A DNA stretch of 64,000 nt from Bacillota bacterium. Its GTDB lineage: Bacteria > Bacillota > Clostridia > Christensenellales > CAG-138. Both the position numbers and the translations under genes were made by a program. Under the pieces are notes generated by a model, which did no database searches, was not told the DNA's origin, and saw only the letters and a list, made by a program, of their open reading frames with translations. Below are positions 1 to 64,000 of the stretch, in pieces (position 1 is the first letter of the stretch; each line of letters opens with the position of its first letter). Location: contig JAEESS010000004.1 of the NCBI GenBank assembly GCA_016286445.1, positions 1 to 64,000 of the forward strand, given 5' to 3'.

Positions 1-15
1 CGGTACGCGGAACGG

Positions 16-618
16 ATGCGGTTCTTCATTCAGCCCGGAGACTGCGACCGGTTCGTGGCCGCTGCCTCCGCGGTCTCGGAGCTTTCCGCGGCGGGTTTCG
101 TCAAAATCCTCCTCGCGGCGGATACGCCTGCGGAACGGGACGCGCTGGCCTCTTTTTTCGCCCTCGCCAAGAGCGGGATCGGGAATCTCTCCGCGACCGT
201 CTATCTCCCCGGCGAATTCGGGTCCGGAATGACCTACGACATTTTCGCGTCGGTTTACGGATATCTGACGTCCCAGGGACCGGATCTGCTGCTGCTGGAC
301 ACGGCATCGTTCTGCCGGAAGACGAATCTGCTGCGCCGTCCGCTGTTTTCCGACCGGGACGGAAAGGAAAAGCAAAGTCTGGCGGACCTGGCGGGCGAAG
401 GACATCCGGCAGTGATCTGCTGCGCGAAGACGGCGGATTCGGCAAGGAATCTTGCGCGCGCTGCGGAAGTTTTTTCTCCTTCCGTCTCCTTCCTGCTCTG
501 TGCGGAAAACCGCCGGCTGAGGGACGCGGTGATCTGCGCGCCGGAGCGGAGCGCTGATTCAGGCGCCGGGAACAAAAAGGCCGGGAAAGACGATTTTCCC
601 CAGCAGATCGGATTCTGA
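16..618 (+). CDS. hypothetical protein (start uncertain; frame is open to the window edge)
   Basis: 200-aa ORF; no recognised family; could extend upstream of the window. Confidence 0.35.
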   Translation: MRFFIQPGDCDRFVAAASAVSELSAAGFVKILLAADTPAERDALASFFALAKSGIGNLSATVYLPGEFGSGMTYDIFASVYGYLTSQGPDLLLLDTASFCRKTNLLRRPLFSDRDGKEKQSLADLAGEGHPAVICCAKTADSARNLARAAEVFSPSVSFLLCAENRRLRDAVICAPERSADSGAGNKKAGKDDFPQQIGF

Positions 619-683
619 CGCGCGCGGTAAATCGGAAAAGATTTTTCGTAGGAAGTTGTCCCCAAGTTTTTTTGAAAAAAGCC

Positions 684-712
684 TTGACAAGCCGCGCGGA
701 GTATGGTATACT
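684..712 (+). promoter_or_regulatory. sigma-A type promoter of the tRNA pair
   Basis: TTGACA, 17-bp spacer, TATACT, about 37 bp upstream of tRNA-Leu. Confidence 0.8.
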
Positions 713-748
713 ATCTGGGCAGCAAGGGAAAGCCCATGGGTTTTATGT

Positions 749-834
749 GCCGGAGTGGCGGAATTGGCAGACGCCCGGGACTTAAAATCCCGTGATACGA
801 AAGTATCGTACCGGTTCGAGCCCGGTGTCCGGCA
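749..834 (+). tRNA. tRNA-Leu (anticodon UAA)
   Basis: 86-nt class II cloverleaf with long variable arm; anticodon loop CTTAAAA; T-arm ACCGG-TTCGAGC-CCGGT; CCA not encoded. Confidence 0.93.
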
Positions 835-852
835 TCTTCATTGAACATATAT

Positions 853-926
<74 letters not shown>

Positions 927-960
927 TCATGTTGTGCAACCAAAAAAGATATTGCACCGG

Positions 961-996
961 AAAACCCCGATACCACAACGGTTTCGGGGTTTTTTC
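961..996 (+). terminator. Rho-independent terminator after the tRNAs
   Basis: aaccccga...tcggggtttttt hairpin plus T-run. Confidence 0.8.
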
Positions 997-1066
997 GTGC
1001 CCCAATTTTCAAGTGCAAACAAAAAGATATTTTTCTTTGTTGAGAGGACTTGAACTAGCGCAAGTT

Positions 1067-1945
1067 TTAATATCCAAATGAAGCTTTGACCTGCTCCAAA
1101 AACCGTTCGGCAATCGGTGTAAACGGTTGATACTTCTTCCAGACAAGATACAGCTTTGTTTCAAGGCACGGCGTAAGCGGCCGGAATACCAGCCCACTGT
1201 CTGATGATACGTCGATCAGTTTATCAAAGGTCAGCAGGTACCCGAGCCCTGCCTTGGCAAAGATCGATCCGTTGTATGACAGCCGGAACGAGCCTTCCAG
1301 ATGAAAAGCATCAAAATCGCGTCCAGCCCAATTCTTTATTTCCTGATGCCAAGCCTGCTCTGAACAGAACATCGGAAGCCCGCGGAGGTCGGAAGGGCGG
1401 AAGCTCTCCCGCTCCGCAAGAGGATCATCTGCGGGGAATATCACCCCCCAGCAATCCGCTTCCGGAAGAGCTATAAATTCGTGCTTGTTCCTGTCCGGTT
1501 CTTCAGCGAGGACAACAAAGTCCAAAAGCCCTTTCTGCAGCTTTTCCGCAACCTGCTCCGTGTCGCCGCTGGTGATGTGGTATTGCAGCTTCGGATATTG
1601 CTCCTTCAAGGCTTTAATCGCATCTGCAATATACTTGATCTGATAGGATTCCGCCAATCCGAGGAACAACTCACCGCCGGAGATATCATCAAGAGAAATG
1701 AATTCCTTTTCAATTTTATCCGCCATGCTGACAAGATCTTCCGCTCTGTCGCGGAGCAGGACGCCTTCATCCGTCAGACGAATGCTGAAGCTGTGCCGGG
1801 TGAACAGCTTTTTATCGAGTTCGTCCTCAAGAGACTTCAGCGCCTTTGACAGTGTCGGCTGCGTCACGTGAAGCTGCTCGGCGGCCCTCGTCATATTTTC
1901 CTCCCGCGCAACGGCAAGGAAGTACCGAAGTGTTCTTATCTCCAT
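1067..1945 (-). CDS. LysR family transcriptional regulator
   Basis: MEIRTLRYFLAVAREENMTRAAEQLHVTQPTLSKALKSLEDEL HTH typical of LysR; start chosen after the AGGAGG RBS, shorter than the ORF track. Confidence 0.93.
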   Translation of the reverse strand: MEIRTLRYFLAVAREENMTRAAEQLHVTQPTLSKALKSLEDELDKKLFTRHSFSIRLTDEGVLLRDRAEDLVSMADKIEKEFISLDDISGGELFLGLAESYQIKYIADAIKALKEQYPKLQYHITSGDTEQVAEKLQKGLLDFVVLAEEPDRNKHEFIALPEADCWGVIFPADDPLAERESFRPSDLRGLPMFCSEQAWHQEIKNWAGRDFDAFHLEGSFRLSYNGSIFAKAGLGYLLTFDKLIDVSSDSGLVFRPLTPCLETKLYLVWKKYQPFTPIAERFLEQVKASFGY

Positions 1946-1975
1946 GGTATTCCTCCTTCGTGATATTCCTAATAC

Positions 1976-1991
1976 GAATATCGCGATATTC
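1976..1991. promoter_or_regulatory. putative LysR operator in the divergent intergenic region
   Basis: perfect 16-bp palindrome GAATATCGCGATATTC plus an extra gatattc half-site nearby. Confidence 0.5.
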
Positions 1992-2063
1992 ATTATAACC
2001 ATTAGCGAGTATAAAGTCAATGCGTTATAATAAAAAACGAACCAAGGAACAAGGAGCCAAGGA

Positions 2064-2309
2064 GTGCGGATTACTGTGTCAGATTATTCGGAAACAATGA
2101 AATCCTTTCTTGCCGATACCGGTGTACGGCAAGAGCTCATAGAGAGGGCGATGCAGTTATATCAATCCGGGCAGGAAGCAGAGCTTGTCAGATTCCTGAA
2201 GCTGCGGCGCTGCGATATGGTGGAGGATATGCACGAGTGCCAGCGGAAAGTCGACCGTATCGACTATCTGATCAGACAAGCAAATAATAATCGTCGAAAG
2301 GAAGATTGA
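2064..2309 (+). CDS. small hypothetical protein (GTG start)
   Basis: 81-aa ORF with RBS-like aaggagccaaggag, divergent from LysR and upstream of the hydrolase. Confidence 0.5.
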   Translation: MRITVSDYSETMKSFLADTGVRQELIERAMQLYQSGQEAELVRFLKLRRCDMVEDMHECQRKVDRIDYLIRQANNNRRKED

Positions 2310-2312
2310 ATC

Positions 2313-3314
2313 ATGATGAAAACAGCAGAACTTACATTGACAAAAGAATGGGACAAGACCTTTCCCAAAAGCGACAAGGTGGATCACAGCAAGGTCACTT
2401 TTATCAATCGCTACGGCATCACGCTGGCAGCGGATCTGTACGTTCCGAAGGGCGTAGAGAGAAAGCTCCCGGCCATCGCGGTCTGCGGCCCCTTCGGAGC
2501 CGTCAAGGAGCAGTGCTCCGGGCTGTATGCGCAGACGATGGCGGAGCGCGGCTTTCTGACGCTTGCCTTTGACCCCTCCTTCACCGGTGAGAGCGGCGGG
2601 AACGTGCGCTACATGGCTTCCCCGGATATCAACACTGAGGATTTCATGGCGGCGGTGGATTTCCTCTCCCTGTGCGACAAGGTCGATCCGAATCGGATCG
2701 GTATCATCGGCATTTGCGGCTGGGGCGGTCTGGCGCTGAATACCGCGGCGCTGGACACCCGCATCAAGGCAACGGTCGCCTCAACCATGTATGATATGAC
2801 CCGTGTCAACGCGAAGGGATACTTCGATTCTGAGGACAGCGAGGAAGCCCGCTATCAGAAGAGAGCGGCTATGTGCGCGCAGCGTCTGGAAGACCTGAAA
2901 AGCGGCGAATACAAGCTCGGCGGCGGTGTCGTCGATCCGCTGCCGGAGGACGCGCCGTATTTTGTGAAGGATTACTACGACTATTACAAGACAGGTCGCG
3001 GCTATCATCCCCGTTCCCTCAACTCCAACGGCGGCTGGAATGTGATCGGCTGCGAGAGCTTTATCAATCAGCCGATCCTGCAGTACTCCAATGAGATTCG
3101 CTCTGCGGTTTTGGTGATGCACGGCGATGCGGCGCATTCCTGCTACTTTGGCAGGGACGCCTATGCTGACATGGTGAAGGACAGCAAGTACACCGAAAAC
3201 AAGGAACTGTTCATCATTCCGGGTGCTTCCCATACCGATCTTTATGACGGCGGCGGCAAGGGCGCGATCCCATTTGATAAGATCGAGGCGTTTATGAAGG
3301 AGTATCTTAAATGA
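2313..3314 (+). CDS. alpha/beta hydrolase
   Basis: GICGWGG nucleophile-elbow-like motif, dienelactone hydrolase/COG1073-like architecture, C-terminal His region. Confidence 0.8.
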   Translation: MMKTAELTLTKEWDKTFPKSDKVDHSKVTFINRYGITLAADLYVPKGVERKLPAIAVCGPFGAVKEQCSGLYAQTMAERGFLTLAFDPSFTGESGGNVRYMASPDINTEDFMAAVDFLSLCDKVDPNRIGIIGICGWGGLALNTAALDTRIKATVASTMYDMTRVNAKGYFDSEDSEEARYQKRAAMCAQRLEDLKSGEYKLGGGVVDPLPEDAPYFVKDYYDYYKTGRGYHPRSLNSNGGWNVIGCESFINQPILQYSNEIRSAVLVMHGDAAHSCYFGRDAYADMVKDSKYTENKELFIIPGASHTDLYDGGGKGAIPFDKIEAFMKEYLK

Positions 3315-3853
3315 GCAGGGTACTTGTCATTACGACCAGCCTGAGGGCAAGGAGCAATTCCGATCGACTCGCCGAGGAACTGATCGCTGGTGCAAAGGAC
3401 GCAGGTCATGACGTTGAACATATCAGCCTCAAAGGCAGACAGATCAAATTCTGTGTTGGATGCCTGGCCTGCCAGAAAACACAAAAGTGTTTACTGATGG
3501 ATGACGCCGTGGAGATCGCTGAAAAGGTGAAGGAAGCGGATACGCTGGTCTTTGCGACGCCGATTTACTACTATGAGATGAGCGGTCAGATGAAGACGCT
3601 CCTCGACCGGCTGAATCCGCTGTTTCCGTCGGACTATAAATTCCGTAGTATTTATATGCTGTCGGTGGCTGCGGAGGATGAGGCTAATGTTCCCGAAAAG
3701 GCAGTTTCCGGACTGCAGGGTTGGGTCGACTGCTTTGAAAAAGCGGAGCTTATTGATACGCTCTTTTGCGGTGGCATCAACGACGCAGGCGAAGCCGAAC
3801 AGCATCGAGCCAAATTAGAGGAAGCGTATGAATTCGGTCGCCAACTCAAATAG
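3311..3853 (+). CDS. flavodoxin family NAD(P)H-dependent oxidoreductase
   Basis: VLVITTSLRARSNSDRLAEEL and FATPIYYYEMSGQMKTLLDRL motifs; overlaps the previous stop. Confidence 0.85.
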   Translation: MSRVLVITTSLRARSNSDRLAEELIAGAKDAGHDVEHISLKGRQIKFCVGCLACQKTQKCLLMDDAVEIAEKVKEADTLVFATPIYYYEMSGQMKTLLDRLNPLFPSDYKFRSIYMLSVAAEDEANVPEKAVSGLQGWVDCFEKAELIDTLFCGGINDAGEAEQHRAKLEEAYEFGRQLK

Positions 3854-3886
3854 CAGAATCATTTTACTGCCATTGGAAGCGAGACT

Positions 3887-5317
3887 ATGGATATGAAAAG
3901 ATCATTGACTCTTCTTTCATTAACACTATTGCTCTTGATCTGCCTTTCTGCCTGTCAAAAAACGGAAACCGGGCGAGAACCAAGTCTTGATCCTTCCGAA
4001 GCACAGAACCAAGAGCATAACAATTCTACGCAACCGGAGGAAATCCATGATTCCGAAAACAAGACGTCTGCCGATCAGGTTCCGGCGGACAAGTCAGATG
4101 GAAACGGAGAAACTATGATTTATGTACATGTCGGTGACGAAACCCTGATCATCAAGCCGGAGGACAATTCCTCAGCAGAGGCTTTAATTGAATTACTGAA
4201 AAGGGGCGATATTGCCGTCGCCATGCACGATTACGGCGGGTTTGAAAAAGTCGGCTCTCTTGGTGCTTCAATTCCAACTAATGATGAAAGAATCACTACG
4301 GAGCCCGGAGACTTGATTCTGTATCAGGGGAACCAGATCACCATCTATTATGACACGAACACGTGGAGTTTTACTCGTCTCGGGAAAGTACAGGGTATGA
4401 CCACTGAGCAGATCTGTGAAGTGTTGGGAGACGGCGATCCTACTGTGGTGTTTTCGCTGAACAAAACGCCTACCGACAGCTCTGCAGTGGGAGTGTTCAA
4501 CTATGATACCCTCACCGTGCTGCTGAACAGCGGATATGAGATGCCGATCCTCGGTCTCGGCACCTATGCGCTCGATCACGATACCTGCGTGAGTTCCGTG
4601 ATGGCGCTTCTGGAAAACGGTGGCAGGCTCATTGACACGGCCTATATGTACGGAAATGAGGAGGCCGTGGGCGAGGGTGTCCGCAGAGGCATGGAGGAAT
4701 ACGGCATTCCCCGTGAGGAGATCTTTGTGATTACCAAGATATACCCGAACCAATTCAGCGATCCCGAGGTCGCCATCGATATGGCGCTTAATAAGCTGGA
4801 TATCGGGTACATCGATATGATGCTCCTTCACCATCCCGGAACCAACGATGTGAAGGCATACCAGGCTATGGAAAAATATGTGGAGCAGGGCAAGATTCGC
4901 TCTCTTGGTCTCTCCAACTGGTATGTAGAAGAATTGACCGAGTTCCTGCCGCAGGTCACGATCACACCGGCACTGGTGCAGAACGAGATCCACCCCTATT
5001 ATCAGGAGCAGGATGTCGTTCCGTTCATTCAGGAAAAAGGCATTGTGGTGCAGTGCTGGTATCCGCTGGGTGGGAGAGGCTACACTGCCGATCTGTTGGG
5101 AAACGAAACGATCAAAGCGATTGCGGAAGCTCATGGCGTATCTTCTGCGCAGGTCATCCTGCGCTGGGATCTGCAGCGAGGCATCGTCGTGATCCCCGGT
5201 TCGAGCAATCCCGATCATATAAGGGAAAACCTCGATCTGTTCGGTTTTGAGCTGACTGACGATGAGATGGCAGAGATCGGAGAACTGGATCGTGGTGAGA
5301 AGCATGACTGGTATTGA
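3887..5317 (+). CDS. lipoprotein with cyclophilin-like domain fused to an aldo/keto reductase
   Basis: N-terminal signal plus lipobox LLICLSAC, cyclophilin-like segment, then a full AKR (MPILGLGTYAL, DTAYMYGNE, GLSNW, RWDLQRGIVVIPGSS). Confidence 0.82.
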   Translation: MDMKRSLTLLSLTLLLLICLSACQKTETGREPSLDPSEAQNQEHNNSTQPEEIHDSENKTSADQVPADKSDGNGETMIYVHVGDETLIIKPEDNSSAEALIELLKRGDIAVAMHDYGGFEKVGSLGASIPTNDERITTEPGDLILYQGNQITIYYDTNTWSFTRLGKVQGMTTEQICEVLGDGDPTVVFSLNKTPTDSSAVGVFNYDTLTVLLNSGYEMPILGLGTYALDHDTCVSSVMALLENGGRLIDTAYMYGNEEAVGEGVRRGMEEYGIPREEIFVITKIYPNQFSDPEVAIDMALNKLDIGYIDMMLLHHPGTNDVKAYQAMEKYVEQGKIRSLGLSNWYVEELTEFLPQVTITPALVQNEIHPYYQEQDVVPFIQEKGIVVQCWYPLGGRGYTADLLGNETIKAIAEAHGVSSAQVILRWDLQRGIVVIPGSSNPDHIRENLDLFGFELTDDEMAEIGELDRGEKHDWY

Positions 5318-5334
5318 GAAAACGAGGAAACGCG

Positions 5335-5847
5335 ATGAAAATTCTTGTATTGAACGGGAGTCCGCGCCCGCAGGGCGATACAGCGAAAATGGTCGCTGTG
5401 TTTCGGGAAACTGCTGAAAGCGCAGGACATGACGTGGCGGTAATCAATGTGTGCCGAAAGAACATCAAGGGCTGCCTTGCCTGTGAATACTGCCATGGGA
5501 AAGGGCACGGCGTATGTGTTCAAAAGGACGACATGCAGGAGATCTATGCTGAGCTGAAGGATACTCAGATGTTGGTGCTTGCCTCGCCGATCTACTATCA
5601 CGGTATCAGCGGGCAGCTGAAATGCACAGTCGATCGTTTTTATTCCGCGCTTTACCCCAAAGCGCCGGAGACGCTTAAGAAAGCTGCCATGTTTCTGAGT
5701 TCCGGTGATCCGGACATGTATGATGGCGCCAAATTTTCTTATGATGGTGATTTTCTTGGTTATCTTGGATTGGAAGATATGGGGATCATCACGAATCACG
5801 ACAAGGACTGCTTAGCGGCGATCAGGCAAATGGCGGCATCTTTGTAA
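5335..5847 (+). CDS. flavodoxin family protein / NADPH-dependent FMN reductase
   Basis: MKILVLNGSPRPQGDTAKMV and SPIYYHGISGQLKCTVDRF; start set to the internal ATG. Confidence 0.85.
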   Translation: MKILVLNGSPRPQGDTAKMVAVFRETAESAGHDVAVINVCRKNIKGCLACEYCHGKGHGVCVQKDDMQEIYAELKDTQMLVLASPIYYHGISGQLKCTVDRFYSALYPKAPETLKKAAMFLSSGDPDMYDGAKFSYDGDFLGYLGLEDMGIITNHDKDCLAAIRQMAASL

Positions 5848-6092
5848 AGCAAGCAAAAAACTGTAGCCTGATATTATTATATTATTCATTAATTCTGGCG
5901 TGCAAGAGAGAAGAGAGCACTCAGCTCTTTGTTTGATCCATTCAAGCATATATGCCGTATGCCCAAAAGGATTTCATAATCAGCACGGAAAACTCAAAGA
6001 GGATCTGTATGAGGCATTCGGATTTGAAACAGAAAACAGCAGTGAACCATGAGTTGACCGCGTTTTTGAAAAAAGTCTCCGAAATAATCAGA

Positions 6093-6129
6093 TGTAACTA
6101 TTGACATTACATCAAAGGGGTGCTATAAT
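6093..6129 (+). promoter_or_regulatory. promoter with embedded inverted-repeat operator
   Basis: TGTAA-N9-TTACA overlapping TTGACA (6101-6106), 17-bp spacer, TATAAT (6124-6129). Confidence 0.75.
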
Positions 6130-6186
6130 GGCACCACGATGAAACCACGGTGGTTACATCAAATATATTTTCGGAGGTATTCTACC

Positions 6187-6957
6187 ATGACTAAAATCGA
6201 AAAGGCTCTCGCTCTTATTAACACTTTCGCCACCGGCGACACCGAAAAGGCTGCTTCTCTTCTGGCAGAGGGCTATATCCAGCACAATCTCGCTTACGGC
6301 ACCGGCCATGACGCTTTCGTGGGCAGCGTTGCATGGCTTGCTTCCGCTCCCGTGAAAACCACCGTCAACAACATCCGCGCGTTTGAGGACGGCGACAAGG
6401 TTTTCCTGCAGACCGTTTACAATTTTGCCGGCGCAGGCGAACAGGTCGCCTTCGACATCTTCCGCTTCGATGAGGAAGGGCTGATCGCCGAGCATTGGGA
6501 CAATCTCGCTGCGAAGGCCGAACCCAACCCCTCCGGTCACACTCAGATCGACGGTACGCTTGAGAAGAAAGATATCGATAAGGAAGAGACTCGCCGTATC
6601 GTTGCCGGATTTGTGGGTGACGTGCTTCGCGGAGAGCATCCCGAAAAGCTGACTTCCTACTACGACGGCGACAAGTACATCCAGCACAATATCTCCATCG
6701 CTGACGGTCTTTCCGGACTCGGTGCTGCGCTTGCGGCTATGGCTGAACAGGGTATCTCGATGGTCTATGACAAAACGCATATGGTTCTTGCCGACGGCGA
6801 CTATGCGCTCGCCTGCAGCGAAGGCTCCTTCGGCGGCGTGCCCACCACCTATTACGATCTCTTCCGTGTTGAAAACGGCTTTATCGCTGAGCATTGGGAC
6901 GTGATGGAGACTCTTGCTGCCAAAGAGACTTGGGCAAACGAGAATGGCAAATTCTAA
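6187..6957 (+). CDS. tandem SnoaL-like/NTF2-fold protein
   Basis: two repeats (ALLAEGYIQHN...FRFDEEGLIAEHWDN and YYDGDKYIQHN...LFRVENGFIAEHWDV); RBS GGAGG before the internal ATG. Confidence 0.82.
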   Translation: MTKIEKALALINTFATGDTEKAASLLAEGYIQHNLAYGTGHDAFVGSVAWLASAPVKTTVNNIRAFEDGDKVFLQTVYNFAGAGEQVAFDIFRFDEEGLIAEHWDNLAAKAEPNPSGHTQIDGTLEKKDIDKEETRRIVAGFVGDVLRGEHPEKLTSYYDGDKYIQHNISIADGLSGLGAALAAMAEQGISMVYDKTHMVLADGDYALACSEGSFGGVPTTYYDLFRVENGFIAEHWDVMETLAAKETWANENGKF

Positions 6958-6994
6958 TGTAACCATTGAAATTACAGCCATTCCGTGATATACT
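6958..6994 (+). promoter_or_regulatory. promoter of the Rrf2 gene with matching operator
   Basis: TGTAA-N9-TTACA (6958-6976) overlapping -35 TTGAAA, 17-bp spacer, -10 TATACT (6989-6994). Confidence 0.75.
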
Positions 6995-7014
6995 GTTCTT
7001 CGGGAGGAATGGCT

Positions 7015-7455
7015 ATGCAGATTTCAAGCAGGTTTACAATTGCCTTGCACATCTTCACATGTGTGGATGTGTTCAAGGATGAATACAAGGTCACCAGCGA
7101 TTTTCTTGCCGGGTCGATCAACACAAATCCCGTTATCATCCGCAAGATACTGACGCAGCTCAAAAACGCCGGGCTGATCAACGTGGCAAGAGGCACGGGC
7201 GGCATTGAGCTGACGAGGGACTTGTCGGAAATCACCTTTTACGATGTGTACGAGGCGATCGGAGCAGTAGAAAACGGAGACCTGTTCCATTTCCATGAAA
7301 GTCCGAACCCCGAATGTCCGGTGGGCAGGAATATCCATGCGTTGCTGGACGACAAGCTGAAAGCGATTCAGGATGCAATGGAGAACGAATTGCGGAAATA
7401 CACGCTGTTCGATCTTCGCAGCGATATGTCTGAGCTTCTGGCAAAGGAGAACTAA
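7015..7455 (+). CDS. Rrf2 family transcriptional regulator
   Basis: MQISSRFTIALHIF...NPVIIRKILTQLKNAGLINVARGTGGIEL; GGAGG RBS at 7003. Confidence 0.9.
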   Translation: MQISSRFTIALHIFTCVDVFKDEYKVTSDFLAGSINTNPVIIRKILTQLKNAGLINVARGTGGIELTRDLSEITFYDVYEAIGAVENGDLFHFHESPNPECPVGRNIHALLDDKLKAIQDAMENELRKYTLFDLRSDMSELLAKEN

Positions 7456-7462
7456 AGCAAAG

Positions 7463-7494
7463 ACTCCGGAGGATAGTATTCTTCCGGAGTTTTT
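7463..7494 (+). terminator. Rho-independent terminator
   Basis: actccgga...tccggagt followed by TTTTT. Confidence 0.75.
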
Positions 7495-7510
7495 CATAGG
7501 AGGCGAATTT

Positions 7511-8131
7511 ATGAGGACTGCAGACTATTTATCCTTCGTTGTAAATGATATCCACACGACCGTCGTTGCCACCGTGGACGATGAGGGCTTGCCGGTCACC
7601 GCCGCCATCGACATGATGGACTGTGATGAAAACAGCCTGTACTTTCTGACGGCGAAGGGCAAGGGATTCTATGACAGGCTCATCAAGAGAGGTTTTCTTG
7701 CGCTGACCGCCATGAAAGGCAAGGATACGATGAGCAGCGTAGCAGTGTCGATCAGAGGCAGGGTGCGTGAGCTTGGGTATGACAAAATCCCGGAACTGTT
7801 TGCAAAGAACCCGTATATGCATGACATTTATCCGACAGAGGAAGCCATGCGGGCATTGACCGTCTTTCAGATTTACGAAGGAATCGGTGAATGGTTTGAT
7901 CTCTCGAAAAAGCCGATCGAGCGTGCCACCTTCACCTTCGGGGGCGCAGCACAGAAACCGGAAGGATACTTCATTACGGACGCCTGTATCGGCTGCGGAA
8001 GCTGCGCGGCGGCCTGCCCTCAAAACTGCATCAAGACAGACGGCATACCCCATGTGATCGAACAGGAGCATTGCCTGCACTGCGGAAACTGCATGGAGGC
8101 GTGCCCTGTGGGAGCGGTAGAAAGAAGGTAG
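7511..8131 (+). CDS. pyridoxamine 5'-phosphate oxidase-like flavoprotein with C-terminal 2x[4Fe-4S] ferredoxin
   Basis: PNPOx-like N-terminus and CIGCGSCAAACPQNC / CLHCGNCMEACPVG. Confidence 0.88.
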   Translation: MRTADYLSFVVNDIHTTVVATVDDEGLPVTAAIDMMDCDENSLYFLTAKGKGFYDRLIKRGFLALTAMKGKDTMSSVAVSIRGRVRELGYDKIPELFAKNPYMHDIYPTEEAMRALTVFQIYEGIGEWFDLSKKPIERATFTFGGAAQKPEGYFITDACIGCGSCAAACPQNCIKTDGIPHVIEQEHCLHCGNCMEACPVGAVERR

Positions 8132-8135
8132 CTTC

Positions 8136-8941
8136 ATGACAGAGAAAATGACACAAGAGCAACGGCTTGACATACTGGTCGAAGCGTTCAAGGCTGATTC
8201 CGTTCAATATAAGGATTTACAGATGCCGGAGGATAACGAGGGCAAAAGACGAATCCTGCGCTCTCTGATGAACATTCGCATGCCGAGAAGCTGGACGATT
8301 CGGTACTGGTCGTACAGGATGAATACCTGAGGGAGCGTATCCGTGAAAACGGGATCGTCACGCTTTCGGAGATTCCCGTGATTCGGAATGGCATGTCCAT
8401 CTGGCAGGGCGACATCACTCGTCTTGCCGTTGACGCTATCGTGAACGCTGCCAACTCGCAGATGCTGGGCTGCTTCGTCCCGATGCACACCTGCATCGAC
8501 AACTGCATTCACACCTTTGCAGGGGTACAGTTGCGGGCGGAGTGTAATCGACAGATGAATCAGCTTCGCATCCGCTATGGCAGAGACTACGAGCAGCCCA
8601 CCGCTGTCCCCATGCTGACGGACGGCTATAACCTTCCGGCAAAGAAGATCGTTCATATCGTCGGTCCCATTGTGGAAGATCGGCCGACTCCTGCGCTGCA
8701 ACAGGACCTGGCAAATTGCTACCGGAATACGCTCGACCTATGTGCGGAAAACGGACTGCGCAGTGTGGCGTTCTGCTGCATCTCCACGGGAGTTTTCCGA
8801 TTCCCGAATAAACGGGCGGCGGAAATTGCCGTCGAAACCGTAAGCGAGTGGCTTGACGAACATAAGGGACGGATTGACAGAGTGATTTTCAACGTGTTCA
8901 AAAACGAGGATAAAGAATATTATGAAAAACTGTTACACTGA
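8136..8941 (+). pseudogene. zinc-type macrodomain (ADP-ribosyl hydrolase) gene interrupted by an apparent -1 frameshift near 8270-8285
   Basis: N-terminal part (8136-8330) and core (8378-8941; GDITRLAVDAIVNAANSQMLGCF, CIDNCIHTFAG) lie in different frames; the second frame stays open upstream (HAEKLDDSVLVVQDEYLRERIRENG), restoring a full-length Zn-macro protein. Confidence 0.8.
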
Positions 8942-9911
8942 TCAGCCGAACGGCTATCTTGAATCCATACAAAAAGGCCTCTTTGCCGTGCGTTCTTACG
9001 ACCTTCGTGTTTCTCGCGGGATCGGAACTCGCGACGAGCAGATCGCAAGACTGAGAAAAGAACTCGAAACAGCGGACGCTGTAGTTGTCGGTGCCGGAGC
9101 CGGACTATCTACCGCGGCGGGGTTCACTTACTCCGGAGAGCGTTTCAAAAAGTATTTTTCAGATTTTGAAAAAGCATTCGGCTTCCACGATATGTACACC
9201 GGCGGCTTTGTTGTGATGAATGCGCAGCCGGAAGTCATGTGGGCATATTGGGCAAGGCACATTTACTTTAACCGTTATATCTCTGCTCCGAAGCCCGTTT
9301 ATCAGAATCTGCTGTCCCTGCTTGACGACAAGGACTACTTCGTGATTACAACGAATGTGGATCACCAGTTCCAGCGTGCAGGCTTCGACAAAAAGCGGCT
9401 GTTCTATACACAGGGAGACTACGGTCTGTTCCAGAGCATGAATCCAAAGGTGCAGGAGACCTTCGACAACGAGGAGTGGACGATGCGGGCCATGGAAGCC
9501 CAGGGCTTTGTCCGGGATGAAACCGGCATATTTCAAATTCCAGAGAACGGCAATGTTTCCATGCAGCTGCCGACAGAACTGATCCCCACTGCTCCAAACG
9601 GTGATCCGGTCACGATGAACCTGCGCTCCGATGATACCTTTGTTGAGGATGCCGGATGGCGCAAGGCGTCGGCTGCATATTCCGATTTCCTGCGCAGACA
9701 CGAAAACCTTCATGTGCTGTATCTGGAGATCGGCGTAGGAGCCAACACTCCGGTCATCATCAAGTATCCCTTCTGGCAGATGACGAGAGACAACAGGCAG
9801 GCAACATACGCTTGTTTGAATTACGGCGAAGCGTATTGTCCAAAAGAAATTGAGAAACAGGCTATTTGCCTCGATGGCGACACTGCAGAAGTACTCGAGG
9901 AGATGATTTGA
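8922..9911 (+). CDS. class M sirtuin (SirTM)-like Sir2 family protein
   Basis: VVVGAGAGLSTAAGFTYSGERF, ITTNVDHQFQRAGF, YLEIGVGANTPVIIK; directly after the macrodomain gene. Confidence 0.87.
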   Translation: MKNCYTDQPNGYLESIQKGLFAVRSYDLRVSRGIGTRDEQIARLRKELETADAVVVGAGAGLSTAAGFTYSGERFKKYFSDFEKAFGFHDMYTGGFVVMNAQPEVMWAYWARHIYFNRYISAPKPVYQNLLSLLDDKDYFVITTNVDHQFQRAGFDKKRLFYTQGDYGLFQSMNPKVQETFDNEEWTMRAMEAQGFVRDETGIFQIPENGNVSMQLPTELIPTAPNGDPVTMNLRSDDTFVEDAGWRKASAAYSDFLRRHENLHVLYLEIGVGANTPVIIKYPFWQMTRDNRQATYACLNYGEAYCPKEIEKQAICLDGDTAEVLEEMI

Positions 9912-9954
9912 ACTGTACTGCATACATTCTCGCATACTAAGGCGAAAAATGAAA

Positions 9955-9988
9955 TAAACCAAGAGTCATCTTCTTGACTCCTGGTTTA
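9955..9988 (+). other. hairpin downstream of SirTM (possible terminator without clear T-run)
   Basis: taaaccaagagtca-tcttct-tgactcctggttta, 13/14 paired. Confidence 0.5.
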
Positions 9989-10115
9989 TGAATGAGAAAC
10001 GCCCTTAATAACACAAAAAAAGCAAAATATCTTTTTTGGTGCAACGTGCCAAAAAAGTGCCCTAATTTAGAGCATTTTTCATTTTTGGCACATGGGCAAA
10101 ACAGACATTTTTGGA

Positions 10116-10141
10116 TTTTGACGACACTTTGACGACACGGG
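10116..10141. repeat. direct repeat copy 1, TTTTGACGACAcTTTGACGACACGGG
   Basis: 25/26 identity to 10722-10747; a related degenerate copy lies at about 10262-10287. Confidence 0.85.
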
Positions 10142-10318
10142 CCTTTGGGGCTGCTCGATGCACCCCCTGCCTCTACAACATTTTATGCATAAAAAAGTTG
10201 ACACACCGGATTCGATGTGACACTTATTTTTTCTGTGCTCTTTATTCCTGTATCATTTATGATTTGACGACATTTCTGACGACACCGGTGTTCAAGCATG
10301 AGATGGTATCAGACTTTT

Positions 10319-10633
10319 TCAGTCAAATTCGCCGTCGATAATCTGCTGTATCGAGGTTATTTCCGTCGTCTTAAATAGATCGGAAAACGGCTCGGATGCG
10401 TTCATGACAACAGCGATTTTCAGAAGAGATTCCAGCGAAATCTCCCCTGTCTGTTCAAACCGTTTCAACGATCCATAACTCACGCTAGATCTCTCCGCAA
10501 GCTCTGCTTGCGAAAGCTTTCTACGCTTGCGCAGTTTTTTAAGGTTATGTGCAATTTCTAAGCCAATTTCCTTTGGCGTTTTTAGAAGCAAAAAGAATTT
10601 TTCTTCAGGAATGTCAGATCTATTCATGCTCAT
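10319..10633 (-). CDS. XRE/HipB-like helix-turn-helix protein
   Basis: LKKLRKRRKLSQAELAERSSVSYGSLKRFEQTGEISLESLLKIAVVM; no HipA-like ORF adjacent. Confidence 0.85.
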   Translation of the reverse strand: MSMNRSDIPEEKFFLLLKTPKEIGLEIAHNLKKLRKRRKLSQAELAERSSVSYGSLKRFEQTGEISLESLLKIAVVMNASEPFSDLFKTTEITSIQQIIDGEFD

Positions 10634-10721
10634 ATTTTAGCAATTTATAGTATGTTTATCAATTATTTGCTAATATTTGAGCAGTTACCTACAGGCGGCA
10701 AGCTCCATATCGACATCCTTG

Positions 10722-10747
10722 TTTTGACGACATTTTGACGACACGGG
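10722..10747. repeat. direct repeat copy 2, TTTTGACGACAtTTTGACGACACGGG
   Basis: flanks the HTH gene together with copy 1. Confidence 0.85.
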
Positions 10748-10810
10748 TTTTTTCAATGGCATAAAAAACAGCGGCGTACCGCTTTGGTTGCGCTGCCGAT
10801 TCTTTTTGTA

Positions 10811-11002
10811 TTATGTACATAAAATCTGCGCATCATATGGCGGTTTTGAAAAAGCCATGGTATAGCCTATTCGAAGATAGTCATGGCCTCCATCGACAAA
10901 CACGTGGCCGCATTTGCAGTATTTGAAGTCGTGACGCGATGTACTTTCAATAGTGTCCCCGCAAGTATTGCACCGTATCATGTTCCTTATAATTTTACTC
11001 AT
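10811..11002 (-). CDS. small zinc-ribbon-like protein (DUF7695-like)
   Basis: IIRNMIRCNTCGDTIESTSRHDFKYCKCGHVFVDGGHDYLR, four-Cys zinc ribbon. Confidence 0.65.
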   Translation of the reverse strand: MSKIIRNMIRCNTCGDTIESTSRHDFKYCKCGHVFVDGGHDYLRIGYTMAFSKPPYDAQILCT

Positions 11003-11156
11003 ATGCTCTTCTCCTTTCTGTTTGGAATAAGAATACCACTGTGCTTTGGACCATACAAATGTGCAAATATGTGTTTGCAGAACTAACGTTACTGCTCATA
11101 TATTATCGTTTTGTGCCGTTTTTGCCACGTTTTTGATCATATGCGAGCATTAAAAT

Positions 11157-11178
11157 AGCACGATGGTGTCATCGTGCT
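11157..11178. other. 9-bp stem-loop, terminator-like
   Basis: agcacgatg-gtgt-catcgtgct. Confidence 0.45.
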
Positions 11179-11282
11179 TCGTATTATTTCAAGGAAATCA
11201 TAGGAACAACCGCACTTCCCTGCCTAAGAGAAGCGGGAAGTGCTCTTCTGTGTAACGGACGAAAATCTCCCCCGCAACCACT

Positions 11283-11321
11283 GCGAGTGTTCATAACGGA
11301 CGTTATGAACACTCGCTTTTT
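11283..11321 (+). terminator. strong inverted repeat plus T-run
   Basis: gcgagtgttcataac-ggac-gttatgaacactcgc-TTTTT, perfect 15-bp stem. Confidence 0.7.
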
Positions 11322-11391
11322 ATCAAATCCGTTATCACCACCGGCACCACAAAAAGTCCCTGAATCAGGGACTTTTTCACTATATTGCCCT

Positions 11392-13218
11392 TCAGTGTCT
11401 TCCCTGACGGTTATTAGATGTGTTCGGGTTGGTGAAGGAAAGATCCAGCGCGTCGGCGACGGCTTCCAGAATCCCGTTCGAGGAGAACGTCGCGCCGCTG
11501 ACGGTGTTGACGCGCAGGGACTGGTTGTTGAGGATCGCTTCGATCATCGAATCCGCTGCGCGGGAAAAGTAGCGTTCATCATCCCGATAGGAAAGGATCG
11601 TGATGTCGGTGATCCTGCCGCTTTCGACGGTGACGGAAACCTCCGTTTCGCCGCGGAAGCCGCTGCCCTTTCCGGTATAGGTACCGTCTGCGACCGTGAT
11701 CGGCTGTTCCGTCGTTTCGGTCGTTTCTAGCGGAAGCGTTTCCGGGTCAATCGTCAGAGTCCCCTGCTCCGGTTCTCCGCTTTGATCCCGGTCTCTTCCG
11801 CCGTTTCGATTTTGATCCGCATTTCCGTGATTGCCGCCGTTTTTTGTCCTGTGCTTATGCCCGCCACGACCGCCTGTTCCGTTTTCAGAGGCGCTGCGAT
11901 CGCCGTGCTGTCTTTCTCCGTTCTGCGAATTGCCGTTCGGCTGTATGGTGAAGCCCTCACCCTCGCGTTGCTTCATTCCTTGTGATCCGTTCTGCTCGGC
12001 GCTCTCTGACTGCTCTGCGACCGCGTCCTTGATCTCGACAAGCTGCAGCGCGTCCGCAACCGATTCCATGATGCCGTAGGAGGAGAACGTCGCGCCGCTG
12101 ACCGCGTTGACCTGCGGCGTCTGCGAAGACAGAATCGCGCCGATAACGCCGGACTGCGCGCGGCTGAAATAATCCGAATCGTCGCGATAGGAAAGGATCG
12201 TGATATCCGTGATCATGCCGTTCTGCACGGTCACCTTGGATGTGACGTCGCTGCGGAAGCCCGTGCCGCTGCCGGTATAGACGCCGTCCGCATAACGTCC
12301 CTGCTCTTGCGCAACGTCTGCCGAAGCGACCGCCTCCGTCGTACTGCTCTGAACCGGGATCATGCGGCTGACGCCAAGCGCACCGCACAAAACGAGCGCG
12401 GAAGCCGTTCCCGCAATTGCAGGATGCGGATTTGCCGTGAGCGCTTCCGGCGCGCACACGCCCATGCAGCGCATACAGTCGATGCATTCGCCGCTTGTGA
12501 CATGATCGTTCTCATGCACGGTCACACCCATGGCACAGGTGCGGGAACATTTCGCGCAGTCGCTGCAGGCAGACGCCTTCCGGCGGATGCGGAACAGCCG
12601 TCCCTTGGACGCCGGTGTGAACAGTGCGCCGAGCGGGCAGAGATAGCGGCAGAAGAACCGCTCGACAAAGAACGAAGCGATCAGGATCGCGACAAGGATC
12701 GCAAAGCCGACGGTCGGGATTGCGGAAAGCATGACGCTGCCGTTGCCTGAAATGAGCATGCCGAACACGCCCCACGGGGAGAACGAGCTGTCAATCGGAA
12801 GCTGCAGTACCCACACAAAGAGCACGATCGCAAACAGAACCGCATATTTCAGGAACTTCAGAATGCGATCCATCTTTTCGGGAATGCGTTTTTTTCGCGG
12901 AATGATCTTACGGGAAGCAAACGCAACAAGCTCCTGTATTGCGCCGAACGAGCAGAGATACCCGCAGAAGAAGCGTCCCCACAGTGCCGTGACCGCAAAT
13001 AGAATCAGAAGCGTCACAAGCCCCGGCGCCAGTGCCGAGAACGAGAACGTCCCTTGGATCAGAGAAACGACCAGATCCCTGATCGCATGGAACACGGTCA
13101 GAAACAGACCGGGAAACAGGAAGAACGCGCCGAGCTGGATCACATGGCGCAGAATCTGCGTGATCGAAAATCGTTTGCCGTTTTTCAGAACGATCGATCC
13201 TTTTTCATACTGGAACAT
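11392..13218 (-). CDS. membrane 4Fe-4S polyferredoxin (NapH/NosR-like) with two C-terminal FMN-binding domains
   Basis: TM segments with CGYLCSFGAIQE and CRYLCPLGA, CSDCAKCSRTC, CIDCMRCMGVC; two VSGATFSS flavinylation-type motifs. Confidence 0.88.
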   Translation of the reverse strand: MFQYEKGSIVLKNGKRFSITQILRHVIQLGAFFLFPGLFLTVFHAIRDLVVSLIQGTFSFSALAPGLVTLLILFAVTALWGRFFCGYLCSFGAIQELVAFASRKIIPRKKRIPEKMDRILKFLKYAVLFAIVLFVWVLQLPIDSSFSPWGVFGMLISGNGSVMLSAIPTVGFAILVAILIASFFVERFFCRYLCPLGALFTPASKGRLFRIRRKASACSDCAKCSRTCAMGVTVHENDHVTSGECIDCMRCMGVCAPEALTANPHPAIAGTASALVLCGALGVSRMIPVQSSTTEAVASADVAQEQGRYADGVYTGSGTGFRSDVTSKVTVQNGMITDITILSYRDDSDYFSRAQSGVIGAILSSQTPQVNAVSGATFSSYGIMESVADALQLVEIKDAVAEQSESAEQNGSQGMKQREGEGFTIQPNGNSQNGERQHGDRSASENGTGGRGGHKHRTKNGGNHGNADQNRNGGRDRDQSGEPEQGTLTIDPETLPLETTETTEQPITVADGTYTGKGSGFRGETEVSVTVESGRITDITILSYRDDERYFSRAADSMIEAILNNQSLRVNTVSGATFSSNGILEAVADALDLSFTNPNTSNNRQGRH

Positions 13219-13233
13219 AATGGTTTTCCTTTC

Positions 13234-14163
13234 TCATGCTGTGCGCATATTTTCATGAAATTGAAATGTGTCCGAAAGCCCCTCGGTCTTCAGCACTTTG
13301 CCGTCCGTTTTGATGAAGATCGCTTCGATCCCGTATCGTTTGAGAAGCGGTGACGCATGAAACGGTCCGAGAATAAACGACGCGGTCGCAAGCGCATCCA
13401 AAGCGGTCGCATTTCTTCCGACCAGAGTGACTGAAACGAGTCCGGAATCGGACGGGTACCCCGTTCGCGGATCAATGATGTGATGAAATGTCCTGCCGTC
13501 AATCCGGACAAATCGTTCGTACGATCCGCTGGTGACCGCGCAGCGATTGTCCAAAAGCAGTGTGCCCATCGGCTCGCCGTCCGGATCGAAGGGATTGCGG
13601 ATGCCGATTTCGATCGGCCTGCCGGTCACGCCGATCGTACCGCCGAGATTCAGAATCGCGTTTTCCGTTCCCGTGTCTTTCAGCAGTTCCAGCGCCCGGT
13701 CAAGTGCATAACCCTTTGCGATCCCTCCGAGGTCGACGGACCATCCCCTTTTCAGCTTCACATGATTTCCGAAAATCCGAATGCCTGTCGCGCCGGTGTG
13801 CCGCAGCGCCTTTGAGATCTCGCACGGATTCGGGATCCGCTCGTCGTTCATTGCGTGCCGCCAAAGTTTCGTCAACGATCCCGCCGTGATGTTGAACACG
13901 CCTTCCGTCTCCTTGGAAATCCTCACGCTTTCTTTGAGAATCCGCAGGGTATCCTCACTTGCCGTGATCAATTCGCCTCTGTTCAGCGCAGCAATCTCGC
14001 TGTCCTCCCGAAAGACAGACCACAGCCGATCCATCGTCTGAATCCGCACCTTGATCTGTCCGGCAGCAAAAAGCGCCTGTTCTCCTTCAACAGCGATCGT
14101 ATGCACCGTTCCCATAGTCGGGAACACCTTCCGAACTGTGACCGGTTCCTGTACGCTTTTCAT
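13234..14163 (-). CDS. apbE: FAD:protein FMN transferase (ApbE)
   Basis: TMGTVHTIAVEG, DLGGIAKGYALDRAL, NLGGTIGVTG, HHIIDPRTGYP. Confidence 0.93.
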   Translation of the reverse strand: MKSVQEPVTVRKVFPTMGTVHTIAVEGEQALFAAGQIKVRIQTMDRLWSVFREDSEIAALNRGELITASEDTLRILKESVRISKETEGVFNITAGSLTKLWRHAMNDERIPNPCEISKALRHTGATGIRIFGNHVKLKRGWSVDLGGIAKGYALDRALELLKDTGTENAILNLGGTIGVTGRPIEIGIRNPFDPDGEPMGTLLLDNRCAVTSGSYERFVRIDGRTFHHIIDPRTGYPSDSGLVSVTLVGRNATALDALATASFILGPFHASPLLKRYGIEAIFIKTDGKVLKTEGLSDTFQFHENMRTA

Positions 14164-14193
14164 ACGCGCATCCTCGCTTTCTTTGATGGTATC

Positions 14194-14226
14194 ATCATAC
14201 AGACGCTTCCTAAAACGAAGTTAAAA
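14194..14226 (-). promoter_or_regulatory. promoter with TTTTAA-N5-TTTTAGG direct repeat upstream of TATGAT
   Basis: minus strand TTTTAACTTCGTTTTAGGAAGCGTCTGTATGAT; matches sites at 20003-20035 and 25706-25738. Confidence 0.65.
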
Positions 14227-14248
14227 AGGCAAAAACCTTTGTCAATCA

Positions 14249-14275
14249 AAAAACCGTTCCGCAGCAGGAACGGTT
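14249..14275 (-). terminator. terminator of the upstream minus-strand gene
   Basis: aaccgttcc-gcagcag-ggaacggtt, T-run on the minus strand. Confidence 0.7.
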
Positions 14276-14425
14276 CTTCTCATTCCGATTTTCGATGAAA
14301 CGGACAAAAAGATGCGTCGAAGTTTACTCCCCCGACGCGCTGTTTTTTATCGTATGGCGGACTAAATGCGTCCGATGATCCCGGCGGAAACCGGGTTTTG
14401 ACAAATCAGTATGATCGGATCCCCT

Positions 14426-15271
14426 TCACCGCTGTTTGCTCTTTCTGACAGGGATGCAGATCTCGCTGACGTAATCCCGGGAAGACGGATCGCCGGGCAG
14501 GTAGTTTTCGATGTCATAATCGGGGATCAGCTCATACTCCGATACCGGCAGCCATTCCCGGTAGATCTTCTCCCACATGGTCTGGATCGCTTCCGGCATC
14601 GGTCCGACACACTTGAAAACCGCCCAAGTATAGGCGGGGATATGAAGGATCTCGAACCCCTCCGGGATTCCTTCTGCATCGGTCACTTTGCAGCCGATTC
14701 CGTATCGAAATTCGTCGCCGTCCGTTTTCGTCTGCGTGCAGACACCGAGATACCCCGGAACCTTTCGGTACTCTGCATCGGCGTAATATGCATCCCAGAA
14801 CTTCGGGATCTCCGCTTCGCTTGTTTCGGCATGGAACGTTTTCGCATGGACGAGCAGGTCCATCGCTTCCCATTTTTCAATTGTGTACTCCATCATACAG
14901 CATCCTTCCATGGTGATCCGGACGGAGAACCGGTTCATGAACCGGATCGGACTTCCCTTTCTGACCTGCATCGGCGACGCGCCGTGAAACCTTGTAAACG
15001 CCTTTGTGAAGCTCTCCGGCGAATCGTAGCCATACCGCATCGCAACGTCGATCACTTTTTCTTCTCCGCCGGTGAGATCCGCCCCCGCCTGCGAAAGCCG
15101 TCTTTTCCGCATGTATTCCGCCGGAGACATGCCCGTCAGCAGAGAAAACGCCCTCTGAAAATGAAACGCCGAGAGATGCACATGCTTCGCTATATCCGAA
15201 AGTGTAACCGCATCTTTGAGATGGTCTTCCATATAGTCGATGGCGGCATTGATCGTCCTGACCCAATCCAT
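14426..15271 (-). CDS. AraC family regulator with GyrI-like effector domain
   Basis: two HTHs (SDIAKHVHLSAFHFQRAFSLLTGMSPAEYMRKRRL) and a GyrI/Rob-like C-terminal half. Confidence 0.88.
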   Translation of the reverse strand: MDWVRTINAAIDYMEDHLKDAVTLSDIAKHVHLSAFHFQRAFSLLTGMSPAEYMRKRRLSQAGADLTGGEEKVIDVAMRYGYDSPESFTKAFTRFHGASPMQVRKGSPIRFMNRFSVRITMEGCCMMEYTIEKWEAMDLLVHAKTFHAETSEAEIPKFWDAYYADAEYRKVPGYLGVCTQTKTDGDEFRYGIGCKVTDAEGIPEGFEILHIPAYTWAVFKCVGPMPEAIQTMWEKIYREWLPVSEYELIPDYDIENYLPGDPSSRDYVSEICIPVRKSKQR

Positions 15272-15377
15272 TCGGTCTCCCTCCTTTCACAACAGATGAT
15301 AAACCTATGTGCGGCAAAAATCCTGTTCCGGATTGCTCTGTTTTGTCCGAAAGTAAAAATGTTCTGCAAGCCGGAAT

Positions 15378-16421
15378 TTACCGGTGCGACGCGCCCGGCA
15401 GCTTTTCCAGCTCGCTTTGGGTGTGTCGGTGTCCATGCTTTTCGTCCGTGATGTAATGGTAATGCGCATGCGAATGTGTGACCGTATGCGTATGCGTCGA
15501 ACCGTCGTGCGTATGGGTGAACGTATGCGTATGCATATGGACGTGATTCCGGATCAGCGTATCGATCACGACCAGCACCGTTCCGAGGATCATCACTGCA
15601 AGCGCGACAATGTACATCCATGTCGGTTTTTCTTTCAGGAACAGAAAGGACAGCAGCGCGCCGATGAACGGCGTCACGGCATAATACGCGCTCGTCTTTG
15701 CGGCGCCGAGGACGTTCTGCGCGCGGACGTACAGAAAGATGGACAGTCCGTAGGCAACAAAGCCCAGCAGAAGCGCAAGAGCAATAGAAAGAAGCGACGG
15801 CAGCGCTTCTTTCTGAATCAAAGCGATCGCCAACGCGCCGAGACCGGAAAAAACGCCTTTCAGAATGACGATCTCATAGGTGTTTTTCGATGAGATTTTT
15901 CTCGTGCAGTTGTTCTCGAACCCCCAGCAGATCGTTGCCGCAAGCACCAGCAGGGACCCGTATGAAAAGCGGAAGCTTTCCGCGCCGTCAAGCGAAAGCA
16001 AGATGCTGGAAAGCGTAATGAGCCCGATCGCAAGCCACAGGCGCTTTGAAACGGTTTCCCCGAAGATCGCAAGCGCGATCAGCGCCGTTGCGACGATCTC
16101 AAAATTGCCGAGCAGAGAGGTGTTCGACGCAAAGCCCATGGATAATCCGAGCATCAAAAGGATCGGCGCGGCAATATCCAGCACGATCATGCCGATCACA
16201 AACGGAAGATCCTTCCTGTTCAGCTTCTCCCGCTTTTCTTTTCGATCAAAAAGCGAAACGATCCCGATGCCGATCCCCGCTCCGAGATAGAGCAGCGCAG
16301 CCATCGTCATCGCTCCGACACGATCCAGCAGCAATTTGGACACGGGAATATTGACGGCATAGAAAGCCGCTGCCAGGATCGCATACAGGATAGCCCTCGT
16401 CTTTTTCATCCGCATCACCAC
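15378..16421 (-). CDS. EamA/DMT family transporter with His-rich C-terminal tail
   Basis: ten-TM-like EamA sequence; tail HVHMHTHTFTHTHDGSTHTHTVTHSHAHYHYITDEKHGHRH. Confidence 0.85.
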   Translation of the reverse strand: MVMRMKKTRAILYAILAAAFYAVNIPVSKLLLDRVGAMTMAALLYLGAGIGIGIVSLFDRKEKREKLNRKDLPFVIGMIVLDIAAPILLMLGLSMGFASNTSLLGNFEIVATALIALAIFGETVSKRLWLAIGLITLSSILLSLDGAESFRFSYGSLLVLAATICWGFENNCTRKISSKNTYEIVILKGVFSGLGALAIALIQKEALPSLLSIALALLLGFVAYGLSIFLYVRAQNVLGAAKTSAYYAVTPFIGALLSFLFLKEKPTWMYIVALAVMILGTVLVVIDTLIRNHVHMHTHTFTHTHDGSTHTHTVTHSHAHYHYITDEKHGHRHTQSELEKLPGASHR

Positions 16422-16455
16422 GTCAGATCGCGTCTGAATCTTTCATGTTTTTTCC

Positions 16456-16776
16456 TTAGCTTTTCAAATTGCGGGCAGTCTGTTTCTTCCGGAGATCGGC
16501 GGTGTCCTGAACCGCCTTCGGAAGCCATTCGGCATCGATATAGTCGAAAGGAATCACCAGCTCCTGAATTTTGTCTTTCGGAGCCGGTCTTTGAATCTCT
16601 TCGGGGAGAAACGTAAGCCCAACCTCGCGCAGGGAAAGAACGCTGTCATGGATCCAGCCGACTGCCTGCCCGTCGCAATACAGGCAATAGCAGCCGAACA
16701 TCTTTTTTGTGCTGACGTTCAGTCCTTTGAGCCGATCCATCCATTCGGCAACAACGGATTCCTCTTCATACGGCAT
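16456..16776 (-). CDS. TfoX/Sxy N-terminal domain-like protein
   Basis: KKMFGCYCLYCDGQAVGWIHD pattern. Confidence 0.72.
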   Translation of the reverse strand: MPYEEESVVAEWMDRLKGLNVSTKKMFGCYCLYCDGQAVGWIHDSVLSLREVGLTFLPEEIQRPAPKDKIQELVIPFDYIDAEWLPKAVQDTADLRKKQTARNLKS

Positions 16777-16800
16777 ATGGATACCCCGTCAAGCTCCGAT

Positions 16801-17352
16801 TTATTTCAGCTTTGCGCCGTCCCTGAACGCGTTGCCCACCTTTTCGCCGAGCCCGACGTAGGCATAGTTGCACGGATCGAACGCGATCGGCTTCAGCTTT
16901 TTGAGATCGATCTTTCCGTCGGTCACAACGCTTTCGTCCGCCGATACATTGACGATCTCGCCGACGAGAATGCCGCCTTCAAAGCTTTTCACCCTGCACT
17001 CCAAAGCCATCGGAAGCTCGTCGATCAGCGGCGCGTCGACAAACGCGCTCTTTGTGGCATGGAACCCGGCTCTATAAAACTTTTCGGGAACCTTTGCGGC
17101 GGATTCGATCCCGACGTAATCGCACGGGATCACCGTGTCCTCCGTGCCCATGCTGACCGTAAACGCCTTTTTAACCATCAGATTGTCCGTGGTCTTATGC
17201 TTGCCGAGGCTGATCGTGATCTCCGAAAAATCGGTCGTAATGCCCCACGCGGCGTTCATGGCGTTCGGCACGCCGTTCTCGTCGTAGGTCGCGATGATCA
17301 GGACCGGTTGCGGCAGCATGATCGGTTTTGCTCCATAGTTAACTCTGCTCAT
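16801..17352 (-). CDS. flavin reductase family protein
   Basis: PVLIIATYDENGVPNAMNAAWG...ISLGKHKTTDNLMVKKAFTVSM. Confidence 0.88.
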   Translation of the reverse strand: MSRVNYGAKPIMLPQPVLIIATYDENGVPNAMNAAWGITTDFSEITISLGKHKTTDNLMVKKAFTVSMGTEDTVIPCDYVGIESAAKVPEKFYRAGFHATKSAFVDAPLIDELPMALECRVKSFEGGILVGEIVNVSADESVVTDGKIDLKKLKPIAFDPCNYAYVGLGEKVGNAFRDGAKLK

Positions 17353-17735
17353 AATGAAAACGCTCCTTTTCGTTTATAAATTCATTATAGCTGTTTTCCG
17401 GTTTTTTGCAATCAAAAAAAGCCCTGAAGCGCAGGATCTCAAGGCAGATGAAAAGCATCCGGTGTCCATACCGTCGGCAATCAACGCCTGTTTGGTCAGT
17501 TTCCGCGGAACGATCGGACCGCCGATTCAAACAGATAGCTGTTATAACTGCCGGGGACGTTTTTGCAGAGATCCGCTCCGATGCGTTCGGAGCGTCCCAT
17601 CTTGCCGAGGACTCTGCCGTCGGTCAAAATGCGGGAAAACTTCTTGCTTTTTCCGGCAGAATAGGCTCTGATCGATTGAGCGGACATTGTGCGCGTACCG
17701 CGCGCAGCATGATTTCGATCTAAGGAGAAACAACC

Positions 17736-18362
17736 ATGGTGCTTTCCGATCTGACATTACGCTCCTTCTTTGAGTTGCTCGGTTCCGACGCGGCAGCTCC
17801 CGGAGGCGGCTCCGCTGCTGCCATGACGGGTTCTTTGGGTTCTGCACTTGCCGAAATGGTCGGCAATCTGTCCCTGGATCGCCCGCAGTATGCCACATCC
17901 TCGGAGGAGATCCGTGTCTGCAAGGAACGGCGCGGCGCACTGCGCGCTGCGTTTCTCGACGCAATGGAACGCGAAGCCGACGCGTTCCACCGGTTCACGG
18001 CGGCGCTGAATCTGCCCAAAGGGACGGCGGAGGAAAAAAACGCCCGCACCGCCGCGATCCAGAACGCGCTGATCCTTTGCATCGAATCGCCTCTGCATAC
18101 GATGGAGCTTTCTCTCGACGCGGCGAAAATGATTGAGCGCATGCCGGGAAAGACCAATATGAACGCCGTCAGCGACCTCGGCGTCGCGGTCATGATGCTG
18201 GAATCGACCGTCCGCAGCGCCTGGCTGAACGTGCTGATCAACCTCGGCTATCTCAAGGACAAGGACAGAGCCGCAGTCTACCGTTACAGAGGCGAACAGC
18301 TGCTCAGCGATACGCTCGCCTGCACCGGCGTGGTTTACGAGCAGGTGCTCGGCATGCTTTGA
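17736..18362 (+). CDS. fchA: cyclodeaminase/cyclohydrolase family protein (FchA/FTCD-C-like)
   Basis: AAPGGGSAAAMTGSLGSALAEMVGNL, GKTNMNAVSDLGVA. Confidence 0.82.
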   Translation: MVLSDLTLRSFFELLGSDAAAPGGGSAAAMTGSLGSALAEMVGNLSLDRPQYATSSEEIRVCKERRGALRAAFLDAMEREADAFHRFTAALNLPKGTAEEKNARTAAIQNALILCIESPLHTMELSLDAAKMIERMPGKTNMNAVSDLGVAVMMLESTVRSAWLNVLINLGYLKDKDRAAVYRYRGEQLLSDTLACTGVVYEQVLGML

Positions 18363-18458
18363 TCGCGATCCTTCCCTGCCTCATCGGCGGCATGCCGCCG
18401 GCGCAAGTCGGTCATCCGGTCAAACGCGTTCAACAGCATCTCCCCCGCAATTGCATCA

Positions 18459-18496
18459 AGCGGCGATCACGGACTCCGTCATCACCGCTCTTTTTT
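18459..18496 (+). terminator. Rho-independent terminator
   Basis: agcggcgat...atcaccgct then TTTTTT. Confidence 0.65.
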
Positions 18497-18602
18497 ATGA
18501 GTTCTGTGGATATCCTTAGCGGAAAGCGCTTCGGTAAACCGCCGGAGATCCGGCGTGCACGCACGGTTCCCATGGCGGGAATCGTCCTCTGCACCGCGGC
18601 GC

Positions 18603-19019
18603 TTACGCCGGGAGATCCTTTCTGCTTTTCAACAGCGAAATAAGATACACCGCTGCACCGAGCGCCGCCAAAGCGCCGCCCGCGATCCAGTAGACAAGCG
18701 TCAGCGGATTCGTCGTGCCGTAGATCTCGAGCGCGCCGGAGACGAGGCTTCCGACGGTCAGCGCCGCGATCCCCGCATGGTATACGCTGCGGGCAAAGCG
18801 ATTCGGGTACGGCGCGCGCAGCATCGTAATGAGCAGCAGCGGCAGCACGCCGAGCACGAGCGGGAATGCAAAGGCATAGAGCATGCCGTAGGCGTATACG
18901 CCGTGGCTGAAGATCTCATAGACCGCACCGAACGCCGCGCAGAACAGGGAAACGACCAGATCGATCAGAATCAGCTTTTGCTGCGGATTCAATTTACGCG
19001 CCGTAACCGATGTAGACAA
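18603..19019 (-). CDS. four-TM-like membrane protein
   Basis: hydrophobic segments; overlaps the end of the upstream glycosidase gene. Confidence 0.65.
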   Translation of the reverse strand: MSTSVTARKLNPQQKLILIDLVVSLFCAAFGAVYEIFSHGVYAYGMLYAFAFPLVLGVLPLLLITMLRAPYPNRFARSVYHAGIAALTVGSLVSGALEIYGTTNPLTLVYWIAGGALAALGAAVYLISLLKSRKDLPA

Positions 19020-19974
19020 TGTCGCTCACGCTCCTTTCGCCGGATCTTCTGCCGTTTACGGGGTTGTTGACAAGGTTCCCGAGAAACACCATCGACGACG
19101 AGCCGCCGCCGTCGAGATTATAGGCGGTCTCTACGCCGAGCGATTCCATAAACGTCGCAAGCTCATGGAGGGAAAGCCCGTCGCTGTCGCTTGTTCTGCC
19201 GTCCGCCACAACGAACACATAGTGCAGATCATCGATCACGCCGATCGCCGTGCGCGGATTGCTCGCCATCGCCCTGCCGACCTCATCGTTTTCCGAAACT
19301 GCGATTTCGCCGTTTTCCACAAGTGCCGGACCGAAGCTGAGCACGTTCCATGCGCCGGACGCAAGCAGCTCCTCCGCCGTGATCTCGTCCTCGTCGATGA
19401 TGCCGAACGAGCCGTCCCGATAGATCACAAGGTCCTCGCCGCCGCTCGGCGTGTTCCGGTACAGCACGCCGCCGCGGATCACATAGCCGCTGCGCTGCGC
19501 GCCGTAATAATCGCCGTTGATCGCAAGGATTGCGTTGACCGAAGACGCCGTCGCCGAGGTTTTGGCGGTGACGTTGCGTCCGTAGCTGTTCTCGGCAAAC
19601 GCCGTCCGAAGATAGTCCGCCGAGGAGAGCTGTACGTCCGCAACGTAGACCGTCGTTTCATGAAGCCGGTATGTCGAAAGCTGTATGGAAATGTTTTCGT
19701 CCGAATAGGTCGTGTCGGTCGTGACCGGCTCCGCCGCCTGCGCGGCTTCGGTCGGTTCCGGTTCCTCCGCAAATGCTTCGGCAGATTCCTCCGCGATGAT
19801 TGTGATCTCGTCCTCGTCCCCCGCCGTCTGTATCACGGCAGTCTGCGCCGCAGGTTCCTCCGCCGCAGCCGAATAGACGCGTTTGATCAGAAATGTATCC
19901 GCCAAAAGATATCCGGTGAACAGCAGCAGCGCAAGCCCGAACAGGACCGCAAAACCGTACTTGGGTATCTTCAT
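18994..19974 (-). CDS. phosphodiester glycosidase family (NAGPA-like) membrane-anchored protein
   Basis: AILAINGDYYGAQRSGYVIRGG...SFGPALVENG...NPRTAIGV...AYNLDGGGSSSMVFLG; N-terminal TM. Confidence 0.87.
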   Translation of the reverse strand: MKIPKYGFAVLFGLALLLFTGYLLADTFLIKRVYSAAAEEPAAQTAVIQTAGDEDEITIIAEESAEAFAEEPEPTEAAQAAEPVTTDTTYSDENISIQLSTYRLHETTVYVADVQLSSADYLRTAFAENSYGRNVTAKTSATASSVNAILAINGDYYGAQRSGYVIRGGVLYRNTPSGGEDLVIYRDGSFGIIDEDEITAEELLASGAWNVLSFGPALVENGEIAVSENDEVGRAMASNPRTAIGVIDDLHYVFVVADGRTSDSDGLSLHELATFMESLGVETAYNLDGGGSSSMVFLGNLVNNPVNGRRSGERSVSDIVYIGYGA

Positions 19975-20002
19975 GTTCTTCACCTCTCTTTTTCTTGCTT
20001 TG

Positions 20003-20035
20003 ATCATACAGCGTCAACCCTAAACGAACCTAAAT
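20003..20035 (-). promoter_or_regulatory. promoter with TTTAGG direct repeat and TATGAT
   Basis: minus strand ATTTAGGTTCGTTTAGGGTTGACGCTGTATGAT. Confidence 0.65.
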
Positions 20036-20106
20036 CCGAACAAAGTTTTTGATGCTTTTTCCGGAAATATATGATATGATTGAAAAAACAGCTTCGGAGG
20101 AGCGGT

Positions 20107-20781
20107 ATGCGCCTTTTATTTGCGGAGGATGAAAAATCCCTGTCGCGCGCGGTGTGCGCGATCCTAAAGAAGAACAACTATTCCGTCGACGCGGTCTATA
20201 ACGGCGCGGACGCTCTGGATTACCTCGCGACCGAAAACTACGACGGCGTGATCCTCGACGTCATGATGCCGAAGGTCGACGGGTTCACGGTCTTAAAGCG
20301 CATGCGCGAGACGGGCAACAAAACGCCGGTGCTGATGCTGACCGCGCGTTCGGAGATCGACGACAGGGTCTTCGGGCTCGATTCCGGCGCAAACGATTAT
20401 CTCACGAAGCCCTTTGATACGAAGGAGCTTTTGGCGCGCATCCGTGTGATGACGCGGCAGACCGCGGTGCAGGCGGACACAAAGCTTTCCGTCGGAAATC
20501 TGACGCTGGACGTCGCAGCGTACGAGCTGAAAGGTCCGGGCGGGCAGTTTAAGCTTGCCGGCAAGGAGTTTCAGATGCTGGAGATGCTGATGCGAAGCCC
20601 GAAACGGCTGATCTCGACCGATGCGTTCATGGACCGCATCTGGGGGTATGAGAGCGAAGCCGAGCTGAACGTTGTCTGGGTGTATATCTCATATCTCAGA
20701 AAGAAGCTGGAAGCCGTCGGCGCGAATGTGAAGATCAAGGCGCAGCGCGGCGTCGGGTATTATCTGGAGGTGTCGGAATGA
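20107..20781 (+). CDS. OmpR-family response regulator
   Basis: MRLLFAEDEKSLSRAV, VILDVMMPKVDGF, LTARSEIDDRV, C-terminal winged helix; GGAGG RBS before ATG. Confidence 0.95.
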   Translation: MRLLFAEDEKSLSRAVCAILKKNNYSVDAVYNGADALDYLATENYDGVILDVMMPKVDGFTVLKRMRETGNKTPVLMLTARSEIDDRVFGLDSGANDYLTKPFDTKELLARIRVMTRQTAVQADTKLSVGNLTLDVAAYELKGPGGQFKLAGKEFQMLEMLMRSPKRLISTDAFMDRIWGYESEAELNVVWVYISYLRKKLEAVGANVKIKAQRGVGYYLEVSE

Positions 20782-22031
20782 TCCGGAAGCTGAAACGGAA
20801 ATTCATACTGGCGGCGATGCTGTCGCTGTTGCTCGTGCTCGGGCTTTTGATCGGACTGATCAACATTCTGAATTACCGTTCGCTTGTAAACGATGCAGAC
20901 GGGACGCTTTCCATGCTTTCGGAGCTCAACGGCAATTCCCCCGGCACGTTCACGTTCGATGACAAGGTAAATCCGGAGGAACGTGACAAAACAGGGCACA
21001 GACAGCGGCGCGAATGGAACGGCGAACGCCCGTATCAGGCGCGCTATTTCTCGGTCACGCTGACGGATGCGGGCGAATTGATCTCCGTCGATCTTCGGAA
21101 TATCGTCACGATCAATGAAAGCGGCGCTGCAGATATGGCGAAATCCGCGGCGGCGAGAGGTCTCGAAAAAGGGTTCTCAGGCGATTACCGGTATCTCGGC
21201 GTGCCCGCCGATTCCGGTACGCGCTGGATCTTTCTGAATCGTGAAGTCGAGCTTGCCACCTTCCGCGCGTTCCTTTGGACAAGCGTCGGCATTTCCGCGG
21301 CGGGTTTTTTGATGGTGTTTCTGCTGCTGATGCTCCTGTCCGCGCGGATCGTGCGTCCGATCGCCCTGAGCTACGAAAAGCAAAAACAGTTCATCACCGA
21401 CGCCGGACACGAGCTCAAGACGCCGATCACGATCATCCGGGCGGACGCGGATGTGCTTGAAGAGGATCTTCCCGAAAGCGAATGGATCGCGGATATCCGT
21501 TCGCAGACGGACCGTCTTTCCTCGCTGACCAACGACCTCGTTTACCTTTCGCGCATGGAAGAGGAAAGCGCAAAGCCGCAGATGCTGGAGTTTCCGCTCT
21601 CCGACGTCGTTTCGGACACGGCACAGCCGTACCGGGCGGTCGCTCTGACGCAAAGCAAGACGTTCACGACGGACATTCAGCCGATGCTCTCCCTGCACGG
21701 CGATGAAAAATCGATCCGCAAGCTCATATCGATCCTTTTGGACAACGCGATGAAGTATTCGCCGGAGGGCGGTACGATCTCGCTTTCCCTGAAAAAGACC
21801 GGCAGACAGCTTCTGCTCTCCGTGACGAATACCGCCGCGCATATGGAAAAGGGCAGTCAGGACCGCCTGTTCGACCGGTTCTATCGCGCCGACGCCTCGC
21901 GCAGCTCCGAGACCGGCGGGTTCGGGCTTGGACTTGCGATCGCGAAAGCGGTCGTCGAATCGCACAAGGGCAAAATCCATGCCTTCTCGGACGGTGAATC
22001 TCTGACCGTGGAAGCGGCGTTTGCAGAATAA
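20778..22031 (+). CDS. sensor histidine kinase
   Basis: TM segments, QFITDAGHELKTPITIIRADADVL H-box, LLDNAMKYSPEGG N-box; ATGA overlap with the RR. Confidence 0.95.
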   Translation: MIRKLKRKFILAAMLSLLLVLGLLIGLINILNYRSLVNDADGTLSMLSELNGNSPGTFTFDDKVNPEERDKTGHRQRREWNGERPYQARYFSVTLTDAGELISVDLRNIVTINESGAADMAKSAAARGLEKGFSGDYRYLGVPADSGTRWIFLNREVELATFRAFLWTSVGISAAGFLMVFLLLMLLSARIVRPIALSYEKQKQFITDAGHELKTPITIIRADADVLEEDLPESEWIADIRSQTDRLSSLTNDLVYLSRMEEESAKPQMLEFPLSDVVSDTAQPYRAVALTQSKTFTTDIQPMLSLHGDEKSIRKLISILLDNAMKYSPEGGTISLSLKKTGRQLLLSVTNTAAHMEKGSQDRLFDRFYRADASRSSETGGFGLGLAIAKAVVESHKGKIHAFSDGESLTVEAAFAE

Positions 22032-22045
22032 AACGATATAAGCAA

Positions 22046-22079
22046 AAAGCAGCTCCGTTCTTTTCGGAGCTGCTTTTCT
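22046..22079 (+). terminator. Rho-independent terminator
   Basis: agcagctccg-ttctttt-cggagctgct-TTTCT. Confidence 0.75.
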
Positions 22080-22088
22080 ATTTGCCGT

Positions 22089-24224
22089 TTATCGCCTGCC
22101 GTGTCCGCCTCCGTGACCGCCGAAGCCGCCGAAACCGCCGAACCCGTAATTGCCCGCGTCGCCTTCCGTTTGAGACGACTGCGTCCAGGAGAGGAACGCT
22201 GCGCCGTCCTTCTCCACCGTGTACGAGCCGTTCAAGGCGAACGCGTCCGACGCGATCCAACAGGAGGAAAAGGATTCGTTCAGATTGAACGAGAAGATCG
22301 TATCGCCGTTTGCGTTCGTGATGCGGTAATCCCCGGCGGAAAAGCTCGTGCCGTTCGATACATAGGTGTTGACCGAGCCGCTTTGCGGAAACTGACAGAT
22401 GCCTCCGAGCGCGACGATCGTGCCGCCGGTCACGGTGACCGTGCCGTCCGCATCCACTGAGCCCGCCATGCCGCCCATCTGCGCGCCGCCGAGCACCAGC
22501 ACCGTGCCGCCGGTCATCTGGATGCTGCCGTTTGAGTCGATCGCGTCCGTATCGCCGGAGGGCGTGCGGATCTCTGCATATCCGCCGTTGATATACACCA
22601 TCGGCGTCGCCGCGCCTTTGCAGGCGTTCAGTCCGTCGTCGTCGGCGTCAACACAGATCGTGCCGCCGTTCAGCGTAACTGTGTTCGCCTCAAGGCCTTC
22701 GTGTGATTCAACAATATCGACCGTCCCGCCGTTGACCGTCAGCGCATTGTCCGCATGCATACCGTCGTCTGCCGACGTCACCGTTACGGAGCCGCCGTTC
22801 ACCGTGATGTTTCCGAGACCTTCCGCGCCGTTTTCCAGCGCAGTGCCGGCGTTTGCGTGCAGACCGTCGTCTCCCGCAAAGACCGTGACCGTGCCCGCGC
22901 TGACGATGATCTCGTTCTCCGCTTTGATCCCTTTCGAGGAATATGTCGTTTTGGACGAATTGCCGCCGCTTGTGATGCCGACCCAGTCGCCGGACATCGT
23001 TCCGCCGGAAATGGAGGTCAGAAGGTATCCGTTCATTGCGGTGTTGACGGTCTCGCCGGTCGTGCTTGCCTTGAAGTTTTCGCCGTCCGGCGCCGCGCCG
23101 CTTTCCACCATGTGGAACAGAATGTTCCGGTATCCGTCCGGGATGCGGAACGCAAGTCCGTAATACCCGGTCCGTCCGCTGTACACCATCGTTTCATAGA
23201 CACACTGCACGAACGTGCCCGCCGCTTCGTCATCGTTATAGAAATACGCGTAATAGTCGCAGGCGTCGCTGTACAGCGCCGTCGGCACGATCAGATACGC
23301 TTCCGCGCCTGCCGCCGTCGCTTCGGCATTCGCGTGGGAAGCGGTGTAGATATTGACAACGCACGTTTCCTCTTCGGAAATTTCAACGTTGTACGCCGCG
23401 GAAATGCCGTCGCAGGCAGCGTAGATATCGACCTGTCCGCCCGTGATCGACACGGTGCCGCGCTGCTTTCCTTTCGATGAGACATCCGTGTTTTCGGTCT
23501 TAACGCCGTCGCTCGCGGTGGAGATCAGAATAAGACTGCCGGATTTGATCGAAACCGAATCGTTGCCCTTCAGCGCGTTGCCCGCTGCGGTCACCTTGAG
23601 CGTCATGTTCTTGACAGAAAGATCGTCCTTCGATTTCACGCCGTTATCAAACGACGTTTCAACGATCAGCGTTCCGCTGCCGGTAAGTTTAAGATCGCAG
23701 GTCGTGTAGATCGCGGCGTCCTCCTCAATACCGTCCACGCTGCCGGTGCGGAGATCGGCAACGGTATTGTACGTATTCTTTTCTGCTTTCACCGTCGCTT
23801 CTGCAGCGTTCTTTACAAGGATCGGCGCGCCGAAATCGCAGGAGATCGAAGCGTTATTGAGGATCAGCTTCACTTCATCTTCGTCGCCCGCGTCCACCAC
23901 GATCTGCCCATTTCCGAGCGCGCCGGAAAGCGTATACTCCCCCGCCGCCGTGATCATATAGACCGAGCCGTTCTGTGAGACCGCGCCGGTATCGGATGTG
24001 ATCGTGAAATCGTCCGTCGTTGTCTTCGCATCATCGGTCGGATCTGTCAGCGTTTCACTGCCGACCGGCGCGGCGGTCTCCTGTGCCGCCATCGGAGCAG
24101 CCGTGCTGTTCACCGGAGTGATCTCCGTCGCTTCCGACGACGCGACAGCATTGGTCTGCGCCGTTCCTCCGCATGCGATGCATAGAAGCGCAAAAAGTAT
24201 GATACATGCAAATAAGCGTTTCAT
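22089..24224 (-). CDS. carbohydrate-binding domain (DUF4353)-like lipoprotein
   Basis: lipobox LLCIACGG; repeated GGTVTV/GGT beta-helix-like motifs; Gly-rich GFGGFGGHGGGHGRR tail. Confidence 0.85.
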   Translation of the reverse strand: MKRLFACIILFALLCIACGGTAQTNAVASSEATEITPVNSTAAPMAAQETAAPVGSETLTDPTDDAKTTTDDFTITSDTGAVSQNGSVYMITAAGEYTLSGALGNGQIVVDAGDEDEVKLILNNASISCDFGAPILVKNAAEATVKAEKNTYNTVADLRTGSVDGIEEDAAIYTTCDLKLTGSGTLIVETSFDNGVKSKDDLSVKNMTLKVTAAGNALKGNDSVSIKSGSLILISTASDGVKTENTDVSSKGKQRGTVSITGGQVDIYAACDGISAAYNVEISEEETCVVNIYTASHANAEATAAGAEAYLIVPTALYSDACDYYAYFYNDDEAAGTFVQCVYETMVYSGRTGYYGLAFRIPDGYRNILFHMVESGAAPDGENFKASTTGETVNTAMNGYLLTSISGGTMSGDWVGITSGGNSSKTTYSSKGIKAENEIIVSAGTVTVFAGDDGLHANAGTALENGAEGLGNITVNGGSVTVTSADDGMHADNALTVNGGTVDIVESHEGLEANTVTLNGGTICVDADDDGLNACKGAATPMVYINGGYAEIRTPSGDTDAIDSNGSIQMTGGTVLVLGGAQMGGMAGSVDADGTVTVTGGTIVALGGICQFPQSGSVNTYVSNGTSFSAGDYRITNANGDTIFSFNLNESFSSCWIASDAFALNGSYTVEKDGAAFLSWTQSSQTEGDAGNYGFGGFGGFGGHGGGHGRR

Positions 24225-24282
24225 TTCTCTTGTTTCCTTTCTGTTGACAGTGTACAGGTTGTGATTCCGTTTGACAACCGTT

Positions 24283-24954
24283 TTATAACTGCGCCTGCTG
24301 CTCGCTGTACGGCAGCAGCGCGATTTCCAGATTCCCGTTCCTTGTGCGCAGCTCGTCGATAAACGCCTTCTCCTCCTTCGGGTCCCTCATGCGGATGAGG
24401 AACGAGAGCCGGAACATGGAGCCCATGCCGGTCGTTTTGACGCCGAGACGCTCAACGCTCTTCAGATACTGCTTGAAAGGCTCGTCGAACAGTTCGGTAT
24501 ATTCCAGCGATTCCGGCACGGTCACCTTCAAAAGCCGCTCCTCCTGCATCGGCTTGCTGTCAAAGAGGTGCAACGACGCAAAGAGGAAGTACAAAAGCGC
24601 AAGCGTCAAAAGGATGATGACGCCGTACGCAAGATAGCCCATGCCGAACGCGATGCCCGCGCCCATGGCGATCAGGATCGCGGCGATCTCGTCCGCAGTG
24701 CCCTGCGCCGAGCGGAAGCGGATCAAGCTGAACGCGCCGCCGATCGCAACGCCCGCGCCGATGTTGCCGTTCACGAAGGTGATGACCGCGCCGACGACAA
24801 ACGGGATCAGCGCCGTGACGATGAAAAAGCGCTTCGTGGCGCGTACCCGCCGCGACATGCCCCATGCAAACAACAATCCGGAGAGGATCGCAACGCCCGC
24901 CATCAGAAAAAACTCCGATGCGGTGACTGAGGAAGAATAAATCGAATCAAACAT
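24283..24954 (-). CDS. DUF4956-like membrane protein
   Basis: GNIGAGVAIGGAFSLIRFRSAQGTADEIAAILIAMGAGIAFGMGYL; between VTC and DUF4353 genes. Confidence 0.87.
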   Translation of the reverse strand: MFDSIYSSSVTASEFFLMAGVAILSGLLFAWGMSRRVRATKRFFIVTALIPFVVGAVITFVNGNIGAGVAIGGAFSLIRFRSAQGTADEIAAILIAMGAGIAFGMGYLAYGVIILLTLALLYFLFASLHLFDSKPMQEERLLKVTVPESLEYTELFDEPFKQYLKSVERLGVKTTGMGSMFRLSFLIRMRDPKEEKAFIDELRTRNGNLEIALLPYSEQQAQL

Positions 24955-24967
24955 TTGAAAATTCCTT

Positions 24968-25675
24968 TCATCTGCGGACCGGCATTGAGCGCCGATACGC
25001 TTCGCCGTATTTGCTGATGCTGCCGCGCTTGATCTGCCCTTCGGACAGAATGCGGACGAGCCACAGCGGGATCGTGTCCTGCACCTTGATTTCGAGAATC
25101 GTATCGCCGGGGTTTATAAGCGGGATCCCGACCGGCGCGTGATCGAAGGACAGCGCATCGATGCGGTAACGCGGGTTGCGGTCGATCGTAAGCCGCAGAT
25201 CGCCGTCCGGCTCATAATACGCGGTTCGGTCGTAGAGGATCATGCACGCAGGCTCGAGCTTTTGGTAGAAATCGCGGAAATAGGTGATCTCGCGGTCGAT
25301 CTGCCCCGTTTCGTCGAGGTTCAGTTCTCCGGCGAAGAACCGCTCCGCCTCCGGGACCGTCGTCTGCACACGGCGCTTGTAAACGATCCCGAACGCCTTG
25401 CGCTTGAGCTCCAAAAAGACCGGCGATTCGTTCGTCACGCGACCGTATGCGCGGAGCCGGATCTTTTCCTTGAACGCCGGCTTTTCGATCGAGGTCCGGA
25501 CAAGCCGTTTGTCCGGCGTATCGTAATAGAGCGATTGGATCGTGGTCAGCCCGTACGCGTCCGGCTCCATGTGTCCCTTTAACCGTTCGCAGAAAAAGTC
25601 CGTCTGTTCTGCATTTAGGATGTATTTCCATTCGACCCGCTGCATCACGGTGATCGGCGCCTGTACGCTTTCCAT
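24968..25675 (-). CDS. VTC (polyphosphate polymerase) domain protein
   Basis: RVEWKYILNAEQTDFF...TIQSLYYDTPDKRLVRTSIEKPAFKEKIRLRAYG...FLELKRKAFGIVYKRR. Confidence 0.9.
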   Translation of the reverse strand: MESVQAPITVMQRVEWKYILNAEQTDFFCERLKGHMEPDAYGLTTIQSLYYDTPDKRLVRTSIEKPAFKEKIRLRAYGRVTNESPVFLELKRKAFGIVYKRRVQTTVPEAERFFAGELNLDETGQIDREITYFRDFYQKLEPACMILYDRTAYYEPDGDLRLTIDRNPRYRIDALSFDHAPVGIPLINPGDTILEIKVQDTIPLWLVRILSEGQIKRGSISKYGEAYRRSMPVRR

Positions 25676-25705
25676 ATGCGTGTCCTCGCTTTCTTTGATG
25701 GTACC

Positions 25706-25738
25706 ATCATACAGGCGTTTCCTAAAATGAAATTAAAA
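25706..25738 (-). promoter_or_regulatory. promoter with TTTTAA-N5-TTTTAGG direct repeat and TATGAT
   Basis: minus strand TTTTAATTTCATTTTAGGAAACGCCTGTATGAT. Confidence 0.65.
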
Positions 25739-25873
25739 CCCGAAAAACTTTTTGCAATATAAAAGTGCGCATTGAAACATGCACACTGACTTATCTGCGG
25801 ATCGGGATCACATTCCTTTCCGCCGAACGAACCGCGTGATACGCGATGCCTCTGCGCGCGGGATCTGTCGGGT

Positions 25874-26620
25874 TCAGGAGCCTTTCAGGATCCTTTTGAT
25901 CGTCCGCACATAGTCTTCCGGATGATTGATCGAAAACTCGCCGTGATACAGGTTGGGGATCACGGTCTTTTTGCTTCCCGGAACGGCGTTGTTTATCGTG
26001 TCCAGAGAGCGCAGGATCCGGCGATTTTCCTTCGCCCCCGCAAAGAGATGCAGCTGCGCCGTCGTCTCCGAGATCGCAGGCTTTAAGGAATACGCCGTGT
26101 TTGCTTTTAAGAAGGCGATCATATCGGACTTTTCGATCGCGCAGGTATCGCAGTAATAGTCCTCAAACAGCGACGGCTTCAGATGCAGCGAACGGAACTG
26201 CAGCTTTGCAAAGGATCTCCTGCGAATCAGTCCGTAACTCGATCCGAACGTCGGATCGATCAGCGCGTTGATGATCCCGGACGGGATGACCGCGGCGCTT
26301 TCCGCGATCGCGTACCTGCAAATGTCCCTGCGTTGGGAAAGCATTTCCAAAAGCACCTGCCCGCCGAGGGAAAGCCCTCCGATCAGCAGAACGCTGCCTC
26401 CTGAATGCGCATCGATAAAAGTGATGATCTCTGCGGCATTGTCCTCGATGGAGGTAAACTGCCGGTCGCTCCCCGCGTGTCCGTCCAGGATCGGCAGGAC
26501 GATATGGTATTTGGATTGAAGAAGCTCGGCTTCCTCCCGGTAATTCCACACGGAAAGTCCCCCGCCGTGCAGCAGAAGGATCGTTTCCGGATTCTCCGCT
26601 CCATACTCCCGATAATGCAT
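25874..26620 (-). CDS. alpha/beta hydrolase
   Basis: ILLLHGGGLSVWNY, GGLSLGGQVLLEML. Confidence 0.85.
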   Translation of the reverse strand: MHYREYGAENPETILLLHGGGLSVWNYREEAELLQSKYHIVLPILDGHAGSDRQFTSIEDNAAEIITFIDAHSGGSVLLIGGLSLGGQVLLEMLSQRRDICRYAIAESAAVIPSGIINALIDPTFGSSYGLIRRRSFAKLQFRSLHLKPSLFEDYYCDTCAIEKSDMIAFLKANTAYSLKPAISETTAQLHLFAGAKENRRILRSLDTINNAVPGSKKTVIPNLYHGEFSINHPEDYVRTIKRILKGS

Positions 26621-26629
26621 AGGACCTCC

Positions 26630-27466
26630 TCAATCCCGCTTGTCCGCAAAATATCGCTCGTAGGATTTTTTGCAGTAGCGTCCGAGCCTTGCGGATCCCG
26701 GATCGCGGGTAAAATCATAGGGACCGTTGACGCGCATGAAGTCGATCATCCCGATCTTTATCGCGTCAGTCTGGCAGTTGAACGAGCAGCGCACGCAGCC
26801 GATGCAGTTTTTGCCGAAGCGGAATCTGCCGTCCTCAAACGTGATGTTCTTTGTCGGGCAGTTTTTCACGCATTTCAGACAGCGGACGCACTTTTTCGGA
26901 TCGACGCGGAACAGTCTGCCGTTTCTCGGATAGAACCAATGCTCGACGCGGCAGAGCGCGGAAACGAGTTTTGCGGAAAGCGGCGCGGCAATCGACGTTT
27001 CCTCCCCGTCTGCGATCCTTTTTGCGGCGTCGGAGATCCGTTTCTCCGCCGTCTCAAGCATCAACGACGCCAGCGCGTCCGTGTGCCGGAAGACTATGTT
27101 GTAGGGCATGATATAGTGAAACTCGCCCTTGATCGCATAGCCTTTCTTTTGCAGAATGCGGATCATCTCCGCGGAGGAATTGTCGTTTAAGCGCAGCGGC
27201 TCGCCGGAGGTTTTCAAAAACCATACGTTCCCGCCGCCCGTAAGATTGCGGCAGAAGGGTTTCATCACGCGCGGCATATTGAAGCCGTAGATCGGATAGC
27301 AGATCACAAGATCGCGCTCCGACGCCGTCTCCGTCCCGTCCGCAATCTCATGAAGTTTGACCGAAATGCCCCGTTCCGTCAGCGCCGCTTCCAATGCCTT
27401 CGCGCATTTTAAAGTGTTTCCCGTGCCGGAAAACACACAGATCCCGATCCGCTTTGCCGTTTGCGC
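26630..27466 (-). CDS. EFR1-type flavodoxin-ferredoxin protein
   Basis: IGICVFSGTGNTLKCAKAL flavodoxin start; CVRCLKCVKNCPTKNI and CIGCVRCSFNCQTDAI. Confidence 0.88.
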   Translation of the reverse strand, partial: AQTAKRIGICVFSGTGNTLKCAKALEAALTERGISVKLHEIADGTETASERDLVICYPIYGFNMPRVMKPFCRNLTGGGNVWFLKTSGEPLRLNDNSSAEMIRILQKKGYAIKGEFHYIMPYNIVFRHTDALASLMLETAEKRISDAAKRIADGEETSIAAPLSAKLVSALCRVEHWFYPRNGRLFRVDPKKCVRCLKCVKNCPTKNITFEDGRFRFGKNCIGCVRCSFNCQTDAIKIGMIDFMRVNGPYDFTRDPGSARLGRYCKKSYERYFADKRD

Positions 27467-27538
27467 CATTGCCCCGCTGTCCTTCTGTCCCCTTGATGCC
27501 ATCAGTTTACCACATCCCGCCCGCCGATGCAAGAAAAG

Positions 27539-27561
27539 AGCCGAAGCGCGCTGCTTCGGCT
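27539..27561 (-). terminator. terminator of the AI-2E transporter gene
   Basis: agccgaagc-gcgct-gcttcggct, T-rich on the minus strand. Confidence 0.65.
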
Positions 27562-27592
27562 TTCAGGATCATGATCGTTTATTCTGCACGGA

Positions 27593-28738
27593 TTACTCCT
27601 GCTTGTGTTCTGCCGGCGGTTGGCTTTCCGGCTTGCGTCTTGCCTCCAGCCAGGGCATGAAATACTCCTGATACAGCATGTCCAGGATCGCGACGCCCGG
27701 GATCGCAAGGAGGATGCCGACGATCCCGAACATCCTGCCGCCGATCACGATGCCGACCAGTATCCACAGACCCGGAACGCCGAGGGAGTCCCCGAACAGC
27801 TTGGGCTTGATGAGATAGGCGTCGATGCACTGCAGAACGACCGTGAAGATCAGAAACGCAATCGCGTACCACGGCTTGACCAGAACAAGCACAAATCCGC
27901 CGATGCCGGCGCCGATGACCGGTCCGAAGGTCGGGATCAGATTGGTAACCGCGACCACGAAGGACACGAGCCCGACGTACGGCATGCCGAGGACCGTCAT
28001 AAAGAGCGCGTTCACGCAGCCGATGATCAGACTGTCCAGCAGATTGAACGCGATATAACGGTTGAAGATCTTGTGGCTCTTTGCGAAGAAATCCTTGATC
28101 TTCTCATATCTGCTTTCGCTGACGGACGCTCTGAGCAGCCGCTTTCCGCCGTCCTTCAGGCGGCGCTTTGAACTGAGCAGATAGATCGACAGCAGAAACG
28201 CGATCACAAACAGCAGCACTTCCTTTCCGGCGCTGACCGACATGCTGAGGATCGTGTTGAGATTGTTTTTGATGTAATCCGTTACCGTCTCAAGAATCGC
28301 TTCGGAGGAGCTGATCACATGGTCCAGATTCAATGTCGAAGCGGAAACGCCGATCCGGTTGAGCACGTCGTTGACCGTCTCCGCGTAGGTATCCAGATTT
28401 GCAACGAACATGCTGATGCTTTCGATCAGCTGCGGGATCAGGATCAGCATCAGAAGCGCAAGGAACAGGACCACCGTAATAAACGCAAGCACCGTGGACA
28501 GGGCTTCCCTGGTTTTTTCCTTTTTGATGCGGCGAAATACGCTGCGCTCGTACAGCTTTGACAGCGGATTGATGAGATACGCGATCACACAGCCGAGGAT
28601 CACCGGTCTGAAATAGCCGAGGAACGTCCTGATCCCCTCCCGGAAGCCCGGAAGATGCGTCAATACGACATACAGAATGACGGCGATGCATGCGGCGACC
28701 GCGTAATTGAACCATGGTTTTTCCTTCAAGCGTTTCAT
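27593..28738 (-). CDS. AI-2E family transporter
   Basis: PVILGCVIAYLINPLSKLYER...GPVIGAGIGGFVLVLVKPWYAIAFLIFTVVLQCIDAYLIKPKLFGDSLG. Confidence 0.92.
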   Translation of the reverse strand: MKRLKEKPWFNYAVAACIAVILYVVLTHLPGFREGIRTFLGYFRPVILGCVIAYLINPLSKLYERSVFRRIKKEKTREALSTVLAFITVVLFLALLMLILIPQLIESISMFVANLDTYAETVNDVLNRIGVSASTLNLDHVISSSEAILETVTDYIKNNLNTILSMSVSAGKEVLLFVIAFLLSIYLLSSKRRLKDGGKRLLRASVSESRYEKIKDFFAKSHKIFNRYIAFNLLDSLIIGCVNALFMTVLGMPYVGLVSFVVAVTNLIPTFGPVIGAGIGGFVLVLVKPWYAIAFLIFTVVLQCIDAYLIKPKLFGDSLGVPGLWILVGIVIGGRMFGIVGILLAIPGVAILDMLYQEYFMPWLEARRKPESQPPAEHKQE

Positions 28739-28833
28739 CTGACCGCCTCCCCGACGTTGTTCCGTATAATGATTATACACCCGCTGCGTCCGCGCATCAA
28801 GAAGAAATCTTGTATCATGCGCATACAGTGCGA

Positions 28834-30351
28834 TTATACATCCAGTTCCGTGACTTCCTTCGGGTACTCGCGCAGCTCGTCCGGCTCATGCAGCGGGTCC
28901 CAGACCTGCGCAAAGAACGGATCGACCTTGGCGCGCGCGCCGTAGTTCCAGCTCTTGCGCTCGCATTCCGGGCACCAGTGACCGCCCTCCAGCACGAGCC
29001 GCGGGCTTGCTTCAAATTCATGACCGAACGCGCAGCAAAAACGCAGCTTGGTTTTCCAATCGCCCTTTTGCATCGATTCGGAAAGCAGCTTGCCGCCGCG
29101 GAAGGTCGCCGCGCCCTGCATATCCTCAAAGGACAGCTCGCTTTCCGGCTTTGATTCGTCGTAGCCGTGGTCGATATGCACGACCGTGTCCCAATCGGTG
29201 AAATGCTGCATTTCGGAGGTCTTCTCCGGAAGCGCTTCCCATGCCTTGCGGCTGCCCCAGTACGCCTCGATATGATCCTCCATGTTCGTGTCGAGCCAAT
29301 GCTTTGTGCCGTGCTCGCCGTTCAAAAGCTTTTTGAACGTGCCCTTGATGATGGAGCCCATCAAGCGCTGCCCGCCGGGGAGCTTGCAGATGATCCTGCC
29401 GAACGGCTTTGCCGTGCCGAGTTCTTTGAGGTACGCGTCGTAGAAATACTGCATGCTGTCGGAGCGGAAGTGCAGATAGTTCTCGAGCTTGTCCGAATCG
29501 AGATAGTACTGCCCGTGGAAGTTGCGCGTGGCGTTGACCTTCGGGTCGATGACGTAATCGATGTTCTTGATGCCGATCTCGCCGTACATGAGCTTGTACA
29601 TCGTCAGCGTATCGACACGGCAGGTTTCTCCGCCGCCGATGTTGTAGATGTGCCCCCAGAACGCGCCGTCGAGCGTGCCGTCCGCTTCAAACGCGCAGAG
29701 GTTTCGCATCAGTCTGCCGCTGTCGCGATCGGAGGCGTATTCCAGCACGTTGTCGAGGCAGTTGTGGAACTGGATCGCGTCGCGGATCTTCGCCATCGCG
29801 GGACCGATGATACCGGTCTGACGGAGGCTCACCCAATATTTGAGTCCGCTTTCGATCACATACCGCTCCGCGGCGACCTTGGACACGGCATAATAGTCGA
29901 ACATGCTCGGCTTGATCGGATCGCCGACCCTGCCCCAGTGGATCGGAGGCATGCGGTCGCCGGTCTCCGCGACGGTGCCGATGTAGACAAACTTACAGGT
30001 GTTCGCTTTGCCCGTTTCATAAATCGCTTCGATAAGGTTCCGCGTCGAGCCGTAGTTGTTCTGCATCGCCTTCTTCGGGAAATAGTCCGCCTGCGGGGAC
30101 ACGAACGCAGCGATGTGCAGCACAATATCCGATTGCTCAATGCACTTGCGCACATCGTCCTTGTTCAGAAGATCGCCCCAGACGATAGTCAAGCCCTTCT
30201 GCTCCGCATACGGCATGAACAGATTCCGGTTCTTTTCGCTGTCGCGCACGAGAACCACAAGGTTATAAAGTGTATCGAGATCGGAAAGCATCGCCTTGAA
30301 GCTCTCAAAGCCCATGCCGCCGCCCGCGCCGGTCATAAATACGGTCTGCAT
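28834..30351 (-). CDS. extended SDR / NAD-dependent epimerase with C-terminal treble-clef/zinc-ribbon-like extension
   Basis: FMTGAGGGMGFESF NAD-binding motif, YYAVSKVAAERYV; C-terminus CAFGHEFEASPRLVLEGGHWCPEC. Confidence 0.82.
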   Translation of the reverse strand: MQTVFMTGAGGGMGFESFKAMLSDLDTLYNLVVLVRDSEKNRNLFMPYAEQKGLTIVWGDLLNKDDVRKCIEQSDIVLHIAAFVSPQADYFPKKAMQNNYGSTRNLIEAIYETGKANTCKFVYIGTVAETGDRMPPIHWGRVGDPIKPSMFDYYAVSKVAAERYVIESGLKYWVSLRQTGIIGPAMAKIRDAIQFHNCLDNVLEYASDRDSGRLMRNLCAFEADGTLDGAFWGHIYNIGGGETCRVDTLTMYKLMYGEIGIKNIDYVIDPKVNATRNFHGQYYLDSDKLENYLHFRSDSMQYFYDAYLKELGTAKPFGRIICKLPGGQRLMGSIIKGTFKKLLNGEHGTKHWLDTNMEDHIEAYWGSRKAWEALPEKTSEMQHFTDWDTVVHIDHGYDESKPESELSFEDMQGAATFRGGKLLSESMQKGDWKTKLRFCCAFGHEFEASPRLVLEGGHWCPECERKSWNYGARAKVDPFFAQVWDPLHEPDELREYPKEVTELDV

Positions 30352-30352
30352 C

Positions 30353-31363
30353 TTATTCTCCCTTCATGCCGAGCACAGCGGTTTTCTTTTCGATGACGTC
30401 CTTGCAGAGCAGGATCGAATCGCCGATCGCCGCGTCGATGTCGTCGTCGGTCACGCCGAGCGCGTCACAGCCCTCGGACTTATCGATAAACAGGTTCGAG
30501 CACATGATGTCGGTGAACTTCACCATATGAAGACCGCCCTGAACGTTGTGCTTTTTCTGCTCCTTCATGATCTTTCTGCCGCCGATCGCATACATCCAGT
30601 TCGGGATCGTGACGATCTTCTTGTCCGGGCAGCCGAGGTACTTGTGGACGATTTTCAATAGCTCCACCCACGTCAGGTTATAGTAGCCGATCGGGTAGCA
30701 ATTGCCGCCGCGGTTCCGCTCGATCGCGCCTGCGATCGCCTGTCCGACCTGATGCACGGTCACCATCGTCGAGCCGCCCTTCGGATACATCGTGACCTTC
30801 TTCATGCTCATGACGTTTTCGACGAGGAACACCCACACCGGCTTTCTGCCCGGCTGCGTGCCGAAGATGTACGGAAGCTCCAGCACCGCAACGTCCATAT
30901 CGGCGGCAAACGCCATTGCCGCTTCCTCCTGGTCGATGCGGCTTTTGATATACGGATGCCACTTCGTCAATTCCTTCTCGGGCCATTTCTTGGCGGCATA
31001 GGAGAAATACGAACCGCAGATCGCGACGTGCTTCACGCCGCACTCCCGGCAGAGCGATAAAAGCCGCTTCACGGGATCGATGTTGTATTTCTTATAAAGA
31101 TCATAAATCGGCGCGGGACCTTCCACGCGCTCGTCCACGCCCGCCGCAAATACAAAGCCCTCGCAGCCCATAAGATGCTTTTTGAGCTCTTCGTCGCTCA
31201 TCTCCAGATAATTGCCGAACTCCAGCTTCATTTCGGGCGGAAGCACCGCGCCCCGGGGCAGCGGCGGCAGCGCCAGAGACGATACCTCGTGCCCTCTTCG
31301 GATCAGTTCCTTTGCCGCTTCCGAGCCCAAAAGCCCCGTTCCGCCGATCATAAATACCTTCAT
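30353..31363 (-). CDS. NAD-dependent epimerase/dehydratase
   Basis: MKVFMIGGTGLLGSEAAKELIRRGHEV; adjacent to 28834-30351. Confidence 0.87.
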   Translation of the reverse strand: MKVFMIGGTGLLGSEAAKELIRRGHEVSSLALPPLPRGAVLPPEMKLEFGNYLEMSDEELKKHLMGCEGFVFAAGVDERVEGPAPIYDLYKKYNIDPVKRLLSLCRECGVKHVAICGSYFSYAAKKWPEKELTKWHPYIKSRIDQEEAAMAFAADMDVAVLELPYIFGTQPGRKPVWVFLVENVMSMKKVTMYPKGGSTMVTVHQVGQAIAGAIERNRGGNCYPIGYYNLTWVELLKIVHKYLGCPDKKIVTIPNWMYAIGGRKIMKEQKKHNVQGGLHMVKFTDIMCSNLFIDKSEGCDALGVTDDDIDAAIGDSILLCKDVIEKKTAVLGMKGE

Positions 31364-31460
31364 GCTGCGTACCTCCTGTATGGTATTGACATTTTGTCCT
31401 GTTTCGCCTATTATTATATCGACACCGTGTTGAAATAACAATCAGCAGATGTTTTTAGGG

Positions 31461-31478
31461 ATGTCGCAACATCGACAT
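31461..31478. promoter_or_regulatory. putative TetR operator
   Basis: ATGTCG-CAACAT-CGACAT inverted repeat between divergent genes. Confidence 0.5.
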
Positions 31479-31534
31479 TCGGATCGGATTTGTTGAAATC
31501 CAGACGATTATGCAAAAATTGACGGGAGGATCAT

Positions 31535-32080
31535 ATGGCGGTCAAGAACAACCGGCGTGCGCAGATGACGCGCCTGCTTTTAAGAACGGCGCTTGTAGAG
31601 CTGATGCAGAAAAAGCCGTTCAACGAGATCACGATCAAAGAGATCTGCGAACAGGCGGATCTCAACCGAACGACCTTCTATCTGCACTATACCGACCAGT
31701 TCGCCCTGCTGTCGGACGTGGAAAACGAGGTGTATCTGAAAACGCTCGAATACCTGCAGAACGTCAGACCGACCGCGGACGCGCCGGGCATGATCGAAGC
31801 GTTTCTGCAATACATCAAGGACAACGCGTCCCTGTTCCGCATCCTGTTTTTCGACGCAGGGAGCGAACAGTTCCGCAGTCATTTTATCGAATACACACTG
31901 AAAAGTCTCCGCGTCAACATTCCCCTCTCCTGCGCCGCCGCGGAGGAGCCGTACATCCTTTGCTTTCTCATGCAGGGCAGTGTGCACATGATTATGGAAT
32001 GGATCCGCCGCGGCTTCGACATGGAACCCAAGCAGCTTGCGCTGCTGATCTTCCGCGCCTGCAATCGCGTCGCGCCGTAA
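31535..32080 (+). CDS. TetR/AcrR family transcriptional regulator
   Basis: LLRTALVELMQKKPFNEITIKEICEQADLNRTTFYLHYTDQFALL. Confidence 0.93.
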   Translation: MAVKNNRRAQMTRLLLRTALVELMQKKPFNEITIKEICEQADLNRTTFYLHYTDQFALLSDVENEVYLKTLEYLQNVRPTADAPGMIEAFLQYIKDNASLFRILFFDAGSEQFRSHFIEYTLKSLRVNIPLSCAAAEEPYILCFLMQGSVHMIMEWIRRGFDMEPKQLALLIFRACNRVAP

Positions 32081-32163
32081 CACGCCGTAAAAACGGATTC
32101 TGCGCCGGTTCGATGGTAAACAGCGCCCGCGCGGGTCCTGCCGTCGGGTTTTATAACAAGATA

Positions 32164-32194
32164 AGAGCGTCTTTTCCGTAAAGACGCTCTTTTT
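32164..32194 (+). terminator. bidirectional Rho-independent terminator
   Basis: agagcgtctttt-ccgt-aaagacgctctttttg. Confidence 0.75.
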
Positions 32195-32211
32195 GCCGTA
32201 TCGTATTTGGT

Positions 32212-33027
32212 TCAGTTCAGATATCCGTCCCTGGCTTTGACGCCGAAGTGCTTCTCCAGCTCGTGCATCTGTTCGTCGGTGATCGTATTGACGCGCGGAA
32301 GATGCGCGATCTTCATGTAGATCTCCGCAGCCTTCTCTGCGGTCTCGATAAGCCCGAAGGTCTCGTCGAGGTCCTTGCCCGCGCCGTAGACGCCGTGCTG
32401 TGCCCACACGACAAGCCTTGCGGTCTCCATCTTCTTTGCGGTGGCTTCGCCGATCTCGTTGGTGCCGCAGAGCATCCACGGCAGCACGTTCACGCCGTCC
32501 GGGAACACCACGATGCATTCGGTGCACATCTGCCAAAGCGTGCGCGTAAAGGCGCGTTCGTCGAGGTCGTGCACATAGGTCATAGCAAGCAGATTTGCCG
32601 GATGGCAGTGCATGACGACGCAGTTTTCGGGATCAACGCGCATGCGTGCAATGTGGCTCATCATATGCGCCGGAAACTCCGATGTGAACCTGCCCTTGTC
32701 CGAAAAGCCCCAAAGGACCTCGGCTTCCGCGCCGTTTTTCGCAAGGCGGACGATGCCGAGATTCTTTGCCGGATCGTACTGTACGTTCTTGAAATACTTG
32801 CCGGTGCCGGTGACGAGAAAGATCTTCCCATTCAATTCGGGCGCTTCAAAGCCCGTCGGGATCGTGCGGACGATCGCGGGGATCCTGAGGTATTTCCGTA
32901 CCTCCGCTTCGTCCAGCAGCATGGAGATATTGCCGCCGTTGCGCTCGTCCCAGCCGTGGGCGTACATGTTTGTCGTGGTGCGGATCATTTCCGTAAGAAA
33001 CGGTGCGTTCAAAATATCTTTCATCAT
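32212..33027 (-). CDS. rhaD: rhamnulose-1-phosphate aldolase
   Basis: class II aldolase family; GWDERNGGNISMLL, HCHPANLLAMTYV; clustered with rhaA/rhaB. Confidence 0.92.
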   Translation of the reverse strand: MMKDILNAPFLTEMIRTTTNMYAHGWDERNGGNISMLLDEAEVRKYLRIPAIVRTIPTGFEAPELNGKIFLVTGTGKYFKNVQYDPAKNLGIVRLAKNGAEAEVLWGFSDKGRFTSEFPAHMMSHIARMRVDPENCVVMHCHPANLLAMTYVHDLDERAFTRTLWQMCTECIVVFPDGVNVLPWMLCGTNEIGEATAKKMETARLVVWAQHGVYGAGKDLDETFGLIETAEKAAEIYMKIAHLPRVNTITDEQMHELEKHFGVKARDGYLN

Positions 33028-33040
33028 TCTATTCCTTTCA

Positions 33041-33118
33041 TGACGCCTGCGGCGTTAATTCATGTCCTTGGACAATTCATGGCGAAGCCAATTCATGCGC
33101 GTCAGCGCAATTCATTTA
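33041..33118. repeat. modular micro-hairpin repeat, copy 1
   Basis: gacgcctgcggcgttaattcatgtccttggacaattcatggcgaagccaattcatgcgcgtcagcgcaattcat. Confidence 0.85.
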
Positions 33119-33174
33119 TCCGCGAAAAGCTCTGCGCTTTTCTGCGTGTTCTCCTCATCCGTCGCCTTCGGCGA

Positions 33175-33245
33175 CACCTTCCCCAAGTCATGGGGAAGGC
33201 TTTTGGTACGAGGTGGTCTTGCCTCCCCTGTGCAAGGGGAGGTGG
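33175..33245. repeat. G/C-rich hairpin repeats (ccttcccc...ggggaagg; cctcccctgtgcaaggggagg)
   Basis: two imperfect palindromes in noncoding sequence between rhaD and rhaA. Confidence 0.75.
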
Positions 33246-33276
33246 GTGAACATGGTGAACCCGGAGGGGTTGTTCA

Positions 33277-33352
33277 TGACGCCTGCGGCGTCAATTCATG
33301 TCCTTGGACAATTCATGGCGAAGCCAATTCTTGCGCGCCAGCGCAATTCATT
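33277..33352. repeat. modular micro-hairpin repeat, copy 2
   Basis: near-identical to copy 1 (gacgcctgcggcgtcaattcatgtccttggacaattcatggcgaagccaattc). Confidence 0.85.
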
Positions 33353-33426
33353 GACAACCCTTCCGTCAGCCTTGCTCCGCTTCGGCTGCCGCCTCTCCTT
33401 ACACAGGGGAGGCATATGTGCGACCG

Positions 33427-34677
33427 TCAAGCGCGTTTTGTCAAAACGCGCTTTTCGTAGCGCTCGATCTCCGAATACCATGCGCCGTCGATCGGTCGAT
33501 CACAGCGGCGGCAATACTCGTTCCAGACCTCGCCGAACGGTAGGGTTTTGAGCTCCTCCTGCGTCGCCATGAGCTTACTGAAATTACCGGCATTCTGCAG
33601 GGCTTTCAAGTCGTCGTTCGGCTGCAGCAGCGCAAACAGCAGGGCTTTTTGCACATTGCGGAAGCCCGTGACCCACGCCGAAATGCGGTTGATCGAGGCG
33701 TCGAAATAGTCCAGCGCGATATGCACGCGGTCGATCCCGCAGCGCACGATCTCGCGCGCGATCTCACGGGTCTCGTCGTCGAACAGCACCACATGATCGG
33801 AATCCCAACGGATCGGGCGCGTGACATGCAGCGCGATCTCCGGGAAGAACGCTAAAAGCGCGGGGATCTTGTCACTGACCACCTCGGTCGGATGATAGTG
33901 TCCGTTGTCCATCAGCGGAATGCACTTATCGCGGTTCATCGCGGCATAGGAGAGCGCGAACTCGCCGGAACCCACCGTGTATGCCTCGACGCCGATACCG
34001 AACACCTTCGATTCGATGCACGGCTTGACCTTTATAAAATCATACGGCTCAGAAAGGATTTCGTCAATACTTTCCCGATAGCGCACGCGCGGTCCCATAC
34101 GGTCGGCGGGAATGTCCTTGAAGCCGTCGCCGGTCCAGATGTTCATGACGCACGGCTCGCCCAATTCTTCCGCAAGGTAGCTTGAAATACGGATGCACGC
34201 TTTTCCGTGCTCGATCCAGAAGCGGCGGGTCTCCGCGTTCGGACTCGAAAGCGTCAGCGGATCGCAGTTCGGATGGGAAAAGAACGTCGGGTTGAAATCG
34301 CAGCCCAAACCACGTTCTTTGCAGAACCGCACCCATTTTTCAAAATGCTTCGGCTCCAGCTTGTCGCGGTCCGCCCACGCGCCATCCTCAAAGATCGCGT
34401 AGCTTGCGTGCAGATTCATCTTGGGCTTGCCGGGGATCAGTGAGAGGACCTTATCGAGATCCTGCATCAGCTCGTCGGGCGTTCTTGCCCGCCCCGGATA
34501 GTTGCCGGTCGTCTGAATGCCGCCGGTCAGCGGCTTCGATGGATCGGTGTCGAAGCCGCGCACGTCGTCGCCCTGCCAGCAATGCAGAGAGACCGGCACG
34601 GTCATAAGGCGTTCGATCGCCTGTTCGACGTCCACGCCGTACGTGGCGTATGCTGCTTTTGCTTCCGTAAAACTCAT
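33427..34677 (-). CDS. rhaA: L-rhamnose isomerase
   Basis: SLHCWQGDDVRGFD, NLHASYAIFED, WSDGFKD-like MNIWTGDGFKD, DNGHYHPTEVVSDKIPALL. Confidence 0.95.
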   Translation of the reverse strand: MSFTEAKAAYATYGVDVEQAIERLMTVPVSLHCWQGDDVRGFDTDPSKPLTGGIQTTGNYPGRARTPDELMQDLDKVLSLIPGKPKMNLHASYAIFEDGAWADRDKLEPKHFEKWVRFCKERGLGCDFNPTFFSHPNCDPLTLSSPNAETRRFWIEHGKACIRISSYLAEELGEPCVMNIWTGDGFKDIPADRMGPRVRYRESIDEILSEPYDFIKVKPCIESKVFGIGVEAYTVGSGEFALSYAAMNRDKCIPLMDNGHYHPTEVVSDKIPALLAFFPEIALHVTRPIRWDSDHVVLFDDETREIAREIVRCGIDRVHIALDYFDASINRISAWVTGFRNVQKALLFALLQPNDDLKALQNAGNFSKLMATQEELKTLPFGEVWNEYCRRCDRPIDGAWYSEIERYEKRVLTKRA

Positions 34678-34703
34678 ATTCCTTCCTCCGTTTTGATATT
34701 TCA

Positions 34704-34940
34704 CGACGCCGCAGGCGTCAATTCCTGTCCTTCGGACAATTCATGCGCGTCATCGCAATTCATTCATCCGCGAAAAGCTCTGCGCTTTTCTGCGCATCCA
34801 CCTCATCCACCGCAAGCGGTCCCCCTTCCCCTCGAAGGGGAAGGCTATTTGTGTACGCTGCCCATCGATTGGATGAGAAACACAAGTTTCGCAGAAACCA
34901 AGGCTTCCCCCCCTCGTAGAGGGTGGAGAAGCTGTCACCG
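34704..34940. repeat. modular micro-hairpin repeat, copy 3, plus G/C hairpins
   Basis: gacgccgcaggcgtcaattcctgtccttcggacaattcatgcgcgtcatcgcaattcattcatccgcgaaaagctctgcgcttttctgcg, then cccccttcccctcgaaggggaaggc. Confidence 0.82.
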
Positions 34941-36224
34941 TCAGGTGACTGAGGGGTTGTCTGCCTCTATCTGTATGTTCAAATTCCCGAGCGCCGTTGC
35001 CTCGATCGGCAGGGCGATCACCTGTTTGCCGGTCGCCTGTTCGGTCAGGCGGTTCAGAAAGCCGTTCTTTGCCCCGCCGCCGACAATATAGAGCTTGTCG
35101 TAAGTCCTTCCGGTATTGCGTTCCAGTTCCTCGATCGCTTGCCGGTAGGAGAGCGCCAGAGACCGGTATGCGCAGCGAAAGTAGTCCCCCGCGGTCTGCG
35201 GCTTCTGTTCAAGCGCGGCGTCGAATGCCGCCTGCATGGATTCCGGCGCAAGAAATGCCGCAGCGTTGGCGTCGACCGTCTCGTAAAAGCGGCTTTGTTC
35301 CGCTTCCGCCGTGATTTCGCTCCACGGTTTTTCCGGGCAAAGCTCCGCACGCAGGCGGTTCACAAGCCACATGCCCATGATGTTCTTTTGATAGCGATTA
35401 TAGCCCACGCCGCCCTCGTTGGACCAGTTGGCACGTTCGCTTGCTTCGTCGGTGATCGGTTTTTCCGTCTTGACGCCGAGCAGCGACCATGTGCCGGAGG
35501 AAATGTACGGCTCGTTCCCCTCCATCGGGATCCCCTCGACCGCGCTGCCGGTGTCGTGCGTGGCGCAGAGGACGACCTTGACGCCCTCATACAAACCGAT
35601 CGCCGTGCCCGGCTGCTGCAGTTGATGGAACAACTGTTTCGGCAGGTCCAACGCTTCTATGATCCCGGGATCATACTCCCCCGTCTCGGCGTTCACCATG
35701 CCGGTCGTGGTGGCGTTGGTGTACTCGTGGCTTTTTACGCCCGAGAGCCGGTATATCAGGTATTCGGGGATCATCAGAAAACCGGTCGCCGCTTCGAGCC
35801 GCCCCGCCTTCTTGTCCGCATAGAGCTGATAGACCGTATTGAACGGCTGAAACTGGATGCCGGTGCGGCGATAGAGCGCGGAAAACGGCATCTTTTCATG
35901 CACCTTTTCGATCACCGCTTCCGTGCGGTGGTCGCGGTAGGCATAGACCGGATAGACGGTCTCGTCCCCGTTCAGCAGCACATAGTCCACGCCCCAGGTG
36001 TCGATCGAAAGGCTTTCGATTTCGTACCGTTCCCGGGCGATCGCAATGCCTGCTTTGACATGCTCTAAAAGCGCGTCGATGTCCCAGACAAGATGTCCGT
36101 CCCGTTCAACAACGCCGTTTTCAAAGCGGTAGACCTCATCGGTCCGCCACTGCCCGTTTTCGATCCAGCCCACGATATGCCGTCCGCTTGACGCGCCGAT
36201 GTCGATCGCAAGAACCCGTTTCAT
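34941..36224 (-). CDS. rhaB: rhamnulokinase
   Basis: AIDIGASSGRHIVGWIENG, DTWGVDYVLLNGDE, ISSGTWSLLGVKTEKP, IVGGGAKNGFLNRLTEQATGKQV. Confidence 0.95.
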   Translation of the reverse strand: MKRVLAIDIGASSGRHIVGWIENGQWRTDEVYRFENGVVERDGHLVWDIDALLEHVKAGIAIARERYEIESLSIDTWGVDYVLLNGDETVYPVYAYRDHRTEAVIEKVHEKMPFSALYRRTGIQFQPFNTVYQLYADKKAGRLEAATGFLMIPEYLIYRLSGVKSHEYTNATTTGMVNAETGEYDPGIIEALDLPKQLFHQLQQPGTAIGLYEGVKVVLCATHDTGSAVEGIPMEGNEPYISSGTWSLLGVKTEKPITDEASERANWSNEGGVGYNRYQKNIMGMWLVNRLRAELCPEKPWSEITAEAEQSRFYETVDANAAAFLAPESMQAAFDAALEQKPQTAGDYFRCAYRSLALSYRQAIEELERNTGRTYDKLYIVGGGAKNGFLNRLTEQATGKQVIALPIEATALGNLNIQIEADNPSVT

Positions 36225-38770
36225 GCTTCCTCCGTGTAAAAATGCAGTCCCGCGCCGACCGTTTCCGTTCTGCCGGAGGGGAGTTTGATCTCCGCTTCAC
36301 AGTTTGCAGGCACATCGATCGTATAGGTCGTTTTGCCGTCCTTCCTTTCCCAGCCGCTCCTGACGCGTCCGAACACGCTGTTGTAGGACGCTTCGGCGTG
36401 CGTGAAATGTCCGCCCGGCTGCGGCGCGACCGTGAAGCGATTCTCGCCTTCCACGCGGATGCCGCACATCGTTGTAAACAGCCATTCCACAACGGCGCCC
36501 TTGGAATAATGGTTCAGGCTTCCGATGCCGCCCTTCGCGCCTGCGGGACCTTCCCACGCTTCCCAGATCGTTGTTGCGCCGCCCTTCGGCATCGAAAGCC
36601 AGCCCGGGATCTGTTCGTTTTCGAGAAGCGTATACGCCGCTTCGACGTCGTACGACGCGAGCACATACAGGATCAGCGGCGTGGACAGAAAGCCCGTGCC
36701 GAGCCGCCAGTTGTAATGCTTCAGCGCTTCGACCAGACGTTTCTTTGCAAACGCGGTCTGCTCCTCATCCAAAAGGTCGAAATACAGCGGACGGACAAGC
36801 TGCGCCTGCCGATCGGTGTCGAGCGAGTACGCGTCGGTTTTGACAAGCGCGCGATACGCTTCCTTGCAGCCGTCGCTGTAGCTTTGAAACTCCGCCGCGT
36901 CCGCGTCATGCCCGAGCCGCTTTGCGATCTTTGCCATCAAGCCGAGCACATAACAGGTATACGCGGTGGAAACCTCCGGATGCGGTGCGACAAAGTCCTG
37001 CCAATGGAATCCGCCGTCGACGTCGTCAGGCTCCGCCCACTCGCCGTAGCTCTGCCCGCGGTTGACAAAATACTTCTTCGCTTCCTTCGGCAGATCGTAG
37101 CGTTTGGAAAACAGCGGCATGTTCTTGCCGCAGCGCTTCTCCATAAAGCGGGCATAGCGCGCCATGCCGTCATAAAAGAGCTTCAGGATCGAATCGTCCC
37201 GATTGATCTCGCTGTACCGCCACGGGATCAGAACGCCGACGTCCGACCAGCCGACCGAACCGTTCATCGTCCACATGTAAAAATCCGCGCCGCCGTCCGG
37301 CGCAATGTGCGGAAGGCATCCGTTTCTGCGCTGCCAGTCGAATACGTCGTGCAGATACTTTTTCGCAAACGGCGCGAAATCGAAGAGGTACGACGCCGTC
37401 GTAAAGAACAGCTGCGCGTCGCCGGTCCAGCCGTGACGCTCGCGCGTCGGGCAGTCGGTCGGAATGTCGAGATGATTGCCCTTCGCAGACCACAGCGTTG
37501 CGTCGAACAGCCGGTTCACAAGCGGATTCGAGGAGGAAAAATCCCCCGTCCGTTCAAGATCGGAATAGACCGCGATCGCTTCGATGTCAAATGGATCGAG
37601 CGCGGCATCCGTTTCGACCTCGGCATATTGGAACCCGAACACCGCAAAGGTCGTCTTGTATTCGTTCCGTCCCTCGCCCAGAGTGACGTCGATCCGCTGC
37701 AACGGGGTCGTCATCCTCTTGTTGGAAAGCTGGATGTTCTTCTGCGTCAGATTGCCGGCTTCGTCGAGCATCTCGCCGAAGCGCCAGATCATGCGCTGTC
37801 CGACATGCGCGTTCACGGAAAAACGCACATAGCCCGCGATATTCTGCCCGAAGTCCAACAGTTTTTTCCCGTTCGGTGCGGTCGTGATCGTCGGATGAAA
37901 CCGTTCGTGCTCAGTCACCGGCACGTTGTTCGATGCGCTCGGGATCACATTGTGGCTCGTTTCCTTCGCATGCCCCGTATACATCGGCGTGCGGAACGCC
38001 TCGACGATCTCGCCGTCCTTGTTGTCCGCAAAGCGGATCGGACCGTCGTTCGACCATTGCCACGTTTTGTCGGTTGCGATCGTTTCCTTTGTACCGTCTT
38101 GATAGACGATCTCAAGCTGCAGGAGAAGCTTCGTTTCCGTGCCGTACTGGTTTTTGCGTCCCCACGCGCCGCAGCTTCCGCGATACCATCCGTCGGCAAG
38201 CTGACAGGTCAGCGCATTCTCGCCTTCAAGCAGCAGCTCCGTAACGTCGTAGGATTGATACTGAACGCGCTTCCGATAATCCGTATACCCCGGCGCAAAG
38301 CAGAAATCGCCGATCTTTTTTTCGTTGAGCTGCGCTTCATAGAGTCCGCACGCCGTGGCGTACAGCCGTGCCGATGCGACCGGCTTCTGAATCGTGACGA
38401 CCTTTTTGAAGCAGTCGACCGGATAACGCTCCTTCCTGTTCGGCACATAATCGCCCGTGATCCACTTTGCCTGCCAGTCGGACGCGTTCAAAAGCCCCGT
38501 CTCGAAGAACGCTTCGCTCCACCCGCCGGATTCGCCGTTCTCATCGTAGAGGCGGATCCGCCAGTTCACGCGCTCGCGCGACGCAAGCGCTTTCGGATAT
38601 TCTGCGTGCATCGCGTCGGTTTCGACCTTGCCGCTGTTCCATTGCTCGCACACGATCTCATAGGCGGTCTGCTTGATCCCGCCCTCGCAGTTCCACGAAA
38701 GGCGCGGGTGCTGTATATCGATCCCCAAGGGATCAAACAGGTGTTCGGTTTTCAGACGGATCGCTTTCAT
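36221..38770 (-). CDS. alpha-L-rhamnosidase (GH78)
   Basis: LSWNCEGGIKQTAYEI, DCPTRERHGWTGDAQLFFTTASYLFD, WEGPAG; next to the rha genes. Confidence 0.92.
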   Translation of the reverse strand: MKAIRLKTEHLFDPLGIDIQHPRLSWNCEGGIKQTAYEIVCEQWNSGKVETDAMHAEYPKALASRERVNWRIRLYDENGESGGWSEAFFETGLLNASDWQAKWITGDYVPNRKERYPVDCFKKVVTIQKPVASARLYATACGLYEAQLNEKKIGDFCFAPGYTDYRKRVQYQSYDVTELLLEGENALTCQLADGWYRGSCGAWGRKNQYGTETKLLLQLEIVYQDGTKETIATDKTWQWSNDGPIRFADNKDGEIVEAFRTPMYTGHAKETSHNVIPSASNNVPVTEHERFHPTITTAPNGKKLLDFGQNIAGYVRFSVNAHVGQRMIWRFGEMLDEAGNLTQKNIQLSNKRMTTPLQRIDVTLGEGRNEYKTTFAVFGFQYAEVETDAALDPFDIEAIAVYSDLERTGDFSSSNPLVNRLFDATLWSAKGNHLDIPTDCPTRERHGWTGDAQLFFTTASYLFDFAPFAKKYLHDVFDWQRRNGCLPHIAPDGGADFYMWTMNGSVGWSDVGVLIPWRYSEINRDDSILKLFYDGMARYARFMEKRCGKNMPLFSKRYDLPKEAKKYFVNRGQSYGEWAEPDDVDGGFHWQDFVAPHPEVSTAYTCYVLGLMAKIAKRLGHDADAAEFQSYSDGCKEAYRALVKTDAYSLDTDRQAQLVRPLYFDLLDEEQTAFAKKRLVEALKHYNWRLGTGFLSTPLILYVLASYDVEAAYTLLENEQIPGWLSMPKGGATTIWEAWEGPAGAKGGIGSLNHYSKGAVVEWLFTTMCGIRVEGENRFTVAPQPGGHFTHAEASYNSVFGRVRSGWERKDGKTTYTIDVPANCEAEIKLPSGRTETVGAGLHFYTEEA

Positions 38771-39513
38771 TTTTGTTCCTCCCAGAATGATACTGCATGA
38801 TCGAACCACGGTTCGGCGTTCGTGCCTCTTGCGAGGCCCACGCCGTGTCCGACGCCTTCAAATTCCTCGTGCCGGTACAAAACGCCCGCTTGATCGAGCG
38901 CTTTTGTAAGCATCCGGCTGTTCAGGGGATCGACCGACTTGTCCGCCGTGCCGTTCCAGACGTACGTCGGCGGGAAGTCCTTCGTGATATGGCGCTCGAC
39001 GGAAAGCTGCGCGATCTTCTCCGGATCGGGATCCCTGCCGAGCAAGTTCTCCCGGCTTTCCGCATGCGTCTCCTTCCCCATCGTCACGACGGGATACACG
39101 AGGATCAGCGCGTTCGGCTTCGGCACATTCCGGCGCTCCGTAAAGATGCTTGCGGCAAGGTGTCCGCCCGCCGAGCTGCCCCAAAGGGACCAGTTTTGCG
39201 TGTCGAGGTTCCATTCCGCCGCATGCGAAAAGATCTCGCGGAACGCCCGTTCCAGATCATCCTGCGGCGCGGGGTACTTTGCCTTCTTTCCGATGCGATA
39301 GTATGCGACGATCGCGTGATAGCCCCTTGCGTTCAGCGCCTTTGCAAACGGAAGTCCCTCCACATACGAGCAGACCATGCGGTACGCGCCGCCGGGCACG
39401 ATCACGGCGATCGGATGCTTTTTGCCGTCCTTCAAAAGATACGGCTTCAATCCGTACCGGTTCGGACGCCAGAAATCATACGCCGCCTGCAGATTTTCGG
39501 AGAACGTCCTCAT
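38767..39513 (-). CDS. alpha/beta hydrolase, acetyl esterase-like
   Basis: [33 protein letters not shown]. Confidence 0.87.
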
Positions 39514-41042
39514 TCCGCGATCTCCGCCGCTTCCGCGTTCTTCGCCTCGTGACGCGCCTTGATCTCCGCCTGCTTCTTCGGCAGGTCCTTTTCGACGTTC
39601 AGGAAGAACAGGATCACGGCAAGCCCAATGCCGGTGAAGACCTCCAGTCCGACGAACGCGAACGAGATCATCCAGCTGACGCTTTCAGACTGCGCAAGCG
39701 CAACGGTCAGCACGCCGTCCGCCGCGGGCTTGATCGCGTCAAGCGCGATCTGCGACGCCCAGCCGTTTGCCGCAAGCACGGAGGACGCTTCCCCGATGCT
39801 GTTTGCCGTGAACGGCGCAATATAGCCCGAAGCGCTCAGCATCCAGTTGAACACGCCGGTCATGATACCGACCATGGCGACCGCAATGATGTTGTAGATC
39901 GACATCGCCGCGCCGTCCAGACGGACGTCCGTCTTCCACTCGACGTGGTCGAGACAGTCCGCAAACAGCGCCATAAAGACGTACGCGCACGGAAGTCCGC
40001 CGATGTTTTTGATGAACTGACCGATCAGCACCATGACAAGATTGGTGCTGAAGATCCAGCAGATCAGCGACCCTACCGCGTACAGAATAAAGCCGACCAT
40101 CGTGACGTTGCGCTTGCCGAACTTCTTGGCAAGCGGCCAGACCGCAAAGATGCCGATGCCCATCGGAATGCCGCCGATGACCGAGACCAGCATCTGCGTG
40201 ACACCGTCGTTGTAGGTGCCTAAAACGTAGTTGCAGTAGTAGACGAGACCGATGTTCTTGAGCGTCATGCCGACCGTATAGAGGAGGAAATACGCGTACA
40301 TGAGGATCATGTATTTGTCGGTAAACAGGATCTTCATCTGCTTGAGAAACGGCAGCTTGGTCTCCTCGCCCGCCTGCGTCGTCTCCTCGGTGACGCGCTC
40401 CTTTGTGAAGAAATACTCGAGGAGCGTCAGCGGCAGCGCGACGATCGAAATGATGCTCATCAACGTGATCCACTTGCCCTTGTCAACGCCGATCGCAGGC
40501 ATGATGAGCATCGGGAAGATCAGCGCGACCAGGATGCCGCTCATCATGATCGTGGTGATCTGGTTGAACACCGAGAGCCCGCCGCGCTCCGTCGAGTTGC
40601 GGGTCGAAAGCGGCACCATCAGCCCGTGGCTCATGTTGAAGATCGTATACGCGAACGAATAGAACAGGTTGTAGGAGATCATGATCCAGATCGCCTTGAC
40701 CGTGTCGTTCGATTCGGGCACGGTGAACAGCAGGATACCGGTGATCGGAACGAGGAACGCCGATAAAAACAGCCACGGACGCGCCTTGCCCTCTTTGGTG
40801 CGCGTGCGGTCGATGACCTGTCCCATGACGACGTTGGTGATCGCGTCGATCACCTTGGAGATCATCGGGAAGATGACAATGAAAGCGCCTGTCAGCTTCA
40901 GCACGTCGGTGTAGTAGACGTTCAGATACGTCGCAAGCACCGCATTCAAAAGCAGCGCGCCGGCGGGTCCCAAAAGGTAGCCCAGCCATTTTTCACGCTT
41001 TGTTACGTTCGGCGAATTGACAAGACTTCTCGGCAGTTTCAT
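39510..41042 (-). CDS. GPH-type MFS sugar transporter
   Basis: [52 protein letters not shown]. Confidence 0.9.
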
Positions 41043-43177
41043 GCGTTACGCTCCTCCTTCGGCAGTTTCGGTACTTTGATCTTTGCCATAAAACAGCGGA
41101 TCCCCTTGAAGAGATGTCCGTTGGTCAGTTCCGCAAAGCCCTGCGCAAAATTGTACGGCATTTGATTTCCGGCGCACATCGACAGCGACCGCGGCGAATT
41201 GCTGTCCATGATGCGCTTCATAAAGTACGCGCCCTTCACAGCATTGTCGCGCTCCGGTCCCTCGGGCAGCTTCTGTGCCTGCTTCATTTGCTTCTTGACC
41301 ACCGACAGCACGGCGTTATAGAGGATGCGGCCCATAAAGCTCTGGTTGAGATCGGTGAAGCGCGATTCGACCGTCACCGGGAAGCGCGGCTTCTCCTCCG
41401 GAACGACGTATTCGTCGGCGTACGCCGTTTTCGGCTCATCCTCGACTGTGATCGTGACCGTCTTGCTTTCGCCGGGCTCCAGATAGACCTTCTGAAAGCC
41501 TTTGAGCTCGCCGTCAAGAAACAGCTGCGCCACCTCGCCGCCGAAACGGTCGCCGGTGTTGGTGATCGTCTGCGTGTACACATTCCCGTTCTTCTCCCAT
41601 TCGGAATGTGCAAACGTCGTGTAGGAGAGCCCGAAGCCGAACGGGAACCGCACCGGGATATTGTGCTTGTTGTAATAGCGATAGCCGACCTCGGTCCCCT
41701 CGGCGTAGATCTCGTTCAGTCCCTTGCCGAAGGTCTCGTGATTCGGCACGTCCTCGTAGCGCATCGGCCACGTCTCCGCAAGCTTGCCGGATGGGTTTTT
41801 CAAGCCGAACAGCAGATCGTAAACCGCCGTGCCGCCGTTTTGTCCCGGCAGATACATATGCAGGATCGCGTCGACCTTATCGCAGAACGGAACCTCAAAC
41901 GGCGATCCGCCGAACAGCACGACGACGATCCTCTTCCCGCTTTCCGCGAGCGTGTCGATCAATCGGAGATGCGTCTCCGGCAGCCGCATGTTCTCGCGGT
42001 CGCAGCCCTCGGATTCGTATTCGTCCGTCAGTCCTGCAAAGACCAGCACCGTATCGCTCTCCTCAAGCGCGACACTCTTCACGCCGTGCGCGTCGAACGC
42101 GTCCTTCGGCGTCGTGACCTTCGTCGGATGGATCATGGAGCTGCCCGCGCCCTGGTAGCGCATGTTTTCAAAGAGCTCGCCTGCAATGTGCAGCTTTTCC
42201 GTACCGGAAAGCGGCAGCACGCCGTTGTTTTTCAGAAGGACCGCAGAGTCCGCGGCGATCTCGCCCGCAAGCGCGTGATGCGCGTCCCAGTCCACCGGCG
42301 CCGGATCGGCAGGCTTGGCATACCGATCGATCCAGTTGAGAATGTTCCGGCAGGCTTTGTCGAGATCCTCCGCAGGGAGCGTTCCGTTCGCGATCCCGTC
42401 AAGGATCCATCTCCGGCAGATCGCCGTGTCGCCCGGCATTTCAAGATCCATCCCCGCCGAAAGCCCTGCGACACGGTCGTGCACCGCGCCCCAGTCGCTC
42501 ATCACGACGCCCGAAAAGTCCCATTCGTTTCGGAGCACGTCACTGAGCAGCCATTTGTTCTCGGAGCAGAACGTGCCGTTGACCTGGTTGTACGCGCACA
42601 TGACCGTCGCGGGATGCGCCTGCTTCACGATGTACTCGAACGGCTTCAGATAGATCTCGCGCATCGTTTTTTCGGACGCAACGGAATTGCCCATAAAGCG
42701 GAAGTTTTCGGAATTGTTCAGCGCAAAATGCTTGACCGAAACGCCGACGCCCTTCGATTGAACGCCCATCACCTCCGCCGCGCCCATTCTGCCTGCAAGG
42801 AGCGGATCCTCGGAAAAATACTCAAAGTTTCTGCCGCAAAGCGGATTGCGCTTGATGTTGACGCCCGGACCCAAAAGCGTATTGACGCCGTAATACCGGC
42901 ATTCCCCGGCGATCGCTTCGCCCATTCTGCGCGTGTTCTCGGGGTTCCAGCTTGACGCCGTTGTCGCCGCGGTCGGAAACGACGTCGCGGGTTCGCTTTC
43001 GCTCACGCCGTTGTCGCCGCCCTCCTTCTGGATCCGCAGTCCGTGCGGTCCGTCCGACATACGCAGCGAGGGAATCTCCAACCGCGGGATCGGATTGGTA
43101 TACATGAAGTCCGTTCCCGAAACCAGCGCCGCTTTCTCCTCGACTGTCATCCGGCTGATGATGTTTTCAATGTCCAT
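41039..43177 (-). CDS. glycoside hydrolase family 3 (beta-glucosidase-like)
   Basis: [49 protein letters not shown]. Confidence 0.93.
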
Positions 43178-43230
43178 AAAGCGCTCCTTTTGCCTTGATG
43201 ATGTTATTATAGTACGTTCTTGTCAATTTG

Positions 43231-43268
43231 TATTGCATTATTGTAATGTATTGCGTATAATTGTAATG
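43231..43268. promoter_or_regulatory. tandem direct repeats TATTGC-N(4-6)-ATTGTAATG, putative AraC-type operator
   Basis: tattgcattattgtaatg / tattgcgtataattgtaatg in the divergent GH3-AraC spacer. Confidence 0.55.
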
Positions 43269-43285
43269 GATCGGAGGAAAAGCAC

Positions 43286-44473
43286 ATGCTTGATCTCAAG
43301 TACATCACACAATCCATGAGCGCGCTGTCCGGCGTTCCGGTGCGGCTCTTTGAAAACGGCGTTCAGACGTTCGCCTGCTTTCCCGCAAAGCTTCCGAAGG
43401 ATCCGTTTACCCTGTACCGAAACGAGGTATTTTCGATCACCGCGCATGTCGGCTATTATGTCACGCCGCTGTTTCATTGTTACGGGATCGTCAATCTGAA
43501 AAACGCGTCGATCGTGATCGGCCCGACCTCGCAGATCATGGCAAACGAACAAAGCCTCCGGGAGCTGGCTTTCCGGCTTGACGCGGCAAAGGAGGACGTG
43601 CCCGCATTCATCGCGGGCATGAACGGGATCATGCGGCTTCCGGTGGAAACGCTTCTGCAGATGCTCTGTACGATGAATCATTTTCTGAATGGCGGCGAAA
43701 CGCTCGCCATTTCCGACGTCGCGATTTACGGCGATGAGCAGCAGACGATCAAGACAAGACTGGAAAAACAGCGAACGGCACGCGTCTATGAGGAAGCGCC
43801 GCCTCCGCGCGAAACGCACAACGCGCTTGCAATCGAGGAAGCGCTGATGGAGATCGTGCGCAGAGGAGACACCGCGGCGCTGAAGCAATGGATGGCGTCG
43901 GCGCCTGCCGTGCGCGGCGGCACGATCGCGCCGGATCAGCTGCGGCAGCTCAAGAATACGTTCATCGTGTCCGTGACGCTGGCGTCGCGCGCCGCGATCC
44001 GCGGCGGCATGCGCGAGGAGGACGCGTTCACGCTGTCCGACGGGTATATCCGGCACATTGAGCTTTTGTCGGATCAAAGCAAGATCCTGAATCTGCAATA
44101 CCACATGATCCTCGAATTTACCGAACAGGTGGAAAAGCTGCATTTGGGGCATCACCCCACCAAGCTCGCGACGGACGTTGCGAACTATGTGCGTCATCAT
44201 CTGTCCGAACCGATCAGTACGGAAAAAATGGCGAGCAAGTTTTATCTGAGCCGCCCGTATCTTTCCGCGAAGTTCAGGCAGGAGACCGGCGAGACCCTGA
44301 CCGATTTCATCCTTCGCGAAAAAACGGAGGAAGCCAAACGCCTCCTCCGCTATTCCGACAAGAGCGCTTCCGCGATCGGGTCCTATCTCGGCTTCTCCTC
44401 CCACGGGCATTTCATTCGAGTCTTTAAAAAGTACGCCGGCATAACGCCGAATGAATACAGAACACTTCCGTAA
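43286..44473 (+). CDS. AraC family transcriptional regulator
   Basis: C-terminal ISTEKMASKFYLSRPYLSAKFRQETGETLTDFILREKTEEAKRLLRYSDKSASAIGSYLGFSSHGHFIRVFKKYAGITPNEYR. Confidence 0.92.
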   Translation: MLDLKYITQSMSALSGVPVRLFENGVQTFACFPAKLPKDPFTLYRNEVFSITAHVGYYVTPLFHCYGIVNLKNASIVIGPTSQIMANEQSLRELAFRLDAAKEDVPAFIAGMNGIMRLPVETLLQMLCTMNHFLNGGETLAISDVAIYGDEQQTIKTRLEKQRTARVYEEAPPPRETHNALAIEEALMEIVRRGDTAALKQWMASAPAVRGGTIAPDQLRQLKNTFIVSVTLASRAAIRGGMREEDAFTLSDGYIRHIELLSDQSKILNLQYHMILEFTEQVEKLHLGHHPTKLATDVANYVRHHLSEPISTEKMASKFYLSRPYLSAKFRQETGETLTDFILREKTEEAKRLLRYSDKSASAIGSYLGFSSHGHFIRVFKKYAGITPNEYRTLP

Positions 44474-44485
44474 CGTCTGACAGAA

Positions 44486-44518
44486 AAACAGAGACCGGCG
44501 CAGTGCCGGTCTCTGTTT
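44486..44518. terminator. bidirectional terminator
   Basis: aaacagagaccggc-gcagt-gccggtctctgttt between convergent genes. Confidence 0.75.
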
Positions 44519-44529
44519 CGTTCGTACTG

Positions 44530-47500
44530 TCAGTTGATTACCGTGGTGTAGGTCGTGGTTTCGGTCACGTTCCCCAGCTTCCAGAAGCAGATGTCCGGAT
44601 TCGCCGAGCGGGCGATCGCGAAATAATTCTTCGCGGTGCTGAAGCCGAGGTGCGACAGCTTCGTGCTCGCCGCGTTCGTGGCGTCCACGGCACCGTCGGC
44701 GATCGCAAACGTCCAGCGGTCATAGCTTGCCGTATCGGTCTTGTAGCTGTAGAGGTAGCCGCCGCGGCTTGCAAGGTACGTTCCGGTCGTGGCGTTCTTT
44801 ATCGTGAACTTGCCGTCTGCCGCCGCGATCGTGAAGATGTAGTCGTTCGCCACGTTCGCCAGCGTCTCGCCGTTCAGCGTCATGCCGGTCGTATTGAATG
44901 CGGCGCAGCCGCCCGCCGTTGCGGTCTCGAGCTTCTTGGTGCCGGCAACGCCCTTCAGCACCTTCATCGCATTGGTCTTGCCGAACGTGATGACGTAGCT
45001 GCCCGCCCAGTCGGACGGCGCTTCGGTCACCAGCTCAAAGGCTGCCGCAGAGGTATCGGTGTGCGAGAACAGCGCCTTCAGCGTGACGTCCGCAGTCGCG
45101 GAGTAGCTGCCGGTCAGAACCTCAGGCAGCGTTGCGACATTCACAACGTCCTCCGTGACCCAGCCGAGGAAGGTGTATCCTGCCGGCGCGGTGACGGTCG
45201 GGAGCGTGATGGACGCGCCTGCCTGACAGTTCATGGCAGCGGGCGCGGTGACGCCTGCGGGCACGGAGAAGGTCACCGTGTAGCCCAAAGCGTCGGTGTA
45301 GCTGTCGACGAAGCTGTAACCGCAGACGGTGCAGGTATGCGTCGTGTAGCCCTGTTCGGTCTGCGTCGGCGCAGTCACGACGTCGTTATAGGTGCAGTTT
45401 TCGGTGACGATGTCGCCGCACTCCGAGCAGGTGTGGCTGTGCGTGCCGTCGTTGTTCGAGGTCCAATCGCCGTAGGTGTGCGTATGCGGTGCGACCGGGT
45501 TGGTGGTGTAGTAGGTCAGGTTGCCGCCGTTCTCTCTCCAGAAGCGGACGTTCTTTGCGGCAGACGCGCCGCTTGATGTGCTGCCGGACCAGAAGTACCC
45601 GCTGCCGGAGCTGAAGCCGAGGAGCGGATAGCTGCCGTTGTTGGCGTGAGTCGCGCTGCTGGCGTTGTCCAGCGTGCCGGGCGTCCAGTCGCAGTTGCCG
45701 GACGTATAGCTCGTGTAACCCGCCAGATACGAGGAGGAGTCCTCGCCTACGTACGCGTTTGTCGACGCGCTCTGGATGGAATAGTAACTGCCGTGCTTCG
45801 CAAGCTTGAAGATGTAGCTGTTCGCGACGTTTGTAAGGACAGAGCCCGAAAGCGAAACGCCTGCGTTCGCATAGGTGGTTGCGTTGGCGGCGCTTTCGAT
45901 CTGCGCGCCGTTGGAGCTCGGCGTGACGCCCGTCATCACATACATGCCCGTATCGGTGCCGTAGGTGATGACGTAGTTGCCGGTCCAGTCGGTCGGCGCA
46001 TTGGAAACCAGCTCATAGCCGACGTCTCCTGCGCCCTCTTCCACGCGGGTATAGAGCGCGTACAGCGTCGTGTTTGCAGTAACGGTGTAGCTTGCACCGG
46101 GTGTAAGGAAACCGGGCTTCAGCGTCGTTTCGTTCGGAACCTCCGTGTCCGTCCAGCCGGAGAACGTCCAGCCCTCCGCGTTGACGCTGACGGAGCTCGG
46201 CAGCGTGATCGCGTCGCCGTCAAAGGCGGTCTGGCTGCCTTCGTTGCTGCCGGCAGCGACGAAGCTCACGGTATAGCTGGGCTTTGCCGCAAAGATGACG
46301 CGGATCATGCAGTCGCTCGAAGGCGTGACGGTGATGATATTTCCGCTGACCGTCGCGGTCGCGGTGCCGCTTATGACCTCATAGCCGGAGACGTAGTAGC
46401 CGGTTGCGGGCGTTGCGGTGATCTTGATGCCGTCAACGGAGACCGTGCCCCACGCCTCGTTGTTCGAGACCGCGGTGACCGTATACGGAGAAGCGAGCTT
46501 GATGCCGATATACTTCAGGTTGGAGCTTGCGCCGGACGGCGGATTGTAGACGCCGTTCACCGGCTTGACCGTGATCGCGCCGCCGCCCTTGATGGAGCAG
46601 GACGTACCGGTAAAGATGACCGGTCCCAGAAGGCTCCACGGATTTTCGACGTTGTTGTACTGGGTCGGATCGTAGCCGTCCTGCACCTTAAAGCCGTAGA
46701 TGCCGTTATACTGGTTCTGCGCGGCGTTGGCGGTCACCGCGACGCGGAAATCACGGACCAGATCCGCGCAGTTCACGCCGGTCGCGCTGGTGATGGCGGA
46801 CGTTTCGCTGCTGCTGTATTTGTTCGAGATCTGCTTATAGATCGTGTTGCCGAAGCGGGTAAAGAGGTACTGGGCAAAGAAGGAGACCTGCGAGTACAGC
46901 GCAAGGATCGCGTTGTTGTCAAGATTGTTGTCCCAGTTGTACATCGAAAAGCCCGTGTGGAGGCTGTTCGCGGAATCATACATGAACTCTTTCGGCGGAT
47001 TCAGCCAGTCGTTGTTGTCGGAATAGTAATATTCCTCCCAGGACTGGATGCGGCCCACGACCGAGCTTCCGGGATAACAGATCTCTTCCGCCGCGGCGGA
47101 GAAGCACTCGTTGAGCCAGGTGCTCATGCTGCTGGTGTTGGAATAGTTGATCAGATGCTGATACTCATGGACCATGGTGTTGTAAGTATCGTCCATCCGC
47201 TTGTATTCGGTACCGGCGGAATTCTTGTAGTAGACGCCCGGGTAGGTGTCGATGTTCAAAATTGGGAGACCGTTGTTGGTGATATCCACCTGATAGAAGA
47301 AGCCGGCAACATAGCCCTGACCGGGCTGCCATCCGTCGTTGATGTTGTAATACAGCATGTGCAGCTTGCCGTCGCCGGAGGAGCCGTTGGTGTGGTTCCC
47401 GAAGGAGGATTGCATCAGATCGAACTTGGAGTCGAACTCGTCCGCAGCCAACTTGGCATAGGTGGAGTCGATCTCATCCAAAGGATAGGTGTTGTTGGAG

Positions 47501-48018
47501 GAAGAGACCGGCGTCCAGATGTAGCAGTGCTGGCCGACATAAAGGCATTCAAACGACACGCTGGAGCTGCCGGTCGGAGAATACTGCTGGAGGATCTTGA
47601 AGGTTTTGGTTTCGCCGACGCTGTAGGACGCCTTGACCGGGTCCTGCGGCGTGACCGACTGTACTTCGGACTGCGCCTGCGTCTTCAATGCGGAGTCGAT
47701 GTCGATCTTGTACATTGGCTTTTCCGGATTCATCACGCTCTGGATCGGGAACGTGCTGGCGTTCGCCTCGATGGTTGTCTCGATGAGCCCGGTCATCGTG
47801 CCGGTGGAGTAGGAAGTCGAAGAGGACGTCGCAGGATTGTAGATGACGACGTAGTCGCCCTCGTAACCGCCGGTCGCGTCGGTGTCGATGATGATGCTGT
47901 TCTGGATGCCGCGGACGTTTGCGGGTTCCCGATCGTTCTTATCCGCGAACGCCGGGAGCGCCGGGAGTGCAAGAAGCAGAACGAGCAGCAGGGATAGAAT
48001 CGATTTGAGTGCTTTCAT
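44530..48018 (-). CDS. large secreted putative zinc metalloprotease (HEYQH, M30-like) with InlB-type and repeated C-terminal modules
   Basis: signal peptide; NTMVHEYQHLINYSNTSSMSTWLNECFSAAAEE; repeated ELVxxAPxDWxGxYVITxG modules. Confidence 0.75.
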   Translation of the reverse strand: MKALKSILSLLLVLLLALPALPAFADKNDREPANVRGIQNSIIIDTDATGGYEGDYVVIYNPATSSSTSYSTGTMTGLIETTIEANASTFPIQSVMNPEKPMYKIDIDSALKTQAQSEVQSVTPQDPVKASYSVGETKTFKILQQYSPTGSSSVSFECLYVGQHCYIWTPVSSSNNTYPLDEIDSTYAKLAADEFDSKFDLMQSSFGNHTNGSSGDGKLHMLYYNINDGWQPGQGYVAGFFYQVDITNNGLPILNIDTYPGVYYKNSAGTEYKRMDDTYNTMVHEYQHLINYSNTSSMSTWLNECFSAAAEEICYPGSSVVGRIQSWEEYYYSDNNDWLNPPKEFMYDSANSLHTGFSMYNWDNNLDNNAILALYSQVSFFAQYLFTRFGNTIYKQISNKYSSSETSAITSATGVNCADLVRDFRVAVTANAAQNQYNGIYGFKVQDGYDPTQYNNVENPWSLLGPVIFTGTSCSIKGGGAITVKPVNGVYNPPSGASSNLKYIGIKLASPYTVTAVSNNEAWGTVSVDGIKITATPATGYYVSGYEVISGTATATVSGNIITVTPSSDCMIRVIFAAKPSYTVSFVAAGSNEGSQTAFDGDAITLPSSVSVNAEGWTFSGWTDTEVPNETTLKPGFLTPGASYTVTANTTLYALYTRVEEGAGDVGYELVSNAPTDWTGNYVITYGTDTGMYVMTGVTPSSNGAQIESAANATTYANAGVSLSGSVLTNVANSYIFKLAKHGSYYSIQSASTNAYVGEDSSSYLAGYTSYTSGNCDWTPGTLDNASSATHANNGSYPLLGFSSGSGYFWSGSTSSGASAAKNVRFWRENGGNLTYYTTNPVAPHTHTYGDWTSNNDGTHSHTCSECGDIVTENCTYNDVVTAPTQTEQGYTTHTCTVCGYSFVDSYTDALGYTVTFSVPAGVTAPAAMNCQAGASITLPTVTAPAGYTFLGWVTEDVVNVATLPEVLTGSYSATADVTLKALFSHTDTSAAAFELVTEAPSDWAGSYVITFGKTNAMKVLKGVAGTKKLETATAGGCAAFNTTGMTLNGETLANVANDYIFTIAAADGKFTIKNATTGTYLASRGGYLYSYKTDTASYDRWTFAIADGAVDATNAASTKLSHLGFSTAKNYFAIARSANPDICFWKLGNVTETTTYTTVIN

Positions 48019-48220
48019 GAAGGTCTCCTTTCCATGTTTCCGGAAATCTGTTCCATAGCCGACCGTTATCCGATCAACCTTTCATATTTTATCATAGGAT
48101 TCCTCCGATGTCCATATGAAACGACAAATTTGTTCAGTGAAAAAGTATTATTTTGAGCAGGCTAACCGATCTCGCCGCGCTCCCCGATCCCTTCGCCGAC
48201 ACATTCGATCTGCACGCAAA

Positions 48221-48250
48221 ACGGCGCCCGGATCGGATCCGTGGCGCCGT
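48221..48250 (-). terminator. terminator of the PAP2 gene
   Basis: acggcgcc...ggcgccgt, TTTT on the minus strand. Confidence 0.6.
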
Positions 48251-48279
48251 CGTGAATATCTTTGTATTATACGAACGGT

Positions 48280-49263
48280 TTACGCTTTTTTCGTCTTCCG
48301 TTCAAAGAGTCTGCCGGTCAGCTTGAAGAGCATGGGATAGACCCCGATCACGACAAAGATGACCACGGCATAGCGCAGCAGGCGGAACAGCTGCGGAATG
48401 ATGTCGTTCGCTTCCGCAAGCTTCGCCATAAAGGGCAGTCCCAGCACAGCGTTGAACACGAGCTTCAGCCCGGTTTCCAGACCGAAGTACAGAAGCCCGC
48501 CGCCGATCGTGCGCAGGATGCAGCGGAGGATGTTGGAGGTGTTCTCGAATTTCACGAATTTCTCTTCAAACGGCTCGGCAAGGACAAAGCCCAAAAGCAT
48601 GCCGAACGAGCTGAAAAAGTCGTTGCTCTTGCAGTAGAAGAAGCCGGGCAGGGAGGACAGCAGCAGAATGCCGTAGAACACCCAGCGGTTTTTGATCGTC
48701 CGTTTGAGCCACGGGACCAGCGTGATGACGATGATGCCCAAGATCCAGCCGCCGAGCACGTCCGTCGGATAATGCACGCCGACGAACACGCGCGAAAAGC
48801 CGACGAGGATCGGCAGTAGAACGGCAAGCGCCCAAAGGAGCTTCCGTTTCTTCTCGTGTATCGCCAATGATCCGTAAGCCGTTACGGCGTTGGAAGAGTG
48901 CCCGCTCGGGAACGAGTATCCCTGCGCGGCGACGTCCATGGCGTCCGCACTTCCGTCTACAAGCCGAAGCGGCTTGATGGTATCGGTCACCATGTACGGC
49001 CGCAAACGCAGAACGACGTTTTTGATCATCGGATTCCAGACGTTGACCATCAGCACATTGAGACCGACGTATTTGCCGAACTCCTTGTTGAGTCCCCAAT
49101 AGAGAAAGCCCATGATCGCCACGAGCAGAAGCTGCTCGCCGAACGCGGACAGATTAGAAAGCAGCCAGAACAGAAATCCGCTGTTGCCGATATGGGACTG
49201 CAGCCATTCCATCAGCTGCACTTCCCAGCCAAAGCCGAAAGCGTTGCCGACCGTTAATTCCAT
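48280..49263 (-). CDS. PAP2 family phosphatase
   Basis: YSFPSGHSSNAVTAYGSLA, GFSRVFVGVHYPTDVLGGWILG. Confidence 0.93.
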   Translation of the reverse strand: MELTVGNAFGFGWEVQLMEWLQSHIGNSGFLFWLLSNLSAFGEQLLLVAIMGFLYWGLNKEFGKYVGLNVLMVNVWNPMIKNVVLRLRPYMVTDTIKPLRLVDGSADAMDVAAQGYSFPSGHSSNAVTAYGSLAIHEKKRKLLWALAVLLPILVGFSRVFVGVHYPTDVLGGWILGIIVITLVPWLKRTIKNRWVFYGILLLSSLPGFFYCKSNDFFSSFGMLLGFVLAEPFEEKFVKFENTSNILRCILRTIGGGLLYFGLETGLKLVFNAVLGLPFMAKLAEANDIIPQLFRLLRYAVVIFVVIGVYPMLFKLTGRLFERKTKKA

Positions 49264-49417
49264 ATACAAACCTCCCTGTTTATATCCTGTTGCAGATTAT
49301 ACCGTTTTTCGATCCGATTTGCAAGAAATGTCTGACGAAAAGATCCTGCCAAAACCGTTGAATCGGGAGCCGATTCGTAGTATGATACAGAAAAGACCGG
49401 TTTTTTCGGAGAAAACA

Positions 49418-50191
49418 ATGCTTGCAAATTACCATACGCACACCGCGCGCTGCGGTCACGCCGTCGGAACGGACCGCGCTTATGTGGAAACCGCGATCGC
49501 GTGCGGGCTTCATACGCTCGGATTCTCGGATCATGTGCCCATGCCTTTTTCGGACGGTCACGAATCGCGCTTTCGCGTTCCGCTGCGACTGCTTGACGAT
49601 TATGTCATGAGCGTGCTTTCGCTGAAGCGGGAATACGCAAACGAGATCGAGATCCGGCTCGGGTTCGAGGCGGAATATTACCCGGACCTCTTCCCCGCCA
49701 TGCTCGACCTGCTGAAGCCGTATCCGGTGGACTATCTGCTGCTTGCGCAGCACTTCGTCGACAGCAGCGAACGCGTCTACAACACCAATCCGCAGGCCGA
49801 TGAAACGTCCCTTGTGTGGTACGTTGACCGCTGTCTTGCGGGCATGCGGACCGGCGCGTTCTCCTGCCTTGCGCATCCGGATCTGTTTCACTTCACCGGC
49901 AAACCCGCCGTCTACCGTCGCGAGATGACGCGTCTGTGCGCCGGCGCAAAGGAGCTCGGCATTCCGCTGGAGATCAACCTTTTGGGTCTGCGCGAGCATA
50001 AAAACTATCCCTGCGCGGCGTTCTGGAAGATCGCGGGCGCGCTGCAGTGCCTGACGGTCCTCGGCTGCGACGCGCATACGCCGGAGAATCTTGCCGATCC
50101 GAAGAACCTCAGAAAAGCCGAGGCGTTCGCAAAGCGGTACGGCATCGTTCCGCTTCCGGACATTTCTTTGCGGAATCCCTTCCGCGCATAA
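49418..50191 (+). CDS. PHP-domain histidinol-phosphatase-like phosphoesterase
   Basis: MLANYHTHTARCGHAVGTDRAYVETAIACGLHTLGFSDHVPM, SCLAHPDLF, GCDAHTPEN; start from internal ATG. Confidence 0.85.
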   Translation: MLANYHTHTARCGHAVGTDRAYVETAIACGLHTLGFSDHVPMPFSDGHESRFRVPLRLLDDYVMSVLSLKREYANEIEIRLGFEAEYYPDLFPAMLDLLKPYPVDYLLLAQHFVDSSERVYNTNPQADETSLVWYVDRCLAGMRTGAFSCLAHPDLFHFTGKPAVYRREMTRLCAGAKELGIPLEINLLGLREHKNYPCAAFWKIAGALQCLTVLGCDAHTPENLADPKNLRKAEAFAKRYGIVPLPDISLRNPFRA

Positions 50192-50257
50192 GCGTATTCT
50201 ACTTGCAAACCGTGCCGTTTTCGGAAACATAAATCAGAAACACCAAGGAGGTCTCCC

Positions 50258-51307
50258 ATGAGCGAACAGCATCCCGTTCCCGGCAAGGACGGCGACCGGT
50301 ATATCCCGTTTGAACAGCGGACCGGCGAACGCTCCGTCGTATACTTCACCCGTGATCTTTCGGAGGAAGGGCTTCGGAAACTCTATGATAAGATCGGCTC
50401 GGTGCTCTGCGGCAGGGTCGCGATCAAGCTGCACACCGGCGAAGCGGAGGGTCCGAACATCGTCCCCCGCCCGTGGGTCAAGGCGCTGATCGATACGCGG
50501 CTCCCGGACGCGGCGATCATCGAAACGAACACCTATTACGAGGGCAGCCGCTACACGACCGAGGAACACCGCAAAACGCTGGAGATCAACGGCTGGACGT
50601 TCTGTCCGGTCGACATCACCGACGCGGACGGCGTCGCCGAGCTTCCGGTGCGCGGCGGCAAGTGGTTCGACGTCATGCACGTCGGCAAAAACATACTGCA
50701 CTACGATTCGCTGCTGGTGCTCACGCATTTCAAGGGTCACATCATGGGCGGCTTCGGCGGTTCCAACAAGAACATCGGCATCGGCTGCGCGGACGGCAGG
50801 ATCGGCAAAAAGGAGATCCATACCGCGACCGGAAGCGACAACATGTGGAGCATCGCCCAGGAAGAGCTGATGGAGCGCATGACCGAAAGCACCAAGGCGA
50901 CGGTCGATCACTTCGCGCCGCACGTCTGCTTCATCAACGTGATGCGGAACATGTCGGTCTCCTGCGACTGCGAAGGCGCCGAGGCGGAGCCGGTCGTGAC
51001 GCCGGACGTCGGCATCGTCGCTTCTTTGGACATCCTTGCCGCGGACGCCGCGTGCGTCGACCTCGTCTATGCGCTGCCGAACTTCGGCGGCAAGGCGCTC
51101 ACCGAACGCATCGAAACGCGGCACGGGCTCAGGCAGCTCAGCTATATGAAGGAGCTCGGCATGGGCAGCGACCGCTATACGCTGATCGACGTCGACCGCG
51201 GCGACGCGCTCATCACCGCCGAGGAAGCGGTCAAAGACATCGGTCCCGTCTGGACGCCCGACCGGTTCAATACCTTCCCTGGCCGCAACAAACGGAGATT
51301 TTCATAA
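50258..51307 (+). CDS. DUF362 domain-containing protein
   Basis: VAIKLHTGEAEGPNIVPRPWVKALI, LLVLTHFKGHIMGGFGGSNKNIGIGC. Confidence 0.82.
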   Translation: MSEQHPVPGKDGDRYIPFEQRTGERSVVYFTRDLSEEGLRKLYDKIGSVLCGRVAIKLHTGEAEGPNIVPRPWVKALIDTRLPDAAIIETNTYYEGSRYTTEEHRKTLEINGWTFCPVDITDADGVAELPVRGGKWFDVMHVGKNILHYDSLLVLTHFKGHIMGGFGGSNKNIGIGCADGRIGKKEIHTATGSDNMWSIAQEELMERMTESTKATVDHFAPHVCFINVMRNMSVSCDCEGAEAEPVVTPDVGIVASLDILAADAACVDLVYALPNFGGKALTERIETRHGLRQLSYMKELGMGSDRYTLIDVDRGDALITAEEAVKDIGPVWTPDRFNTFPGRNKRRFS

Positions 51308-51321
51308 CGCACAAGCGCGCA

Positions 51322-51353
51322 AAGCCGCCGGAAACGCCCGGCGGCTTCTTCTT
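51322..51353. terminator. terminator between convergent genes
   Basis: gccgccgg-aaacgc-ccggcggc-TTCTTCTT. Confidence 0.6.
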
Positions 51354-51365
51354 GCGGAAAACGGA

Positions 51366-52763
51366 TTATTTGTAGGTGTCGACGGTGATGCTGTCCAGAT
51401 CGACGTCCTTGGTCTCCTTGACCTTGAGCATCAGAAGCAGCAGCGAGACCGCCATGAACGGCACGCAGATCAGAAGGAACAGCAGATCCATCGAAATGAA
51501 ATTCTGCAGCACGATGAACAGGATCCTTCCGACAAACATCCCTGCGCCGATCATGACCGAGATCGTTCCCATAACGGATGCACGCATGCCGGACGGCGAG
51601 GATTCCGCGGGCATCGTGAGGATCAGCGTATCGGACATCGACCAAAGTCCGCCGATGGAGCAGCCGTATGCGATCCCGGCGGCGACCGGTCCCCAGTTGA
51701 GACGGCACGCTAGGACGAACAGAAGCAGTCCCAAAAGTGCAAGTCCGCCGAGGATCAGGCAGGCTTTTTTGCGTCCGAGCTTGTCGGAGAAAAAGCCGCT
51801 GACGATGGTGACGACGCCGTTGACGAGCGGATAGATGATCAGCACGACCGATACAAGCGCTGTGGTCATTGCTCCCTCCAGCACCGTGGAGTAATACGAG
51901 GTATAAAAGGTCGTCGCAAAGAACAGGAACCCCGCGATGAAGATCCAGCGCAGCTGACGGTTCTTGAAGATGAACCGGATCGCGCGGAACACGCCGCCCT
52001 GTTCAGCGGTACCGCTCTTTTTATCCTCCTCCGCCTTTTTCCTGCGCTCCTCCGGCGAAAGTGAAAGGAAGCTCCGCCGCTGTTCGACAAACACCGGCGT
52101 TTCCCGTACAAGGAAGAACGAAACAGCGCCGACGGTGATCGCGACAACGACCGGAATGAGATAGACCATACGCCAGCTGGAGGGCACGTCCTCCTTCAGG
52201 AACATCCGGGACAGCACGCCGATCAGCGAGACCGAAATCAGCGCGATACCCTTTGCAATGAAGCTGTAGGTCGCGCGTTTTTCCTTCGGCGCGGTCTCCA
52301 TGATATACAGCACCTGCATATCGTTCGGCGTAAAGAACATCATGAACAGCATGCCGAGGATGTACTGCACAACGCTGTGCGCGGTCATGACGATCAGCAT
52401 CCCGACGCCCATGCCGACAGTGTTGATCATCAAAAACAGCCTTCTGCCGAACCGGTCGGACAGAGCCTTATAGAACGGCGTGATGATCAGAAACAGATTG
52501 GCAGCGGTAGACCACGGCTCGACCGTATTGATCGCGCCTTTATACACCGCAGAATTGACGTCGCGCGACGCGATCCTAAAGAGATCGAACAGCGCATACG
52601 GCTGCATGGACGAGTTCATGTTGGACGTGATCTCGTCGACGATGTAGATGACCGTCAGCACGATCATCAGAAACAACAGATAATATGCGCCCTTCGGACG
52701 CTGCGCTTCCCGGTTGAGCCGCGCAAGCTCCCTCTGCTCCCGGGAAGGATCGACGGTTTTCAA
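51366..52763 (-). CDS. MFS transporter
   Basis: twelve-TM-like pattern, KALSDRFGRRLFLMINTVGMGVGM, SGFFSDKLGRKKACLILGG. Confidence 0.88.
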   Translation of the reverse strand: MKTVDPSREQRELARLNREAQRPKGAYYLLFLMIVLTVIYIVDEITSNMNSSMQPYALFDLFRIASRDVNSAVYKGAINTVEPWSTAANLFLIITPFYKALSDRFGRRLFLMINTVGMGVGMLIVMTAHSVVQYILGMLFMMFFTPNDMQVLYIMETAPKEKRATYSFIAKGIALISVSLIGVLSRMFLKEDVPSSWRMVYLIPVVVAITVGAVSFFLVRETPVFVEQRRSFLSLSPEERRKKAEEDKKSGTAEQGGVFRAIRFIFKNRQLRWIFIAGFLFFATTFYTSYYSTVLEGAMTTALVSVVLIIYPLVNGVVTIVSGFFSDKLGRKKACLILGGLALLGLLLFVLACRLNWGPVAAGIAYGCSIGGLWSMSDTLILTMPAESSPSGMRASVMGTISVMIGAGMFVGRILFIVLQNFISMDLLFLLICVPFMAVSLLLLMLKVKETKDVDLDSITVDTYK

Positions 52764-52783
52764 AGCATTTCCTCCTCTGTCCC

Positions 52784-53734
52784 CTATGATTTTTGCTCCG
52801 CATCCTGCGGAAAGATCCTTGTAAAGAACGCGCGTGTGATCCGTTCGTAGCGCGGGTGGTCCATAAGAAAACTCAGCCCGTGCCCCGCATTCGGAAATGT
52901 GTGCAGCTCGATCCGCTCCGGCGCCGCTGAAGCGATCTCGTGTCCCATTTCACACGGCACAAAGCGGTCGTCCTCGCCGTGGATCAGAAGGATCGGGACC
53001 TTTGCGCGCTTTACCGCTTCCGAAGCATCGGCAGCCGAAGGATCGAATCCGCCGAAGATCCGCGCGCCGAGCCACGTCAACGGCCAGACGATCCAAAGCG
53101 GCAGCTTCCTGTCCCGGATGACCTTTGTGATGATCGCCTTCGGGCTTGTAAACGGCGCGTCGGCAAGGATGCCCCGGACGTTTCCCGGGAGGTCAAGCCC
53201 GGACGCCATCAGCACCGTCGCCGCACCCATGGAGATCCCGCAAAGCAGGATCTTCGTCTGTTCGCCGAAGCGCTCCCTTGCGTAATCGATCCATTTCATG
53301 CAGTCACGGCGCTCTTTGACGCCGAATGTGATCACATGTCCCTCGCTCGTGCAGTGCGCGCGCTGTTCGATCAGAAGCAGGTTGAACCCCGCGACGCGGT
53401 ACGACTGTATCCCGCCGGAAAAGTCCCGCGCGGGCGTTCCGCGGTAGCCGTGGAACAGGATCGCCAGCGGTGCGCCGTCCCGCTGATGATAATACCGTCC
53501 GTTCAGCCGGAGCCCGTCGAATGAGGTCGTGCAGACCGGCTCGTACGGGATCGCCCGTGCCGCCCGGATCATTTCGGTGATCTCATCCCGCAGCGCGTCC
53601 GTCTGCTCCCCGCCCGCCAGATGGAAATCGTCGTTCTGCATTCTGTCCGGCGATCGGAAGATGATGCGGAATACGGCGTACGCGGCGCAAAGCACGACCG
53701 CCGCAAGCCCCAAAGCGACGTATAAAACGACCAT
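52784..53734 (-). CDS. alpha/beta hydrolase
   Basis: LAILFHGYRGTPARDFSGG, LLCGISMGAATVLMASGL, LLIHGEDDRFVP. Confidence 0.88.
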   Translation of the reverse strand: MVVLYVALGLAAVVLCAAYAVFRIIFRSPDRMQNDDFHLAGGEQTDALRDEITEMIRAARAIPYEPVCTTSFDGLRLNGRYYHQRDGAPLAILFHGYRGTPARDFSGGIQSYRVAGFNLLLIEQRAHCTSEGHVITFGVKERRDCMKWIDYARERFGEQTKILLCGISMGAATVLMASGLDLPGNVRGILADAPFTSPKAIITKVIRDRKLPLWIVWPLTWLGARIFGGFDPSAADASEAVKRAKVPILLIHGEDDRFVPCEMGHEIASAAPERIELHTFPNAGHGLSFLMDHPRYERITRAFFTRIFPQDAEQKS

Positions 53735-53866
53735 ACCCGCATCCTCCGAACCGACGATCTTTTTTCCCGTTCAGTATACCACCGAAACGCTTCCCATGTC
53801 ACGCTTTTTCGGCAAACCGATCGAAAAGGGGGCAAAGCGTACGCCCTGCCTCCTTGGTTTTGGTTC

Positions 53867-56689
53867 TTACTCCTGTTCGGTCGGATAGTCCGACTTGCCG
53901 GTGATCTTGCGCTTGATGATCTTGCCCATGCGCTTCAGCGCGTACGGACCGACGAGCTTCATCATCTCCTCCGCGGTGTGCATTTCGCTCGCGGCGGGCA
54001 GATCGCGGGAAAGATGGATCGCGTCGAACTCGCAGCGAGTGGTGCACAGCCCGCAGCCGATGCACTGGTTCAGATCGACCGTCGTCGCGCCGCAGCCGAG
54101 GCAGCGGTTCGCCTCGACCTTGACCTGCTCTTCGGTCAGCGGCAGGCGAAGATCGTGGAACGTCGCTCGCGCGTCGCCGGGCATAAACCCCGGACGCTGA
54201 CGCGGGGAGTTGTCGAACGAATCGGGTCGCGTGATATCCTCGCGGTCGAACTCGATGAACTTCCGAAGGTCCCTTCCGATCGTCAGCGACTGACCCGGAT
54301 GCACGAAGCGGTTGATCGAGACCATGCCCTCTCTGCCGTCCGCGATCGCGTCGATCGCAAACTTCGCGCCGTGGAAGATGTCGCCGCCGACAAACACGTC
54401 GGGCTCGGCGGTCTGATACGTTGTCGGATCGGCGACCGCCGTGCCGTTTCTGCGGACCTCGACCTTGCTGCCTTCGAGCAGGCTTCCCCACTCGGCGCTC
54501 TGCCCGATCGCCATCAGCACGTTTTCGCACGGGACCGTCATCGTGTCGTTTTCGTCGTAGACCGGGCTGAACCGGTGCTCCTCATCGTAGACACGCGTGC
54601 AGCGCTTGAACACGACAGCCGTGACCTTGCCGGCTTCGTCTCGCAAAACCTCCTTCGGTCCCCAGCCGTTTTCGATCGCGATGCCCTCTTCAAGCACCTC
54701 TTCGATCTCGTCCTTTGCCGCGGGCATCTCGTCCCGCTGTTCAAGGCACAGCATCGTGACCTTGCCCTTCGTTGCGCGCAGCGCCGTTCTTGCGACGTCC
54801 GCCGCGACGTTGCCGCCGCCGACGATCACGACGTCGCCCGAAAGCGTTTCGTTTCCGTTTTGGTTCACGCGCTTCAAAAACGCGACGCCGGATTCAACGC
54901 CTTCGCCGTCCTCGCCCGGCACGCCGGCGGTCCTGCCGCCCTGCAGACCGATCGCGACATAGAACGCCTTATAGCCCTGTCTTCTCAGCTCGTCGAGCGT
55001 GATGTCCTTACCGACCTCGACGCCGCAGACGATCTTTGCGCCCATCTTTTCGACGATCGAGATCTCCTTTTCGAGCACGTCCTTTTCGAGGCGGAAGCTC
55101 GGAATACCGTTCAAGAGCATGCCGCCCGGACGGCTTTCCTTTTCAAACACGGTGACCGGATAGCCCTCTTTGCGCAGATAATACGCCGCGGAAAGTCCCG
55201 CGGGACCCGCGCCGATCACTGCGATCGGGTAATCCGTCCACTGCTTGCCCTCGCCGTTTTCGCAGATCTCGGTGAAGTGCTCGGGATGTTCAAGCTCCCA
55301 CTTTGCGAGGAACTTCTTGATCTCGTCGATCGCGACCGGCTTGTCGATCGTGCCGCGCGTGCAGCGGTCCTCGCAGCGGCGGTTGCAGACCGCGCCGCAG
55401 ACCGCCGGGAACGGATTGTCCTGCCGGATCAGCCTGACGGCTTCGGCATATCTGCCCTCCGACGCCATCTTGATATAGCCCTGCACCGCGATATGCGCCG
55501 GGCACGCCGTTTTGCACGGGGACGTGCCGGTATCGTAGCAGTTTTCCTTATTGTGATCGCGATAGTCGCGGTCCCACTTGTCCTCGCCCCAGACGTGGTC
55601 GTCCGGCAGCTCGTGCATCGGGTACTTCACCCGCGAGCCGTCCGCTTTGCAGAGCTTCTGCCCCAGCTTCGCCGCGCCTGCAGGACAGACCTCGACGCAC
55701 TTGCCGCAGGCGACGCACTTCGACTTATCGACATGCGCGCGGTATGCGGAGCGCGACATGTTCGGCGTGTTGAAGAGCTGCGAGGTGCGAAGCCCGTAGC
55801 AGCTGCCCGGCGAGCAGTTGCAGATGCCCACGATGCGGTTCGGGCCGTCCAAGTTCGTGATCTGATGCACATAGCCCTTGCGCTCGGCGCGTTCGATGAT
55901 CTCCATCGCCTCTTCGCGCGTGATGTAGCGCGCGTCCTTGCCGGTCTCGACCAGAAACTCCGCGATATCGCCGACGCCGATGCACATATGTCCTTCGATG
56001 TCGCCGACGCCCTCGCCGCGAATGCGCTGCGCCTTGCGGCATGCGCAGACCATGGTGCAGAACTTGTCGTACTTCTGCAGCCAGTGCGAAAGATGCTCAA
56101 CGGAAACGCTCTGCGAGCCTGCGTCGATCGCCTTTTCGACCGGAATGACGTGCATGCCGATGCCCGCGCCGCCCGGCGGAACGAGCTTTGCGGCAAGCTC
56201 CAGCGGCTCCTGCGGCGCAAGGTTGAACATCGTTGCGACCTCCGGATGCTCGTCCGGCAGCGTCTTGTGCTCGACCATGTATTCGCCCGAGCCCACGACC
56301 CACTTCGGGATCATGTACTGAATGTGCTGATCGGCGTTATCGCGGTTCTGTTCAAGGATGCCGATCCAGATGAGATGGTCGATGACCTTCTGCGCCTCTG
56401 CCTCGGTCATGCCGTTGCGCGCGGCGATCTCTTTGGTCGTCAGCCCCACGCGGCGTTTCTTGAAGCTCAGCATGAATTTGACCTCGTCCCTCGTCAAAAG
56501 ACGGTCGAGGATCCAGAAATCCATGTGATTTTCCTTCATGCCGCCGGGAAGCTTGCGCGGGATGTTGTCCGTGATGAGAAGCGCAAGCTTTTTCACAAGC
56601 TTTGCCTTCTCGGGATCGTCGCAATGATGTCCCTCGATCGGATAATCCTTCTCGTTGACGTGGATCTTCGGATTGACTTCTTTGACCAT
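53867..56689 (-). CDS. 940-aa FAD-dependent oxidoreductase (GltD-like) with N-terminal Fe-S/winged-helix-like region and several 4Fe-4S motifs
   Basis: CVACGKCVEVCPAGA; PIAVIGAGPAGLSAAYYLRKEGYPVTVFEKESRPGGML; VIVGGGNVAADVARTA; CIGCGLCTTRCEFDAI. Confidence 0.85.
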   Translation of the reverse strand: MVKEVNPKIHVNEKDYPIEGHHCDDPEKAKLVKKLALLITDNIPRKLPGGMKENHMDFWILDRLLTRDEVKFMLSFKKRRVGLTTKEIAARNGMTEAEAQKVIDHLIWIGILEQNRDNADQHIQYMIPKWVVGSGEYMVEHKTLPDEHPEVATMFNLAPQEPLELAAKLVPPGGAGIGMHVIPVEKAIDAGSQSVSVEHLSHWLQKYDKFCTMVCACRKAQRIRGEGVGDIEGHMCIGVGDIAEFLVETGKDARYITREEAMEIIERAERKGYVHQITNLDGPNRIVGICNCSPGSCYGLRTSQLFNTPNMSRSAYRAHVDKSKCVACGKCVEVCPAGAAKLGQKLCKADGSRVKYPMHELPDDHVWGEDKWDRDYRDHNKENCYDTGTSPCKTACPAHIAVQGYIKMASEGRYAEAVRLIRQDNPFPAVCGAVCNRRCEDRCTRGTIDKPVAIDEIKKFLAKWELEHPEHFTEICENGEGKQWTDYPIAVIGAGPAGLSAAYYLRKEGYPVTVFEKESRPGGMLLNGIPSFRLEKDVLEKEISIVEKMGAKIVCGVEVGKDITLDELRRQGYKAFYVAIGLQGGRTAGVPGEDGEGVESGVAFLKRVNQNGNETLSGDVVIVGGGNVAADVARTALRATKGKVTMLCLEQRDEMPAAKDEIEEVLEEGIAIENGWGPKEVLRDEAGKVTAVVFKRCTRVYDEEHRFSPVYDENDTMTVPCENVLMAIGQSAEWGSLLEGSKVEVRRNGTAVADPTTYQTAEPDVFVGGDIFHGAKFAIDAIADGREGMVSINRFVHPGQSLTIGRDLRKFIEFDREDITRPDSFDNSPRQRPGFMPGDARATFHDLRLPLTEEQVKVEANRCLGCGATTVDLNQCIGCGLCTTRCEFDAIHLSRDLPAASEMHTAEEMMKLVGPYALKRMGKIIKRKITGKSDYPTEQE

Positions 56690-56698
56690 GATATCTCC

Positions 56699-57883
56699 TT
56701 ACTCGATCGGGATCTTGATCGTCATGTCGGAAAGCGGATACGCCGCGCAGGCGTGGACGTAGTTGAAATCCCTGTCCGCCGCGCGTCTGCCGTCGTTTTC
56801 GGGGCAAACATAGTATTCGCCCGAAAGCACCTTCGTGCGGCAGAAGCCGCATTCGCCGCTGCGGCACGCCGTTTCGATGCGGATGCCCGCGCGTTCGAGC
56901 GCGACGACGAGCGATTCCGTCGTCTTTGCGGGGATCTCATCTTTATGGATGCCGCGCACGACCGTGACGGTATAGGTCTCGTCCTTCTGTTCGACCGGGT
57001 AGCCCGCAAACGTCGTGATGTCCTTCGCCTGTCCGAAAACCTCGAAGCGCACGCGCCGCGCCGGCACGTCGAGCTTTTTGATCTCTTCGCGCAGGAATTT
57101 GTACATGACCTGCGGACCGCAGATGAAGTAGGACGTGTCGCCCTTACTGTACTTTTTGATCAGCTCCGCGGAAAGGAAGCCGCGCTCGCCCGTCCAGTCG
57201 GGTTCGTCGCCCGAGAGCACGTTTACGACGTGCACACGATCGCTTTCCAAAGCAGCAAGCTCGTCCTTTAGGATGATGTCGTTCGACGCCACAGAGCCGT
57301 ACAGGATCGTCAGCTCCGCGTCTATCGTGCCGTTTGCGATCTCCTTTGCCATCGACGCAAACGGCGTGATGCCGACGCCGCCCGCCAGCGCCATGATGTG
57401 ATGCGCATCGCGAAGCGGCTCAAAATAGAACTGTCCGAGCCCGATGTTGCCCTTGATAACCGTTCCGACGGTCAGCCCGTCGTTGACAAAGTCCGCAATG
57501 AAGCCGTCGCCCTTGCTCCTGCGCACGGTGATCTCGATATAGCCCGGGTCCTTGCGCGCCTCGAACGGCGCCGAGGAGATCGAGTACGGTCTCGAAACGA
57601 TCTTGCCGTCGATCTCGAAATCGAGCGCAACGAACTGTCCCGCATAGAACGGGGGCAGCTTGCCGCCGCCGACCTTTTCAAAGCGGACGGTCTTTGCCGT
57701 GGGGCTTGCGGTGCGGATCTCTTTGACGACGAGATCGAGCTTGCCCGGATGCCATTCCCTTGCGACATTGCCGATCGGGTCAACGGTCTCCGGCGTTTCG
57801 GAAGCGGACTGAAATGCGTGAAGACGCGCTTTGGTGACGCGCGACGCGCCGCCGACGTCCTTTAAGAATCCCTTGACCTTCAT
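56699..57883 (-). CDS. flavin/2Fe-2S ferredoxin reductase
   Basis: RPYSISSAP FAD-binding, GGVGITPFASMAKEI NAD(P)-binding, CRSGECGFCRTKVLSG 2Fe-2S motif. Confidence 0.88.
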   Translation of the reverse strand: MKVKGFLKDVGGASRVTKARLHAFQSASETPETVDPIGNVAREWHPGKLDLVVKEIRTASPTAKTVRFEKVGGGKLPPFYAGQFVALDFEIDGKIVSRPYSISSAPFEARKDPGYIEITVRRSKGDGFIADFVNDGLTVGTVIKGNIGLGQFYFEPLRDAHHIMALAGGVGITPFASMAKEIANGTIDAELTILYGSVASNDIILKDELAALESDRVHVVNVLSGDEPDWTGERGFLSAELIKKYSKGDTSYFICGPQVMYKFLREEIKKLDVPARRVRFEVFGQAKDITTFAGYPVEQKDETYTVTVVRGIHKDEIPAKTTESLVVALERAGIRIETACRSGECGFCRTKVLSGEYYVCPENDGRRAADRDFNYVHACAAYPLSDMTIKIPIE

Positions 57884-59412
57884 TTTGCCGCCTCCTTCTT
57901 TTTCATATCGTCCAGCACGTTCTTTGCCGCCTTTCTGCCGTTCGTCACCGCCGGTCCCATGCCGTCGCCGGAGATCTGGTGCGCGCCGGCGAACTCAAGC
58001 CCTTCGATGAACTTTTCCTGCTCCGCGGTCTGCAGTCTTGCGACGATGTGATCCTCCATCGTGTGCGCGTAGCCGTAGATGCAGCCGTTCCACATGCCGG
58101 TATAGTGCGCGACGGTCATCGGCGTTTCAATGACGATCTCCAGAACGTGATCCAAAAAGTTTACGCCGTAGTACTTACTCATATCGTCGATCATCTGCTT
58201 TGCGACCTCATGCTTGACGCGGTCGTAATCGTCGGCGGAAACCGTCTTCCAGCCGTCCACGCGCGGCAGCGTCGTGATCGAGAACGAGCAGGTGCCCGCG
58301 GGCGTCGCGTCCGGATTCGCGTAGTTATGGCAGATGCAGGTCAGATAGCGGTACGGTCCGAGCCCTGCAAGATCGGCATACAGCGCTTCGGTGTCCATCG
58401 TGTCGCCGCGGAAGATGCTGTAATCGTGAATGCCGAGCTCCTCGGCGGGCTTGTCGAGGATCATGATGACCGAAAACGCGGTGAGGCTCAGGCGTCTCCC
58501 GTTGACCATCTTGATCGCTTCCTTCGGGACCTCGGAGAGCGGTTCAATCATCGAGGTATAGACCTTGTTCGGATACGCGGCACTGATGACATAATCCGCG
58601 TGGATCTCGTCGCCGCGCGCGGTGCGCACGCCGTAGACCTTGCCGTCACGAACGAGGATCTTTTCAACGTGCTGCTTATATTCGATCTGCACGCCCATCT
58701 GTTCGGCGCGCTCCGCCATTTTAAGGCTCATCTCGTGGCTGAACTTATGCGGGATGTACGAGCCGTAGCCGATGTAGTCCGCCATCAGCACCGAGAAGAT
58801 CGTAAACGGCAGCGTCCGGAAGCCTGTGCCGACGTAGATCCAGTACGGCGCCAGAAGGTCCTGCGCCTTCTGCGGCAGGTCGAACGTATCGATGACCTCC
58901 TGCGTGGAATAGCCAGCGGTCTTGACGAATGCTTCGTGCTTTAAGAGCATCTGCACCTTGCTCATCGGGTGGATCGAAAGCTCGTTGACGGAATCGAACA
59001 CCGTGTGGCAGAGGTTCAGAAGCTTCAGCACCTTGTCATAGGTGCCGGGGACGGCGGCGTCCACTTCCTTCGCGAACGTTTCAAGCCCCGGATGCAGCGT
59101 GACCTCAAGCCCCGGCAGCGAAGCGTGATACGCCTCGGGGACCTTGAGCCAGTCGATCTTTACCCCCATGTCCTCCAAAAACTTTCCGACCTTTAAGCGG
59201 TTGCCCTCGGGACCGATGCTCATCATCTCGTGCAGCGCGGCTTCGATCTCAATGCCGCCGCGGACGAAGCTGGTCGCGATGCCGCCGGGCAGGTTGTGGC
59301 GTTCGAGCACCAGCACGTCCTTGCCCTTTTCGGCGAGCATCAGCGCGGATGACAGTCCCGCCAAAGCGCCGCCGATGACGATGACGTCATAATGATCTTT
59401 GTAGAATTTCAT
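57880..59412 (-). CDS. NAD(P)/FAD-dependent oxidoreductase, CrtI/RetSat-like
   Basis: YDVIVIGGALAGLSSALMLAEKGKDVLVLERHNLPGGIATSFVRGG; C-terminal GAHQISGDGMGPAVTNGRKAA. Confidence 0.87.
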   Translation of the reverse strand: MKFYKDHYDVIVIGGALAGLSSALMLAEKGKDVLVLERHNLPGGIATSFVRGGIEIEAALHEMMSIGPEGNRLKVGKFLEDMGVKIDWLKVPEAYHASLPGLEVTLHPGLETFAKEVDAAVPGTYDKVLKLLNLCHTVFDSVNELSIHPMSKVQMLLKHEAFVKTAGYSTQEVIDTFDLPQKAQDLLAPYWIYVGTGFRTLPFTIFSVLMADYIGYGSYIPHKFSHEMSLKMAERAEQMGVQIEYKQHVEKILVRDGKVYGVRTARGDEIHADYVISAAYPNKVYTSMIEPLSEVPKEAIKMVNGRRLSLTAFSVIMILDKPAEELGIHDYSIFRGDTMDTEALYADLAGLGPYRYLTCICHNYANPDATPAGTCSFSITTLPRVDGWKTVSADDYDRVKHEVAKQMIDDMSKYYGVNFLDHVLEIVIETPMTVAHYTGMWNGCIYGYAHTMEDHIVARLQTAEQEKFIEGLEFAGAHQISGDGMGPAVTNGRKAAKNVLDDMKKKEAAK

Positions 59413-59465
59413 AGCATTCTCCTTATGCAAAGATGAGGCTGCCGCAGCCGGGATTTATGCGTCAA

Positions 59466-59610
59466 TCCCCCCTGTCTCCTGCAACTGCGTTGCAGTTCGA
59501 CATCCCCCCTTTACACAAAGGGGGCTTTTTGTCGCTCTTCCTGCCTCTCTTGTGCAAAGGGAGGCGGCTTTTGCGAAGCAAAAGACGGAGGGATTGTTGC
59601 CTAAGCCTTC
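59466..59610. repeat. G/C hairpin repeats like those in the rha operon
   Basis: aactgcgttgcagtt; cccccctttacacaaaggggg; gcctctcttgtgcaaagggaggc; ttttgcgaagcaaaa. Confidence 0.75.
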
Positions 59611-59635
59611 TTGCAGCAACCTCTGCGAATCATTC

Positions 59636-61024
59636 TCAGAAGAACCGTTCGACGAGCTCGCGGGAGTATTCCGCGGTCTCATCCATATCGCCGAAGCTCA
59701 TGATCTCGCCGGCATAGAACGTGTCGTACTTGCCCTGCATCGCCTCGACCTTGTCATACCAGCCCGCGGCATAGTCCTCGGAGAAGACATGCGGGAAGTA
59801 ATAGACGCTCCACTCGTTGACGACGTTGCTCGCCGGATTCTTCATGATCTTGAGATCTTCGAGCACCGTCTTTTTGCACGCCTCGTACGGGATCTCCGGG
59901 GTGCCCTTGTGCTTTCTCAAAGCATAGGTGGTGATGACCTGATCCTTGGTGTCCTTCCAGCGGCGATAGTAGACCATCAGATGTCCCATCGTTTCCGGCG
60001 TCATGTTCTCGAACACATAGTAGGAGATCTCCGGATGATCCTCCGGCTTGGTCTCGACCGCCAGCACGTCGTAGCGCTCGTAGTCGATCTTGCTGAACAG
60101 CGCCTTTTCGTCCTCGCGTGCGTCGAAGTAATCGACCATGCCGACCTGCCCGTCCGTGCGCTTGTTCGGGATGTAGAGCGGCGCGGTGACAATGATCTTG
60201 TCGTACTCCTCGACGGCGCCGTTGACCGTGACAAACACCTTGCCGTCTTTACGCTCGACCTTTTCGATCTTGGAGTTCAGTCTTGCCGGATGCTTCAGAT
60301 GATCGTTCAGCTGTTCCCAGATGTACTGCGTGCCGTTCTTCCACGTCCAGAGATTGATCTTGACGAAGTTCATGCAGGTCTGGAAATCCAGATACTTCAA
60401 AACGTACGCCGCCGGGATCTCGTCGAAGTAGCCGTAGCCGAAGGAGGTAAACGGCCCGATCCAGATATCCTGGATGAGATCGACGCCGTTCAGCTTGCAG
60501 AACTCCTTGAACGGCAGGCAGAGATCCTTGAGGTTCGGGTTCTCGCCCTTGACCGGCTCGCGCTTTGCGCTTGCCTGCGAAAAGCCCTCGTAGCGGCCTT
60601 CCGCAACGCCGCGGTGACCGTTCAGGTCGTAGCCCTTATACTTGGTCTCCAGAAGCTCGCCGAGCTTTTTCACCTGCTTCTTCATTCGGAGAAGACGCGG
60701 GATCTTGAGAATGTTCTTTTTCGGCTCGAAGGGCTCGATGACCTTGCCCTCTTTATTCTTGTAGTTGCGGTTGAGTTTCGGACCGTCATGCGTGATGCCG
60801 CAGAACTCCTCGACGTCGTGGACGGCGTAGTAGCTCGGCACGCCCATGATCGCGCCCATCTCGTATCGGCGTCCGTTGTAGGTCGGGGACCAGCATTTGC
60901 CGCCGACGCGGTCGAGCCGTTCGAGGATCGTATAGTTTTCATACCCCTTCTGTTCGAGATACATACCGGCGGAAAGCCCCGCGGGACCGCCGCCGACGAT
61001 GCAGATGCGTACGTTCTTATCCAT
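59636..61024 (-). CDS. FAD-dependent amine-oxidase-fold protein resembling C. acnes polyunsaturated fatty acid double-bond isomerase (PAI)
   Basis: GGGPAGLSAGMYLEQKGYENYTILERLDRVGGKCWSPTYNGRRYEMGAIMGVPSYYAV and YYFPHVFSEDYAAGWYDKVEAMQGKYDTFYAGEIMSFGDMDE, recalled as very close to PAI. Confidence 0.82.
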   Translation of the reverse strand: MDKNVRICIVGGGPAGLSAGMYLEQKGYENYTILERLDRVGGKCWSPTYNGRRYEMGAIMGVPSYYAVHDVEEFCGITHDGPKLNRNYKNKEGKVIEPFEPKKNILKIPRLLRMKKQVKKLGELLETKYKGYDLNGHRGVAEGRYEGFSQASAKREPVKGENPNLKDLCLPFKEFCKLNGVDLIQDIWIGPFTSFGYGYFDEIPAAYVLKYLDFQTCMNFVKINLWTWKNGTQYIWEQLNDHLKHPARLNSKIEKVERKDGKVFVTVNGAVEEYDKIIVTAPLYIPNKRTDGQVGMVDYFDAREDEKALFSKIDYERYDVLAVETKPEDHPEISYYVFENMTPETMGHLMVYYRRWKDTKDQVITTYALRKHKGTPEIPYEACKKTVLEDLKIMKNPASNVVNEWSVYYFPHVFSEDYAAGWYDKVEAMQGKYDTFYAGEIMSFGDMDETAEYSRELVERFF

Positions 61025-61131
61025 TTCTCTGTCCTCCGTGTAATTTGTGATACTTCACAGCAGAATTATTATACAACACTTCCTTATAAAATGCACGCGT
61101 TTTTTTCGCTTTTTCCCCGCGTTTTTATTAA

Positions 61132-61145
61132 ATTGTTCAAACAAT
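61132..61145. promoter_or_regulatory. palindrome in divergent intergenic region
   Basis: ATTGTTCAAACAAT between divergent start codons 61024(-) and 61236(+). Confidence 0.5.
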
Positions 61146-61235
61146 GGAATTTGCGGAAAATCACGGCGCGTTTTTCGGAAAAATCTTTTCTTTGTCGGTG
61201 AAATGTGCTACAATGAATGTTACGGAGGTGATCCC

Positions 61236-62594
61236 ATGCGTTTTTCCGGTTTTTCCGAATTGCTGAACCATTTTGCAGAGCAATCGCCCGACGCGCCCGC
61301 GCTGCGCTATGCGCAAAACGGCGCGATCAAAACCTGCACCTATGCCGAGCTGTCCGCCCGCGTCGAAAAGCGCGCCGTGTTTCTCAAAGCGTCGCAAAAG
61401 CAGGCGTACGGCATTCTTGCGAACGGCTCATTCGACTGTGTGATCGAGATCTTCGCCTCCGTGCTTTCCGGACGCCGCACCGTCCTTTTGAATGAAAACG
61501 CCGCGGACGAGGTGCTTTCGGAGCAGGTCAGAGAAGCCGGGCTCGACGCGCTTTGGGGCGATCCGGATCTCAAAGAGTACTTAATGCCTTTGCTTGTCGA
61601 TTCCGCCGAGGGCGGCGCGGGCAGGCTTCTGTTCTTCACCTCCGGCACCACGAGCCGCGCAAAGGCGGTCGTGCTCTCCGACGCGTCTCTGATGAGCTCC
61701 GCCTATAACGGCGGCGCGCTTCTGCCGCTTTCCCCCGCCGACACGCTTCTTTGCATACTGCCGCTCGATCACGTCTTCGGTTTTGTGTGCGGACTTCTGT
61801 GGGGACTTTCGTGCGGCGCGTGCGTCGCGCTTTCCCGCGGGGCGCGTCATTATCACGAGGACTGCATCTTCTTCCGCCCGACCGCGCTGTCCGCCGTGCC
61901 GTCGCTTTTGGGCTTCCTGCTGAAATACCGCGCGCTGAATCCGGAATTGAAAACGATCCTGATCGGCGCAGGCGGGTGTCCGCCGGAGATTCTGCGCGCG
62001 GCGCAGACGACCGACGCGCGCGTCTGCTTCGGCTATGGGCTCACGGAAACGAGCTCCGGCGTTGCGCTGTCTTTGGGCGAGGGCGATCCGTACGCGATGA
62101 CGGTCTGTCCGGACGACACGGTCACGATCGCGGACGACGGCGAGGTGCTGATCACCGCCGCCACCTGCATGATGCAGGGCTACTGGCATAAGCCGGAGGA
62201 CACGGCGGCGGTCCTCAGAGACGGCGTGCTGTATACCGGCGACCTCGGTACGCTCGACGAAACAGGCAAGCTCCGGCTCACCGGACGCAAAAAAGAGATG
62301 CTCGTGCTCAGTGACGGGACCAAGCTGTACCTTCCGGAATACGAGCAGGCGCTTTCAAACGCGCTCGGCGGCGAAGCGGTCTGCGTGCTGCTCATCGGGG
62401 ATCTGCCGATCCTTGTTCTGGAGGGCGACATGCGCGATCCCGCGCCGATCTGGGCAAAGATCCGTCCCGTGCTCGACGCGCGTGCGCGCAACCAGCAGAT
62501 CAAGCGGATCGAGTTTTATGAAAATCCGTTCCCCCGGACGGCAAGCGGAAAGATCATGCGTTGGGCGATCCAACGGGAAAGAGAGGGGTTATGA
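61236..62594 (+). CDS. AMP-binding acyl-CoA/acyl-ACP ligase
   Basis: LLFFTSGTTSRAKAVVLSDASL, CFGYGLTETSSGVALSLGEG, YTGDLGTLDETGKLRLTGRKKEMLVLSDG; RBS ggaggtg before the ATG. Confidence 0.9.
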   Translation: MRFSGFSELLNHFAEQSPDAPALRYAQNGAIKTCTYAELSARVEKRAVFLKASQKQAYGILANGSFDCVIEIFASVLSGRRTVLLNENAADEVLSEQVREAGLDALWGDPDLKEYLMPLLVDSAEGGAGRLLFFTSGTTSRAKAVVLSDASLMSSAYNGGALLPLSPADTLLCILPLDHVFGFVCGLLWGLSCGACVALSRGARHYHEDCIFFRPTALSAVPSLLGFLLKYRALNPELKTILIGAGGCPPEILRAAQTTDARVCFGYGLTETSSGVALSLGEGDPYAMTVCPDDTVTIADDGEVLITAATCMMQGYWHKPEDTAAVLRDGVLYTGDLGTLDETGKLRLTGRKKEMLVLSDGTKLYLPEYEQALSNALGGEAVCVLLIGDLPILVLEGDMRDPAPIWAKIRPVLDARARNQQIKRIEFYENPFPRTASGKIMRWAIQREREGL

Positions 62595-62845
62595 CCCGCA
62601 GAGAAGAGATCCTGAACAAAACGAGAGAGATCATCGTCGAATCGCTGCCCGAGCTGGAAGGCAGGGAGTTCAACGAGGACACCGTCATCAACACGGACAC
62701 CGGCGTCGATTCCATGGGCTTTACGCTGATCATCTGCCGTCTTGAAGCGGCGTTCGACGTACGCATCCCGAACCGGCAATGGCAGAAGCTGTCCACCGTA
62801 AAGGACGTCGTCGACGCGATCGAAAAGCGGATGCCGAAGGCATAA
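62591..62845 (+). CDS. acyl carrier protein
   Basis: 84-aa acidic protein with GVDSMGFTLIICRLEAAFDVRIP phosphopantetheine-Ser motif; ATGA overlap with the ligase. Confidence 0.88.
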   Translation: MTRREEILNKTREIIVESLPELEGREFNEDTVINTDTGVDSMGFTLIICRLEAAFDVRIPNRQWQKLSTVKDVVDAIEKRMPKA

Positions 62846-62847
62846 GC

Positions 62848-63564
62848 ATGTATCGGATCGATTATACCGTACTGAGCTCCGACACGGACGCGAACCGCAG
62901 ACTGCGCCTATCGCGTCTTTTTACCATGCTCCAGGAGGCGTCGATCGCGCATACGACCGAACTCGGCATGGGTCGTGAAATGACGCTCGACCGCGGGCTA
63001 TTGTGGATCGTCACGCTGCAGCAGGCAAAGATTGCGCGGATGCCGGAATACGACGAGCGCATCCGGCTCGTTTCCTGGCCCGGCAGGATGATGCACCTGC
63101 TGTTCCCCCGCTATTACCGCATCGAGGACGAGCGTGGCAATGCGCTCGTCGAGGCGAGCGCGCTCTGGGCGCTGATGGATCAAAAGACGCGCCGCATCGT
63201 GTTCCCGGAGCTGTACGGCGTCAAGATCCGCGGCGTGCACACCGGCAGGGAGATCCCGCTGCCCGTCGCGCCGAAGATGCCGGCGAACGCGAAGGAAAGC
63301 GCGTTTACCGTGCCTTACAGCTTTGTCGATCTCAACGGGCATATGAACAACACGCGCTACTTCGATCTTGCCGAGGACCGCATGCCGAAAGCGCTGCGCG
63401 AACGACCTCTTTCCGGCGTGCAGACGGAATACGCCAAGGAAGCGAAGGAAGGCGAAACGATCCTTCTGAGAAGCGAAGTCAGACACGACGCCTATCTGCT
63501 GTCCGGCGAGCAGGACGGCGCAAAGCTGTTCCGCCTGTCGCTGACCTTCGGCGAAACACGGTGA
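62848..63564 (+). CDS. acyl-ACP thioesterase
   Basis: two hot-dog halves: YTVLSSDTDANRRLRLSRLFTMLQEASIAHTTELG and YSFVDLNGHMNNTRYFDLAEDRM. Confidence 0.87.
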   Translation: MYRIDYTVLSSDTDANRRLRLSRLFTMLQEASIAHTTELGMGREMTLDRGLLWIVTLQQAKIARMPEYDERIRLVSWPGRMMHLLFPRYYRIEDERGNALVEASALWALMDQKTRRIVFPELYGVKIRGVHTGREIPLPVAPKMPANAKESAFTVPYSFVDLNGHMNNTRYFDLAEDRMPKALRERPLSGVQTEYAKEAKEGETILLRSEVRHDAYLLSGEQDGAKLFRLSLTFGETR

Positions 63565-63570
63565 TCCTCT

Positions 63571-64000
63571 ATGAACGGTTACACGGAACAAAAACGCGTT
63601 AAGATTTACGGAACGCTCGGTCCCGCCTGCCGGGAGCCGGCGCTTCTTGCGGCAATGCTCGCGGAGGGGCTCGACGGCATGCGGCTGAATCTGTCCCACG
63701 CGACGCTTGCGGAATCGGCGGACGTCATCGAAGCGTTTCATCATGCCGCCGAAGGATACGGCATGCACCCGGAGCTTCTCATCGATCTGATGGGACCGGA
63801 GCTGCGGGTCGGCAGGCTTTCGGAGCCGCTGTCCCTGCGCACGGGCGAAGCGATCGACGCGGACGCGCTGCCGTTTCCGGACGTGGTCCGGCGCATCCTG
63901 CGCGCTTCCGTTCCCGATCGCGACATCCTTTTGGACGACGGCAAGATCCTTCTGCGCACGGAGGTCGATCACCGTCTGCGCGTTGTGCGCGGCGGCGTTC
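63571..64000 (+). CDS. pyruvate kinase-like protein, N-terminal part (runs off the window)
   Basis: MNGYTEQKRVKIYGTLGPACREPALLAAMLAEGLDGMRLNLSHATLAE...ELLIDLMGPELRVGRL, manual translation; open to the window end. Confidence 0.78.
   Translation, partial: MNGYTEQKRVKIYGTLGPACREPALLAAMLAEGLDGMRLNLSHATLAESADVIEAFHHAAEGYGMHPELLIDLMGPELRVGRLSEPLSLRTGEAIDADALPFPDVVRRILRASVPDRDILLDDGKILLRTEVDHRLRVVRGGV

Follow-up and report, generated by a model that had tools for sequence, protein, structure and literature searches.

A probable PAI-type linoleate isomerase heads a conserved fatty-acid gene cluster in ruminant-gut Clostridia

The window analysed here is a stretch of 64,000 nucleotides (contig JAEESS010000004.1) from a genome of the class Clostridia. 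Towards its right end, four genes on the minus strand (PAI, CRT, FNR and GltD-like, in this order) diverge from three genes on the plus strand (acyl ligase, acyl carrier protein and thioesterase). The leading gene of the minus-strand arm (59636..61024) encodes a homologue of the PAI-type polyunsaturated fatty acid (PUFA) double-bond isomerase, an FAD flavoprotein of 462 residues that was assigned by its match to PDB entry 2b9w, by conserved residues and by a structural model. Its open reading frame is complete, with the ATG 8 nt downstream of GGAGG and without internal stop codon, and agrees with the coordinates given in the initial annotation.

Directly downstream, a gene at 57880..59412 (minus strand, ATG at 59412 behind AAGGAG) codes for a CRT-like FAD protein of the CrtISO/CrtI superfamily with 510 residues. 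This protein matches the carotenoid isomerase model TIGR02730 over its full length (E 3e-32, under the cut-off of the model) and the gamma-carotene desaturase of PDB entry 4rep (E 5e-14). Its AlphaFold model (pLDDT 61, built from 7 sequences) resembles gamma-carotene desaturase with a TM score of ~0.6, which is supportive at most. The superfamily includes saturases, desaturases and isomerases and acts on conjugated polyenes. The FNR gene (56699..57883, minus strand) shares 4 nt with the CRT gene and encodes a ferredoxin-reductase-type flavoprotein of 394 residues with a C-terminal plant-type 2Fe-2S domain (PF00970, PF00175 and PF00111). The last gene of this arm (53867..56689, minus strand) encodes an NfnL/GltD-like multi-Fe-S flavoprotein of 940 residues, recognized by its PDB matches and extended by a Cys-rich N-terminal domain.

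The plus-strand arm begins with an AMP-forming acyl ligase of 452 residues (61236..62594; PF00501, E 2e-37), whose ATG stands behind GGAGGTGA and whose C-terminal part carries the motif RTASGK. It is followed by a dedicated acyl carrier protein (ACP) of 84 residues with a DSM phosphopantetheine site (62591..62845; PF00550, E 2.5e-7) and by an acyl-ACP thioesterase of the FatA/FatB type (62848..63564; PF01643, E 4e-24; PF20791, E 4.5e-10). The two arms are separated by an intergenic region (61025..61235), in which a TATAAT hexamer at 61068-61073 (minus strand) resembles a -10 element for the PAI operon; TATAATA is present in 46 of 83 upstream regions. An operator search in the 83 divergent regions revealed no conserved palindrome and no inverted repeat common to more than five loci. 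Elsewhere in the window, a gene at 44530-48018 (minus strand) encodes a secreted-looking protein of 1162 residues with a zinc-protease-like HEYQH motif and repeated C-terminal segments.

In a phmmer search of all PDB sequences, the top matches of the window protein (2b9w, 2b9x, 2b9y, 2ba9, 2bab and 2bac) are all Cutibacterium acnes PAI, with 458 bits and E 2.3e-136 for 2b9w. The next PDB sequence is a monoamine oxidase with 41.7 bits. Identical residues occupy 224 of 416 aligned positions (54%; residues 135-138 of C. acnes PAI were entered as X in the alignment), far from the twilight-zone identity that would have spoken against the relationship. The initial annotation had recognized a PAI homologue from its two ends. 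The N-terminal motif GRRYEMGAIMGVPSY is indeed identical in C. acnes PAI, and every specified letter of the pattern YYFPHV.SEDY.AGWY.KVE.MQG...TFYAGEIMSFG matches as well. Residues 2-138 and 166-462 form aligned blocks that are collinear with C. acnes PAI, so the resemblance extends beyond these two ends, and the end-to-end identity, the fold match to 2b9w and the placement in the tree described below all support the assignment.

It had also been foreseen that automated annotation would return a generic label. This is the case: Pfam yields Amino_oxidase (72.6 bits, cut-off 19.8) and generic Rossmann models but nothing else, and no NCBIfam model reaches its own cut-off on the window protein. 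Taken at face value, these models would make it an ordinary FAD-dependent amine oxidase or another oxidoreductase of the MAO superfamily with an unrelated substrate, and MAO-type structures are indeed found among the next fold matches. The gap between 458 bits for PAI and 42 bits for the next solved relative makes this reading very improbable. Furthermore, the adjoining genes are concerned with fatty acids rather than amines, and 36 positions that are near-invariant within the PAI clade are different in the outgroup.

A chance match or a pseudogene was ruled out by the homology to the PDB entries together with the data on stop codons and dN/dS. None of the best 80 of at least 516 relatives in the GTDB species set has a stop codon in its best aligned segment. 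A lone copy (L124) is interrupted when read straight through the whole match, and a few other copies are cut by contig ends. The median dN/dS of relatives against the window gene is 0.077 (n = 46 pairs). The PAI gene of the window is under purifying selection.

The AlphaFold model of the window protein, built with 22 homologues, has a pLDDT of 87 and a pTM of 0.89. Its best fold match in the PDB is again 2b9w, with TM scores of 0.88 (query) and 0.96 (target), an r.m.s. deviation of 2.2 Å and 49% identity. The next best match reaches TM scores of 0.73 and 0.77 at 4.8 Å; the runners-up are CpaO and monoamine oxidases (TM of the query at most 0.73, r.m.s. deviation above 4.5 Å). The model displays the three-domain PAI fold, which is distinct from the MAO enzymes outside the FAD domain. 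Gly11, Gly13 and Gly16 of the FAD-binding GxGxxG motif and the ribose-binding Glu35 are invariant in the 22 homologues. Every available test of sequence and structure places the window protein in the PAI family.

Arg88, Phe168 and Phe193 of C. acnes PAI correspond to Arg86, Phe195 and Phe220 of the window protein. A loss of residues lining the substrate tunnel had been named as evidence against a PAI assignment; these three are retained, and a comparison of residue identity found them in 101 of 101 clade members examined. We take Arg88 to be the anchor of the substrate carboxylate, which C. acnes PAI binds in its free form, and Phe193 to be the gate of the tunnel with Phe168 close by. A literature search found no open paper giving the active-site residues of PAI. 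In six distant relatives, Arg88 and Phe193 are retained and Phe168 is replaced by Tyr in four. Two insertions distinguish the window protein from C. acnes PAI. The first (~27 residues, 139-165) is a predicted beta hairpin and is found in all members from the order of the window, and the second (~10 residues, 285-294) is found in proteins of its own family. Since both are absent from C. acnes PAI, the substrate or product may differ.

The window protein and C. acnes PAI belong to a clade of 28 sequences that is separated from five distant relatives with a support of 100/100. C. acnes PAI, which is to our knowledge the sole member of this clade that has been assayed, is nested among clostridial homologues. 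Its sister is the protein of locus L138 from another clostridial order (genome G537; support 99/91), and the PAI clade has two main branches, of which this pair is one.

With E < 1e-30, PAI homologues are found in 20 of 297 genomes and 12 of 125 genera of the order of the window, and only two more were found in 391 genomes sampled from the class. A search at the level of the phylum yielded nothing but a distant PAI subfamily with ~30% identity. Within the family of the window, PAI is present in 24 of 103 genomes, all of them from two genera. A search on plasmids found only a Photobacterium protein with 27% identity. One genome (G214) has two PAI copies, L041 (G214:C37) and L025 (G214:C53), both located at contig ends; they may stem from two strains or from a genuine duplication.

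A scan of 84,980 species genomes yielded at least 516 PAI relatives. The best 80 of these were listed, and the list favours close kin; it shows the habitat of the clade of the window and not that of all PAI relatives. The label of class Clostridia is attached to 73 of these 80 loci, in line with the Clostridia-like origin that had been proposed from the sequence. A ruminant is named in the titles of 35 loci (cattle, goat, sheep, buffalo, roe deer or red deer), mostly together with the site (rumen, omasum, reticulum, abomasum or intestine). RUG rumen assemblies account for another 31, so that 66 of 80 titles indicate a ruminant-gut source. The remaining 14 titles do not reveal one.

The gene neighbourhood was compared in the same best 80 of at least 516 loci, with those loci as denominators that have enough flanking sequence. 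The putative isomerase gene is thereby linked to candidates for a reductase and an electron donor: CRT immediately follows PAI in 75 of 76 loci and FNR occupies its cluster position in 70 of 71. The GltD-like gene is in operon position in 38 of 52 loci. In the divergent arm, where the ligase gene adjoins PAI, ligase and ACP are present in 64 of 68 loci and the thioesterase in 63 of 68. This gene order holds although the identities of the neighbour proteins drop to 38–60%. The initial annotation noted neither the cluster nor the association with ruminants.

The cluster is also found at L138, where PAI, CRT and FNR diverge from ligase, ACP and thioesterase in a locus without the GltD-like gene. 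Identities to the window are 54% for PAI, 62% for CRT, 55% for FNR, 41% for the ligase, 50% for ACP and 42% for the thioesterase. As the L138 protein is the sister of C. acnes PAI, the cluster may be as old as the PAI clade, with C. acnes PAI as one branch of it. Co-occurrence across genomes shows the same association. Among the 103 genomes of the family, 24 have PAI, 23 have CRT orthologues and 22 have both (hypergeometric P 4e-19, with shared ancestry ignored). Two PAI genomes lack CRT, and in both the match to PAI is truncated in the manner of a contig end. The PAI genes of several other families of the order have neither CRT nor FNR beside them; their neighbours are HypB, GltD-like and HypA. 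As far as an incomplete literature search could reveal, the conserved cluster is undescribed.

The GltD-like protein consists of two parts. Residues ~380-870 match NfnL/GltD and electron-bifurcating complexes (5jca, 9n5u, 8oh5 and 9bov), the closest solved structures being molybdopterin oxidoreductase (9bov), formate dehydrogenase-O (8oh5) and NfnA (9n5u). In contrast to these systems, the GltD-like protein carries a Cys-rich N-terminal domain with a length of ~310 residues (residues 1-310, window positions 55761-56689, minus strand) with the pattern CxxxCxCR...C...CNCSPGSC. No Pfam model matched this domain, which marks a distinct NfnL-like subfamily, and no NfnS subunit was identified beside the gene. 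The domain is present in 39 of 297 genomes of the order, among them all 20 PAI genomes (P 1e-20, again ignoring shared ancestry).

Outside the family of the window, the GltD-like gene is usually flanked by a HypB-like gene on one side and a HypA-like gene on the other, whether or not PAI is present. Thus, these three genes form a separate module, which has repeatedly been joined by PAI. The trio of HypB-like GTPase, NfnL/GltD-like protein and HypA is found at L171 (G000:C98, 9550-13513) and L172-L190, often without PAI. One of the module's protein families (fam2) had been considered as a TetR regulator, which was rejected because fam2 is a GTPase of the HypB/CobW type; fam3 is HypA. No HypD was found in the genome of the window (assembly 82% complete) and hence no full set of genes for canonical [NiFe] maturation; the HypA/HypB pair probably has a function unrelated to canonical [NiFe] hydrogenase. 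Upstream of PAI, some families have a protein in which the S component of an ECF transporter is joined to a methyltransferase domain (L032:7798-8940, L034:8055-9230 and similar loci); its partner is a second HypB-like GTPase.

PAI works without a supply of electrons, although electron carriers are encoded next to it. This raises the question of whether the window protein is itself an unsaturated fatty acid reductase, in which the flavin is reduced by the GltD-like protein or FNR and a double bond is saturated. The presence of the GltD-like protein in every PAI-bearing genome of the order would fit such an activity. So would the distant subfamily outside the order (~30% identity; PAI_45-type genes L133, L134, L135, L136 and L137): in 5 of 6 genomes it adjoins GltD-like and HypA genes, frequently together with HypB. 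On the other hand, the redox-neutral isomerase of C. acnes is nested within the clade with unchanged active-site residues, and the family of the window already has CRT and FNR as two separate flavoproteins suited to reduction. A reductase is therefore considered unlikely, and isomerase activity of the window protein is very probable.

By analogy with C. acnes PAI, the window protein would isomerise double bonds of free polyunsaturated fatty acids in an FAD-dependent and redox-neutral reaction. Free linoleate would enter the tunnel, and the arginine equivalent to Arg88 would hold its carboxylate. FAD would then take up a hydride from C11, the bis-allylic position of linoleate, and return it at C9 in the case of the 10E,12Z isomer, generating conjugated double bonds with no net redox change. 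The product would most likely be 10E,12Z-conjugated linoleic acid (CLA), a prediction that is less secure than the activity itself. Overall, a PAI-type linoleate isomerase at the head of a fatty-acid cluster is the likely interpretation of the locus.

The roles of the neighbours can be outlined more tentatively. The CRT-like flavoprotein would reduce or re-isomerise the conjugated product; that it reduces the diene, with FNR and the GltD-like protein supplying the electrons, is about as likely as not. FNR would serve as the electron donor and the NfnL/GltD-like protein as the entry point for electrons from NAD(P)H or ferredoxin. Ligase, ACP and thioesterase could load and release the acyl chain, and this handling of acyl chains is a slightly more tentative assignment. 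A dedicated ligase, ACP and acyl-ACP thioesterase in a conserved cluster, and a CRT-like protein from the carotenoid desaturase/isomerase superfamily, would also suit a pathway in which the cell turns an ACP-bound chain of its own into a modified membrane fatty acid or a polyene. PAI would then shift the double bonds of this chain, and dietary PUFA would not be the real substrate. Such a role is improbable, as C. acnes PAI binds a free carboxylate, as the arginine presumed to hold it is invariant and as we know of no anaerobic Clostridia that make methylene-interrupted PUFA. Furthermore, the nearest relatives (the best 80 of at least 516) are from the ruminant gut, where PUFA are dietary. Most likely, the cluster detoxifies dietary PUFA by isomerisation and subsequent reduction, a form of anaerobic biohydrogenation.

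PAI-like genes in rumen assemblies are already known (PMC10019597). Of the 228 rumen MAGs that Zhang et al. (2023) studied, 7 (assigned to Lachnospiraceae, Oscillospiraceae or unclassified) had BLASTp matches to PAI with an identity of 40% or more (PMC10019597). Most likely, these genes belong to the same family as the PAI gene of the window. Residues, structure, gene cluster and wider distribution are not covered in the main text of that study (PMC10019597), and what is new here is the conserved, ruminant-associated PUFA gene cluster. Among 28 rumen species tested, C. acnes was the sole maker of trans-10 fatty acids, and the authors doubted that it is their only or main source (PMC7339423). 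The producers of trans-10 intermediates have not been unambiguously identified (PMC7339423, PMC9853040). A close PAI homologue that is widespread in ruminant-gut Clostridia, together with its conserved cluster, provides named genes and hosts for this question. The full trans-10 pathway would lead from linoleate via trans-10,cis-12 CLA to trans-10 18:1 or beyond. That the cluster constitutes this complete anaerobic pathway, and that its carriers among uncultured ruminant-gut Clostridia are main producers of those trans-10 fatty acids that are associated with milk fat depression, is a speculative and rather unlikely extension.

Compared with C. acnes PAI (2b9w, 2bab and 2bac), which converts linoleate (9Z,12Z) to the 10E,12Z isomer, the window protein has the same fold, FAD motif and tunnel residues. 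It differs by the two insertions, by its host, which belongs to the ruminant-gut Clostridia and not to the Actinobacteria, and by the conserved redox and acyl-carrier neighbours of its gene. The MCRA/oleate hydratase route of lactobacilli (CLA-HY/DH/DC/ER) also leads from linoleate to CLA with FAD enzymes, but it relies on another protein family and on hydration chemistry; no MCRA hydratase was found in the genome of the window (assembly 82% complete). The genomes of the predominant biohydrogenators, Butyrivibrio, are without a recognised linoleate isomerase gene (PMC6249431). Their delta-12 linoleate isomerase, for which no gene is known, and the CLA reductase of the trans-11 route fulfil the same task in the rumen, to isomerise and then to reduce.
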